Source: Hellea sp. (GTDB lineage Bacteria > Pseudomonadota > Alphaproteobacteria > Caulobacterales > Maricaulaceae). From it: a stretch of DNA of 49,421 bases. Where the stretch lies: NCBI GenBank assembly GCA_020627655.1, contig JAHDGM010000017.1, forward strand, positions 1-49,421, read 5' to 3'. Shown here piece after piece: positions 1 to 49,421 of this stretch; within the stretch, counting starts at the first letter, position 1; every line of letters starts with the position of its first letter. A model generated the notes under the pieces. That model saw only the letters and a program-made list of their open reading frames with translations, ran no database searches and had not been told where the DNA came from. The position numbers and the translations under genes are program-made.

Positions 1-1765
1 AAGGCTTGATCATTTCCTTGATCGCTGCGCCGGTCAAAAGATCAACCGCTTTGGCATAGTTCGGACGAGATGTGCCCTTCATAATACCCGGGTCGGCTTT
101 GAACTGACGACGAACTTCGTCAACGATCGCTCCGGCTGCGCGGCCAACAGACTGCATTGCCCAGGCGCCGAACAGATAAGGCAGAAGACCACCAACAAAC
201 AGACCGACAATCACATATGGATTTGTCAGCGAGAAGTCAGCGACCATGCCTGTGAGGGCATTGCCGTCTTTTGCCGCGAAATACTCAATGTCTTTGTAAT
301 ATGCCGCGAAAAGCACGAGCGCGCCAAGGCCTGCTGAACCAATGGCATAGCCTTTGGTGACAGCTTTGGTTGTGTTACCGACCGCATCCAGCGCGTCTGT
401 TGTATTACGGACTTCAGGATCAAGTTCTGCCATTTCGGCAATACCGCCAGCGTTATCAGTCACCGGACCAAAAGCGTCGAGCGCCACGATCATACCGGCA
501 ACCCCCAGCATAGCAGTTACTGCAATAGCGATACCGTAAAGACCGGCCAGCTTGAAGGTGATGATGATACCAAACACAATGATCAGAACCGGAATAGCTG
601 TCGCTTCCATTGAAACGGCAAGGCCCTGAATGACATTTGTACCGTGACCGGATTCAGACGCCGCAGCTACGGATTTTACAGGGCGGTAATTCACGCCTGT
701 ATAATATTCCGTGATCACAACAATTGCGAATGTAATAGCCAGGCCGATCAGAGAACAAATCAGAAGAGCTTTTCCGGTTAGGGCGCCGTTGCCCTCAATT
801 GCTGTTCCAGCGATTTCGCCAAAACCAAGCATGTGGTGGGTAACCGCCGCAATAGCTGCTACAGAAAGAACACCTGTTGCGATCAATCCCTTGTAAAGCG
901 CGCCCATGACATTGGTCGAACCTTTGCCTAGGCGGACAAAAAACGTGCCTGCGATGGATGTAATGATACAAGCCGCTGCAATGGCCATTGGATAAAGCGC
1001 CAGAGAACCGACAGATCCAAACAGAATAGAGCCTAAAACCATAGTCGCTGCAATTGTCACAACATAGGTTTCAAACAGGTCAGCCGCCATACCGGCACAG
1101 TCACCCACATTATCACCCACATTATCGGCAATAGTGGCCGGGTTACGTGGATCATCTTCGGGGATACCGGCTTCGACTTTACCAACCAGATCACCGCCAA
1201 CATCGGCGCCTTTTGTAAAGATACCGCCGCCGAGACGGGCAAAGACTGAAATCAGTGACGCGCCAAGTGACAAGGATACAAGTCCGTCGATAACGCCGCG
1301 TTCATCCGCGCCCATAGGGCCCGTAAGGATCATGTAGTAAACGGAAAGGCCCAGCAGAGCGAGACCAGCCACAAGCATGCCTGTAATCGCGCCGGCGTCA
1401 AAAGCGACCTTCAGGCCGTTGCCGAGGCTTTTACGAGATGCTTCAGTTGTTCTGACATTGGCCTGAACAGACACCAGCATGCCGACATAACCGGCAAGAC
1501 CGGATAGGACCGCGCCGATGATGAAGCCAACAGGGGCAATAGCGTTTTTAAAGAGTAAGGCTAACAATATTGTGACAACAACGCCAACAATAGCGATGGT
1601 TCTATATTGTTTCGAAAGATAGGCTTTGGCGCCTTCCTGAATCGCGCCTGCGATCTCATTCATGCGTTCATTGCCTGTTGAAGCTTTCATCAGCTTCGCA
1701 CGGGTAATTATCCCGTAGAGTACAGCTACAAAACCTGCAGCTATAATAAGATAAAGAGTATTCAC
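1..1765 (-). CDS. hppA: K+-independent membrane H+-translocating pyrophosphatase (3' end outside window)
   Basis: This integral membrane pump hydrolyses pyrophosphate and exports protons. About 588 residues are visible, and the C-terminus lies beyond base 1. Translation starts at a GTG (1765) with a GAGGGAGAG ribosome site a few bases upstream. I translated this frame directly. The substrate motif [20 protein letters not shown] lies at residues 179-198, followed by the acidic DNVGDNVGD loop near 214-222. The GNTTKAVT segment near 463-470 has Lys at 467 and Thr at 470. In this family that pairing marks the K+-independent H+-pumping class (K+-dependent enzymes have Ala there). Many hydrophobic helices are evident. 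The leader carries a hairpin and direct repeats, listed separately. A soluble pyrophosphatase gene lies about 5.4 kb away. Confidence 0.97.
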
Positions 1766-1784
1766 TAAATCTCTCCCTCATTAT

Positions 1785-1803
1785 GGAGATCAGCCCGATC
1801 TCC
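1785..1803 (-). promoter_or_regulatory. Hairpin in the hppA leader
   Basis: A perfect 7-bp inverted repeat (GGAGATC/GATCTCC) with a 5-base loop sits about 20 bases upstream of the hppA GTG. It would form in the mRNA 5' leader just upstream of the ribosome site. Its role is unknown; a leader stem affecting mRNA stability or initiation is one possibility. Confidence 0.45.
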
Positions 1804-1846
1804 GTTTGAAAATAATGAAGTTGGCCGCACCTGCATGATAATGCGG

Positions 1847-1919
1847 TACGCTTCCCCTCGCGATTAGTGAGATTGGCCGTATTCCCCCAAAAGGTTTGAG
1901 TAATACGCTTCCCCTCGCG
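1847..1919. repeat. 16-bp direct repeat pair upstream of hppA
   Basis: The 16-mer TACGCTTCCCCTCGCG occurs at 1847-1862 and again at 1904-1919, 57 bp apart. Each copy is preceded by TTGGCCG (1821-1827 and 1873-1879), so a larger unit appears to have been duplicated and then diverged. It lies in the promoter region of hppA and is a candidate regulator-binding site or the relic of a local duplication. Confidence 0.5.
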
Positions 1920-1994
1920 TTAATGGCGCGCAAACTAACGGGATCGACGTGGATTTCAAGAGGAAAGGTATAAATTAAAGTGCGAAGAAAGTTG

Positions 1995-2038
1995 AATGAT
2001 AATCATTGACTTGTTATAAAGTGTTGTATATACACAAC
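1995..2038 (+). promoter_or_regulatory. Promoter of the XRE-membrane pair with a Fur-like box and an operator palindrome
   Basis: A -35 TTGACT (2006-2011) and a -10 TATACA (2029-2034) are separated by 17 bp. The 13-base core AATGATAATCATT (1995-2007) equals the centre of the classical Fur box and overlaps the -35. A near-palindrome GTTGTATATACACAAC (2023-2038, 14 of 16 symmetric) covers the -10 and is a good candidate operator for the XRE protein encoded just downstream. The expected start site is about 2041, immediately before the ATG at 2042, which suggests a leaderless mRNA. Confidence 0.55.
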
Positions 2039-2041
2039 AAT

Positions 2042-2287
2042 ATGACATATAATCGTATTAAATTATTGAGAATAGAAAAAGGCTTATCTCGTAAAGAGTT
2101 AGCCAAGATCATGGATGTGAATTTTCAGACCATCGGATATCTGGAACGCGGGGATTACAATGCGTCTTTGGAGCTGGCCTTGAAACTTGCAGAGTTTTTC
2201 GAGGTGCCGGTGGAAGTGGCGTTTAGCCTCAAACCATTTGCTTCAATTTCTCAGAGTCTCATTCAACACAATCAAAAGGGAGAATAA
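2042..2287 (+). CDS. Small XRE-family (YozG-like) helix-turn-helix regulator
   Basis: This 81-residue protein is almost entirely one HTH_3 domain. The helix-turn-helix is visible in RKELAKIMDVNFQTIGYLERGDYNASLELALKLAEFF (about residues 17-53). Such stand-alone regulators are usually autoregulatory and paired with a small membrane protein, as here. I chose the ATG at 2042 because the domain begins directly after it and the predicted transcription start falls at or next to this codon. There is no ribosome site upstream, in line with leaderless translation. An upstream in-frame ATG at 2006 would lie inside the -35 box. The stop is followed one base later by the next gene. Confidence 0.85.
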   Translation: MTYNRIKLLRIEKGLSRKELAKIMDVNFQTIGYLERGDYNASLELALKLAEFFEVPVEVAFSLKPFASISQSLIQHNQKGE

Positions 2288-2288
2288 T

Positions 2289-2921
2289 ATGTTAAAATGG
2301 TATGCTGATATGTACGCGTTATCGCCGCGCCAATTAACTCAAACCGCATTGAGACGATTAAAGATATTGTTATTTCTATCAATCCCGGCAGCCTTAACAA
2401 TGGTGCTTTTCCCGATTTGGATTGGGTCCGTTGATGGAGCAAAATTTGACTTTGGAGGTTTTGGCCCTGTTCTAACCATCTCCTTATTGGTTTCATTTAT
2501 TTGTCTGCTGATTTTATGTTTTAGTAGATTTACAAATCGGTTTTGGGCTCCCTCTAAATATCTGGATGAATGGGAGCGGGATTTAAAACATAAAGCCATG
2601 AGTTTCGCTGCTCAGGTATTTTGTTGGTCAGCCGGTTTTGTGATGATTGGGGTAATGCTCTTAGAGACCGTCGGTGTTTTGCCCGAGCATTTTACCATTG
2701 AACACGCCCATCTCGTCGAGTGGGTTATCGGGCTGACAATGTTCATCCTCATCCCGATATTGTTTCTGTCGCTCAGCTATATGTTATGGGCAGTTAAACC
2801 CGTTGATCAGGAAGATTTGGATGTGGCAATAAATGAGCCTAATATTAAGTGGCCGGCTATCTTGTTCATGTCCGTCATATTTATAACCGCCATGATCGCG
2901 GGATATTTATCAGCCCACTAA
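2289..2921 (+). CDS. Multi-pass membrane protein partnered with the XRE regulator
   Basis: The 210-residue product shows about five hydrophobic segments: near residues 24-42, 55-78, 107-128, 141-165 and 186-206. It has a short cytoplasmic-looking N-terminus and a polar loop (WAPSKYLDEWERDLKHKAMS). The ATG at 2289 follows GGGAG, which lies in the end of the regulator gene, so the two are translated together. I do not recognise a named family. Small XRE/membrane pairs of this layout often link a membrane state to gene control, but no function can be assigned here. A strong terminator follows. Confidence 0.75.
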   Translation: MLKWYADMYALSPRQLTQTALRRLKILLFLSIPAALTMVLFPIWIGSVDGAKFDFGGFGPVLTISLLVSFICLLILCFSRFTNRFWAPSKYLDEWERDLKHKAMSFAAQVFCWSAGFVMIGVMLLETVGVLPEHFTIEHAHLVEWVIGLTMFILIPILFLSLSYMLWAVKPVDQEDLDVAINEPNIKWPAILFMSVIFITAMIAGYLSAH

Positions 2922-2943
2922 CCTATGACAATATCGTACTTAT

Positions 2944-2968
2944 AAAGGCCGCTTTCGCGGCCTTTTTT
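2944..2968 (+). terminator. Rho-independent terminator
   Basis: A perfect 9-bp stem (AAAGGCCGC / GCGGCCTTT) with a TTTC loop is followed by a T run. It ends the XRE-membrane operon. A 23-base stretch is identical at 7161-7183, so near-identical hairpins bracket the island between them. Confidence 0.85.
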
Positions 2969-3106
2969 CGGTGTTGACACAAATTGCTTGGGGGCGGTTT
3001 GCGTTAGGCACGGGAATTTAGAATGGATGAATTATCCAGCAACCGGAATCTTATTTCGTTGACAGTCAAATTATAGTATAGGGGATGAAAACTGAGTGTC
3101 GGGGGC

Positions 3107-4879
3107 ATGGGGTCATATAAATACAAGGCTTTTATAAGCTATAGCCATAAAGACGCAGCATGGGGGCGGTGGCTGCATAAACGTCTGGAAAATTATCGTT
3201 TACCCTCGTCAATTATTGGCCAAAAAACCCGTCATGGAACGGTACCTGCCAATTTGAAGCCCATATTTCGGGACAAAGAGGAATTATCTGCAGGTGCTGA
3301 TCTGGGAGAGAGAATCCAATCCGCTCTCGATAATTCGGAAAATCTCATCATTTTATGCTCGCCGCAATCGGCCCAATCTCATTGGGTTAATGAAGAAATT
3401 ATATATTTTAAACAGAACCGCCGCGGCGGTCAGATATTTTCCATTATTGTGGACGGGGTTCCCTTTGCCACTAACGATCCAGAGCGGGCGCATCTGGAAT
3501 GTTTCCCGCCCGCTTTACGCTTCGAGGTTAATGAACATGGTGAACTGACAGATATCCCGGCGGAGCCAATGGCGGCGGATATATCTGATAGCGGTGATGG
3601 CAAACGTTTGGGTTTGTTGCGGCTGATCTCTGGCATGATCGGAGTCGGCCTTGATGATCTGGTGCAGCGGGACATGCAAAAAGAGCGTAGACGCGTGACA
3701 TTGATCACGGCGACAGCGCTTATGACTGTTTTAATCATGTCGGGACTGACATGGACGGCTATGTCGGCAAGGGGGGCCGCAGAAGAGGCGCAGGCAGAGG
3801 CAGAGCAAAGGCGTGCTGATGCAGAAGGGCTGACAGAGTTTATGTTGACTGATCTCAAAGATAGGTTGGAACCGCTCGGCAAGCTGGATGTAATGGACGG
3901 CGTGGCCGGTAAGGTCATTGATTATTATGATAATTACGATGGCGGGGTGGTGGATTGCGAGGCCTCAAGCCGTCATGCACAATCTCTGCATCTGGCGGCA
4001 GAGATCGCCAATTCCAGCGGGGATCAGGAGGCTTTTGCCGATCACGCAGATCAGGCTTATCAGATTACAGAACGGAACTTGGCAGAATGCGAAAATCAGG
4101 AACGTGCCCTTTATGACCATGGTCAATCGGCATTTTGGCAGGGATATGTGGCTTTAGGGGCTGGAGATGCATTGAAAACAGAAGAGCACTGGAACGAATA
4201 CCGTCAATTTTTATCTAACTTACATAACAAAAATCGAGCCCATATTTTATATGGGGTAGAGTACGCATTAGCGATTGCTAATTCAGGGGTATCAAGTTTT
4301 TACAGCGATGATTTGGACATAGCACTGAGTGAATTTAATCAGGCAATTATAGTGTTTGAAGAGTTAAAACTCGCACCAGAGCTTCATCAGAAGCATTATA
4401 TTGATTTTGCGGATGTTGTTGGTTGGCAAGCTCTCTCATTAGAAAGATTAGGGGAGATTTCTTCAGCAATATCAGCTCGAAAGAGAGAAATTGATATTGT
4501 AAATTCAGTTTTGGAAGGTTCTTCAAAAGATAACTGGGAAGCTATTTATGTAATTGCGTCAGCATATAGGCGTTTGGCTAAATTATATATAAAAAGTGAC
4601 GATTATAATAATGCGAAATCTATGATTGTCATTTCAAAAAATTTGATGGTGAAACTTTCAGAAAATGACCCCGATAACGTCACTTGGAACTCAGGGCTTA
4701 TATATACCCAATTACTTTTTTTAGAGATGTTAGCAGAAAGCCAGTCAACTTTGAAATTTTTAGACGCAGATAGAGAGCTTCAGCTAATGATAGATGAGTT
4801 GAAACTGACGTCTGAAACGATTGAACATCTCAGTAAAGAGAGAGACTTTGTCTTGAGTAAGATCGCAACCAAGGAGTGA
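3107..4879 (+). CDS. TIR-domain membrane protein with large C-terminal region
   Basis: This 590-residue protein starts with a TIR_2 domain. YKAFISYSHKDAAWGRWLHKRLENY (residues 5-30) is the box-1 region, FRDKEELSAGADL follows, and SHWVNEEI (91-98) holds the glutamate pair (96/97), one of which should be the NAD-hydrolase/cyclase catalytic residue. A transmembrane helix lies near 196-220, followed by an Ala/Glu-rich coiled stretch (221-241). A helical C-terminal region of about 350 residues looks TPR-like but has no clear repeat consensus. The ATG at 3107 is the first start after an in-frame stop. From about base 4180 the gene turns visibly A+T-richer, so the 3' half may have a different origin. 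A role in defence or signalling is inference from the TIR fold. Confidence 0.85.
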   Translation: MGSYKYKAFISYSHKDAAWGRWLHKRLENYRLPSSIIGQKTRHGTVPANLKPIFRDKEELSAGADLGERIQSALDNSENLIILCSPQSAQSHWVNEEIIYFKQNRRGGQIFSIIVDGVPFATNDPERAHLECFPPALRFEVNEHGELTDIPAEPMAADISDSGDGKRLGLLRLISGMIGVGLDDLVQRDMQKERRRVTLITATALMTVLIMSGLTWTAMSARGAAEEAQAEAEQRRADAEGLTEFMLTDLKDRLEPLGKLDVMDGVAGKVIDYYDNYDGGVVDCEASSRHAQSLHLAAEIANSSGDQEAFADHADQAYQITERNLAECENQERALYDHGQSAFWQGYVALGAGDALKTEEHWNEYRQFLSNLHNKNRAHILYGVEYALAIANSGVSSFYSDDLDIALSEFNQAIIVFEELKLAPELHQKHYIDFADVVGWQALSLERLGEISSAISARKREIDIVNSVLEGSSKDNWEAIYVIASAYRRLAKLYIKSDDYNNAKSMIVISKNLMVKLSENDPDNVTWNSGLIYTQLLFLEMLAESQSTLKFLDADRELQLMIDELKLTSETIEHLSKERDFVLSKIATKE

Positions 4880-4882
4880 ATA

Positions 4883-5467
4883 ATGTCAGCTAAATTAAAG
4901 TACTACGTTTATATTGATGACCCTGAAATGGCAAAATCTGCGCCGAATGGTGGTTGGGCGTTAGGTATTCCTAAAATGGTTGAAAGGGGGCAAGAAAGAG
5001 ATTTAACAGATGGTGAAATGTTTGATTTTATTAAGTTAAGACGGGACAATAATAATACAGATTTGGATTTTGATGGTTCATTTAGTGGTATCACTTTCTT
5101 GGAATTTAAAATAAACCCAAGCTCCGACTGGAACTTTCAGCAGACACCGTTTGAAGTGAGACCAGGCTCTGGAAATCCAAGTCGAAATGAACGTATTACA
5201 AGTAAATTCGCCAAGTTGAATTTACCACAAGCAACTAACTCTAAAAAAGAACATAAATATACTTTATTATACATTGATCCTGCGGCACCAACGCCAAATA
5301 CATTTGAACATGACCCTATTGTAAGAAATGGTACTGTTCCCCCGGGCGGGGGAGGGGGAGGTGGTGGTATTATGCCCAGACTACGACAAATTATAATTCC
5401 ACTAATTTTAATGACAGTCGGCGCTATTCTTGGAATTGCCGCTTATGCTGCTTTTACAGCGGGATAA
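4883..5467 (+). CDS. Predicted tail-anchored protein coupled to the TIR gene
   Basis: The 194-residue product has no signal peptide. It has a polar, beta-looking body (residues 1-150, for example YYVYIDDPEMAK, FLEFKINPSSDW and HKYTLLYIDPAAP). A run of eight glycines follows (155-162), then a C-terminal membrane helix (about 170-191, IIIPLILMTVGAILGIAAYA). This fits a tail-anchored cytoplasmic domain on a flexible linker. The ATG is three bases after the TIR stop, and its AAGGAG ribosome site lies in the last TIR codons, so the two are translationally coupled and probably act together. I do not recognise the family. A decayed copy of the C-terminal part lies downstream. The glycine run is encoded by a slippery G-rich tract. 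Confidence 0.8.
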   Translation: MSAKLKYYVYIDDPEMAKSAPNGGWALGIPKMVERGQERDLTDGEMFDFIKLRRDNNNTDLDFDGSFSGITFLEFKINPSSDWNFQQTPFEVRPGSGNPSRNERITSKFAKLNLPQATNSKKEHKYTLLYIDPAAPTPNTFEHDPIVRNGTVPPGGGGGGGGIMPRLRQIIIPLILMTVGAILGIAAYAAFTAG

Positions 5468-5493
5468 AGCTATAAAGCTCAGTTAATCTTTAC

Positions 5494-5515
5494 AGGCCGC
5501 CGCTTTAGCGGCCTT
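5494..5515 (+). terminator. Weak terminator-like hairpin after the TIR pair
   Basis: AGGCCGC and GCGGCCT form a 7-bp stem with a CGCTTTA loop. Only TTAC follows, so termination may be weak. The stem resembles those at 2944 and 7161. Confidence 0.5.
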
Positions 5516-5529
5516 ACATCTTTCGCTTC

Positions 5530-5760
5530 CAACCCGTGACCATTGATGAACCGCAGGCTCGTGATGGTGTAAGTGTGAAATGGCGAGGGCCGAAACGGAC
5601 GGAACTGTTTTTCCGGCATCGCCCGATAGCGAAACTGTGACCTATAAATATACTTTGCATTATAGTGATTGGAGGACGATCCAATTATCAAAGACGGAGA
5701 AGCTCCGCCTTTCCCAGTTGACGGTGGATAACCCGAAGTCTTTTTGGAGTAATAGGTGTA
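5530..5760 (+). pseudogene. Decayed copy of the tail-anchored TIR partner gene
   Basis: No intact gene fits this interval, but two broken reading frames match the 3' half of the neighbouring 194-aa gene. One frame (about 5610-5672) reads FPASPDSETVTYKYTLHYSD, which matches LPQATNSKKEHKYTLLYIDP. After a frameshift, the stretch near 5672-5730 reads EDDPIIKDGEAPPFPVDGG, which matches FEHDPIVRNGTVPPGGGG. Stops follow. The glycine linker and anchor are lost. This looks like a tandem duplicate that decayed, or the remnant of a variant partner. The reverse-strand open frame across the same bases has no recognisable features. Confidence 0.6.
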
Positions 5761-5781
5761 AAGGGCGCATTTAGCGCCCTT
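5761..5781. terminator. Hairpin after the pseudogene
   Basis: A perfect 8-bp stem (AAGGGCGC / GCGCCCTT) encloses an ATTTA loop. It lacks a strong T run on either strand, so it may be a decayed terminator of the broken gene. Confidence 0.5.
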
Positions 5782-5822
5782 AGCCTGCCGATTTATTCTG
5801 CGGCAATACTTCTTGAATTTTG

Positions 5823-5838
5823 AGTGACCTAGGTCACG
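5823..5838. promoter_or_regulatory. Crp-like palindrome upstream of the lipoprotein gene
   Basis: GTGACCTAGGTCAC (5824-5837) is a perfect 14-bp palindrome with the layout GTGA-N6-TCAC, which is the Crp half-site arrangement. Its centre is about 69 bases before the ATG at 5900. A second GTGA-N6-TCAC site occurs at 32284-32299. Binding is inference. Confidence 0.45.
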
Positions 5839-5899
5839 CAGACTTATTGAAATGTCTGATAGCCCAAAAAGGCCATAGTCATTATTCCGGGAGTAGGAA

Positions 5900-7132
5900 A
5901 TGAAACAGATAGTCAGTGTCATAGCGGCATGTATTTTTATGTCATCATGCTCAACTGTGGGAAGTCAGCTATCTGACATTGTTTTTATTCCAAACGGTAA
6001 ATCTGCTAAACGGCAAGACGCAGACATTAACCTACAAATTGCTTATAGTGATCAAAATATCGGTACTGGTCAGGTTCAAGATGGCAAAAATAGTTTTGAT
6101 TTTTTATCGGGTGGAACTGCTTCTATTCTTGCAGGGCTGGTAATTGATCAGATTGGCGCTTCGTTAACTGAAGAGGCTCGGCGATATCAAGCAACTTACT
6201 CCGCACAAGCTTCGGGATTTAAATATTTCTTTGAAGATGACAATACGGGAATAAAATTTGCAGGGTTTGCGTTTAATCGTTATATTCCTGCAAAGACGTC
6301 CAAAAAAGATGAAGAGCCGCGATTAGCTTTATCAGTTTGCGCGATAGCACTCCCAAATCCGGATAGTAGTTTCATTTATATTGTTCCGGTTTCATACAGT
6401 GTCAATTACACGAAAGCAAAGCTGATTGGGTTTGATTTATTGTCGCCATTTGGAGTTGACTTGTTAAACCCTTGGGAAATTTTGTCTGACCCATTAAGCG
6501 GTGAAGGGTTTAAAGGTATTCCCGCGGATAATGATCTGGATATAAAAGTTGGTGTGGGATTTGATTTTTTACACTATGATGAAAATGGGAATGTTCGCAC
6601 AACATCTACGGAAGTGAAAACGTTTGACATAAAGAATGTACAGTTGGGGCAGTCACAGCTTTTCCCAGCGTTTAAGACATTTATAGAAGAAACAGAATTG
6701 AAAAATTTTATTGAGGTTAAGTCTGAAAGTACAGAGACAGACAACTCGACTAAATTTATGAATTTTTTAAACCGTGATTTCAAAAAAACTGAGAGTGACG
6801 ATTCGGATACTATCACGAAAAATACGTTCGAACTGAACTGTGCTGGAGATTCCGGAAGTGAAAATGTAGCTCTGTTAAGGGACATAGTGTATTATTACAT
6901 TCATAACACTAAATACGATCACCCGAGTGTTTTTAAACTCTTTTCACAATCTAAAAGTTTTCCGATTGCTAAACGAGCCTTTGCCAACCGGGGGAATGGG
7001 AACTTCGTTTTGAAGGTGGAAATTTCAGAGTTTGATGATTACGGAGAACGTATAAACGAAATCAGTGATGCTTTTGAGACGAAAAAAGATTCCTGGCAAG
7101 AAAACCTTTCTGATCTACTGAACGGTAATTAA
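5900..7132 (+). CDS. Large predicted lipoprotein of unknown function
   Basis: The 410-residue product begins with a lipoprotein-type signal peptide (KQIVSVIAACIFMSSC). Cys17 is the likely lipidated residue, although the -3 position is Met rather than Leu, so the lipobox is loose. The mature protein mixes beta-looking segments with polar stretches and has no family I recognise. GGGAGTAGGAA directly before the ATG is a good ribosome site. The gene is as A+T-rich as the preceding TIR-linked genes and sits with them between two near-identical terminators, so it probably arrived with them. A Crp-like palindrome lies upstream. A link with TIR signalling is only positional. Confidence 0.75.
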   Translation: MKQIVSVIAACIFMSSCSTVGSQLSDIVFIPNGKSAKRQDADINLQIAYSDQNIGTGQVQDGKNSFDFLSGGTASILAGLVIDQIGASLTEEARRYQATYSAQASGFKYFFEDDNTGIKFAGFAFNRYIPAKTSKKDEEPRLALSVCAIALPNPDSSFIYIVPVSYSVNYTKAKLIGFDLLSPFGVDLLNPWEILSDPLSGEGFKGIPADNDLDIKVGVGFDFLHYDENGNVRTTSTEVKTFDIKNVQLGQSQLFPAFKTFIEETELKNFIEVKSESTETDNSTKFMNFLNRDFKKTESDDSDTITKNTFELNCAGDSGSENVALLRDIVYYYIHNTKYDHPSVFKLFSQSKSFPIAKRAFANRGNGNFVLKVEISEFDDYGERINEISDAFETKKDSWQENLSDLLNGN

Positions 7133-7159
7133 TACCAATTAAGAGCATTTCCAAGTCCC

Positions 7160-7183
7160 AAAAGGCCGCTTTCGCGGCCTTTT
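7160..7183. terminator. Bidirectional terminator between the lipoprotein gene and ppa
   Basis: AAAGGCCGC-TTTC-GCGGCCTTT is flanked by A and T runs and lies between two convergent genes. The ppa stop codon (7182-7184) overlaps its edge. It matches the 2944 terminator over 23 bases. Confidence 0.8.
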
Positions 7184-7706
7184 ATTTGGCGGCTTTAATC
7201 CCGGCTCTGATTAATTCTTCGGCTTTTTCTTTGTCTTCCCAGCCTAGAACTTTGACCCATTTATTAGCCTCAAGATCTTTGTAGTGATCAAAGAAATGAG
7301 CGATACGGTCGAGGAAAATTTCCGGCAAGTCCTGATAGGTTTCAATCTTATTGTAAAACTGCGTGAGTTTCTGGTGAGGGACGGCCAGTATTTTTTCATC
7401 AACTCCGGCTTCGTCTTCCATCATCAAAACCCCGATGGGCCGCGCGCGGACAACTGCGCCGGGCATAAGCGCGCGATTGCCGTAAACCATGACATCTGTC
7501 GGATCGCCATCGTCTGATAATGTATGGGGAATAAAGCCGTAATTACACGGATAGCGCATAGACGTGTAAAGGAAACGGTCGACAAACATTGCGCCGCTGG
7601 CTTTATCAAGCTCATATTTAATCGGTTCGCCGCCAAGTGGCACTTCGATAATGACATTGATATCTGTTGGCGGATTTTCACCAGCCGGAATTTTTGACAT
7701 ATCCAT
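7182..7706 (-). CDS. ppa: Soluble inorganic pyrophosphatase
   Basis: This cytoplasmic family I pyrophosphatase hydrolyses PPi to two phosphates, pulling biosynthetic reactions forward. The 174-residue length is normal for a bacterial enzyme. The active-site segments are visible: [18 protein letters not shown] near the N-terminus, [12 protein letters not shown], and the metal-binding [10 protein letters not shown] (Thr replaces the usual hydrophobic residue in D-x-D-P-x-D). I chose the ATG at 7706, eight bases after GAAG. A GTG at 7715 is also in frame. The gene is a single unit converging on the island's last gene. With hppA nearby, the organism can hydrolyse PPi in both the cytoplasm and the membrane. 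Confidence 0.96.
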
Positions 7707-7771
7707 GATAAGCACTTCTTTTTTAAATAATGCGGTCGCGCGTCATATACGCCTAGATGATGAATACAAGC

Positions 7772-8395
7772 CTAATGTGCAGGATTGGACAAAATAGCCC
7801 AGGCTCCGGCTGCAATCATGATAACGCCGACAGCAATATTAAACCAGCGCGCCTGTTTGGGATCACTTAAAAAATTCCGTATTGTACGTCCGCTATAGGC
7901 ATAAACGGCAAGCCCCAGCAATTCAGTGACAGTTACGGTTACGAGCATGATCAGGAATTGTGGCCATATAGGTTTGGCTGTATCGAAAAAAGCGGGCAGG
8001 AGCGCTCCGAAAAATACTACGGGCATAGGGCTGGAGAGTTGCAGGCCCACCCCCTTGGAAAACAGTTTGGTTTTTGGCGGGACGTTGTGGGTGTTTGCAC
8101 CCAAATCAGGTAAGGGCCCAAAAATGGTTGAAAGCCCGAGATAAAGAATAACTAAAAATCCAAACGCTTTCATGATCAAAAACACAGTATCGGATTGTGT
8201 GATTAAGGCTGAAACGCCCGTTGCCGCCAGAATGAGCCATAAGACATTAGCGCTTGCCACGCCGAAGGCGGGGAGCATGGCAGGCCTAAACCCGTATTGA
8301 AAGGATGATGCCGTGACCAGCATAACGGCTGGCCCGGGGGTCAGACCGCCTACACCAAACAGAATGACCAGACTTATCCAGACATCCAGGGACAT
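7772..8395 (-). CDS. LysE/RhtB-family amino-acid exporter
   Basis: The 207-residue inner-membrane protein has about six hydrophobic helices. Its N-terminal signature LFGVGGLTPGPAVMLVTASS is typical of LysE/RhtB exporters. Conserved features continue with the QLSSPMPVVFFGALLPAF segment. The gene starts five bases after the argG stop, in the same direction, so it is almost certainly co-transcribed with argG. That makes arginine, citrulline or a related basic amino acid a reasonable substrate guess, because LysE itself exports lysine and arginine. The family also contains threonine and homoserine exporters, so the substrate is not fixed by sequence. Confidence 0.9.
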   Translation of the reverse strand: MSLDVWISLVILFGVGGLTPGPAVMLVTASSFQYGFRPAMLPAFGVASANVLWLILAATGVSALITQSDTVFLIMKAFGFLVILYLGLSTIFGPLPDLGANTHNVPPKTKLFSKGVGLQLSSPMPVVFFGALLPAFFDTAKPIWPQFLIMLVTVTVTELLGLAVYAYSGRTIRNFLSDPKQARWFNIAVGVIMIAAGAWAILSNPAH

Positions 8396-8400
8396 CTATC

Positions 8401-9624
8401 TTAGTCGTTTCGGCCGGCTTTTTGGTTGCGGGCTTTTAATAGGCGCAGACGCAGAGCGTTGATTTTGATAAATCCGCCCGCATCGGCTTGATCATAAACA
8501 TCATCTTCTTCAAAGGTGACATGTTCTTGCGAGTAAAGTGAATAGGGCGACGTCCGACCGACAATGTCCACATTGCCTTTGTAAAGTTTCAAGCGAACTG
8601 TTCCTGTGACAAGTTCTTGTGATTTATCAATGGCTGCCTGCAGCATTTCGCGCTCGGGCGAATACCAATAACCATTATAAACCAGTTCAGCATATTTCGG
8701 CATGAGCTCATCTTTGAGATGCATAGCGCCCTTATCCATAGTGATCTGTTCGATACCGCGGTGAGCCATTAGAAGAACAGTTCCGCCGGGCGTTTCATAA
8801 ATGCCGCGGGACTTCATGCCTACATAACGGTTTTCAAGAAGGTCGAGGCGCCCAATACCATTGGCTCCGCCCAGCTCATTAAGTCGTGTCAGGATCGTTG
8901 CAGGGCTCATCTCTTTGCCATCAATAGAAACAGCGTCACCACGTTGAAACCCGATTTCGATATATGTGGGTTTGTCCGGTGCTTGTTCCGGTGAGACAGT
9001 GCGCTGGTAGACAAATTCAGGCGCTTCTTCCGCCGGGTCTTCGAGGGCCTTACCTTCGGATGATGTATGCAGGAGGTTGGCATCGACCGAGAAAGGAGCT
9101 TCGCCGCGTTTATCCATGGCAATTTCAATGCCGTGTTTTTCTGCATATTCAATCAGCTTGGTTCGGGAGTTCAGATCCCATTCCCGCCAAGGGGCAATGA
9201 CTTTGATATTTGGGTCAAGTGCATAATATCCCAGTTCAAACCGGACCTGATCATTCCCTTTACCGGTTGCGCCGTGACAGACAGCGTCCGCGCCGACCAT
9301 ATTGGCAATCTCAATCTGACGCTTGGCAATCAGAGGCCGGGCGATAGAAGTGCCGAGCAGGTAAAGCCCTTCATAAAGGGCATTGGCCCGAAACATCGGG
9401 AATACAAAATCGCGTACAAACTCTTCGCGCAGATCATCAATGAATATTTCTTTGACGCCTGCGGCTTCAGCCTTACGGCGGGCAGGCTCAAGTTCTTCCC
9501 CCTGACCAAGGTCAGCCGTGAATGTGACAACCTCACAGCCTTTTTCTTCCTGAAGCCACTTCAGGATGATTGATGTATCAAGTCCGCCGGAATAGGCGAG
9601 AACTACTTTTTTGGGGCTGCTCAT
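8401..9624 (-). CDS. argG: Argininosuccinate synthase
   Basis: The enzyme condenses citrulline and aspartate with ATP to argininosuccinate, the penultimate step of arginine synthesis in the cytoplasm. The 407-residue length is standard. The N-type ATP pyrophosphatase loop AYSGGLDTS lies at residues 9-17. [20 protein letters not shown], the citrulline/aspartate-binding region, and the downstream [10 protein letters not shown] block are all present. The ATG at 9624 follows GGAG, with a TATAAT -10 close upstream. It heads a two-gene unit with the LysE-type exporter. Confidence 0.98.
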
Positions 9625-9641
9625 ACGAAATCTCCGCGCAT

Positions 9642-9647
9642 TATAAG
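9642..9647 (-). promoter_or_regulatory. Candidate argG -10 element
   Basis: A perfect TATAAT on the minus strand lies about 18 bases upstream of the argG ATG, giving a very short leader that contains GGAG. No good -35 is seen 16-18 bases further upstream, so an activator or extended element may be needed. Confidence 0.5.
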
Positions 9648-9718
9648 CGGGTTCTATATGCCTAAATGATTTACAAATGATAGTCAGGAAATTATAGCAG
9701 GCATAAATCGGGGGAAAT

Positions 9719-11368
9719 ATGATACGGTTCTTGTCAAATTTTATGCTTAGTGGCCTGATTTTGTGCGCTTTGCTGTTTTTTGCGCCGTTTTCAGCGGCCC
9801 AGACCGAAGAAGCTGCAGCTGCGCAACAGATGCAAATCGAAATGCAAAGTGAGGTGCCAACCGCACCAGCGACTACACCAGAAATGGCGGTCTCATTACC
9901 GGAAAATATTTCCGCTAAGGACGTTGATTTGTTAGATCCTGATATTGTAGCGGCATTAGAAGCCCGCGAAGCTGCAGATAAGGCGATTATTGACGCGATT
10001 TTAAAGCAGCGCGCTCAGCAAGATAACGCCACTAAAAGTTCGAAGGCCGAAGATAAACCGGCTACTGCACTTGCATTAAGCCCTGATGCGATAAAGGCAA
10101 GTGCAGAGGCCATAGTTGAAACCGTTATTGGCTGGCTTAAAAGTCCGAAATTTTTAGCGCAGCTTGGCGCCATTATCCTGGCGGTTTTCCTGTCCCCCAT
10201 TATTGCCGGGATGCTGAGAAAGCGGTTGTTCTTTTTTAGAGATCCTCCTGCTGAGGGTGTTCGCTTAAAGATTATTCGGGATTATGTGTATAGAGCGAGG
10301 AATTTCCTACGCGCTATAATGCTTGTTTTATTACTGGCGTTGTTTGCCGTTATTTTGAAAGCCATTTCTAATTTTGGCGAAGACTGGCTTGTCAAACTCG
10401 CGCAAGGTGTTGCGCTGGTTTTCTTATTATATAAGGCCATTAAAGAGTTTGTTCCAAACGACTTGTTTCGCAAACTTGCCATGTGGACGATCATTCCCGT
10501 CGCATTATTGGCAGTCTTTGGTTATCACGATGATCTTGGTGCCTTCTTAAGCGGTACAACAATCGTGCCAATGGGGGATACGCCGATTACGGCCATGACG
10601 TTAATTCGTCTGGCTATATTTGGAGGTCTGTTCTTCTGGCTCGGTAATTTATCTAATGCCAAAGGTCAGGATGCAATCAGATCTCAGGAAAGCCTGGATA
10701 TCTCAACAAGAGAAGTCGTCGCTAAACTCTTTCAAATTATTTTATTTGTGATCATTGTAATTCTTGTCATGAGTTTTGCCGGAATTCCATTATCCGGTCT
10801 GGTCATGATTATGTCTGCTATCGGTCTTGGTATTGGACTTGGTTTGCAACCGGTCGCCGCCAATTTTGTTTCGGGTCTTATAATCCTGTTTGATAGATCT
10901 GTGCGTAAGGGCGATTTCATCGTACTACCTGACGGTCAGGAAGGTTATGTGGAGGCGATCAATATGCGCTCAACAACTGTCGAAACAACAGACGGCAAAG
11001 ACATCATGGTACCAAATACGACCTTTATCGATAATACTTACGAGAACTGGACGCATAAGGATCCGGCGCAGCGTTATGAGGTTTATTTCACTGTGTCCTA
11101 TGACACTGATATTGATCAGCTTGAAGATATCCTGATACCTGAAATTTCGAATTACCCCAAAGTTCTCATGGAGCCGGAAGAACCGGATTTGGAACTCCGG
11201 GAGTTTGGGGAATATGGAATTAAATTTGCGATAGAATTTTGGGTTTCAGGTATTGATGATGGTGAAAACAAATTCACATCCGATTTGAATTACACGGTTT
11301 GGCGCGCGCTAAAGAAACACGGCATTGTCATGCCGCTGCCGCAGCGTGAAATTAGAACGATTAAATAA
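9719..11368 (+). CDS. Large MscS-family mechanosensitive channel
   Basis: The 549-residue protein has an N-terminal signal peptide ending near SAAQ. A periplasmic Ala/Glu/Gln-rich segment of about 110 residues follows, then several transmembrane helices from about residue 145. The MscS core is C-terminal: the pore-helix region [38 protein letters not shown] (about 365-400) and the beta domain with [23 protein letters not shown]. Such channels open under membrane tension and release solutes during hypo-osmotic shock. GGGGGAAAT directly before the ATG is a good ribosome site. An isomerase-like gene follows one base after the stop. Two shorter MscS paralogues are found at 25607-27378. Confidence 0.93.
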
Positions 11369-11369
11369 G

Positions 11370-11969
11370 ATGGAATTCTGGTTCGATTTTGCATCGACCT
11401 ATTCTTATCTGTCGGCTTTGCGTATTGAAAATTTAGCTAACGATCGCGGTATTGAAGTGATTTGGAAGCCCTTTCTTTTAGGCCCTATATTTGCAGAGCA
11501 AGGGTTAGATTCCTCCCCATTTGTCGAAAACCCAATCAAGGGCCAATATATGTTTCAGGATGTTCTAAGGCAGTCTGAAAAATATGGACTGAATTTTCAA
11601 ATTCCCGGGTCCGAACGTTTAAATGAATTCCCACAAAACTCCGTACTTGCAGCGCGGTTAGCTTTATTAGCGCTCGATCAAGATATGGGAGTGGAATATT
11701 GTAAAGCAGTTTTTAAATCTCAGTTTGAAGAACGGCAAAATATTGCAAATCCTGAAGTTATATTAGAATGCCTTGATATTGCCTGTTTACCACCAGAGCT
11801 AATCGAGCAAGCAGTTGAGCCTGAAAATAAACTTGCCTTGCGAAAGCGTGTTGAAACAGCATTCACATATAAGATTTTTGGGGCGCCTACATTTGTAGTG
11901 GGAGATCAAATATTTTGGGGAGATGACAGACTAGAAGATGCTTTGTCAGCTGCTCGGCACCAAGCTTAG
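11370..11969 (+). CDS. 2-hydroxychromene-2-carboxylate isomerase-like (DsbA-fold) protein
   Basis: The 199-residue cytoplasmic protein belongs to the DsbA-like thioredoxin-fold family of HCCA isomerases and kappa-class glutathione transferases. The N-terminal EFWFDFASTYSYLSALRIENLA replaces the CxxC redox site with a serine/tyrosine site. The C-terminal FGAPTFVVGDQIFWGDDRLEDAL is the family's characteristic ending. HCCA isomerase acts in naphthalene degradation, but there are no other such genes here, so a general glutathione-dependent isomerase or transferase is more likely. The ATG starts one base after the MscS stop. The gene converges on the DUF2207 gene with a 1-bp gap. Confidence 0.88.
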   Translation: MEFWFDFASTYSYLSALRIENLANDRGIEVIWKPFLLGPIFAEQGLDSSPFVENPIKGQYMFQDVLRQSEKYGLNFQIPGSERLNEFPQNSVLAARLALLALDQDMGVEYCKAVFKSQFEERQNIANPEVILECLDIACLPPELIEQAVEPENKLALRKRVETAFTYKIFGAPTFVVGDQIFWGDDRLEDALSAARHQA

Positions 11970-11970
11970 C

Positions 11971-13833
<1,863 letters not shown>

Positions 13834-13841
13834 ATTTATAC

Positions 13842-14387
13842 CTAGTTTTGGAAATCTGTACCCGGAAGCGCGACGGGTTCATTCATTTCAAAATAATCCC
13901 GGGTTCCAAATCCAAATGTACCTGCAAAAATATTTACAGGGAAACTTTGCACAAGAGTGTTCATCTGGCGAACTGCACCATTATAAAACCGCCGCGCATA
14001 TTCGATTTTATTTTCAGTATCTGAAAGCTCATTCTGCAAATCCAGAAAATTTTCATTTGCGCGAAGGTCCGGGTAGTCTTCAGCAACTGCCAGTAAGCGT
14101 TTCAGCGGAGCCCCCATGGCGCTCTCAGCGCTGGCCCGCTCGGAAACGCTGGCTGCATTCATCGCTTGACCTCGTTTGGTTGTTATGTCCTCAAAAAGCT
14201 TCCGTTCATGACCCGCATAACCTTTCACCGTTTCGACTAATCTGGGGATAAGATCACTACGGCGTTTGAGCTGCACTTCTATATCGGACCAACCATTATC
14301 AACCAGCTGCCGTGTGGCTACCAGCCTATTGTAAATCCATATGACTGTGCCTGCGAACAGGATCAGAATAATGACGATAACGCCCAT
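13842..14387 (-). CDS. lemA: LemA family protein
   Basis: The 181-residue product has an N-terminal membrane anchor (VIVIILILFAGTVIWIYNRLV) followed by the LemA helical domain. The hallmark segment RLVATRQLVDNGWSDIEVQLKRRSDLIPRLVETVKGYAGHE is evident, as is RFYNGAVRQMNTLVQSFPVNIFAG near the C-terminus. The ATG at 14387 was chosen for its GAGGGAGA ribosome site; an upstream in-frame start would overlap the preceding gene. LemA proteins face the periplasm or cytoplasm on a single helix and have no established biochemical role. The conserved neighbour is DUF2207. Confidence 0.93.
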   Translation of the reverse strand: MGVIVIILILFAGTVIWIYNRLVATRQLVDNGWSDIEVQLKRRSDLIPRLVETVKGYAGHERKLFEDITTKRGQAMNAASVSERASAESAMGAPLKRLLAVAEDYPDLRANENFLDLQNELSDTENKIEYARRFYNGAVRQMNTLVQSFPVNIFAGTFGFGTRDYFEMNEPVALPGTDFQN

Positions 14388-14397
14388 AATATCTCCC

Positions 14398-15213
14398 TCA
14401 ATCATCCTTAATATAGGGATGATTGCGCATAAATGGTAGTTTCAGCGCCCAGAAAAACTCCGCAGGGGCCTCTGTTTGATAGCCGGATAACCCGATTCTC
14501 ATGTTTTCATGCCCATCTTGGGGTTGAGGCCTGTAGGTTTTGAAAATGTAGTCCCACCACGGCAAAAAGAAACCATAATTACTGTCAGTCTCATTATGCC
14601 GGACGGAATGATGAATACGGTGCATGTCGGGCGTCACAATGATCAGACGCAGGATTTTATCGAGCCTGTTGGGTATTTTTAAATTACTATGATTAAACAT
14701 GGCTGATCCGTTTAGAATAATTTCAAAACATAAAACCGCTATGACTGCAGGCCCAAGCAGCAAAACAATCAGAACTTTGAACAGCATGGACAGTAAAATT
14801 TCGATCGGATGAAACCGTAATGCAGTTGTTGTGTCTATATCCCTGTCACTGTGATGAACTTTATGCAGGCGCCAGAGCAGGGGAATTTTATGGGTTATAA
14901 CGTGTTGTCCGTAGACGGCGAGATCCAGCAATATAACGGCCACAGTAACTTCAAGCCATATTGGCCATATGATCAGGTTTAAAGCGCCCCAACCCTTTTG
15001 CGCCGCGAGATAGGCCGTGCTTATGGCAGTCACCGAACCCATCAGGCGGAGGCTTAGCGTATTTACCAGGGTTATACCGAAATTTGTCGACCATCGGCGC
15101 AATCTGGGCTGCATGCGGCCGCGCCTGGGCCACAAAGCTTCGGCTATCATCAGAACACACAAAAGCCCGGCAAAAACACCTAATCGCCACCACATTTCCG
15201 AACTGTTTACCAT
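14398..15213 (-). CDS. Fatty acid hydroxylase / sterol desaturase superfamily membrane protein
   Basis: The 271-residue integral membrane protein carries the histidine clusters that bind the di-iron centre in this superfamily: HVITH, HKVHH with a nearby RFHP, NHSN, and HRIHH followed by NYG. About four hydrophobic segments surround them. Members hydroxylate or desaturate membrane lipids, carotenoids or sterol-like molecules; the actual substrate cannot be read from the sequence. The stop lies 10 bases before the LemA start, so the gene appears to lead a LemA/DUF2207 unit. Nothing else for lipid modification is near. Confidence 0.9.
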   Translation of the reverse strand: MVNSSEMWWRLGVFAGLLCVLMIAEALWPRRGRMQPRLRRWSTNFGITLVNTLSLRLMGSVTAISTAYLAAQKGWGALNLIIWPIWLEVTVAVILLDLAVYGQHVITHKIPLLWRLHKVHHSDRDIDTTTALRFHPIEILLSMLFKVLIVLLLGPAVIAVLCFEIILNGSAMFNHSNLKIPNRLDKILRLIIVTPDMHRIHHSVRHNETDSNYGFFLPWWDYIFKTYRPQPQDGHENMRIGLSGYQTEAPAEFFWALKLPFMRNHPYIKDD

Positions 15214-15318
15214 AAAGTCCTTTTATCTTGTTTTTTAGGCCCGGCGAAGGGTTTAATCATGCCTTAAATTGTTTTTGTTAGACAGTTTCTAACCGTGAAT
15301 GGGGAATATGGGGCAACC

Positions 15319-15684
15319 ATGTCAATTTTAGCTATATCAGGCATCGCCGCGCTTATACTGGGAATGCTCAGTATGCGTCATGATAAAGCCTTCAAAATTG
15401 TACTTATTGCGCTTTTCCCCGCGCTTTGGTTATTTGCGAAAATTGCGCCTAAAATTTTTGTGGTGGCGTCTCAAGGAGATGACTTTCTGAGACTTTACTT
15501 GAACTTCTTTAACCGGGCTCCTGAAGACGTTCAAACAGCTATAATAGTCGCGCCGGCCTGGTTTATTGGGGGCCGTATTTTATACTGGCTTTACAAAGTC
15601 TATATCTACAAAGAAAAAGTCGAAACACCGCAGGAAATGAAAAAGCGTGTGTTCAGTGAACACGGTATTACTGATCCGTTCTAA
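15319..15684 (+). CDS. Small hypothetical membrane protein
   Basis: The 121-residue product has two hydrophobic segments at the N-terminus (ILAISGIAALILGML and FKIVLIALFPALWLFAKIA) and a third near APAWFIGGRILYWLYKVYIY. A polar tail follows (KEKVETPQEMKKRVFSEHGITDPF). I chose the ATG at 15319, which follows GGGG at a good distance; a GTG at 15295 is also in frame. I recognise no family. It lies alone between divergent neighbours. Confidence 0.65.
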   Translation: MSILAISGIAALILGMLSMRHDKAFKIVLIALFPALWLFAKIAPKIFVVASQGDDFLRLYLNFFNRAPEDVQTAIIVAPAWFIGGRILYWLYKVYIYKEKVETPQEMKKRVFSEHGITDPF

Positions 15685-15779
15685 TTGAGTTTTTTACAGG
15701 CATTGATAATTTCTGCCTAATTGTTTTTCCTAATTGGATGAGATAATCCAAGCGCATTATTAGCGACTCGGATAGCCTT

Positions 15780-16580
15780 ATGACATCAAAAAGAACCTGT
15801 CTGATTACGGGTGCCTCTGCGGGTATAGGTGCTGCGATTGCACGCGAATATGCTTCGCGGGGCTGGGATCTGGCCTTAGTGGCAAGGCGTGAAGAGCCTA
15901 TGCTTAAACTTGCGACATCTCTTAAAAATGAATTTGGTACGACCAGCCACATTTTTGCGGTTGATCTTTTCGAAGCGGACGCAAGCCGTGATCTGATGGC
16001 GCGAATAGACAAGAAAAATATTCGCATAGACGGCTTGGTCAATAACGCTGGTTATGGGCATCCTGGAAGTTACCTTGACAGTCCGTGGGAAGATCATGAA
16101 AAATTTCTGCAATTGATGTTGCGCGCACCCTGTGAGCTTGCGCGGGCAGTTTTACCATCAATGAAGGAAGAGGGGTTTGGCCGGATAATTAATGTGGCCT
16201 CTTTGGCCGGGCATATTCCGGGCTCGCGAGGACATACGCTTTATGCCGCGGTTAAAAGTTTTCTGATCAAATTTTCTCAGAGCTTGAATCTGGAAATGGA
16301 GCCCTATGGTGTCCATGTGTCGGCTCTATGTCCCGGATTTACTTATAGCGAATTTCACGATGTTAACGGAACGCGGAATTCGGTTTCCAAAATGCCGGAC
16401 TTCATGTGGATGGATGCCGATGAATGCGCCGAATTAGGTGTCGAGGCCTGTGAGCGAAATCGCCCTGTTTTTATCCCGGGCGGGGTTAATAAATTTATCT
16501 CGCTGCTCGCCAGGTTTTTACCGGAATCCTTGGCTATGCACTTAATGGCTAAAAACTCAGAAAAGATTAGAAAAGGCTGA
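15780..16580 (+). CDS. Short-chain dehydrogenase/reductase
   Basis: The 266-residue cytoplasmic NAD(P)-dependent oxidoreductase has the classical SDR motifs. TGASAGIG (residues 10-17) binds the dinucleotide, VNNAGYG is the NNAG motif, and INVASLAGHIPG is followed by YAAVK as the catalytic Tyr/Lys. An Arg pair after the second strand (VARREE) suggests NADPH preference. The substrate is unknown. There is no clear ribosome site before the ATG. The pyrF start follows the stop by two bases, so the two genes are likely co-transcribed. Confidence 0.93.
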   Translation: MTSKRTCLITGASAGIGAAIAREYASRGWDLALVARREEPMLKLATSLKNEFGTTSHIFAVDLFEADASRDLMARIDKKNIRIDGLVNNAGYGHPGSYLDSPWEDHEKFLQLMLRAPCELARAVLPSMKEEGFGRIINVASLAGHIPGSRGHTLYAAVKSFLIKFSQSLNLEMEPYGVHVSALCPGFTYSEFHDVNGTRNSVSKMPDFMWMDADECAELGVEACERNRPVFIPGGVNKFISLLARFLPESLAMHLMAKNSEKIRKG

Positions 16581-16582
16581 TT

Positions 16583-17266
16583 ATGTCCGACCCTCGACTT
16601 TATGTGGCCCTGGATCTGCCGAGTATAGATGCTGCGCGCCAAATGGTAGAAACGCTCGGCGACAGCGTTATGTCATATAAAATCGGGTTGCAGCTCCTGC
16701 CTTTGGGCGGCGCTGAATTTGGCCGTGAACTGGCTACGCAGGGGAAGAATGTCTTTCTGGATTTCAAACTCCATGACATTGATGCCACGGTAGAAAAAGC
16801 TACGCGCTCTATTGCCGGTATTGGCGCTGACCTGCTGACCGTCCATGCCAGACCTGATGTTATGCAGGCCGCCGCAAGAGGCCGCGGTGATAGCCGTCTT
16901 AAGATACTGGGCGTTACAGTTTTAACATCTCTGGATGAGCAGGCCTTAATTGATATCGGTTATCATCATAATGCTGAAGAATTGGTCTTGCACCGTGTGC
17001 GTCAGGCGATGGAGGCTGGTATTGACGGAGTGGTTTCAAGTCCCCTTGAAGCGGCTAAAATTCGCGCAATGGTTCCAGATGAATTTATCGTTCTGACGCC
17101 TGGTGTGCGGTTGGCGGGACATGATCAAGGGGACCAAAAACGAGTGGCTACACCGGCTGCGGCTATAAAGGCCGGCGCTTCACATATCGTGGTTGGACGT
17201 CCTATTACTCAGGCTAATGATCCGCGCGCTGCCGCCGAAAAGATCACTGCAAATATGCGGTCCTGA
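16583..17266 (+). CDS. pyrF: Orotidine 5'-phosphate decarboxylase
   Basis: The enzyme decarboxylates OMP to UMP, the last step of de novo pyrimidine synthesis. The 227-residue length is typical. The catalytic D-x-K-x-x-D segment is visible in VFLDFKLHDIDATVEKA. YKIGLQLLPLGG lies upstream, and the phosphate-binding loop region LTPGVRL...GDQKRVATPAAAIKAGASHIVVGRPI is at the C-terminus. The gene follows the SDR by two bases. The hairpin after it appears to serve mainly the convergent gene. Confidence 0.97.
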   Translation: MSDPRLYVALDLPSIDAARQMVETLGDSVMSYKIGLQLLPLGGAEFGRELATQGKNVFLDFKLHDIDATVEKATRSIAGIGADLLTVHARPDVMQAAARGRGDSRLKILGVTVLTSLDEQALIDIGYHHNAEELVLHRVRQAMEAGIDGVVSSPLEAAKIRAMVPDEFIVLTPGVRLAGHDQGDQKRVATPAAAIKAGASHIVVGRPITQANDPRAAAEKITANMRS

Positions 17267-17278
17267 TCCTAACCGAAT

Positions 17279-17303
17279 AAAAAAGCCCCGCACTAGCGAG
17301 GCT
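17279..17303 (-). terminator. Terminator of the 17325-17855 gene
   Basis: An 8-bp stem with one mismatch (AGCCCCGC / GCGAGGCT) and an ACTA loop. Read on the minus strand it is followed by a T run, so it terminates the minus-strand gene; it may also slow transcription leaving pyrF. Confidence 0.7.
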
Positions 17304-17324
17304 GATTAATTCTAATATCTTGTA

Positions 17325-17855
17325 TTATCCGCAATAACCGCGACCATACATCATGGGGCGCGGTGGCATCATTGGCATACCGCAGCTTGGCATTGGCCGA
17401 ACCGGCATATGATATACAGGCGTTGGTACGGGTACCGGCATAGTATAAACAGGTGTTGGAACCGGGTAGCGGACATAGATGACAGGACGTACAACCTGAA
17501 CACGATGCGGTGCAACATGATAGTTTACAGTACGAGTCCTTTTCATGACGTTGTAGCAGCCCAGTACTTGTTGACCGCTTCCCAGGCCATTGACGTTAAC
17601 CGGGCACGATGTGGGGTTAAGATATTCATTTGCGCCCAAACCGCTAATTGATAACGGGCCAGACATAGAGCCTGTGGACGAGAACGGCACATAAGACATA
17701 TTGCTGCCTGTGCTGTATGAGTTATAGCTGCTGTGGCTTGATCCTGAATTGCAATATAAGCTTCCATTATTACAGCCAGCCTGAGCCGAAGTCGCAGATA
17801 GAGTACCGGATAAAGCCAGAACTGCAGCTGCTTTAATCATAAAAGATTTTTTCAT
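17325..17855 (-). CDS. Secreted Pro/Met-rich protein of unknown function
   Basis: The 176-residue product has a clear Sec signal peptide (KKSFMIKAAAVLALSGTLSATSAQA, cut before GCNN). It continues with a Ser/Tyr/Asn-rich stretch, a short region with scattered Cys residues, and a Pro/Met/Tyr-rich C-terminus with tandem PVPTPVY and MPV units, ending PMMYGRGYCG. The ATG at 17855 was chosen because AGGTG precedes it. The C-terminus resembles that of the next minus-strand gene (PVPVPTAVP, GRYGH), suggesting paralogous tails. It is probably an exported envelope or extracellular protein. I recognise no family. Confidence 0.75.
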   Translation of the reverse strand: MKKSFMIKAAAVLALSGTLSATSAQAGCNNGSLYCNSGSSHSSYNSYSTGSNMSYVPFSSTGSMSGPLSISGLGANEYLNPTSCPVNVNGLGSGQQVLGCYNVMKRTRTVNYHVAPHRVQVVRPVIYVRYPVPTPVYTMPVPVPTPVYHMPVRPMPSCGMPMMPPRPMMYGRGYCG

Positions 17856-17936
17856 GGGTTTCACCTTTTTCACCTAACACCTCTTAATGGGTGCAATTTT
17901 TTTGCCAATTCAACCTGTTTCGTGTCACAGGTGAAA

Positions 17937-17958
17937 AACCCGCCTGATATGGCGGGTT
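17937..17958 (-). terminator. Terminator of the 17969-18988 gene
   Basis: A perfect 8-bp stem (AACCCGCC / GGCGGGTT) with a TGATAT loop, followed on the minus strand by five Ts. A second inverted repeat, ACCTGT-N8-ACAGGT (17913-17932), lies just beyond, in the leader region of the next minus gene. Confidence 0.75.
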
Positions 17959-17968
17959 GAAATTCTTA

Positions 17969-18988
17969 TTAGTGTCCGTAACGACCGCCGGCTAAGTGCG
18001 GCATTGCCATTGGCATTGGCGCACGTTCACACATAGGCACAGCTGTCGGGACAGGGACGGGTACACCATAAACAGGGCGCTCGACACGTACTTGTTCTGC
18101 CTGACGCTTGCAGATGATCTGAGTTGCCATTGTGTTACCCATCATTGTTGGCCCGGAAACTTTTTCCCAATAGGTTCCATTTCCGCTCATTTCGCCGCCT
18201 GGGTAAACATTACCCTGCGGTGCCATTGTGCGAATTTCGCTTTGCATACCAATCTGTTGCGGCATCATAGAACCTGACATCATTGGATTGACCATTGCTG
18301 ATTGGCCCATGCCTGTCATGCCCATACCGGACATAGTGCCGTGCATGCTTCCTCCCGCCATCATAGATGGGTGCGGAGCAATGCCGCCAGATGCTAAAGC
18401 TTGCGGCTGAGTTCGTCCGCTGTTCAGAACGGCCTGCGCGTTTGCATGTGAACGGTCAACGATAGACGTTGGAACATGCGCAATACCAGGTACAGGCTCC
18501 AGTGACCCGTAAGTTCGCGGGATAAACTTACTTGGATCATATCCACCGCCTACATGAACAACACGTTCTACGGGTTGAGATATAGGTGCAGGCTGCGCAA
18601 TAACAGGGGCTGGCATAGGCGCCATCATTGGCATAGCTTGCGGCTGCATGCCGCCCTGCCGGCAATAATTTGTAGACTCTGTAAGACAGCCATCTGTGAA
18701 GCCTGTTGGGGCGTCGGTGAGGCCTGCTGTTGGTCCCATGCCGTGAACTCTTGTGATGTTCACACTAGGCGTACCGAGATACTCAACTGTTCTGAGGTGA
18801 CCCATGGGCTGGCTGGAATAAACATGCATTGGATCCATGCTTGGGGCCACGCCCGGATGGACAACGACCTGCGTTTGACATTCTGGACCGCGAACTGTGC
18901 CCCCACAATTTCCTGCATAAGCCGTAACGCTGCCAATTGTCAGGCTTAAACCGCTGATTACAGCTGCTGTTTTCAAAATATGACGCAT
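17969..18988 (-). CDS. Secreted Met/Gly/Pro-rich protein of unknown function
   Basis: The 339-residue product begins with a signal peptide (RHILKTAAVISGLSLTIGSVTAYA, cut before GNCGG). The mature chain is rich in Met, Pro and Gly, with stretches such as MPMMAPMPAPV and GMGMTGMG, a few Cys residues, and a tail (RVERPVYGVPVPVPTAVP...GRYGH) related to that of the neighbouring secreted protein. The ATG at 18988 follows GGAGAG at the right distance; the upstream in-frame ATG overlaps that ribosome site. The protein looks like a disordered exported polypeptide. Metal binding by its methionines or a structural surface role are both only possibilities. Confidence 0.75.
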   Translation of the reverse strand: MRHILKTAAVISGLSLTIGSVTAYAGNCGGTVRGPECQTQVVVHPGVAPSMDPMHVYSSQPMGHLRTVEYLGTPSVNITRVHGMGPTAGLTDAPTGFTDGCLTESTNYCRQGGMQPQAMPMMAPMPAPVIAQPAPISQPVERVVHVGGGYDPSKFIPRTYGSLEPVPGIAHVPTSIVDRSHANAQAVLNSGRTQPQALASGGIAPHPSMMAGGSMHGTMSGMGMTGMGQSAMVNPMMSGSMMPQQIGMQSEIRTMAPQGNVYPGGEMSGNGTYWEKVSGPTMMGNTMATQIICKRQAEQVRVERPVYGVPVPVPTAVPMCERAPMPMAMPHLAGGRYGH

Positions 18989-19073
18989 TTGCGTACTCTC
19001 CATTTAACAGGTGCACCATCCACACCAAGTTGCTGCGTCATTTGACGCTTGTTCTTAATTAAAGGGAGTTTGC

Positions 19074-19274
19074 CTAGAAGTCGTAAGCGATACCGCCGCG
19101 TTCCCAGTCACCAAACCGCGTAGGTTCAGCCCCCTTCGGCCCGTCTTTTTCATTTGGACGTTCCAATTGGGCTTGGCGGTCTTTGCGGCGGGTTTCTGCT
19201 TCTTCCAGAGCTCGTCGAGCAGCTGGTGAAAGCGTTTTCCCGGGCGCAGCATTGGCTGGTGTCTGATCTGACAT
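19074..19274 (-). CDS. DUF1674 / succinate dehydrogenase assembly factor 4-like protein
   Basis: The small 66-residue protein ends in EPTRFGDWERGGIAYDF, the diagnostic motif of DUF1674/SDHAF4. In mitochondria this factor helps the flavinylated SdhA subunit join the complex, and alphaproteobacteria carry homologues. The N-terminal part is charged and Ala-rich (SPAARRALEEAETRRKDRQAQ). I placed the start at the ATG (19274) after GGAGG, although the spacing is short and a GTG at 19283 is possible. No sdh genes are in the window. It is divergent from rsmB. Confidence 0.85.
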   Translation of the reverse strand: MSDQTPANAAPGKTLSPAARRALEEAETRRKDRQAQLERPNEKDGPKGAEPTRFGDWERGGIAYDF

Positions 19275-19447
19275 AGCCTCCACTAAGCTCTATTGGGTCG
19301 TCACGTCAATTGAAACTGACATTTGGACCAGTGAGCGGCCATAAAGCCGATCACATGACCCGAACTGATACAGGAAGAGGCATAAAAATTGATTAAGTGC
19401 GTATTGAGAGTTTATTAAGCATAATTGTCCTGATAGTCCCCCTTGCT

Positions 19448-20737
19448 ATGAACGATGTTTCTTTATCATCCCGGACGATGGCCGTTAGGTCATTAGGTCT
19501 GATCCTTGGTCTGGGCGAACAGCTTGAAACAGCAATCGCCCAACAAGAGGGTTATAACCAACTCCCGGCTAGAGACAGGGCTTTTGTCAGATTACTGGTC
19601 AGCAGTTTTTTCCGGCATAAAGGGCAGATCGACAAGGTTTTGGCAGGCTTTGTTGAGCGAAAGCCTCCGGATTACGTCATGAACGCTCTCAGGATCGGGG
19701 CGGTTCAGATTTTAGTATTGGGAACATCAGACCACGCGGCCGTTGGAGAAATGGTGGATGTGGTCAAGAAACATAAGAAATACACTAAATTTTCCGGTTT
19801 GGTAAATGCGGTTTTACGGCGGCTTACCCGTGAAGGTGCGTCGAAAATGGCGGAAATCGCGCCGCGCGAAAATATTCCTTCATGGATCTATCGCAGCTGG
19901 GAGAAATCCTATGGCCGGGGGTCCGCGCGGGCCATGGCTTTGGAATTCATGAAAGCCCCTCCTTTGGATATTACCGTAAAATCTGATCCAGATGTCTGGG
20001 CGGAGCGTCTGGGCGGGGAGGTTTTATACGGAACTACTATTCGGTTAGCCAAAGCCGGTCAGGTTCAGGGACTGGATGGTTACGAGGAGGGGGCGTGGTG
20101 GGTGCAGGATGTAGCTTCAAGCCTGCCGGTACAGCTTATAGGTGATGTTTCAGGTCTGAAAGTTCTGGATATGTGCGCTGCTCCGGGCGGGAAAGCGCTG
20201 CAACTGGCCGCAGGCGGCGCTGAGGTAACAGCCCTTGATAGATCAGGACAGCGGCTTCAAATTTTAAAAGATAATTTTTCCAGAACCGGTCTGGATGCTG
20301 AGATTGTTGAAGCAGACGCCTTGAAATGGGATGAGGGGCATGGCGAATTCGATATTGTTCTTTTAGATGCGCCCTGCAGCGCGACGGGTACATATAGGCG
20401 TCATCCCGATGTACTTTATGCCAAAACGGCACGCCAAATGGATGATCTGCAAAATCTGCAGAAGAAACTCATAAAAAAGGCAGCTGATAAATTAAAACCC
20501 GGCGGGACTTTGATTTATGCCACATGTTCGCTGCAAACAGGCGAGGGGGAACGCCAAGTCGACGATTTTTTAGCGCAAAAACCCCAATTTTCAGTGATTC
20601 GACCGGAAAATACCTTTTGGGAGCCTTATTTGACGAAAAATGGGTATTTTAGGCTGTTACCTCACCAAATACGCGAAAAAGGTGGTTTAGATGGCTTTTT
20701 TTTCGCATTTATCAGCTCTGCCACAAAAAAGCCTTAA
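19448..20737 (+). CDS. rsmB: RsmB-type rRNA (cytosine-C5) methyltransferase
   Basis: The roughly 429-residue protein has an N-terminal NusB-like RNA-binding domain (about residues 1-130, ARDRAFVRLLVSSFFRH...SGLVNAVLRRL) and a C-terminal SAM-dependent NOL1/NOP2/Sun domain. The SAM motif DMCAAPGGKALQLA, the catalytic-region DAPCSATG and the ATCSLQ cysteine motif are all present. RsmB methylates 16S rRNA C967. The start is uncertain: an ATG at 19448 sits just before the NusB domain, but no clear ribosome site precedes it, and a GTG at 19397 and an ATG at 19478 are also in frame. Confidence 0.93.
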   Translation: MNDVSLSSRTMAVRSLGLILGLGEQLETAIAQQEGYNQLPARDRAFVRLLVSSFFRHKGQIDKVLAGFVERKPPDYVMNALRIGAVQILVLGTSDHAAVGEMVDVVKKHKKYTKFSGLVNAVLRRLTREGASKMAEIAPRENIPSWIYRSWEKSYGRGSARAMALEFMKAPPLDITVKSDPDVWAERLGGEVLYGTTIRLAKAGQVQGLDGYEEGAWWVQDVASSLPVQLIGDVSGLKVLDMCAAPGGKALQLAAGGAEVTALDRSGQRLQILKDNFSRTGLDAEIVEADALKWDEGHGEFDIVLLDAPCSATGTYRRHPDVLYAKTARQMDDLQNLQKKLIKKAADKLKPGGTLIYATCSLQTGEGERQVDDFLAQKPQFSVIRPENTFWEPYLTKNGYFRLLPHQIREKGGLDGFFFAFISSATKKP

Positions 20738-20809
20738 AGCTACGTTCACCTTTATTTGGTCTATATGTTGCAGAATAGCTCAGCATTGTATCAAAATGGG
20801 AGGCTCCAA

Positions 20810-21712
20810 ATGAGCAATCTAATTATCCGTAACGGCGTTGTTGCCGTAATTGGGGTCGCGGGCCTCACACTTTCTGCTTGCTCCAGTACTGGTCAAAACA
20901 GTGGTCGCTATAGCAGTGTTTATGATTATGAAAGCGGTGGCGAATGTGCAGACGCCCGTTATGGCGGTGGCTGCGACGCAATGGTAGCGGCGCCGGCTCC
21001 GATGGTTTCTGCGCCAATGGCGGCACCGGCAACAGGTGTGGTTTATGCTGACTGTTCAGCTATCGGCGGTATGAATTGCGGGCACTCAGCTCCAGTTGCA
21101 CCTGCACCAGTTTATTCTGGCCCGACTTATTCTGGCGGAACGACATATTCTTCAGGCACAACATACAGCTCCAGCCCAACATATTCGTCTGGCACATCTT
21201 ATACCGGATCAACTTATTCGAGCGGAGCAACGTCTGGCGGAACAGCTGACTGTCCGGCGGGAACAACATTACAGTCTGATGGAACATGTATGCAGACAAG
21301 CTCTTCAACATATTCATCCGGTTCGACCTATAGTTCTGGGTCGAGCATCAGCTCTGGTTCAACATATTCTGGGTCAACCTATTCAGGTTCGACTTATTCT
21401 GGCAGTTCAATGTCATCTGGCGGGACAGCTGATTGTCCAGCCGGAACAACCGCTCAGTCTGATGGTACCTGTATGCAAACATCCAGCAGCTATGGAAGCT
21501 CGACTTATTCTTCCGGTAGTTCCAGCTACGGATCTTCAACAGGTTCAAGCTTTGGTTCAACAACAAGCTCAGCCGGGCCAACAATCTGTCCATCTGGTAC
21601 AACTATGCAGCCTGACGGCACATGTATGCAGTCAAGCTCTTCATCTACATATGGTGGATACACATCTTCCGGCGGTTATACTGCCAATGATTACCTGCCG
21701 ATCCGCAAGTAG
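20810..21712 (+). CDS. Repetitive Ser/Tyr/Gly/Thr-rich surface lipoprotein with cysteine repeats
   Basis: The 300-residue product starts with a lipoprotein signal peptide ending LTLSAC, where Cys is the acylation site. An Ala/Pro-rich region follows, then low-complexity STYSSGS-type sequence interrupted by three copies of a cysteine module (CPAGTTLQSDGTCMQ, CPAGTTAQSDGTCMQ, CPSGTTMQPDGTCMQ). Each module has two Cys residues 11 apart, likely a disulphide. The gene ends TANDYLPIRK. GGGAGG before the ATG at 20810 supports the start. This looks like an outer-surface fibrous or adhesive lipoprotein built by repeat expansion; no named family is recognised. A strong terminator follows. Confidence 0.8.
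   Translation: MSNLIIRNGVVAVIGVAGLTLSACSSTGQNSGRYSSVYDYESGGECADARYGGGCDAMVAAPAPMVSAPMAAPATGVVYADCSAIGGMNCGHSAPVAPAPVYSGPTYSGGTTYSSGTTYSSSPTYSSGTSYTGSTYSSGATSGGTADCPAGTTLQSDGTCMQTSSSTYSSGSTYSSGSSISSGSTYSGSTYSGSTYSGSSMSSGGTADCPAGTTAQSDGTCMQTSSSYGSSTYSSGSSSYGSSTGSSFGSTTSSAGPTICPSGTTMQPDGTCMQSSSSSTYGGYTSSGGYTANDYLPIRK
21242..21640 (+). repeat. Internal repeats: three cysteine modules and 15-bp tandem units
   Basis: The DNA for the CPxGTT...DGTCMQ module recurs at about 21248-21294, 21431-21477 and 21593-21632. Between the first two copies, 21359-21403 holds three in-frame 15-bp units, each encoding STYSG. Such in-frame tandem units can gain or lose copies and change protein length without a frameshift. 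Confidence 0.75.
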
Positions 21713-21734
21713 TCAGAAACAAACAGATTTTACG

Positions 21735-21763
21735 AACCGCCCCTTTGTGGGCGGTTTTTTTTT
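21735..21763 (+). terminator. Strong Rho-independent terminator
   Basis: An 8-bp stem (AACCGCCC / GGGCGGTT) with a CTTTGT loop is followed by a run of nine Ts (21755-21763). It ends the surface lipoprotein gene, facing the ccm operon. Confidence 0.9.
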
Positions 21764-21770
21764 ATGGCCG

Positions 21771-22175
21771 TTAAGACTGTTTTCGGCGGGAAAGCCTCAT
21801 GAACCATGCCAGTCCGGCCAGAAGCAGTAAAAACGGTGCCGCCCATAGCAAATAGGTGTTTGTTTGAACGGGAGGTTCCAGCAATACAAAATCACCATAG
21901 CGGCTTTGCATATAGTCGATGACTTCTTCATTCGTTTGGCCGTCTCGAATTCGGGCGCGCACCAGGGTACGCATATCTTCAGCCAGACTGGCATTGGAAT
22001 CTTCGATGGACTGGTTCTGGCAGACCACGCAGCGCAAGGCTCTGCCCACCACGCGGGCTCTTTTTTCGATCTCCTGCTCTGATATTATCGGTGCTTCAGG
22101 CATTGTTTCCTGCGCAGGCGCGCTGAATGTAATAAACACGGATAGTATAATTGCAGTGAGGCCCTGTCGTATCAT
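21771..22175 (-). CDS. ccmH: Cytochrome c biogenesis protein CcmH
   Basis: The 134-residue protein has a signal peptide, the redox motif LRCVVCQNQSIEDSNA (Cys49 and Cys52), and a C-terminal membrane helix (YLLWAAPFLLLLAGLAWF). CcmH keeps apocytochrome c haem-binding cysteines reduced and presents them to CcmF at the periplasmic face. Its ATG overlaps the ccmG stop as ATGA, so the two are translationally coupled. It is the short, single-domain CcmH form. A CcmI/TPR extension is absent, and no ccmI gene follows it. Confidence 0.95.
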   Translation of the reverse strand: MIRQGLTAIILSVFITFSAPAQETMPEAPIISEQEIEKRARVVGRALRCVVCQNQSIEDSNASLAEDMRTLVRARIRDGQTNEEVIDYMQSRYGDFVLLEPPVQTNTYLLWAAPFLLLLAGLAWFMRLSRRKQS

Positions 22176-22711
22176 GCTTCCGTCTCCAGACGGTTTATCA
22201 AAGGTAATATTGTATTTCGCCAATCATCCGCTGTGACTATGCCAATATGTTTATACCGGATACGTCCTGCCTGATCGACAATGAAGGTCTCCGGGGCGCC
22301 GGTGACGCCTAAATCCACGGCCATTTGGCTGTCGCCGTCAAATAATATCACGTCATAAGGATCACCATATCGGTTCAGCCATTTTCGCCCCTTATCCCGG
22401 TCATCGCGCCAATTGATACCGATCATCTGCACGCGACCGGTTTGATCAATTTGCATAAGATTAGGGTGTTCCTGTACGCAGGCAACGCACCAGGACCCAA
22501 AGACATTCACAAGGCTAATCTGCCCGTTTAGTATTTCATGAGTGACCTGGGCATCCGGGTTATCCAGAGTTGTCAGTGAAAAATCAGGAAATGGCTGATC
22601 AATCAAAATTGAATCCAGTTTGGCAGGGTCCCGGCTAAGGCCAAAAGCCAAAAAGGCAATGAAGCCTATAAATATGATAAGCGGTGATAAACCTTTCAGC
22701 GCTTTAAGCAT
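22172..22711 (-). CDS. ccmG: Thiol:disulphide interchange protein CcmG/DsbE
   Basis: The 179-residue membrane-anchored thioredoxin has a single N-terminal helix (LIIFIGFIAFLAFGL). The periplasmic redox domain includes VFGSWCVACVQEHP (Cys75 and Cys78) and the cis-proline region GVTGAPETFIVD. It passes electrons to CcmH for haem attachment to cytochromes c. The start overlaps the end of ccmF; the ATG at 22711 is best spaced from GAAGGA, but ATGs at 22720 and 22717 are also in frame. It lies between ccmF and ccmH in one operon. Confidence 0.95.
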   Translation of the reverse strand: MLKALKGLSPLIIFIGFIAFLAFGLSRDPAKLDSILIDQPFPDFSLTTLDNPDAQVTHEILNGQISLVNVFGSWCVACVQEHPNLMQIDQTGRVQMIGINWRDDRDKGRKWLNRYGDPYDVILFDGDSQMAVDLGVTGAPETFIVDQAGRIRYKHIGIVTADDWRNTILPLINRLETEA

Positions 22712-24707
22712 CGACATCATCCTTCGCCGTTTGCCAACTTCTGGACTCGCGGATTAAAGAGATAAATCCAGCCAGTGCCATCATCAATCCCCCGATCCAT
22801 ATCCAGATCACCATAGGTTGATGATAGACCCGAACGACCCAGCCTTTTTGAGCGTCTCCGTCAGATAAAGCGGCAAAGACTGTATTGATCGGGGCAAATT
22901 GAAAACCGGCTTCTGTGGTGATCATACCGCGAATAGGGTAATATCGTTGTTCGCTGGTCAACGTTGTCAGTGCTCTTTCATTTTTTGTGACTTCGAATTG
23001 CCCGGCCAAATAATTGAAATTTTCCCGTTTACCGTTTGATACGCCGGTGAGGGTAAATTCATAGGGCGCGAGTTTTAGGCTTTCGCCGACTTTAATCCGC
23101 CCTATATTTTCGCCGGACTGAAAAGACATAACGGCGATGGCCAAAGTGATCACAGCCATTCCCATATGCCCCAGAATAAAGCCATAAAAACTAGCGGGTT
23201 GACGGGCTAGACGCGAGAGAGACCCACGGCTACGGCGCCGGGCGGAGAGTAAAACCCCGGCTGTAATATAAATCGCCAAGGCCATACCTATGGCAGAGCC
23301 TATGGGCGCGCCAGTCAGCGTGAAAATAATCCCGCCGAGAATGGCAGGCATAGTCACATAGGTAACAAGCTTTTTGAGATTGGCTTTGTCGTCACTGACC
23401 CAGCGCAGTAGCGGGGCGATACCCATAACCAGGATAAGCAGCATCATAATGGGCGCGAATGTCTTGTTAAAATATGGCGCGCCTACGGTGATCTTATTGG
23501 GGCTGATGGCCTCAATAAATAAAGGATAAAACGTCCCCAGAAAGACTGTGGCTGTTGCCACGCCGAGTAGTATATTATTCAGGAGTAAGCCGCCTTCTTT
23601 GGATAATGCCTTAAAGTCTGACGCAGGTTTATCGAGAGCCGAAAGAATGAATGTGGATAGCATGGTTCCGCCGCGCAGAAATGACTTTGCAAATGCCAGT
23701 AATAATCCCGCTCTGAACATATAGAGTAATAAAGCTCCGCCCGAGATCAGACAAATAAGTCCTAAAATAAATACGCCCCGCGCCGGGTCGACCGCAAAAG
23801 CATGAACGGAAATCAGGATGCCGGATCGCACCACAAATGTCCCGATTAGAGATAAGGAAAACGTTAGGATGGCCAGCAAAACTGTCCAATTGGCAAATTG
23901 TCCCCGCGTGCCAAGGATCAGGACGGAATGCAAAAGGGCTGTTCCGGCAAGCCAGGGCATAAAGGATACATTTTCGACCGGGTCCCACATCCACCAACCG
24001 CCCCAGCCAAGTTCGTAATAGGCCCATAAGGAGCCCAGCGTAATGCCGATGGTTAGAAAGCTCCAGGCGAGCAGCACCCAGGCACGGAGCCATTGTGCCC
24101 AAACCTTGTCAATTTTTCCCTCGATGAGGGCGCCGCAAGCCAGTGAGAAGGCCAAGGAAAAACCTACATATCCCAAATATAAAAACGGCGGATGAAAGGC
24201 GAGCCCTGGGTCTTGTAAAAGCGGATTTAGACCGGCCCCGTCGGCAGGCGGCGGGGACAAACGTGAAAACGGATTGGATGTGAATAATATAAAACTGATA
24301 AAGCCTACGCTGAGCAGGCCTTGTATGGCCAGTGTACGGGCTTTTAAAGTGCGTGGCAGCGCTCCTGAAAATCTGGCCGCAAATGCTCCGTAAAGGGCCA
24401 TGATCACCACCCATAAGAGCATAGAACCTTCGTGATTACCCCAGACCCCGCTGATTTTATAAAGGAGGGGTTTTTCGCTGTGGGAATGATCGGCTGCCAG
24501 TTTCACAGAAAAATCTGATGTGACAAATGACGCTGTCAAAAGTGCAAAAGCGCCGATCAGAACCAGCGCCTGCAGCCCCGCTGCTCGGCCCGCAAAATCC
24601 ATTAAAGGTCTATTATTATGCCGGGCACCCCATAGGGGCAAAACGGCTTGTAGCCCCGCAATAATCAAAGCGGAAATCAATAGGATATGGCCCAGTTCGG
24701 CAGTCAT
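22704..24707 (-). CDS. ccmF: Haem lyase subunit CcmF
   Basis: The 667-residue polytopic protein belongs to the cytochrome c maturation system I haem lyase, which ligates haem to apocytochrome c in the periplasm. The tryptophan-rich haem-handling WWD region is clear (GWGGWWMWDPVENVSFMPW, residues about 234-252), as are the early GVWGNHEGSMLLW and NPLLQDPGLAFHPPFLYLGY segments. A periplasmic domain precedes the last helix. I chose the ATG at 24707 because the family begins with M-x-AELGH. ccmE and ccmABCD are not in the window, so the operon here is ccmFGH only. Confidence 0.97.
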   Translation of the reverse strand: MTAELGHILLISALIIAGLQAVLPLWGARHNNRPLMDFAGRAAGLQALVLIGAFALLTASFVTSDFSVKLAADHSHSEKPLLYKISGVWGNHEGSMLLWVVIMALYGAFAARFSGALPRTLKARTLAIQGLLSVGFISFILFTSNPFSRLSPPPADGAGLNPLLQDPGLAFHPPFLYLGYVGFSLAFSLACGALIEGKIDKVWAQWLRAWVLLAWSFLTIGITLGSLWAYYELGWGGWWMWDPVENVSFMPWLAGTALLHSVLILGTRGQFANWTVLLAILTFSLSLIGTFVVRSGILISVHAFAVDPARGVFILGLICLISGGALLLYMFRAGLLLAFAKSFLRGGTMLSTFILSALDKPASDFKALSKEGGLLLNNILLGVATATVFLGTFYPLFIEAISPNKITVGAPYFNKTFAPIMMLLILVMGIAPLLRWVSDDKANLKKLVTYVTMPAILGGIIFTLTGAPIGSAIGMALAIYITAGVLLSARRRSRGSLSRLARQPASFYGFILGHMGMAVITLAIAVMSFQSGENIGRIKVGESLKLAPYEFTLTGVSNGKRENFNYLAGQFEVTKNERALTTLTSEQRYYPIRGMITTEAGFQFAPINTVFAALSDGDAQKGWVVRVYHQPMVIWIWIGGLMMALAGFISLIRESRSWQTAKDDVDA

Positions 24708-24783
24708 GCGAATCTCATACGCGCTTGCCGCCTCGACGCCAAGCGCATTTAAGCGCACAGGCCGTAAAAACGGATACGCTCAG

Positions 24784-24812
24784 TTGACGGGCTTATGGCT
24801 TTCCCATATAGG
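24784..24812 (+). promoter_or_regulatory. Promoter of tRNA-Leu
   Basis: TTGACG (24784-24789) and TATAGG (24807-24812) are separated by exactly 17 bp, a good sigma-70-type promoter. The expected start near 24819 lies about 27 bases before the mature tRNA. Confidence 0.65.
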
Positions 24813-24845
24813 GCGGGTCTTGCCGTTTTCAGGCATTTGTCATCA

Positions 24846-24932
24846 GCCCTGGTGGCGGAATTGGTAGACGCGCTAGCTTCAGGTGCTAGTTTCTGTATGG
24901 AAGTGGAAGTTCGAGTCTTCTCCAGGGCACCA
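24846..24932 (+). tRNA. tRNA-Leu (anticodon CAG)
   Basis: The 87-base class II tRNA has a perfect 7-bp acceptor stem (GCCCTGG / CCAGGGC), a D-arm with GGTAGACGC, the anticodon stem CTAGC/GCTAG around loop TTCAGGT (anticodon CAG), a long variable arm, and a T arm with loop TTCGAGT. The 3' CCA is genome-encoded. It reads CUG leucine codons. No integrase or duplicated 3' end is seen beside it, so there is no sign of an integrated element. Confidence 0.95.
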
Positions 24933-24999
24933 ACTCTTAAATTTACCCAATTTTTAAACCTGTCAGTTTATATCTATAGTGACGGGCTATGGGATATTT

Positions 25000-25533
25000 A
25001 TGACAGTTCAGATCGATTTGAAACCTTATGAAAATTGGCAGGTTCGTCCTGTCGCAGATCCAAGGCGTGCCAGCCCTGCTCAGTTTATGGACGGGATGCA
25101 TGAAATATTGGCGGCGCAAGGGCCAATGCAGGCGCTGCATTTATTTCAAACTTATGCCAAGGCTGGAGGACTTTTGAAAATTACGGCCCCTGTCAGATCG
25201 CGGTTTGAACGTGTCATCACCGAGGCGGCGGAAGCTGGCAGTGTTATCATAGAAAAAGAAAACGATAGCGAAGTTAAAGACGTATCAGATCCCAGAGCGT
25301 GGATTGTCCGGCTTAAGGATCAAGACCGCGTAAAATTACGAAGCTTAGGCTCCCGTGGCTTTTCGGAAATTCCCATGTCTGAACTGGCGGCTTTCGTTTT
25401 GGAGCTCCGCTGCGCGGATGAGTTTTTAGGCCGCGAGGAAATTGCGCGTATTATCTTATCGCATTACGGATTACAGAAATTGACGGCCTTGGTACAGCGC
25501 CGTCTTGACCGGGTTATGTCAGAATATTTTTAG
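25000..25533 (+). CDS. Hypothetical protein with C-terminal helical domain
   Basis: The 177-residue soluble product starts at the ATG (25000) after GGGA. It has an N-terminal helical part (ADPRRASPAQFMDGMHEILAAQGPMQALHLFQTYAKAGG), a middle with beta character (EAGSVIIEKENDSEVKDVSDPRAWIVRLKD), and a C-terminal helical block (EFLGREEIARIILSHYGLQKLTALVQRRLDRVM) that could be helix-turn-helix-like. No signal peptide or membrane segment is present. I do not recognise the family. It stands alone between tRNA-Leu and the MscS pair. Confidence 0.7.
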   Translation: MTVQIDLKPYENWQVRPVADPRRASPAQFMDGMHEILAAQGPMQALHLFQTYAKAGGLLKITAPVRSRFERVITEAAEAGSVIIEKENDSEVKDVSDPRAWIVRLKDQDRVKLRSLGSRGFSEIPMSELAAFVLELRCADEFLGREEIARIILSHYGLQKLTALVQRRLDRVMSEYF

Positions 25534-25559
25534 CCTAAGGGATCAGCACATTTAGATAC

Positions 25560-25583
25560 AAAAAAGGCCCCGTGAGGGGCCTT
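25560..25583 (-). terminator. Terminator of the mscS pair
   Basis: A perfect 8-bp stem (AAGGCCCC / GGGGCCTT) with a GTGA loop. The T run appears on the minus strand, so it ends the two MscS genes; it may also serve the convergent hypothetical gene. Confidence 0.85.
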
Positions 25584-25606
25584 AAGATTATTGACTGAGG
25601 TTTTTA

Positions 25607-26488
25607 CTAACCGTCAAGCTCGATAGAGGTTGGGTAAGGAATGGTGATACCGTTTTTATCAAAGGCTTCTTTGATGGACTTTTTAAGATCAAACATCACA
25701 TCCCAGTAATGCTCGGACTTACACCAAACGCGGCTTTGAATATCCACTGAACTTTCATTCAGGGTCACAACTTTGGCCCAAGGCGCATCCGGCTCAGTTA
25801 GAACATGAGGATGGGCAGCCGCTGTCTGGTTGATGATCTTGATGGCTTTGTCGATATCATCATCATAGTGAATGCCATAATCAACATCGACGCGGCGCTT
25901 GCCGAGTGAGGTAAAGTTTTGAATGGTGGAGCCCCAGGCTTCGCCATTGGCGATAATAACTTCAACATTGTCCACTGTTGAAAGATTAGTCGTGAAAATG
26001 TTCATGTCTTTAACAACACCTTCTTCGCCGGCAACGCTGACATAATCTCCGAGCTTGTAAGGACGAAAGAGCATAAGCATCACGCCGGCCGCTACATTAC
26101 CAAGCGTACCTTGCAGCGCCAAGCCAATAGCCAAAGTGGCGGCGCCCAGCATAGCCACAAAAGTGGCTGTTTCGACGCCGAGCTGTCCAATAGCGGTGAC
26201 AAAAACCATAGCTGTAGCCGCATAACGAACGATCGATCCCAGGAAATTACCGAGCGTTTCATCTACGGCCGGTGATCGCATGGCAATTTTTTTGACCAGA
26301 TTGCCGGCCCAGCGCGCAATTTTAAGGCCAATCCAAAGGATGACTAAGGCTAAAAATACCTTGGTTGCTAATGGAAGGACATTGTCGATAAGCCAGTTGA
26401 CATCGGTCAGATTTTCCATTGAAAATCCAGCCCCGCTAGCGGCGTCTTCAACGACCTCTACGGTTTCTGCGACTTGTGCGTCTTGCAT
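25607..26488 (-). CDS. Small MscS-family mechanosensitive channel
   Basis: The 293-residue channel has an acidic N-terminus, three transmembrane segments (first near DNVLPLATKVFLALVILWIGL) and the MscS pore and beta domain: MLGAATLAIGLALQGTLGNVAAGVMLMLFRPYKLGDYV, then NVEVIIANGEAWGSTIQNF. The length matches E. coli MscS. Such channels relieve turgor during hypo-osmotic shock. GAGGAG before the ATG is a good ribosome site. It lies 17 bases after a paralogue with the same architecture and is presumably co-transcribed with it. Confidence 0.95.
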   Translation of the reverse strand: MQDAQVAETVEVVEDAASGAGFSMENLTDVNWLIDNVLPLATKVFLALVILWIGLKIARWAGNLVKKIAMRSPAVDETLGNFLGSIVRYAATAMVFVTAIGQLGVETATFVAMLGAATLAIGLALQGTLGNVAAGVMLMLFRPYKLGDYVSVAGEEGVVKDMNIFTTNLSTVDNVEVIIANGEAWGSTIQNFTSLGKRRVDVDYGIHYDDDIDKAIKIINQTAAAHPHVLTEPDAPWAKVVTLNESSVDIQSRVWCKSEHYWDVMFDLKKSIKEAFDKNGITIPYPTSIELDG

Positions 26489-26505
26489 GTTATACTCCTC
26501 TAACT

Positions 26506-27378
26506 CTAACTATTTTTAAGGGAACTATTTCGAAGGGATTGAAGGCGCGCCACACGATCACGAGCCTTTGAGTTTTTGACTGATTGTTTGATTTTTACGC
26601 CGTGCGGGTAAGGAATACCGATACCGGCCTTATCAAGAGCTTGTTTGACGGGCTGTGAAATACTGACTTTGAGGCCTTTATAATCACTGGCTTTGCACCA
26701 GGCTCGCAGTTCAATGTCGACTGAGCTGTCATTAAGGTTCACAACTTTCGCCCATGGGGCTGGCTCTGCTTTGACAAGAGGGTGGGCGCTTGCGGCCTTT
26801 GTTATGGCGTCAATAGCCTGATCAATATCCGCGTTATAATCAACACCGAATACCATATCCATGCGGCGGTCCCCCAGAGAGTTATTGTTCCGGATTGTAC
26901 CGCCCCATATCTGACCGTTTGAAATGATGATTTCTTTATTATCTGTGGTTTTCAGCCGCGTAGCTGTCAGGCCGATCTCCATCACTCTGCCAGAGACGCC
27001 CGCGATTTCTACATCCTGCCCGATGCTAAAAGGCCTGAAAATCATCAACATTACGCCTGCCGCTATATTGGATAAAGACCCTTGAAGAACGAAAGCCATG
27101 GCTGCGCCCATGCCTAGGATCACAGAGGCAAAAGCGCTCATATCAAGCCCCAGAATCGTCAATGCGGCGATGACTACAGCAACTAAAACAGCGTATTTTA
27201 AAAGGCTGGCAAAAAATCTGGATAATGACGGATCGGAATTAGGAGCCCGGTTGAACATGCGTTCTGATCCCGTATAAATTTTCCCGGCAATCATTTTGCC
27301 AATGAGAAATACAATAAGCGCTGAAACAGCAGGTATAGCGTATTGCCCTATTAAAGGCCCGACTTGAGATAAGTCCAT
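26506..27378 (-). CDS. Small MscS-family mechanosensitive channel (paralogue)
   Basis: The 290-residue channel is a close relative of the gene downstream. Its pore segment is VILGMGAAMAFVLQGSLSNIAAGVMLMIFRPFSIGQDVEIAG, followed by NKEIIISNGQIWGGTIRNNNSLGDRRMD. The C-terminus extends as a basic tail (KNSKARDRVARLQSLRNSSLKNS). I chose the ATG at 27378 after GGGGGA over an upstream TTG. Pore-helix residues differ between the two paralogues (GMGAAMAFVLQGS versus GAATLAIGLALQGT), so they may gate at different tensions. Confidence 0.95.
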   Translation of the reverse strand: MDLSQVGPLIGQYAIPAVSALIVFLIGKMIAGKIYTGSERMFNRAPNSDPSLSRFFASLLKYAVLVAVVIAALTILGLDMSAFASVILGMGAAMAFVLQGSLSNIAAGVMLMIFRPFSIGQDVEIAGVSGRVMEIGLTATRLKTTDNKEIIISNGQIWGGTIRNNNSLGDRRMDMVFGVDYNADIDQAIDAITKAASAHPLVKAEPAPWAKVVNLNDSSVDIELRAWCKASDYKGLKVSISQPVKQALDKAGIGIPYPHGVKIKQSVKNSKARDRVARLQSLRNSSLKNS

Positions 27379-27429
27379 GAATTCCCCCAACCAGAATTGG
27401 TTTGTGAGCGCTTCATATCAAGCAAAAAA

Positions 27430-27543
27430 TCAATTTTCCAGAGCGTTTTGCACTAAATTTATGAACTTTTCCTTTGAAGTATAGACATGCGAATTAAAAA
27501 TAGAGTCAGGACGATCAAATGAAAAATCATAGCGCTTTTTCAT
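27430..27543 (-). CDS. Short reading frame overlapping the end of the 779-aa gene
   Basis: An ATG inside the last codons of the preceding gene opens a 37-residue frame (MKKRYDFSFDRPDSIF..., ending NLVQNALEN) that stops at 27430. Its composition looks protein-like, and it sits exactly where a toxin's immunity gene would be expected. It could be a tiny partner gene, the start of a truncated immunity gene, or the true C-terminus of the 779-aa protein reached by a frameshift. No good ribosome site precedes it. Confidence 0.35.
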   Translation of the reverse strand: MKKRYDFSFDRPDSIFNSHVYTSKEKFINLVQNALEN

Positions 27544-29866
27544 ATATGTAAAACACCCAATCTTTGGGTGGTTTAGTTCGATTTTTTGCCTTTGTCAGTC
27601 TCGCCGGGATGTTTCTTGGATAAAGAGTCGGAGCCCTAAAAACCATATTATTTTGCTCGTAAATTTCTCTCATAAAAGGATGCACGATTTTTCGAAAGAC
27701 GTGCTCAGGTAATCCGAGTTCACGAACCAGAACCTGATAATGTGCCAAATATATTTCATAGGGTGTGAACAAACCTTCAAACCCGTAGGGGATATACTTT
27801 TTCATCAAACGTGTTTTAGTTAGATGGTTGTAATAAAAGCCTTCCCAGCCAACTTGTTTTAACAGTTTTAGAACATGAGCATTTTTAGGAACAGCAATAG
27901 AATGCCAATCATGTATACTCCAGGGATCCTCAAAGTAGCCTCGGAACCTCTTCTCAAAAACATGGTCTATTTCAAAAACATGGCCATGTCCGTTCGTAAT
28001 TGTTTTAAGATTGCTGTATGTATCGCTTAATTGATGTGTCGAGAAGTTATCTTCGTAATGTTTGGCGGCAGCCTTGACTTCATCCAGAGTAACAGGCTTT
28101 CGAGTTCGTTTCGGGTTCTCAAGCACGCCGTTGATGATCTTGACTGCTCCTTTACCCAGCAAGCTTTGTAAGCGGGCTTTATAGCGCCCATTCGTTTGGC
28201 GTTTAAGCCAATCTAGCACATTTTTTCTACCGCCTTTGTTTCGATATGCTTGATAACCCTGTTTCAACAGAGGATCGGATAAATCATCGGCAAGGGGAGT
28301 GATAACTTTATAAACGGCAGCTTCTTGTATTGCCTTTTCATAGAATGACCAGAATTCTGTCTCAACTTGAGAGACCGCTCCCACACTTAGATCATCCCCA
28401 TTTTTGAGTGCGAGGTTTACATTAACTTGGAGCTTCCCAGCTAATTCTGTTGGTAGGTCGCCAAAACTTTCAATATTTCCCGGACTCACATGCCGCATTG
28501 TGTCGGCAATAATGGGAGATGGTAAAATTGCAGTATCTAAAATTTGCTCGACATGAGGGGTTACAACTTCCGCCATGTTGTCGGATATTTTTTGGCCGGA
28601 TCGGGTCTCTACGGCCTTAACCAGGTTTTGCGCGAGCGTGTTCTGTTCCCCGCCCGATAAGTTTTTCATGGCTGCGACTGTTACTGGTGAAGCTTGTTCT
28701 TTTATTTCATGTTTAATAGCATCCGTCATGTGGCCAGAAGAATCTGTAACCTTTACTCCAGGGGAAAATTTTTCAGCAAGGGATGCTATAGTTTTCGCAT
28801 TTTCTGCGCCTTCAAAAAATGGCCCTGAAACCAGACTCGCAGCCGTGAGTGAAAACTCAAACTTACCTGCTGAATTACCCAGCAAGTCTTTTTGTAAAGT
28901 TGCAATTGCTAATAGTTCTGCGAAGTCAATGATTTCGCCGACTACGGGAGTAAAGGAAAGGGCTAAGTAAATAACTATCGGAATTAATGTGACGAAATCC
29001 CCATAAGGAGAATGGGTTAAGGTAAGGCTGTTTGTGATGTTGTTTTTCTGATTGAAAAAGAGTTCGTCAGGGAGATTGATAGGGTCAATGCCATCATCAT
29101 CATATACGGTTAATTCGTGGCGGAAAAAAGGATCACCCATTATAAAACTACGTTTAAACCCGCTTACTTTTGTATTACTGGACCGGAGAATTTTTACGGC
29201 GGTATGGGTAGCAACATAAGTATCAAAATACCCTGTTTCATCAATATAAGATTCGCCATAAGTTTCTATTGCCACATCTGTATAGACTGGCTCAAACCCG
29301 GTTGAATCTTTTGCTTCTATCGTGACCTGCCAATGACCTGAAGCATGAGAAACCGCAATTCCAGTAGGGAGCCGCGTTACCGTAATCCAATCATTTATTT
29401 CTGTATGTTCAGGACTGTCTAATATCTCATTATAACGTCCGATATACAACGAAGATAATAGGGATTGATAATCAAGACGGTCTCCCGTTTGAGGTATAGT
29501 CATAAGGGAATTTGTTCGAATTACAAATGGCCTGACTATTTTGGAGTAATCATTCCAGTTCGGTGGATAGTGACATGACGAACAATCTTCAGGTGCTGCT
29601 TCAAAAACAAATTTTAAGGTCACATCCGGTGCAGCTACAATGATGAGCGTAGGTATATCTCCTTCTTTTATCGGTGTGATGACCGTCCAGGCCAAAGGAA
29701 GGGTATCACGAAGAAGTAAGTCGGGAGCTGACCATTCAATGAGATCTGTGTAAAATGGAAAACCATCGTGATCCAGTATTCCAGTATTTACTTTTAGTTT
29801 ACCCAGATTTTCGTTTGGGTAAAAGATCTCATGAATTATTCCTATACCATCACTAGCGCGCGCCAT
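27527..29866 (-). CDS. Large uncharacterised protein with pretoxin-like segment and HNH-like C-terminus
   Basis: The 779-residue protein has no signal peptide. The first 300 residues are polar and beta-looking. A hydrophobic segment follows (LIPIVIYLALSFTPVVGEIIDFAELLAI), which resembles the 'PVVGE..D..E' pretoxin region of polymorphic toxins. A long helical region leads to a C-terminal part (from about residue 629) with EIDHVFEKRF, HDWHS and PKNAH, a His/Asp/Asn arrangement like that of HNH-type nucleases. An effector role is inference. Its ATG lies six bases after the stop of the 786-aa gene, so the two form an operon. CSSCH at 95-99 mimics a haem-binding motif but is probably chance. Confidence 0.75.
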   Translation of the reverse strand: MARASDGIGIIHEIFYPNENLGKLKVNTGILDHDGFPFYTDLIEWSAPDLLLRDTLPLAWTVITPIKEGDIPTLIIVAAPDVTLKFVFEAAPEDCSSCHYPPNWNDYSKIVRPFVIRTNSLMTIPQTGDRLDYQSLLSSLYIGRYNEILDSPEHTEINDWITVTRLPTGIAVSHASGHWQVTIEAKDSTGFEPVYTDVAIETYGESYIDETGYFDTYVATHTAVKILRSSNTKVSGFKRSFIMGDPFFRHELTVYDDDGIDPINLPDELFFNQKNNITNSLTLTHSPYGDFVTLIPIVIYLALSFTPVVGEIIDFAELLAIATLQKDLLGNSAGKFEFSLTAASLVSGPFFEGAENAKTIASLAEKFSPGVKVTDSSGHMTDAIKHEIKEQASPVTVAAMKNLSGGEQNTLAQNLVKAVETRSGQKISDNMAEVVTPHVEQILDTAILPSPIIADTMRHVSPGNIESFGDLPTELAGKLQVNVNLALKNGDDLSVGAVSQVETEFWSFYEKAIQEAAVYKVITPLADDLSDPLLKQGYQAYRNKGGRKNVLDWLKRQTNGRYKARLQSLLGKGAVKIINGVLENPKRTRKPVTLDEVKAAAKHYEDNFSTHQLSDTYSNLKTITNGHGHVFEIDHVFEKRFRGYFEDPWSIHDWHSIAVPKNAHVLKLLKQVGWEGFYYNHLTKTRLMKKYIPYGFEGLFTPYEIYLAHYQVLVRELGLPEHVFRKIVHPFMREIYEQNNMVFRAPTLYPRNIPARLTKAKNRTKPPKDWVFYIYEKAL

Positions 29867-29872
29867 CTCGTC

Positions 29873-32233
29873 TTAACTTACAAGAGATGCATCTGGGTCT
29901 AGAACAATGAGATTTGTTGGAGTCTGATATTTCCATTTTTCGCCATATGGGTCTGCCTGTGCAAGGGCAACGTCTTTGGATTCTGCAATTTCTTGAACAA
30001 TAGGCACGTAAAGGGGTGATCCAATAACGGGGGTATCTCGACCGCCCCATACCAATCCAGTTGCTAAGTAAAACATGATTGCTTTTTCAAATCCGGGCCG
30101 GACAGGAATTTGAACTCGTGAAGAGCCAGCTTTCAGGAAAGATTCGAATATATTGTCATTGTCGGACAATCTGAGTTTATCGAGCCAGTCTTTTTTATCG
30201 CCCCAAAAATATGGGTAAAATAGATAAGTCATTTGTTCCCATTCAAAACATTGTTCAAAGAAGGAAATATCAGGAGCAACTCTAAAGGCTTCGTCGATAT
30301 CAATTTCATGTACTGTCTGATTGGGGTCAAGTTCTAGAGGATCGTTTACAGCGTCATAGTTTTCAAAGGATTGTTGAGTTAGAAGTGTAAGGGCTCCTCT
30401 TTTGAGCTCTTCTTTTTCTATAGTCCTTTTTTTATCGGGGTGGATAGCATTCTGATAAGAGCTGTTTTGATTTTGTAATAAGGCCTGCTCGGCATTGTAC
30501 GCTGCCCATTCTTGCTGACTTGCGATGCGTAATTTATCAAAAGTTTCAAGTTGCCAATTGACTAAGGCTTCTGAAGTTCGCGTGCATTTAAATTCAAGGT
30601 GAATGGCGGCTGCGGTAACGTCAAAGCAATAAACCGCGATGTCGACTGTTTCGCGGATATTATCGATACTGCCAGAGGCATGCCCATTTTTAAGAATAAG
30701 GCGACGATTCCCAGCTATCACATCCAAACGGGGTTCTCGATCATTATTGTCTTTGAGGAAGGTGCCTTTTGATGATTCACCTGTTACATGGGTGACCATA
30801 TACCCTTCCGGGATAGGTTGTGACGCTGTATGCGTCTTAACGTTATAATCATTGCCGCTTAATTTTCCGTGGTAATCTTCAGCTATCTCTATTGTCGTAT
30901 CAATATATATGATCGCGTCTGGGGGAGGGCTTACATCCGTTGCCTTATAATCTCTTACAAGGTTTAAATATGTGCGTGAGGTTATTGAGCTAGGTGATAA
31001 ATTAAATGTCTTTGGTTCGCTCAAGACGGCTTGTTTCTGGGATGCTGAACTATGGGCTTGTAGATAATTTGCGGCGGGTTCTGGGACTATAAACTCAAAT
31101 AATAATCGCTTGCCATAGTTTAGTATTTGCGCTTCCCATTCTTGAGTTACGTAACGGTATACACCGACAATATGATCTGCGTCTTCATTTGTGTTTGTGA
31201 ATTCATGTGCATTGATTTCTTCGATCTCTTTGACAGTCGTAATGCTGGTTGAATCCTTGCGGCGTTCATATAGCTTGGATATTGATTTATCGACCATTTC
31301 CTGGGCAAAGTTACTGGAAACAGATTTAGCTTCTTCGCGGGAAGTATCATATGAAAAGTCCGCGCTAGAATCCACGCTAAGAACCGGGCCGTAACTCGCA
31401 GAAATATTGACACCAGTAGATAAAGCCATGGCAGAGGAAATAGTTTCGTCCATTTGTGACGATAACTCGCTTTTCTCGGTGGTTTGCAAGTCTCTTGTGG
31501 ATTCTTCGATTTTCTCAGTTTCTGTAGTTATAACTTGAGTTGTCCGGTCCAAAAGGCGATGATTGCGCTTGCGAGTTTCGCTAGCCATAACATTTTCAAT
31601 ATGGGCTATTTCATCGCGTTCATATGATAACCATTCGTCTTTAACAATTAGCAGGTCGCCTATACCTGCTGGTCGTATGTCATGAGGGTTTGCCGATAAG
31701 GCAGACACAGAAGGTAAAATTACAGGGGCTGACAGAAGTTTTTTCGAAACGGGTTTGTTTTGTACTAACTGACTCATAATGCCAATTGTTCGCGCAGCTA
31801 ATTGAAGCTTCATACGCATTTCTTTTGAAGCTTTGTTTGAATAGGTCGCGGCTTGAATTGCTTCTGAGACCCAAATGGCTATTCCAAGGGGGTTTTTGAA
31901 TAGTTTTGCGTCTTCAGCAGAAATGGTTTTTTGAAATGCCTTCAGGTCTGCAGGTTTTATTTCGTCTGATTGGTTGCTTGAAGTTTCTTTAGAGAAAAAT
32001 TTGTGACCATTTACTAAGATTTCTAAAACTTTGGCCTTTGCTCCATAGGTTGGAAATTGTTTACCTGTGACATACTCGTTGCAAATGCTTCGTAATTGAT
32101 CTTTTGTAGGGGCATTTTGAACCTGATTTAAAAATTCACTCTTCAATGGTATGGATAAATCGGTTTTATGCGTAACATCCAAGTTACGTGCTGATCTTAC
32201 TGCCATTATCCTCATTAGACTATTTGAAATCAT
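29873..32233 (-). CDS. Large uncharacterised protein, first gene of a two-gene operon
   Basis: The 786-residue protein has no signal peptide and no clear membrane helix. Its central part contains IGDLLIVKDEWLSYERDEIAHIENVMASETRKRNHRLLD, followed by a Thr/Glu/Ser-rich coiled stretch (TTETEKIEESTRDLQTTEKSEL) and AEEDADHIVGVYRYVTQEWEAQILNYGKRLLFEF-like text (actual start NEDADHIVG). I have the impression this block recurs in large unannotated bacterial proteins, but I cannot name the family. The C-terminal 150 residues (DISFFEQCFEWEQMTYLFYPYFWGDK onwards) are aromatic-rich. The ATG at 32233 follows GGAGG by five bases. A Crp-like site lies upstream. Confidence 0.75.
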   Translation of the reverse strand: MISNSLMRIMAVRSARNLDVTHKTDLSIPLKSEFLNQVQNAPTKDQLRSICNEYVTGKQFPTYGAKAKVLEILVNGHKFFSKETSSNQSDEIKPADLKAFQKTISAEDAKLFKNPLGIAIWVSEAIQAATYSNKASKEMRMKLQLAARTIGIMSQLVQNKPVSKKLLSAPVILPSVSALSANPHDIRPAGIGDLLIVKDEWLSYERDEIAHIENVMASETRKRNHRLLDRTTQVITTETEKIEESTRDLQTTEKSELSSQMDETISSAMALSTGVNISASYGPVLSVDSSADFSYDTSREEAKSVSSNFAQEMVDKSISKLYERRKDSTSITTVKEIEEINAHEFTNTNEDADHIVGVYRYVTQEWEAQILNYGKRLLFEFIVPEPAANYLQAHSSASQKQAVLSEPKTFNLSPSSITSRTYLNLVRDYKATDVSPPPDAIIYIDTTIEIAEDYHGKLSGNDYNVKTHTASQPIPEGYMVTHVTGESSKGTFLKDNNDREPRLDVIAGNRRLILKNGHASGSIDNIRETVDIAVYCFDVTAAAIHLEFKCTRTSEALVNWQLETFDKLRIASQQEWAAYNAEQALLQNQNSSYQNAIHPDKKRTIEKEELKRGALTLLTQQSFENYDAVNDPLELDPNQTVHEIDIDEAFRVAPDISFFEQCFEWEQMTYLFYPYFWGDKKDWLDKLRLSDNDNIFESFLKAGSSRVQIPVRPGFEKAIMFYLATGLVWGGRDTPVIGSPLYVPIVQEIAESKDVALAQADPYGEKWKYQTPTNLIVLDPDASLVS

Positions 32234-32258
32234 TTGCGCCTCCGTGTTGACGGCACAA

Positions 32259-32299
32259 GCTATAGACATGATAATTTGATTGCTGTGACTTTCATCACG
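32259..32299 (-). promoter_or_regulatory. Crp-like site and -10 upstream of the two-gene operon
   Basis: TGTGACTTTCATCACG (32284-32299) matches the Crp consensus TGTGA-N6-TCACA at 9 of 10 half-site positions. On the minus strand a TATAGC -10 candidate lies at 32259-32264, giving a start near 32252, about 40 bases from the site centre. That is close to the -41.5 position of class II Crp activation. Binding is inference. Confidence 0.5.
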
Positions 32300-32413
32300 C
32301 CATTACTAATTAATTGGGTGGGTGTTAACTGATTGCTTACTAGTTATTTTAGTAATTCATAAAGCTTGTATTTTCACCAAAGATTTGAAGTATTTGGTTA
32401 AGCCTGTCTCTAC

Positions 32414-32430
32414 TCCGTCATAAGGACGGA
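32414..32430. promoter_or_regulatory. Inverted repeat before cpaB
   Basis: TCCGTC-ATAAG-GACGGA is a perfect 6-bp inverted repeat 21 bases before the cpaB GTG. It could be an operator for the Tad operon or a leader hairpin. Confidence 0.35.
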
Positions 32431-32450
32431 TTGATGAGCGGGGACAGTGT

Positions 32451-33383
32451 GTGCGGCAATCAACCATAATAACTCTCGGAGCATCCGTGGCGTTTGGCAT
32501 ATTTGCCGTTGTTTTGGCGCGCGGGTGGATCAATGATGCTATCCGGGACGAATATTCCCGCAGGACAAAAGCCGCGCCGCGTGTAACAGCTAAAGCCATA
32601 GATACTGTGCCTGTTGTTATTCTGGATGCCGATGTTAGTTTTGGCGATGTTCTAACGCCAGAGCTTTTGAAGGTTGTTGAATATCCCGAGGGTTCAATTC
32701 CGCTTGGAACCTATGAAAACATCAATAATATCTTTGTCGATCCTGGTCAGGCGACAGTTGTGTTACGTCATATGAGCCGTCACGAACCCGTGCTGGATTA
32801 CAAAATCAGCGGGCCCGGTGCTCGCGGTTCTTTATCGGCTTTGATTACGGAGGGTATGCGTGCTGTATCCGTTCAGGTTAATGCGGTGAACGGTGTTTCG
32901 GGCTTTATAATGCCCGGCGATTATGTGGACGTCATCTATACACGTGATGAAGAAACCCGGCGGAACGGAAACAATTTGAAATCTGATATTTTGCTGCAGA
33001 ATGTAAAAGTTCTCGGAATTGGTCAGGATTTAAATGATCAGCGGGCTGAGCCTAATGTAGTGAAAACGGTAACACTGGAAGTTGCCAATGTTGATGCACA
33101 AAAACTTCATCTAGCGCGCGATGCGGGTCAGTTAAGCCTGACCTTACGGCGCGCCGGAGACGTGGAGGTGCAAACTGCCCAGACGGTTGAGCAGAAAACA
33201 CTGCTAAATACGAAACAGAAACGGGCTGTCGTAAGGCCATATAGGCGTTCCGTTTCCAAAAAGAAGCCTGCAACATCCAATATGGCAAATGTCACAGTTA
33301 TCCGCGGTGAAACCAGCGCGCAGGTTCAGGTTCTCAAAGACGATATTGCTAAGGCCAGTTCAGATAGATTGGCGGGGGGTTAG
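32451..33383 (+). CDS. cpaB: Flp pilus assembly protein CpaB/RcpC
   Basis: The 310-residue periplasmic protein is anchored by an N-terminal helix (TIITLGASVAFGIFAVVLA). It contains the SAF-like domain (TVPVVILDADVSFGDVLTPELLKVVEYP) and the CpaB core (AVSVQVNAVNGVSGFIMPGDYVDVIYTRD). In Tad systems CpaB supports the secretin channel. Translation starts at a GTG after GGGGACAGT. It is the first gene of the Tad operon, three bases before cpaC. The C-terminal tail is basic (RRSVSKKKPATS). Confidence 0.95.
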   Translation: MRQSTIITLGASVAFGIFAVVLARGWINDAIRDEYSRRTKAAPRVTAKAIDTVPVVILDADVSFGDVLTPELLKVVEYPEGSIPLGTYENINNIFVDPGQATVVLRHMSRHEPVLDYKISGPGARGSLSALITEGMRAVSVQVNAVNGVSGFIMPGDYVDVIYTRDEETRRNGNNLKSDILLQNVKVLGIGQDLNDQRAEPNVVKTVTLEVANVDAQKLHLARDAGQLSLTLRRAGDVEVQTAQTVEQKTLLNTKQKRAVVRPYRRSVSKKKPATSNMANVTVIRGETSAQVQVLKDDIAKASSDRLAGG

Positions 33384-33385
33384 CC

Positions 33386-34717
33386 ATGAAATTTATCAAT
33401 AAGCTTTTGATCAGCAGTCTTATTATGGGGTGCAGTCTGGGCACGGCTTCTGCCAAGTCCTGGATCGATCACAGCGCCGGTGACCGGGTTGCGACAAGTG
33501 TCAAAATTGATGATATGATTGTGATGCGCACGGAGAAGTCTTTCAAGGAAGTTCGTGTTGCCAATGCCGATATTGCAGACGTGGTTGTGCTGACAGACCG
33601 CTCTTTCCATGTGATGGGAAAAAGCGGCGGAAAAACCAATGTCATGCTCTATGACGCGCAAAAGCAATTGGTTGATATTATTGACGTAACGGTTGGATAT
33701 GATCTGGCTGAACTTAAAAAAAGCCTGTTCGAAACCATGCCGAATGAAAGGGTCGAAGTCAGACCCATGGGCGGCGGTATTTATATTTCGGGCGAAGTTT
33801 CCAGTGTTGAAGCGTCTGTCCATGCAGAGAAAATAGCGCAGGCTTATGCGCCGGGACGCGTGACAAATGCCTTATCCGTCAATGACTCACATCAGGTTAT
33901 GCTTGAAGTTCGTTTTGTGGAAGCCAGTCGCGACGCGATCAAAGAACTTGGCATTGGACTTTTAACACAGCGGTCCGGCGACTTCGGCTTTCAAAGCGGA
34001 ACAGGTCTAATATCGGGTAAAATTCCATCATTGGCCGGAACACTCTTAGGCGGCAGCGGTAATATTTCACTGGATACAAATATTCAGGCACTTGAAGAAC
34101 AAGGGGTTATCCGCACATTGGCCGAACCTAATCTGGTTTCCATGTCCGGTGATACGGCCAGCTTTCTGGCGGGCGGGGAATTTCCAATTCCGGTTGCTGC
34201 GGATGAAGGTCAGATTGCCATTGAATTCAGACAATTCGGAGTTGGCCTGTCTTTCACGCCGACAGTTCTCGACGACAGTATTATTAATTTGGAAGTCAAA
34301 CCCGAGGTAAGCCAGATTGATAACACAAATTCAATTCGCCTTAGCGGTGTGGAAATCCCGTCCCTGCGCGTTCGCCGGGCAGATACAACGGTTGAGCTGC
34401 GAAATGGTCAAAGTTTTGCCATTGCCGGCTTGCTGCAAAATGACAGCTCCACAAGCAAGGTTCAAGTACCATGGCTTGGTGATGTCCCAATTTTGGGCAG
34501 TCTGTTTCGCTCAAGCCGTTATAAGAAGTTTGAAACCGAGCTTGTGATTATCGTAACGCCGCGCCTTGTCCAGCCTGCAACAGACATCAGTAAACTGGCC
34601 ACGCCATTAGATGGCCGCAAGTCACCGTCAGAGCTGGATTTGTTTTTAAACGGAACGCTTGAAGACGTTGCCGAAGATGGCGGGTTATCCGCCAAATATG
34701 GCCATACTTTACAATAG
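33386..34717 (+). CDS. cpaC: Tad/Flp secretin CpaC/RcpA
   Basis: The 443-residue outer-membrane secretin has a signal peptide (cut near TASAK). The N-terminal BON/pilus-N domain includes VRVANADIADVVVLTDRSFHVMGKSGG. The C-terminal secretin domain contains QVMLEVRFVEASRDAIKELGIGLL, VIRTLAEPNLVSMSGDTASFLAGGEFPIP and FIVTPRLVQP-type text (VIIVTPRLVQP). It forms the pore through which the Flp pilus leaves the cell. It is tightly linked to cpaB (2-base gap). Confidence 0.96.
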   Translation: MKFINKLLISSLIMGCSLGTASAKSWIDHSAGDRVATSVKIDDMIVMRTEKSFKEVRVANADIADVVVLTDRSFHVMGKSGGKTNVMLYDAQKQLVDIIDVTVGYDLAELKKSLFETMPNERVEVRPMGGGIYISGEVSSVEASVHAEKIAQAYAPGRVTNALSVNDSHQVMLEVRFVEASRDAIKELGIGLLTQRSGDFGFQSGTGLISGKIPSLAGTLLGGSGNISLDTNIQALEEQGVIRTLAEPNLVSMSGDTASFLAGGEFPIPVAADEGQIAIEFRQFGVGLSFTPTVLDDSIINLEVKPEVSQIDNTNSIRLSGVEIPSLRVRRADTTVELRNGQSFAIAGLLQNDSSTSKVQVPWLGDVPILGSLFRSSRYKKFETELVIIVTPRLVQPATDISKLATPLDGRKSPSELDLFLNGTLEDVAEDGGLSAKYGHTLQ

Positions 34718-34726
34718 GACTTTCCG

Positions 34727-34981
34727 ATGAAACTTCATATCAAAAGCGTTATACTTATTTTATCGGCAGCAAGTCTGAGTGCCTGCGCAACCCTGGAAAC
34801 GACTGATCCTATGCATGGTCAGGCGGTTCGTCATAATATTGCGGTTCAGGCTGTTGCGCCAACACCAGAACAAAAAGAAAATACCTATATCCGGCCTGAT
34901 GCTCAGCGCATGAGCGCAGCGCGTGAGCGTTACAGGAAAGATGAAGTCGAGGAACCGGTAGATTTTACTACAACAGATTAG
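34727..34981 (+). CDS. Small lipoprotein in the Tad locus
   Basis: The 84-residue product has a clear lipoprotein signal ending LSAC and a short mature region (TDPMHGQAVRHNIAVQAVAPTPEQ...MSAARERYRKDEVEEPV). It occupies the place where many Tad loci carry the much longer lipoprotein CpaD, and the PMHGQAVRHNIAVQ stretch resembles small Tad-locus lipoproteins rather than full CpaD. It may be a secretin pilotin or a reduced CpaD. It is nine bases after cpaC and one base before the TadG-like gene. Confidence 0.75.
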   Translation: MKLHIKSVILILSAASLSACATLETTDPMHGQAVRHNIAVQAVAPTPEQKENTYIRPDAQRMSAARERYRKDEVEEPVDFTTTD

Positions 34982-34982
34982 C

Positions 34983-36455
34983 ATGAGACAGCGGCTTGGA
35001 ACATTACTGCGCCGCTTTTGGCGTGAAACCGGCGGTGCAATTGCCGTTTGGGCGGCACTGTTCGCGCCCGTCTTAATTGGCGGTGCGGCGTTATCTGTTG
35101 ATGTTTCGCGTATGTATAATCTGGAGCAAGAGCTACAATTAGCGGCTGATGCCTTAGCGCGTGCTGGCGCGGCCGAGCTTGATCAACGTAGTGATTCATT
35201 GTCTAGGGCCAATCGCGCTATAGCTAATCTTGTATCGAATTCTCAAAAATTTGGGGATCAAGGTCTGGGAGAGGTTAAGCCCAATGCCATTCGTTTTTTA
35301 AAAAGCCTGCCTGCAAATGACTATGACATTCCCGGGGCCGAGCACGAAACAACAGAGCCTTATGAAGCCCGGTATGTCGAAGTTGTGGTTATTCCGGAAA
35401 CAGTCAATGTTCTTTTTTCCAAGGCGCTGGCATCTAATATTTCATCTGTCACATTAGAGGCGAAATCTATCGCAGGGGCGGAAAACGGGGTTTGCGGCAC
35501 TGCACCGCTTTTTGTCTGTAACCCGTATGAGAACACTGAGACATCTATATATGAAGCGATGGAAGATCCCGCATTTCAACGGCGTTTGGTTCAAATAAAA
35601 ACACCGAGTAAAAACACTGATCTTTATGGACCTGGTAATTTTGGGTTTTTAGACCCCTATGGGATCGGGAGCGGTAATATTGACGATGCGATTGCTCTGG
35701 TCGAGCCGCCAATATGCTTTACCAAGTCTCCGGGAGTTGATTTAAAAACGGGTAACCGCGCTAATCTTCGTTTCGCCTTTAATACCCGTTTTGATATTTA
35801 TGCGGGCGATTACAAAAAGCATAGAAATAACCCGCTTTATGCACCGGCCGCTAATGTAACTAAAGGGTATTCCGGTAAAGCCTGTACAGAAACGCCGGAT
35901 CCTAATGCAATGGGTCTACCCAGAGATGACTGTTTTTCGGCAGGTAATTGCCCCTATATGGATGGACGTCAGGGTACAGGAGATTGGGATTTCGTATCCT
36001 ATATGGAGATCAATCATAACGCGGTTAAGTCTGTTGTAATTGATAATGTGACATATAACCTGAATTATAATAGCCGTAAGTCTTTGCCCAAGACACCGCC
36101 AAGCCGTTATCAGGTTTATCGCTGGGAGATAGACACGGGTTCAATTCCGGGTGCGGTTTCATATGGGACATCTTCGACGCCAGAAGAAGGAACGCCGCAA
36201 TGTCATGGTAGCGGGCCAGCGACTGATGTGGACCGCCGTATTTTATATATTGCGGTTTTAAACTGTGAGGAAATTGAAGCCACTATAGGTATGAACGGAT
36301 CGAGAGATAGTTTGCCTGTGGAAACTTTTGCCAAAGTCTTTGTAACGGAACCTATGGGAACCGGTAAAGGAAATACGATTTGGGGCGAAATTGTTGGTCC
36401 CGTTGTTAAGGGCCGTGATTCAGTCGCTAAAGATCGTGTGATTGTGGCACGATGA
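34983..36455 (+). CDS. TadG-like minor pilin / pilus assembly protein
   Basis: The 490-residue protein starts with RETGGAIAVWAALFAPVLIGGAALSVDVSRMYNLEQELQLAADALARAGAAEL, the TadE/TadG membrane anchor with a Gly-Ala processing-like site. The long C-terminal region is Cys-containing and extracytoplasmic, and lacks an obvious von Willebrand MIDAS motif. TadG-type proteins are envelope components of Flp pilus assembly. Its end overlaps the next gene by four bases (ATGA). Confidence 0.85.
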   Translation: MRQRLGTLLRRFWRETGGAIAVWAALFAPVLIGGAALSVDVSRMYNLEQELQLAADALARAGAAELDQRSDSLSRANRAIANLVSNSQKFGDQGLGEVKPNAIRFLKSLPANDYDIPGAEHETTEPYEARYVEVVVIPETVNVLFSKALASNISSVTLEAKSIAGAENGVCGTAPLFVCNPYENTETSIYEAMEDPAFQRRLVQIKTPSKNTDLYGPGNFGFLDPYGIGSGNIDDAIALVEPPICFTKSPGVDLKTGNRANLRFAFNTRFDIYAGDYKKHRNNPLYAPAANVTKGYSGKACTETPDPNAMGLPRDDCFSAGNCPYMDGRQGTGDWDFVSYMEINHNAVKSVVIDNVTYNLNYNSRKSLPKTPPSRYQVYRWEIDTGSIPGAVSYGTSSTPEEGTPQCHGSGPATDVDRRILYIAVLNCEEIEATIGMNGSRDSLPVETFAKVFVTEPMGTGKGNTIWGEIVGPVVKGRDSVAKDRVIVAR

Positions 36456-36937
36456 AGTCGATCATTTGCACATATTTTAAGGATAATTGCGGCGCAATAG
36501 CAGTAGAAGGCGCGCTGCTTTTGCCGCTTCTATTGACGATTGGACTGGGCGGGCTGGATGCATCAAATATGCTTTTGCAAAATCACAGACTGGAAAACCA
36601 GCTATCCATGGCGTCAAGTTATCTGGCACGATCTGATGATCCTGCGGCTCGAGAGACGGCGGCAAAAAATCTGGCAGTCACGGGTACGCTGGACGGTAAT
36701 GCGGTATCCCTGATTAAGAACTGGACACCATCTGATATTACGATCAGCTATCTTAAAACCAACAATACTGAAAACGCTGACGGAGCGACTGACTATCGGG
36801 GTGAAAGCGTCATCGAGACAGTGCAGATTACCAGCAATGTTGATTATAAAGGCTTTGGAATAATTTCATCGCTGATGCCAAATAGCGTGACCTTGACGGC
36901 TCAGGTGCAGGAGCGCGTCGTTGGAGGCGGCCTATGA
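36452..36937 (+). CDS. TadE-like pseudopilin
   Basis: The 161-residue protein has the N-terminal TadE motif CGAIAVEGALLLPLLLTIGLGGLDASNMLLQNHRLENQLSMASSYLA, with Glu five residues after the Gly-Ala in the pattern expected for prepilin peptidase processing. The remainder is periplasmic. It probably serves as a minor pilin initiating Flp fibres. It overlaps both neighbours by four bases. Confidence 0.88.
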   Translation: MKSIICTYFKDNCGAIAVEGALLLPLLLTIGLGGLDASNMLLQNHRLENQLSMASSYLARSDDPAARETAAKNLAVTGTLDGNAVSLIKNWTPSDITISYLKTNNTENADGATDYRGESVIETVQITSNVDYKGFGIISSLMPNSVTLTAQVQERVVGGGL

Positions 36938-37563
36938 GGTTTATAGCTGGTAAATTACGGCAATATTCCAACAGCCAGTCCGGGGCCGTCAGTATATCTG
37001 CGAGCTGGATATTGGGTATATTTATCATTGTCATAGGCGGCGGAGTGGAACTTGCTCATGCTTATTGGCAATCAAACGCATTGCAGCATGCGGCTAGGAT
37101 AGGCGTCAGAGTCGCGACCACTTCTGATAGCGTTGCTCTGGGTTTATCGGATATTACGGGCCTTGAGTCGGCTGAGGCCGGGGATCCCATGCCGGATTAT
37201 AAAATTATCTGCTTCGGGAAAACTCAAAGCTGTTCTAAGGGCGGCTTTGATCAGGTGGCTTTTAAAAAAGTTCTATTTGGCCGTGACCTTGACGGGCAAT
37301 GCAAATCTACAAATCAGGAGCGGCGCGGAATGTGCGATTATTTTGATCGCATTAAAGCCGATCAAATCACGATCATCTATGAAAATTCGGGTATGGGCCG
37401 TGCCGGCAATCCTGCGGACCTAATGCCTTTAGTCACTGTAAAAATTGAGGGCATTCAGAGGGACTTTGTATTTTTGGATATGTTTTCATCAAATATCAGT
37501 CAAATTCTCTTAAGTTCGCAGGCTTCTGCGGTCGCTGAGGATTTGAGATCGGGGGGGCTATGA
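36934..37563 (+). CDS. TadE/TadF-like pseudopilin
   Basis: The 209-residue protein opens with SQSGAVSISASWILGIFIIVIGGGVELAHAYWQSNALQHAARIGVRVA, a TadE/TadF-type hydrophobic anchor. It lacks the usual Glu+5 after the Gly-Ala, having a serine-rich stretch instead. The C-terminal domain has four Cys residues. Together with the two preceding genes it gives a TadE/TadF/TadG trio. It overlaps cpaE by four bases. Confidence 0.82.
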   Translation: MRFIAGKLRQYSNSQSGAVSISASWILGIFIIVIGGGVELAHAYWQSNALQHAARIGVRVATTSDSVALGLSDITGLESAEAGDPMPDYKIICFGKTQSCSKGGFDQVAFKKVLFGRDLDGQCKSTNQERRGMCDYFDRIKADQITIIYENSGMGRAGNPADLMPLVTVKIEGIQRDFVFLDMFSSNISQILLSSQASAVAEDLRSGGL

Positions 37564-38426
37564 TAAAAAAGTCAAACAAAATGCGGCTCGTAAAGCCAGA
37601 ATCAGATGTGCCGAGCTATGTTCAACAGTCAACGCGACCTGACCCGGTAATATGGGGCATAACAAATGCTTGCGGGGGTGCCGGCGCAACAAGCCTAGCT
37701 GTGCAAATGGCTTTCAGGCTTGCCACACAAAAACATAAAACATTGCCGTTTACGCCGCGTATAGCTCTGTTGGAACTGGATTTTGAAAATAGCGTTCTTC
37801 AGCAGTATTTAGATGTAATTCCGCGTGTAAGGGTCGATTACTTTGCGGATGATCCTTCTCGAGTTGATGCGGATCTGACTGAAGCTTGGATGATACCGAC
37901 GCCTTTTGGGTTCTCAGTTTTCAGCGCCCCGGCGGTACTTGATGGCAATAATCTTGTGAATCCTCAAACAGTTCTGGCCTTTCTAGATAATGTGAGCGGA
38001 CTTTACGATTATATCATTATTGATGTCCCGCGGATTTGGATGCCCTGGACACATGCTGCTCTTGGCGCAGCTGATAAGCTCGCAGTTGTAACAGAGCTTA
38101 GTGTCCCGTCTCTGCATCAGGCTTACGCTCGTGCGGCGGCCTTAATGGAGGCTATTGAGCCGTTGGATAAAATTGATTTTATCGTAAATAAATATGAGCG
38201 CCGTTCATTTCGCAGTAGCCTTAAAATCAAGGACGCAGAAAAGGCATTGGGTCCGGTTGAAACCGTCACCTTATGTGCAGAACATGTCCGTGAAGCCATG
38301 AACCGCGGTGAGCCGGTCGGGGCGACCCATCCGGAGAGCCGGTTTACCAAGGATGTCAACGGAATTGTTGGAGACTGGCTTAAAGAAACTCAAGCCCAGC
38401 AGCTGGCTCTGAAAGCCACGGGGTAA
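37560..38426 (+). CDS. cpaE: CpaE/TadZ pilus localisation ATPase-like protein
   Basis: The 288-residue cytoplasmic MinD/ParA-like protein has an atypical Walker A (ACGGAGATSLAVQ) in which both lysines of a normal deviant Walker motif are missing, as in TadZ-like proteins. IALLELDFEN and DYIIIDVPRIWMPW follow as the switch regions. TadZ/CpaE places the Tad machine at the pole. There is no N-terminal receiver domain as in Caulobacter CpaE. The CDS overlaps the upstream pseudopilin gene and ends 59 bases before cpaF. Confidence 0.9.
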   Translation: MIKKSNKMRLVKPESDVPSYVQQSTRPDPVIWGITNACGGAGATSLAVQMAFRLATQKHKTLPFTPRIALLELDFENSVLQQYLDVIPRVRVDYFADDPSRVDADLTEAWMIPTPFGFSVFSAPAVLDGNNLVNPQTVLAFLDNVSGLYDYIIIDVPRIWMPWTHAALGAADKLAVVTELSVPSLHQAYARAAALMEAIEPLDKIDFIVNKYERRSFRSSLKIKDAEKALGPVETVTLCAEHVREAMNRGEPVGATHPESRFTKDVNGIVGDWLKETQAQQLALKATG

Positions 38427-38485
38427 GGTCTTATTAAACCTGTTTCTAAACCTCACATTTAATACATTCTGATAGCGTCTGGTTC

Positions 38486-39976
38486 ATGGGACGCTTTTCC
38501 GACATTCTAAATAATAATACATCGCAGCATTCGGCTGCGATAAAGCCAGCGACTATCGTAGAAGAAGGACCTGAGGCATTAATTGAGGTTGTGGAAGTTC
38601 CCGTTGTGGAAACGCCGCCCCTTAAGGAACGCCGAGCGGTGCAGGACGAACAACAAGAGCTTAATGAAAAGTTTCTTGAGACGCGCATTCATTTACATGG
38701 TCGACTACTGGATGAAATTGACCTCATGCATCTCGAAGATCTGGACGAAATAGAAATGCAGCGCAGTATCAGTATCGTCCTCAGAGATCTCATTGAAAAA
38801 GAAAATCTCCAGCTTAACAGGCAGGAATTTAATACATTGGTCAATGGTATTATCGATGAAATGACGGGTCTCGGTCCTTTGGAGCAATTGCTGAAAGATG
38901 ACAAAGTTTCTGACATTCTGATTAATACCCATAGACAGGTTTATGTGGAGCAAGGCGGAGAACTTGAACTGAGCCCGGTTCGTTTTGCCAGCGAAGGTCA
39001 TTTGATGCGGATCATCAATCGCATCGTTTCAACGGTAGGACGGCGTGTGGATGAAAGCCAGCCTATGGCCGATGCGCGACTTTTAGATGGCAGCCGGGTG
39101 AATGTGGCGATTGCGCCTATTGCTGTAGATGGCCCGTTAGTTTCAATTCGGAAATTTTCAAAAACACCTTTTACGCTGGACAAACTGGTTGAGTTTAACG
39201 CGGTTCCAGATGTCGTAGCGCAGTTTTTATGGGCCGCGTGTAAAGCGCGAGTCACAATTTTGATTTCGGGTGGTACCGGTTCTGGTAAGACGACTCTGCT
39301 AAATGCATTATCGCAATCCATCAGCCATAAAGAACGTTTAATAACGATTGAGGACGCGGCCGAGCTTCAACTGCAGCAGCCCCATGTGGCGCGTATGGAA
39401 ACCCGCCCGCCCAATATTGAAGGGCGCGGAGAGGTGCGCCAGCGTGAGCTTGTAAAAAATGCCCTGCGGATGAGACCGGACCGCGTTATTTTAGGCGAGG
39501 TTCGAGGCGAAGAGGCTTTTGACATGCTGCAAGCCATGAATACAGGTCATGAAGGTTCTATGGCGACTTTACATGCCAATACCCCTCGTGATGCTCTGAC
39601 CCGTCTGGAGCAAATGGTGGCCATGGGTGATTTAAAGATTACGCCTGAGGCTATTGCGGGCCAGATTGCAAGTGCCGTCGGCATTATCATTCAAGCGCAG
39701 CGCTTATCAGATGGTCAGCGCAAAATAACATCTGTTTCGGAGATAACCGGGATGGAGGGTTCGATAATTCAGATGCAAGAAATTTTCAATTACACTCGGA
39801 CAGGCACAGGACCAAATCATGAGGTCATTGGTGAGTTCAGAGCCACAGGTATTAGGCCGCATTGTTTGCCGGAAATTATCACGCGCAGTATTCCGCTTCC
39901 AGAAGGGTTATTTGAACCCAAGGTTTTGCCGACGGGGAAAATTTCAGAACAATCAATTCGTGATCGATTGGGTTAG
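38486..39976 (+). CDS. cpaF: Tad secretion ATPase CpaF/TadA
   Basis: The 496-residue hexameric ATPase powers Flp pilus assembly. The Walker [17 protein letters not shown], the Asp box [14 protein letters not shown] and the Walker B/His box [36 protein letters not shown] are intact. An N-terminal helical domain ([35 protein letters not shown]) matches TadA. It precedes tadB by eight bases. Confidence 0.97.
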
Positions 39977-39984
39977 TTTCTATA

Positions 39985-40944
39985 ATGTCGTCTACGCCAT
40001 CAATTATCCTTTATGTATTGGTATTTGCATGCGCTTTTTTGGCTTTGCAGGCCGTACTAGGAACGGCTTTGGAGGCTCGGCAGAATAATCGCCACGCAAA
40101 TAAACACAGTGCCAGACAAAGTAATTTTGAAACACCACAGGCATTGCTGGCTAAAATGCGGCGGGACCGTGGTCTCAGCAAAGACGGTTATTTGCGCGGT
40201 TTGAATTACCGGATCAGTAAAGCGATCCTGCAATCCGGGCTCAAGATCGGTCCTTATATGATCTATCCGCTGATGTTGTTATCAGGAGTGGTTTCAGCGG
40301 CTATAGTATATTTTTTCCAAAGAACTTTGCCGCATACAATCATAGCTTGGGTTTTAGGCACAGCTTTGCCTTTATTGGTCGTTTCTTTTTTTGTTAAGCG
40401 TCGTCGCCAAAAAGCTGCGAGCCAGTTGCCGGAGGCGCTGGACGTGGTCATACGATCCTTAAAAGCAGGGCATCCCGTTCCAGTGGCTCTGTCACTGGTT
40501 GGCCGGGAAATGCCTGATCCAATCGGATCAGAATTTGGTATGGCCTGTGATGAAATTGGCTATGGTGGGCGTGTGCCAGATGCTCTGCAGCGCATTGCCG
40601 ATAGAGTAGGGCATGAGGATTTTGATCTATTCTCGGCCATGATCAGATTACAGGAAAAAACAGGCGGTAACCTTGCCGAGCTTTTAGAGCGAAATGCTCA
40701 AACCATTCGGTCCCGTCAGCGGATGCGTTTGAAGATTAAAGCGGCTTCCGCAGAGGGGCGTGTATCAGCCTGGATTTTGAACCTGGCTCCATTGCTTCTG
40801 TTTTTAATTATCAAATTTACCGTTCCTGACTTCTATGGAGAAGTCGAAGATAATGTAATTGTCACATATGCGTTCTGGGGTATTGGCATCTGGATGGTTA
40901 TTGGAAACATGGTCATGCGGCGCATGATAAACTTCAAAATTTGA
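39985..40944 (+). CDS. tadB: Tad inner-membrane platform protein TadB
   Basis: The 319-residue protein has N-terminal hydrophobic segments and the T2SSF (GspF-like) domain: LPEALDVVIRSLKAGHPVPVALSLVGREMPDPIGSEFGMACDEIGYGG and EKTGGNLAELLERNAQTIRSRQRMR, then two C-terminal helices. With TadC it forms the membrane platform on which CpaF acts. tadC starts two bases after its stop. Confidence 0.95.
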   Translation: MSSTPSIILYVLVFACAFLALQAVLGTALEARQNNRHANKHSARQSNFETPQALLAKMRRDRGLSKDGYLRGLNYRISKAILQSGLKIGPYMIYPLMLLSGVVSAAIVYFFQRTLPHTIIAWVLGTALPLLVVSFFVKRRRQKAASQLPEALDVVIRSLKAGHPVPVALSLVGREMPDPIGSEFGMACDEIGYGGRVPDALQRIADRVGHEDFDLFSAMIRLQEKTGGNLAELLERNAQTIRSRQRMRLKIKAASAEGRVSAWILNLAPLLLFLIIKFTVPDFYGEVEDNVIVTYAFWGIGIWMVIGNMVMRRMINFKI

Positions 40945-40946
40945 TC

Positions 40947-41876
40947 ATGACCGAATTATCATCTTCAAATAATCTGATAATTATGGTGGCTCTAGGCTTT
41001 ACGGCTCTGGCCATTACGCTGATCTTTATGGCCATGAAAGAGGCCATGGAAGATAGTCGGCATATTAAAAGTCGTTTGAAAGGTCGCTGGAATACAGAAG
41101 GCAATGGGTCAATTCTAAAAGGGAATCAGACATTTGACGCATTTGCCAGTCATCTGACCTTACCCGATGAAGGGGAGATTTCGAAAATCAGAGCTCAGCT
41201 GGCTCGGGCAGGCTATTATGGGACGTCGGTTGTCAAATATTATCACGCGACCCGTATATTATGCCTGATGGTTCCTCAGCTTATATTTATGCTCAGCTGG
41301 GCTTTTATAGTGCCTCATATTGATCAGAATAAGGCTATCATTATCAGTTGTGCGCTTATTTTAGTCGGATTTATGGCGCCTCAAATGTTTATTCGCTGGC
41401 GTGAAAAGAAACGCAAACAGCAAATTAAAGACGGTTTTCCTGATATGATGGATTTGCTGGTTGCCTGTATCGAAGCCGGTCTGGGGATGAACGCAGCTTT
41501 GCTGCGGGTTACGGATGAAATAGGCGGCCGGTATCCAGCTTTGAAGTTAAATTTGGACTTGCTCAACATTGAACTGCGTGCAGGCCGGGAACGGCATGAA
41601 GGCATGTTGAACTTTGCTAACCGTGTTAATCTGGATGAGGTCAAAGCTTTGTCAGTTATGATGAAGCAGGCCGAAGAGATGGGATCCAGTCTTGGTTCAG
41701 CGCTTAGGACGTTCTCCGAAGATATGCGTAATAAACGGATGATGCGGGCAGAGGAAAAAGCTATGGCGTTACCCGCAAAATTGACGGTTCCGCTCATCGT
41801 TTTTATTTTTCCGGCTATTATGGTCATGCTCTTAGTGCCTGCGGGCATACGTATCGCACAAGGCATGGCGGCATGA
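40947..41876 (+). CDS. tadC: Tad inner-membrane platform protein TadC
   Basis: The 309-residue T2SSF protein has FPDMMDLLVACIEAGLGMNAALLRVTDEIGGRYPAL and MMKQAEEMGSSLGSALRTFSEDMRNKRMMRAEEKA, and a C-terminal hydrophobic helix (LTVPLIVFIFPAIMVMLLVPAGI). It is the companion of TadB. I chose the ATG at 40947 rather than an upstream TTG that overlaps tadB. Its stop overlaps the next start by four bases. Confidence 0.94.
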   Translation: MTELSSSNNLIIMVALGFTALAITLIFMAMKEAMEDSRHIKSRLKGRWNTEGNGSILKGNQTFDAFASHLTLPDEGEISKIRAQLARAGYYGTSVVKYYHATRILCLMVPQLIFMLSWAFIVPHIDQNKAIIISCALILVGFMAPQMFIRWREKKRKQQIKDGFPDMMDLLVACIEAGLGMNAALLRVTDEIGGRYPALKLNLDLLNIELRAGRERHEGMLNFANRVNLDEVKALSVMMKQAEEMGSSLGSALRTFSEDMRNKRMMRAEEKAMALPAKLTVPLIVFIFPAIMVMLLVPAGIRIAQGMAA

Positions 41877-42745
41877 TCCGTTACTTTACAGTATTCGTTG
41901 CGTTTGCCGCCTTATCGGGCTGCGCAACCGCGCCTAACATAGATGTCAGACCTGTCGAGATAGAGCCTATTACTGAGATCAAATCCGAGCCGTTTGATGC
42001 CCAAGCGACACTCAGTGCAGCACAAGATGACTTTAACGCCGAACGATATCAGGATGCCTTATCTGGTTTTGCCAAAGTTCTCGTACACAAACCAAAAGAC
42101 AAACCCGCTCTTATTGGTTCTGGTGAAAGTTTTTTAGCCCTTGGAGAATATCAAAAGGCCGCCATAATTTTTTGGGACGAACAGTTTTCAGATGACGAAG
42201 ATCAGGATGAAATCAGGATCGGGAAAATACTTTCAGGTGTTTATACAGATCGTTTTGATAATCCTCAAAAGGCGATAAATGATGGTCTTGTTTTTGCGCC
42301 GGGTGACGCACGGTTATGGAACGCCAAGGGACAATATCATGATCGGGCTGACGAGTGGATGGACGCTTTGGCGTGTTATGTACATGCCCTGGGGACAGAT
42401 AAATGGCGGTCTGGGACAATTAATAATATGGGGATGTCTCTTTTACTTCAGGAACGATATGCTGAAGCTGAAAGTAAGTTTTCACAAGCAATGAAGATCA
42501 GTCCGCAAACTGATATTTATGATAATAACCGCCGCATGAGCCTTATTCTGTCGGGACAGTTAAAAGCAGCTTTGATTGATATTGAAGATAACCGTGCTGC
42601 GGATATTTTAAATGATGCGGGCTATGTCGCCTTGCAAAGCGGTAAGTCTAAACGGGCCCGTCTGTTATTCCAAATGGCGCTGGATACTAGTCCTGTTCAT
42701 CATGTAAAGGCTGAAGCGAATTTAGCTCGCGTGAATGCGCTTTAG
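41873..42745 (+). CDS. tadD: TadD-like TPR lipoprotein
   Basis: The 290-residue lipoprotein has a signal ending LSGC and several TPR units, including FNAERYQDALSGFAKVLVHKPKDKPALIGSGESFLALGEYQKAAIIFWDE and NNMGMSLLLQERYAEAESKFSQAMKISP. TadD is an outer-membrane-associated TPR protein of the Tad system. It ends the operon and overlaps the convergent XRE gene by four bases. Confidence 0.9.
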   Translation: MIRYFTVFVAFAALSGCATAPNIDVRPVEIEPITEIKSEPFDAQATLSAAQDDFNAERYQDALSGFAKVLVHKPKDKPALIGSGESFLALGEYQKAAIIFWDEQFSDDEDQDEIRIGKILSGVYTDRFDNPQKAINDGLVFAPGDARLWNAKGQYHDRADEWMDALACYVHALGTDKWRSGTINNMGMSLLLQERYAEAESKFSQAMKISPQTDIYDNNRRMSLILSGQLKAALIDIEDNRAADILNDAGYVALQSGKSKRARLLFQMALDTSPVHHVKAEANLARVNAL

Positions 42746-43152
42746 TGACTATCCAGGGCTTCGACTAATCTTAAAACTGAAGCGCGTGTTTCCGGGTTTT
42801 TTATACGATCAAATGCTGTCACAAGGCGGTGATTTTGTTTGTCAAAAAGTTTTTCTGACCAGTTAACGTCTGTCTTATATTCAGAGGCATCCTCGGTCTT
42901 TTCATTTTCAGATGTAAGCCCTTCGAAAAAATAATTGGGCTTAGCGTTAAAGATAACACATAATTTCCAAAGCCTGCTGGCACCTATACGGTTTGCACCG
43001 CGTTCATATTTTTGAATTTGTTGAAAAGTGACGCCAACACTGTCTCCAAGCTCACTCTGCGACATATTGTGATTTAGACGCAACACCCTAAGGCGCATTC
43101 CGACATGCCGGTCAACGGATTTGCTTGCTTCACTCAACTTTTTTTGAGCCAT
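42742..43152 (-). CDS. XRE-family transcriptional regulator
   Basis: The 136-residue protein has a typical alphaproteobacterial Cro/CI helix-turn-helix: VDRHVGMRLRVLRLNHNMSQSELGDSVGVTFQQIQKYERGANRIGASRLWKLCVIF (about residues 13-68). A charged C-terminal part (VNWSEKLFDKQNHRLVTAFDRIKNPETRASVLRLVEAL) resembles proteins that respond to an unknown ligand or partner. It converges on tadD with a 4-base overlap, so it could regulate the Tad locus or adjacent genes, but no target can be read here. Confidence 0.9.
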   Translation of the reverse strand: MAQKKLSEASKSVDRHVGMRLRVLRLNHNMSQSELGDSVGVTFQQIQKYERGANRIGASRLWKLCVIFNAKPNYFFEGLTSENEKTEDASEYKTDVNWSEKLFDKQNHRLVTAFDRIKNPETRASVLRLVEALDSH

Positions 43153-43291
43153 TTATGAGCCCCGGAATTATTTTTATAATTTTATGTACAGGGGCATAGT
43201 CGCGTAAAATATGCGCGTCCACATATGTAAAGTTGAGAATTCCTTGCTTTTTTCAATTGAATACACTTTTAAAAAAAGCTTTTAAAAACAA

Positions 43292-43317
43292 ACGCGTAAT
43301 GGTTGCTTTTTACGCGT
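43292..43317 (-). terminator. Terminator of the 43337-46986 operon
   Basis: A perfect 8-bp inverted repeat (ACGCGTAA / TTACGCGT) around a 10-base loop. On the minus strand TTGTTTTT follows, so it fits an intrinsic terminator just beyond the coiled-coil gene. The same bases could alternatively act as an operator for the XRE gene. Confidence 0.55.
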
Positions 43318-43336
43318 ATAGAGGGTGTTGAGGGGC

Positions 43337-44806
43337 TTAAAATCCCCCGCCAGTACGAAACCCGCCGGAACGGCCACCGGAGGACCTTGGCGTGCGCGGG
43401 AGCCTTGTGCGCGGCATACGCGGAATAGATGTTCGAATGCGCGGAGAGCTGCGACGTCTGTGACCCGAGCTTCGCGGGAGCCTCAGGCCTTCTGTCCAGT
43501 CAATACCACCAAAATCACTATCAGAATATCGTCTGACTGTTCGTTGTGCCCGTTCAATCTGACGCCATAAACTATTGCCATCCATAGCGCCGGCAAGAAC
43601 CTGAACTAGCAAGGCCCCTAGAAGGTTTCCATCAAAGACGGATGAGGGAGCATCATAGCGGCGAGATTTGAAACGGCGCCTTATGTCTTCCAAATCACGA
43701 AGCGTTCGCTCATATTTACGGATAAGTTTTTTGGCTTCCTTCTGGTCGTCTTCCATATCGTCAGCCGCTCGGGCCAAATTAAGGATTTCTTCAATGGCAT
43801 GATCATCGGCACGGCTCGTGGTTTGGGCCGCAAGGCGTTTAAGGTCACGAATTTTCACGCGCTGCATGGCGTCTGATAAAATGCTGACGGCTTCCTGATA
43901 TGGCCCGCTTTCCCCTGCAGCCAAAGCATGGTGCTCATCTCTTAGCTCGCCATATTCACGTTCTGCAGTTGCGATTTGTTCGTCAATTTTATCAAGTTTT
44001 TTCTGAGCATCTAATGAGGCTTTGTGGCGAGCGGTAACGCCCTCGCGCTCTAGAATATCAGCTTCCAGTTTTTGCAGGGCCGCTCGTTCTTCAAGCACGC
44101 TGGCTTCGAGGGAGTTGACGTGGTTTTCCAGTCGGGTTGGAATTGCTTGCAGGCGGCGATAATTTTCTGCGGCCTTGCGATATCCAGAAATAGACGCGAC
44201 CCAGCTATCCAGCCATTTGGTTAAAAACCAACCCTTGGCTTGTTTTGTACCATATTTGCGGTTTTGCAAATATGTGAAAAAGGGGTCTTTTCGGTAAGGC
44301 ATGCCTTTTTCGGTTTCATCCTGCCGTGCAAGATCAAGTTTTTCGTTGGCGCGAATGACTGTGCTTTCTGCGGTTTCAACCCGGTCCAAAACCTCTTGAT
44401 AATGAAGATCTTTTAAGATTTTGACTTCAGCCTGAGCGGCGGCTTTGTCATAGCTATCAATTGCCTTTTGCACATCTTGTTCAGCCTTGCGGCGGTCGGC
44501 TTCAAGTTTTTCGATTTTGACTTGCTGCTTATCGATTTTAGCCAAGTTCTTTTGCTGAATTTTCTGGTGGTCGATTAAAAGCTTTTCGGCTTTACGGTCA
44601 ACATAACCCAGCTCCCCGCCGTCACCGTCTTCCAGCAATCCCAAGCGCTCTTTGGCTATGTTGTCATAGGCTGCCGACTGCTGCCGCCGTAAATCCAAAA
44701 GCGCCTGTGCAGTACGGTGGGGGAGCGCAGAAGCTTCACTGACCGACTGCCGGGCTTTTGCAATGGCCGTGTCTATATCATGGAGTGTTTGAAGTCCGCT
44801 TTTCAT
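43337..44806 (-). CDS. Long coiled-coil protein with basic R/S/P/G tail
   Basis: The 489-residue cytoplasmic-looking protein is dominated by coiled-coil sequence (for example DHQKIQQKNLAKIDKQQVKIEKLEADRRKAEQDVQKAIDSY and LEASVLEERAALQKLEADILERE). It ends in an Arg/Ser/Pro-rich tail of about 45 residues finishing RSGGFRTGGGF. No signal peptide or enzyme motif is seen. It is the last gene of a three-gene operon, one base after the DUF6384-like gene. Its function is unknown; a scaffolding or envelope-contact role fits the shape only. Confidence 0.8.
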   Translation of the reverse strand: MKSGLQTLHDIDTAIAKARQSVSEASALPHRTAQALLDLRRQQSAAYDNIAKERLGLLEDGDGGELGYVDRKAEKLLIDHQKIQQKNLAKIDKQQVKIEKLEADRRKAEQDVQKAIDSYDKAAAQAEVKILKDLHYQEVLDRVETAESTVIRANEKLDLARQDETEKGMPYRKDPFFTYLQNRKYGTKQAKGWFLTKWLDSWVASISGYRKAAENYRRLQAIPTRLENHVNSLEASVLEERAALQKLEADILEREGVTARHKASLDAQKKLDKIDEQIATAEREYGELRDEHHALAAGESGPYQEAVSILSDAMQRVKIRDLKRLAAQTTSRADDHAIEEILNLARAADDMEDDQKEAKKLIRKYERTLRDLEDIRRRFKSRRYDAPSSVFDGNLLGALLVQVLAGAMDGNSLWRQIERAQRTVRRYSDSDFGGIDWTEGLRLPRSSGHRRRSSPRIRTSIPRMPRTRLPRTPRSSGGRSGGFRTGGGF

Positions 44807-44807
44807 T

Positions 44808-45800
44808 TTACCAGTCCAGTATCAATCCACCGGAGGTCTCGATGGAGTATTCAGGTGATAGGTAGCCGCGTTTTTTTTCTCCGATGGTCGCATTTTGAAT
44901 AATCTGATCATCTTGTTTATCCGCGGCAACACGATTGAAAACGGACTGGGGTACGCGGACACCCCAGATATTGGTCCGGCGGGATTTTTGATCTTCCTCG
45001 CTGTTAATCAAAACTTTGGCCAGTTCCCCCGATGGAGTTACGCCCTCGACAATCAGATAATAATTGCGAACTTCAGTGCCGCCTTCGTCATTGATCCGAA
45101 AGACTCCACTATATTCATTGGGACGGGACACAATCCTCAAAGTGTAACGCTGTGACAGATCGCTTGAGAGCTGTTTAAGATCGGCTGTATATTTTTCTGC
45201 TGCCTTTATGTTTTTCTCGCTAATGGCAGTTTCGCCGAGTCCGTGAAGATCATTGATACGCGCTTTTAAATCATCGGTGGCGGCAAGTTTCAGCGCTTCC
45301 GCTTGGCTTTCATTGAGCTGCGTTGGCAGTGTCTCGCCCAGAAGCTTTTCAATCCGTTTGGATTCAACTTTCTGCGGACGTTCAAATCCCAGATAATTAA
45401 TGCAATAGGCGGCGCCTGATACGAAGAAGACTGTGTATAATAAAGGCAGCCATTTTTTGCGGTTAATATAAAATCTGGCCAGTGATGTCGAAAAACCCTT
45501 CTTAGGCGGCTCATAGACGAAACGTTGTTCTTCAAGAGCCATAACTCCATCCATCAACACTTCGTCCGGGACGTTGATGCCCTGGGCCTTATAGATACTG
45601 CGCAGGCGCTCAATAAGGGCTTGGCGACGATCTTCTACAGCCAGATCTTTTTCGATCATCATATGTTCGTGGCGCAGAGTATCAACCACGTCCATGGCGA
45701 GCATGACGTCATCCAGTTTTTCTTCGCTTTGAACGGATTTAGCGGCAGCCTGGGCGTCAGTTTCAGCCTGATGCTTTAATATATCTTCCGTATTTACCAT
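44808..45800 (-). CDS. DUF6384-like single-pass membrane protein
   Basis: The 330-residue protein has an N-terminal helical block (EEKLDDVMLAMDVVDTLRHEHMMIEKDLAVEDRRQALIERLRSIYKAQGINVPDEVLMDGVMALEEQRFVY). I associate this block with the DUF6384 family, without being able to check. A single membrane helix (WLPLLYTVFFVSGAAYCINYL) follows, then a coiled region and a beta-looking C-terminal domain ending SIETSGGLILDW. I chose the ATG at 45800, which follows the upstream stop; the ribosome site is weak, suggesting coupling. It is the middle gene of the operon. Confidence 0.78.
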   Translation of the reverse strand: MVNTEDILKHQAETDAQAAAKSVQSEEKLDDVMLAMDVVDTLRHEHMMIEKDLAVEDRRQALIERLRSIYKAQGINVPDEVLMDGVMALEEQRFVYEPPKKGFSTSLARFYINRKKWLPLLYTVFFVSGAAYCINYLGFERPQKVESKRIEKLLGETLPTQLNESQAEALKLAATDDLKARINDLHGLGETAISEKNIKAAEKYTADLKQLSSDLSQRYTLRIVSRPNEYSGVFRINDEGGTEVRNYYLIVEGVTPSGELAKVLINSEEDQKSRRTNIWGVRVPQSVFNRVAADKQDDQIIQNATIGEKKRGYLSPEYSIETSGGLILDW

Positions 45801-45813
45801 CAGGTTGGCAAAC

Positions 45814-46986
45814 CTAGTCGAGCAGAAGCGTGCTTGACGCACCGGTTTCGGCTAAGCGTGCCAAGCGGCGCTTACCGTCTTCAACAATGACCCGGATTTC
45901 CTTGGAATTTTCAGTCGCCAGTGTCCGCATTTCTGCAATAATTTCCTGACTGCGTTCCTGATAGGCAATGACAGAGTCGAGTAGTTTCTTAACAGCGGCA
46001 GCTGACACGGTTGGTCCGTAGCCGGCTTTGACAGCGGCTTCCTGGACTTTGTCCCCAACTTCGGAAAGAACTTCGAGGCTGTCATTCACACCCTTTTTCA
46101 TAGCTTCAAGTGTTTGAGTGCTCTCATGCAGACCATGCATACCTGTAAGGGTAGCGCTCAGCGCTGTCAGGACAACTTCGTTCGTGCTGAAAAATGAGAT
46201 GCTCTGGGCATAGACCCTTTCTTTGGCGTTTTTCGTTTGCACTAGGCGCGCCATAACAACTTCGGAGGTGTTATACCCAACGGTCAGATTATCTGATAAA
46301 TCTTTAGCGACTTGATAGCGTTTATCCGCTGTTTGCAGGGCGCGTAATTTTTCGTCCCGGTCAAGTTCAAGGGTCGCGCGTTCGGTTTGATCGTCGCCTG
46401 TATAGCTCTCAATGTTTGTGACAGCTTTGCCAACGGCTTCCTTGGCGCTTTCCAGCTCACCTTCAGCTTTGTTCAGGACGTCAAATGACAATACTTCGGC
46501 GTTTTTCATGGCACCGCGAAAGTCCATATACGCTTCAAGAATTAATTGCTCGCGCTCAATCTGGTTTGAGGTTTCTTCAGTTACGTCAGCATAAATGCCT
46601 TTAATTTTCTCGAACCTGTCAGCAATGGTGCCGCGGCGCATTTTCATCCAAATGTTAGAGATTTTTTCCATAGTTCCGATTTTGCCGTCAGCATATTGAT
46701 CGACCAGAGCTTTGGAGTCGTCCCGTATAGAATTAAAGGCGTTGGTAATACCTTCATAACGGTCAGCGACCTTAATGCCAGACACTTGTTCACGTACTAC
46801 TTCGTTGAAATAAGAGGCTTGATTAAGGGTGCGGGCTATGGCCGTAACTTTATCCCGATCAAGGTCAGAAATTTGATCCAGAAGCGTGACAATCGGAACA
46901 GGATCACTTTTACCCTTCAAAAGACCCAGCTCGCGCAGGCCTCCCAGTGCTTTGTCCAGATATTGTAATGTGCTGAGTTTAGCCAT
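45814..46986 (-). CDS. TelA-like / coiled-coil protein, first gene of a three-gene operon
   Basis: The 390-residue helical protein resembles, in style, TelA-type 'toxic anion resistance' proteins and proteins loosely labelled 'cell surface protein' in Rhodobacterales. It is all helix with long heptad-like stretches (KAEGELESAKEAVGKAVTNIESYTGDD, ALEATQTL-type text) and FFSTNEVVLTALSATLTGMHGLHESTQTLEAMKKGVNDSLEVL. No signal peptide or membrane segment is visible. The ATG at 46986 follows GGAGGG, and a near-consensus promoter lies directly upstream. The family assignment is tentative. Confidence 0.78.
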   Translation of the reverse strand: MAKLSTLQYLDKALGGLRELGLLKGKSDPVPIVTLLDQISDLDRDKVTAIARTLNQASYFNEVVREQVSGIKVADRYEGITNAFNSIRDDSKALVDQYADGKIGTMEKISNIWMKMRRGTIADRFEKIKGIYADVTEETSNQIEREQLILEAYMDFRGAMKNAEVLSFDVLNKAEGELESAKEAVGKAVTNIESYTGDDQTERATLELDRDEKLRALQTADKRYQVAKDLSDNLTVGYNTSEVVMARLVQTKNAKERVYAQSISFFSTNEVVLTALSATLTGMHGLHESTQTLEAMKKGVNDSLEVLSEVGDKVQEAAVKAGYGPTVSAAAVKKLLDSVIAYQERSQEIIAEMRTLATENSKEIRVIVEDGKRRLARLAETGASSTLLLD

Positions 46987-47000
46987 TTCACCCTCCATAT

Positions 47001-47029
47001 ATTATAGTGAGATTTATATAGGGGGTGAA
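47001..47029 (-). promoter_or_regulatory. Near-consensus promoter of the three-gene operon
   Basis: On the minus strand, TTCACC (47024-47029) and a perfect TATAAT (47001-47006) are separated by 17 bp. The expected start falls near 46995, at the GGAGGG ribosome site (46991-46996), so the leader is very short. Confidence 0.65.
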
Positions 47030-47087
47030 GCCGGACGGGGCAATCAGGAATAGTGAAATTGGCTGTATAATTACAAAGACTGTATTA

Positions 47088-48827
47088 TTATAATGGAGAG
47101 GGACTAATTAATTCCGCCTTTAAGAGACCTCGCAGTGAATTTCCGACAAATATTGCATCGGCTTTGGTAACATCGGTTATGAATAAAACTCTTTCAATAG
47201 CCTTTTGGTTTTCCAGTAATTCGCTTCTCAATATACCGGCAAGCAGTCCGCTGGACAGGGGCGGCGTGTAAAGCTGCCCTTCAATTTCGATAAAAATATT
47301 TGTGAAACTTCCTTCGCATAACTCACCTCTTTCATTGAAGAAAATGACTTCGTTGCAGCCGGTCATAGATTTCAGGCGGTTGCGTTCACCGTCATAAAAA
47401 TCACGTGCTGTGGTTTTGTGGCGGGTATCCTGAACGCCTTGGGTTAAAGCCTGCCGGGAAATTGAAAGCTTCAAAGGTGAGGGCAGAGCGGTGAAGGGTG
47501 CCGGTGTTAAATTGATATTGCCTGTAGAGCTGAGGGTGAGCCTTACCCGCAAATCATGATTGCCTGTTAGGTTTGCAAGTTCACTTTCTAGCCCGGCTTC
47601 ATCCAGGGGATATCCCAGAGCTTTTGCGCTTTGCTTCAGGCGGGTCATGTGTCGGTTTTTACGTAAAATATCTCCAGCAGCCGACCAGCGAAATGTTTCA
47701 ATCAGGTCTGGATTACTGGACAGCATTTTCGCTTTTAAGAGGCATTCGTCATATTCGGCCTGGCCATCACTATCCAGAACAACCCCGCTGCCAACGTGAT
47801 AGCGCAGCTGTCCGTTTTGAATTATGGCCGTTCGGATGGCCACGTTAAAGCAAGCGTCTCCATCTGGATCCAGATATCCAATAGCCCCGCAATAAGGCCC
47901 TCTTGGGACGGTCTCAAGCTCATGAATGATTTCCATGGCTCTGATTTTTGGGGCCCCCGTGACAGAACCACAGGGAAACAGATTTTCGAACAAGGTTTTT
48001 ACAGGCAGGGTTTTATCGACCTTTGCCGTGACCGTGGATGTCATTTGATGAAGCGTTGGATAGGTCTCCAGAGAAAACAGATGAGGTACTTTGACTGAAG
48101 CTTTTTGCGCGATCCGGGACAGATCATTGCGCAGCAAGTCAACAATCATCAGGTTTTCAGCCTGTGATTTTGTGTCCACTTTCATGGCATCACGCAGTGC
48201 AAGATCTGCGGCGCGATCAGGCAGGCGTTTCACCGTTCCTTTCATTGGACGCATAGTGATAGTTTCGCCTTTTTTATCAAAAAATAATTCCGGTGAAAAA
48301 CTGACAATCTCAGCTCCGCCCAAAGCAATGACGCCGCCATAATGCACGGGTTGCCTAGCTCTCAAGGTATCATAAAGGCAAAAGGCGGACCCGCTATATT
48401 CGGAGATTAAAGGGAAGGTGAGATTGATCTGATAGACATCACCAGCCGTGATATAGTCGAGGACCTTGTTGAACCTTTCTATATATTCAGCCTCATTCCA
48501 ATTTGGCGTTAAAGACAGCTGAGGTGCGGCTTCGCAGGGGGCTTTGGGATACTTATCGGACCATGATTTGAAGACGCCCATTTGCAAAAGGGGTGTCTCA
48601 TAAGACGCTTGCAATAACGGGCTTAGTTTCGGTTCAAGAATAAATCCGGCTTCGTAACTTATATAACCGGCTACATATAATCCGCGCTGTAGATAGCCAT
48701 CAATTTTGTGAAAGGCTGTCATAAGCTCTTTGGCTGATGAGGCCGTGATGATTTCAACAGGATCAACATAGTGACGGCATTGGCCAGAAAGCTGGTCATC
48801 CAGCAATATATATGGGGAACCCACCAT
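47088..48827 (-). CDS. pabB: Fused aminodeoxychorismate synthase component I and aminodeoxychorismate lyase
   Basis: The 579-residue protein joins a PabB chorismate-binding domain (residues 1 to about 370; FSPELFF, TMRPMKGTVKR, GSVTGAPKIRAMEII, HVGSGVVLDSDGQAEYDE) to a PabC-like fold-type IV PLP domain. The PLP lysine lies in RHKTTARDFYD, followed by NEVIFFNERGELCEGSFTNIFIE. The fusion makes 4-aminobenzoate for folate in one polypeptide, given a PabA glutaminase elsewhere. I chose the ATG at 48827, just after the upstream stop; an ATG at 48860 would overlap the preceding gene by 32 bases. Confidence 0.94.
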   Translation of the reverse strand: MVGSPYILLDDQLSGQCRHYVDPVEIITASSAKELMTAFHKIDGYLQRGLYVAGYISYEAGFILEPKLSPLLQASYETPLLQMGVFKSWSDKYPKAPCEAAPQLSLTPNWNEAEYIERFNKVLDYITAGDVYQINLTFPLISEYSGSAFCLYDTLRARQPVHYGGVIALGGAEIVSFSPELFFDKKGETITMRPMKGTVKRLPDRAADLALRDAMKVDTKSQAENLMIVDLLRNDLSRIAQKASVKVPHLFSLETYPTLHQMTSTVTAKVDKTLPVKTLFENLFPCGSVTGAPKIRAMEIIHELETVPRGPYCGAIGYLDPDGDACFNVAIRTAIIQNGQLRYHVGSGVVLDSDGQAEYDECLLKAKMLSSNPDLIETFRWSAAGDILRKNRHMTRLKQSAKALGYPLDEAGLESELANLTGNHDLRVRLTLSSTGNINLTPAPFTALPSPLKLSISRQALTQGVQDTRHKTTARDFYDGERNRLKSMTGCNEVIFFNERGELCEGSFTNIFIEIEGQLYTPPLSSGLLAGILRSELLENQKAIERVLFITDVTKADAIFVGNSLRGLLKAELISPSPL

Positions 48828-48828
48828 A

Positions 48829-49421
48829 TCAGAATGTGAACCCGTCCATAAGGTTGCCATAAAATGCGTTGCGCCGGCTAAGCGATATTTGGGCGTTATC
48901 GCCTATTGAACGCTGAAAACTAATTTGGGTTCCTGGCCGTATCTGGCCCATGAGCCAGAGGTCGGCACGAATAACCTGCAGGGTTCGCAAATAACCACCC
49001 GTGCAGTGACCATCCGTCATGGCAAGAATTGGCTGCCCATCGGGGGGACATTGCAGCGTGCCTGGCAATAGAGGCGCGCTGATCATGCTCCGGGTTTCTT
49101 TTGGAACGACGCGGTTGCCTTTTAATCGCGCGCCCATTCGGTTTGTGTTTTGCGTGGCCTCATAGGGATTGATAAACAGGTGCCTTTGGCTTTCCAGGCA
49201 TAATTCATAAAACTCAGGGCCTTCAAGGGCTCGCAGGACAATGTGGTTTGAAAATTGCGGAACATAACCTGTCGGGATGGTCCGCGGCGTACAGCTTATG
49301 TCTTTGGTTTCAAGCATGTCCCTGTTTTTCAGGGCCCGGCCATCTAAGCCGCCCAAATTAGCCGGGAGATAAGTTGATACGCTGCCAAGAAACTCATCAC
49401 CCTCAAATCCGCCTGGAACGG
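48829..49421 (-). CDS. 5-oxoprolinase subunit C / KipA-family protein (5' end outside window)
   Basis: About 197 residues are visible, and the N-terminus lies beyond the window edge. GGFEGDEFLGSVSTYLPANLGGLDGRAL is the family's LGS-R-ST...GGL-GR motif. It is followed by GYVPQFSNHIVLRALEGPEF and TDGHCTGGYLRTLQVIRADLWLMGQIRPGTQISFQ, typical of the AHS2/PxpC biotin-dependent carboxyltransferase-like domain. PxpC is one subunit of the bacterial 5-oxoproline-cleaving complex; pxpB (AHS1) would be expected upstream, outside the window. Its stop lies one base before the pabB start. Confidence 0.9.
   Translation of the reverse strand, partial: VPGGFEGDEFLGSVSTYLPANLGGLDGRALKNRDMLETKDISCTPRTIPTGYVPQFSNHIVLRALEGPEFYELCLESQRHLFINPYEATQNTNRMGARLKGNRVVPKETRSMISAPLLPGTLQCPPDGQPILAMTDGHCTGGYLRTLQVIRADLWLMGQIRPGTQISFQRSIGDNAQISLSRRNAFYGNLMDGFTF

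Follow-up and report, generated by a model that had tools for sequence, protein, structure and literature searches.

Three genes on the minus strand of the 49,421-nucleotide stretch of DNA analyzed here (the window), at the position given for them by a first-pass annotation, are real and belong together. These genes, here called A, B, and C (Table 1), are co-inherited across a scattering of bacteria and also occur together on very large plasmids and in a giant phage, which makes it probable that their products constitute a single membrane-linked machine. Over almost its full length, B belongs to the Pfam family DUF6384, a family without an assigned function that covers B only and not its partners, and neither A nor C belongs to a family in any library searched.

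Table 1. Features of the three-gene locus in the window
Feature	Position	Strand	Description
Promoter-like site, TTGCCC-N17-TATATA	47015..47043	minus	common to congeners
Promoter of the first-pass annotation, TTCACC-N17-TATAAT	47001..47029	minus	10/12; ends 14 nt before the start of A
Gene A	45814..46986	minus	390 aa; all-helical (prediction); slowest-evolving of the trio; no library family
Gene B	44808..45800	minus	330 aa; DUF6384 (PF19911); single predicted membrane segment at about residues 119-140; C-terminal beta domain; last residue Trp
Gene C	43337..44806	minus	489 aa; coiled coil; conserved center; hydrophobic stretch 390-408; Gly-rich tail, ending GGFRTGGGF
Terminator-like hairpin, then TTTGTTTTT	43293..43318	minus	8-bp stem, 10-nt loop, -8.6 kcal/mol

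Organization of the locus

The start of gene A most likely lies at position 46986, preceded by GGAGGGTGAA. For gene B, a GTG start overlapping A was dropped in favor of the ATG at 45800, which is the most likely start. The genes had been described as tightly spaced, and this is borne out by the 13 nt between the A stop codon and the B ATG and the 1 nt between the B stop codon and the C ATG. The unit is not a three-gene operon everywhere, since several members of the group lack A or have another gene between A and B.

A near-consensus promoter had been proposed upstream of A. This sequence exists, but the site shared by congeners is a different one (Table 1). The pattern TTGC(2)N(16-17)TATA, which was picked post hoc after inspection of the loci, occurs within 110 nt upstream of A at 6 of 7 congeneric loci (it is absent in G008) and at none of 15 loci outside the genus. 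At the place of the proposed promoter, a counterpart exists in just one of the 6 other congeners, G001 (CTAACT-N16-AATAAT, 8/12), and a TATATT site in G009 belongs to the TTGC(2)N(16-17)TATA pattern. The terminator was also located, as a hairpin followed by T-rich sequence 3' of gene C; the terminator scan overlooked this hairpin because of the length of its loop.

Co-inheritance of the three genes

The three proteins had been called co-conserved from their appearance, and when a co-occurrence test was run, the genes were found together more often than expected by chance. Among 99 genomes of the window's family (its own genome included), B and C are present in an identical set of 19, of which 17 also have A; C had one extra match at chance level (E 8e-4 over 70 positions). 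Fisher p values in this set are 3e-17 for A-B and 2e-19 for B-C and are merely indicative because the genomes are related. When 398 genomes were drawn from the phylum, A, B, and C occurred together in 2 (that of the window and one more), with 2 further partial, chance-level matches to C (E 5e-4 and 7e-4), and a draw from the class contained the trio in 2 of 332 genomes, own genome counted. B and C are adjacent in 37 of 38 compared loci (with C of phage phiR1-37 placed by position). Across 34 loci, the tree distances of A, B, and C are correlated with r of 0.92-0.93, a value to which common host ancestry contributes and which 0 of 1000 permutations reached. The co-occurrence data also support the earlier view of the locus as a dedicated unit.

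B and C are found without A in the record Dfl-JY45 and in two congeners, so B-C looks like the core of the module and A like an optional part. Among the neighbors inspected, genes outside the trio recur only within clades. Neighbors encoding StiP, MscS, CorA, LD-carboxypeptidase, and YsnF-type proteins hint at stress or the envelope, each in one clade only or once.

Features of B and C

The assignment of B to DUF6384 was confirmed by a Pfam score of 364.2 bits (cut-off 25) over profile positions 3-308 of 308, and its description as a single-pass membrane protein agrees with the one predicted segment. In 36 of 38 loci, the 19-residue segment with the highest hydrophobicity in B begins at 94-112 of the matched part. 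Lys and Arg are more numerous on the N-terminal side of this segment in 27 of 37 usable loci, fewer in 5, and equal in 5; the charge rule is weak for B, and the window's own B has 4 versus 5. The last residue of B is Trp in 36 of 40 sequences (the exceptions are L104, L025, L026, and L110). A sequence search of the PDB with B gave as its best match the designed bundle 7jzm (E 0.002, residues 147-200), and a fold search of the PDB returned no match at E 0.001, its strong rows spanning only the three-helix part at 145-217 and being largely designed bundles. There was no mention of DUF6384 in the literature searched.

C had been described as a coiled coil with a basic, R/S/P/G-rich tail. The coiled coil and the low-complexity R/S/P/G-rich tail stand, but the basic charge is not general: in the 34 loci compared, the net charge of the tail is +8 to +15 in the 24 from genome collections and -1 to -6 in the 10 from plasmids and phages. 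What C tails have more widely in common than charge is richness in Gly/Ser at the end, in most cases with Phe as the last residue (34 of 39, the exceptions being L026, L091, L092, L109, and L110). The hydrophobic stretch of C is clear in many copies and weak (0.16 to 0.34) in L099, L026, L024, and L093. When the PDB was searched by sequence with C, the best match was 8tzk_E, a chain of a peptidase M23 (E 4e-4, residues 64-157), and a designed protein and tektins came next; we take these matches for common coiled-coil character.

Plasmid and phage copies

Every plasmid record with A (11 of 11) has the whole trio. Methylorubrum extorquens AM1, a laboratory strain that is harmless, has the trio on its megaplasmid, with terminal residues in its copies that differ from those of the window's B and C. 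In the jumbo Yersinia phage phiR1-37, the trio corresponds to g190-g192: g190 matches A with 447 bits, g191 matches B with 104 bits (92 bits for Pfam DUF6384), and g192 is assigned as C from weak similarity (hhalign 95% over 142 columns) together with its position and tail. A BFVD search with B gave a single match at E <=0.001, G4KKD0, whose length of 440 aa is that of the g191 product, so the two are probably the same protein. Module genes occur in two phage records, as the trio in phiR1-37 and as B-C in Dfl-JY45, where a search of the entire record at E up to 10 gave no A. In a viral contig collection, the A1 and A2 queries found no relative and g190 found phiR1-37 itself only; in the phages collection beyond phiR1-37, g190 had one match only (E 0.5) and g191 recovered Dfl-JY45. 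The annotation of NC_016163 gives g190-g192 without the "phage structural protein" note borne by several of their neighbors, and a term search for infection timing found these genes unnamed in the main text of PMC4848604 and PMC13030884. Neither Dfl-JY45 nor "merozoite surface protein 3b" combined with Pseudomonas had a match in the literature searched.

The patchy spread of the trio in the family, phylum, and class sets (the window's own genome being counted in each), its carriage by plasmids and two phage records, and the SMC-like DUF3584 gene near the module in Dfl-JY45 would all be consistent with a conflict module, that is, a membrane-linked defense system directed at phages or plasmids or, in the case of phiR1-37, a means of excluding rival phages. 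We consider this explanation possible and rather unlikely, as PADLOC gave no match for A or B and only chance-level matches for C (E 0.04 and 0.46), no enzymatic domain was matched in any of the three proteins, and in the window's genus the trio adjoins ordinary chromosomal genes such as pabB.

Many copies in genome contigs adjoin metabolic or envelope genes, with no replication genes recognized near them in the stretches read, and no DNA-binding family was matched. These results make it unlikely that the trio organizes replicons or compartments as a membrane-anchored scaffold positioning large DNA elements or phage structures, even though a coiled coil and a membrane anchor are present and the trio is carried by, among others, 0.3- to 1.4-Mb plasmids and a phage of 262 kb.

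Gene A and known helical proteins

The earlier description of A as a helical protein agrees with the prediction, and its label as "TelA-like" had to be given up. TelA (PF05816) is absent from the Pfam matches of A at E up to 1, and profile tests were negative, with best scores of 2.4 bits for the TelA profile against 22 A sequences and 3.4 bits for the A profile against 18 TelA sequences. A comparison by hhalign with the 18 TelA sequences gave 3.7% (A1, 22 rows) and 4.6% (A8, 20 rows). The window's own genome has no TelA match, hhalign detected no similarity of A to C or of C to TelA, no tail motif was found in TelA loci, and an XpaC-type membrane partner is absent from the Pfam matches of B and C at E up to 1. 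From these results, we conclude that A is very unlikely to be a distant TelA within an XpaC-TelA-like unit for resistance to tellurite or cell-envelope antibiotics, despite its overall helical character and despite the StiP gene next to two copies of the trio on Pseudomonas megaplasmids (Pfam names StiP a tellurite-like stress resistance protease).

A sequence search of the PDB with A reached E 0.34 only. On a second look at the fold comparison of the low-confidence model of A (mean pLDDT 63; residues 278-365 below 50), the first nine rows, which we take from their superfamily label to be ClyA-type helical pore-formers, had Z of 11.1 to 13.0 over 243-269 aligned residues, a range in which Z (below about 13) carries no information for helical bundles; the best Foldseek E value was 3e-3. 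ClyA-type alpha pore-forming proteins have a hydrophobic head between long helices. It is highly improbable that A adopts this fold and targets the membrane of its own cell, since its predicted tip between two long helices (194-199) is polar in the low-confidence model, hydropathy does not rise above 1.4 in any 19-residue stretch across the 34 A proteins (the highest in the window's A is 1.12, at about 264), and no signal sequence was seen by eye.

Proposed role and relation to described systems

The explanation that we prefer, still tentatively, is that A, B, and C make up a single accessory module that moves horizontally and whose products cooperate at the inner membrane for envelope integrity under stress. 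We infer a topology, a complex, and roles for each protein as follows. B would be a single-pass protein whose helical N-terminal part most likely lies in the cytoplasm, with the conserved, mostly Trp-ended beta domain on the periplasmic side. C would be cytoplasmic and largely coiled coil, docking to the membrane through its short hydrophobic stretch and also to B, and would display a flexible Gly/Ser tail, mostly terminated by Phe. The helical and strongly constrained A would join B-C as a coat or regulatory part, an add-on that could therefore be lost while B-C remains. The most likely effect of the assembly would be to preserve the envelope under stress, from which a megaplasmid or a phage that is large and lytic would profit as well. 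We regard as improbable the proposal that A (as helical coat), B (as bitopic sensor), and C (as aromatic-tailed coiled coil) make up an undescribed trans-envelope machine on the inner membrane that a jumbo phage has taken over for control of the host envelope during infection.

An envelope module of the kind that we prefer can be set beside several known systems. The phage shock proteins PspA-PspB-PspC combine a helical cytoplasmic protein with small membrane partners; the general plan is alike, but A and C have no Pfam match to that family at E up to 1. LemA pairs with DUF2207/TPM membrane proteins, and the window holds one such pair, with a DUF2207 protein. Both this system and the trio are membrane-linked and have a Gly-rich tail with an aromatic last residue, but A, B, and C have no DUF2207 or LemA match, and the likeness of the tails may be convergent and a matter of low complexity. 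In TelA-XpaC, a helical protein is encoded with a membrane protein, as in the trio, but A has no sequence or profile similarity to TelA. PMC12791056 and a title in its reference list link one such pair, lmo1967-lmo1966, to nisin.

No description of the trio was found in the titles and abstract openings of the literature searched, and no described system was matched in the libraries and literature searched; its novelty is thus provisional, and the mechanism itself need not be new. The module is likely a real functional unit, with two of its three genes outside all libraries searched and with copies in chromosome-type contigs, megaplasmids, and a jumbo phage. For DUF6384, a Pfam family without a function, these results provide regular partners, a B-C core, an optional A, and end residues that can be tested.

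Gene boundaries and surroundings

Genes A, B (encoding a membrane protein), and C (encoding a coiled coil) are neighbors in the window (see the table). The ORF list gives other starts for two of them (46998 for A and a GTG at 45842 for B); from the sequence we prefer the tabulated starts, for A because it lies behind GGAGGGTGAA and for B because its nearest relatives begin at about that point. B matches DUF6384 (PF19911) in Pfam with 364 bits, which confirms the DUF6384-like membrane protein of the first-pass annotation, and neither A nor C has a match above chance level in Pfam, NCBIfam, PADLOC, or PHROGs. The 5' neighbor of the trio is a pabB-type gene whose product has chorismate-binding and class IV aminotransferase domains (Pfam); 3' of the trio lie a Cro/C1-type regulator gene and the end of a tad pilus cluster.

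Elsewhere in the window there are an MscS-type channel gene, two large ORFs without a match in Pfam (E 1e-5) or NCBIfam (E 0.001), and a gene that matches NCBIfam MamQ with 93 bits (under the cut-off of 250), which we take to be of LemA type. The last is followed by a gene for a DUF2207 membrane protein whose Gly-rich tail ends in Trp, similar in flavor to the tail of C.

Locations of genes A, B, and C and of other features in the window and in compared loci (L numbers)
Feature	Location	Strand	Description
Gene A	46986-45814	minus	390 aa, ORF reading of window
Gene B	45800-44808	minus	330 aa, ORF reading of window
Gene C	44806-43337	minus	489 aa, ORF reading of window
MscS-type channel	9719-11368	plus	549 aa
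LemA-type gene, then DUF2207 gene	11971-14405	minus	
Two adjoining large ORFs	27527-32269	minus	779 and 798 aa
ORF separating A and B	L002 (genome G004) 7278-8972		564 aa, prealbumin-like and DUF7507 domains
MscS-type channel gene	L036 (genome G001) 9629-10486		immediately 3' of C
SMC-like DUF3584 gene	L095 (Dfl-JY45) 8583-12284		653 bits
StiP protease	L025 2264-3331		with PELOTA domain
StiP protease	L093 5396-6466		

Co-occurrence of A, B, and C

In a draw of 99 genomes of the family, the window's own included, A was found in 17 genomes and B in 19, and all 17 A-bearing genomes fall within the 19 that carry B. C was found in the same 19 as B and in G492, where the match (E 8e-4) covers 70 of 484 positions. 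In a draw of 398 genomes of the phylum, all three proteins were found in the same two, the window's genome and G296, and C had two extra partial matches (E 5e-4 and 7e-4). These distributions support the suggestion that the three proteins are co-conserved. B was present in 12 of 41 relatives (own genome included) and, in a draw of 332 genomes of the class, in two, the own genome and G580. The latter has B in two copies, and the whole trio occurs twice in it, on different contigs (L099 and L100).

G002 and G003 (77% and 84% complete, respectively) contain B and C without A, which is absent from the 13-kb stretches around their B-C pairs; in G002, a pabB-type gene lies immediately 5' of B, in the place expected for A. 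In G008, A and B are fragmentary and lie on separate contigs.

Gene order

The 38 loci compared for order are a biased sample because most were found through B. Among them, B and C adjoin in 37 (C of the jumbo Yersinia phage phiR1-37, below detection by the C profile in this comparison, was placed by position), the exception being G040, where a 204-aa ORF with no Pfam match lies between them. A is present in 35 of the 38 and missing from G002, G003, and Dfl-JY45, a 209-kb record named as a Dolichospermum phage. A and B are separated by an ORF in G004 and by 327 nt in L103; at the other loci, the gap never exceeds 159 nt, counted up to where the profile match begins. A CorA-type gene lies immediately 5' of A in two genomes of another genus (L033 and L108), and an MscS-type gene follows C in G001.

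Plasmid and phage copies

A tblastn search of plasmid records with the window proteins found 11 with A, 8 with B, and 7 with C, and profile searches placed A, B, and C in order in all 11 records with A (seven from Pseudomonas and one each from Bradyrhizobium, Microvirga, Methylorubrum, and Rhizobium). The plasmid copies of A are annotated as "cell surface protein," "merozoite surface protein 3b," or hypothetical. On two Pseudomonas megaplasmids (L025 and L093), StiP protease genes lie 5' of the trio and dcd lies 3'.

The trio order is kept in phiR1-37, where g190 is A (447 bits, A profile) and g191 is B (104 bits, B profile; 92 bits, Pfam DUF6384). The third gene product, g192, scores only 7.7 bits (E 0.017) against the C profile but 95% probability over 142 columns by hhalign, and its end, FSSSDSF, is of the same kind as that of C. 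The record annotates one terminator between g190 and g191 and another past g192, an arrangement consistent with B-C being the core. Dfl-JY45 contains B (163 bits, Pfam) and C (127 bits), with an SMC-like gene shortly 3' of the pair and A nowhere in the whole record.

Across 34 loci, pairwise tree distances of A, B, and C correlate at 0.92-0.93 (0 of 1000 permutations as high), partly from shared host ancestry. Judged by the mean distances (A 1.04, B 2.11, C 2.54), A evolves roughly half as fast as B and less than half as fast as C. In the trees of A (support 0.995) and C (0.92), the phiR1-37 copy falls together with L024, L025, and L093, which are from Pseudomonas megaplasmids; in the B tree it sits among other Pseudomonas plasmid copies, with weak support (0.74).

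Promoter and terminator

The predicted promoter TTCACC-N17-TATAAT is present (10 of 12 matches), but only 14 nt separate its -10 box from the start codon, and among six other congeneric loci it has only a weak counterpart, at the same place in G001. TTGC(2)N(16-17)TATA occurs within 110 nt 5' of A at six of seven loci of the window's genus (G008 alone lacks it) and at none of 15 loci from other genera. Shuffled sets of 8 averaged 0.03 sequences with this site, and none of 2000 had it in six, figures that are only indicative because the pattern was selected after inspection. An 8-bp hairpin followed by T-rich sequence 3' of C is a plausible terminator, as had been proposed.

Protein features

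The AlphaFold2 model of B (26 sequences, mean pLDDT 84) comprises N-terminal helices, a long helix (114-172) that includes the hydrophobic segment, and a part made of three helices; residues 219-309 form a beta domain. The model has no fold match in the PDB at E 0.001, and its best VIA rows span the three-helix part only. Lys/Arg counts over 15 residues on each side favor N-in in 27 of 37 proteins, with 5 equal and 5 opposite, the window's B (4 against 5) among the latter; L030, whose hydropathy peak lies elsewhere, was omitted. Of 40 B proteins, 36 end in Trp, and of 39 complete C proteins, 34 end in Phe (in L042, omitted, C runs off the locus); three of the four B exceptions and all five C exceptions are on plasmids. 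The C tail described as basic is positively charged (net +8 to +15) in 24 of 34 members, including a gammaproteobacterial Kangiella locus, but negatively charged (-1 to -6) in the 10 plasmid and phage members, so that basicity is not a family-wide trait.

Proposed role of the trio

A membrane-linked three-part assembly is the best-supported frame for the trio, which we infer would act in envelope integrity. This role was chosen because it would suit a bitopic protein whose conserved domain is probably periplasmic and whose helical partners are cytoplasmic, and because it would be of use whether carried by a chromosome, a plasmid, or a lytic phage. Rival proposals are that the trio functions in conflict or in DNA positioning. 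Another is a tellurite role; the label "TelA-like" given to A found no support in Pfam, in HMM searches in both directions, or in two hhalign comparisons. These results lower the case for A being a TelA and leave unlowered an envelope-stress role that A may have, like the supposed one of TelA, which is linked to nisin in PMC12791056. A last rival is a pore-forming role; the all-helical A model (mean pLDDT 63) matches known folds weakly, ClyA-type pore-formers first, and is too poor to trust.

DUF6384 has no mention in the open literature searched, and two of the three proteins fall outside all four family libraries.
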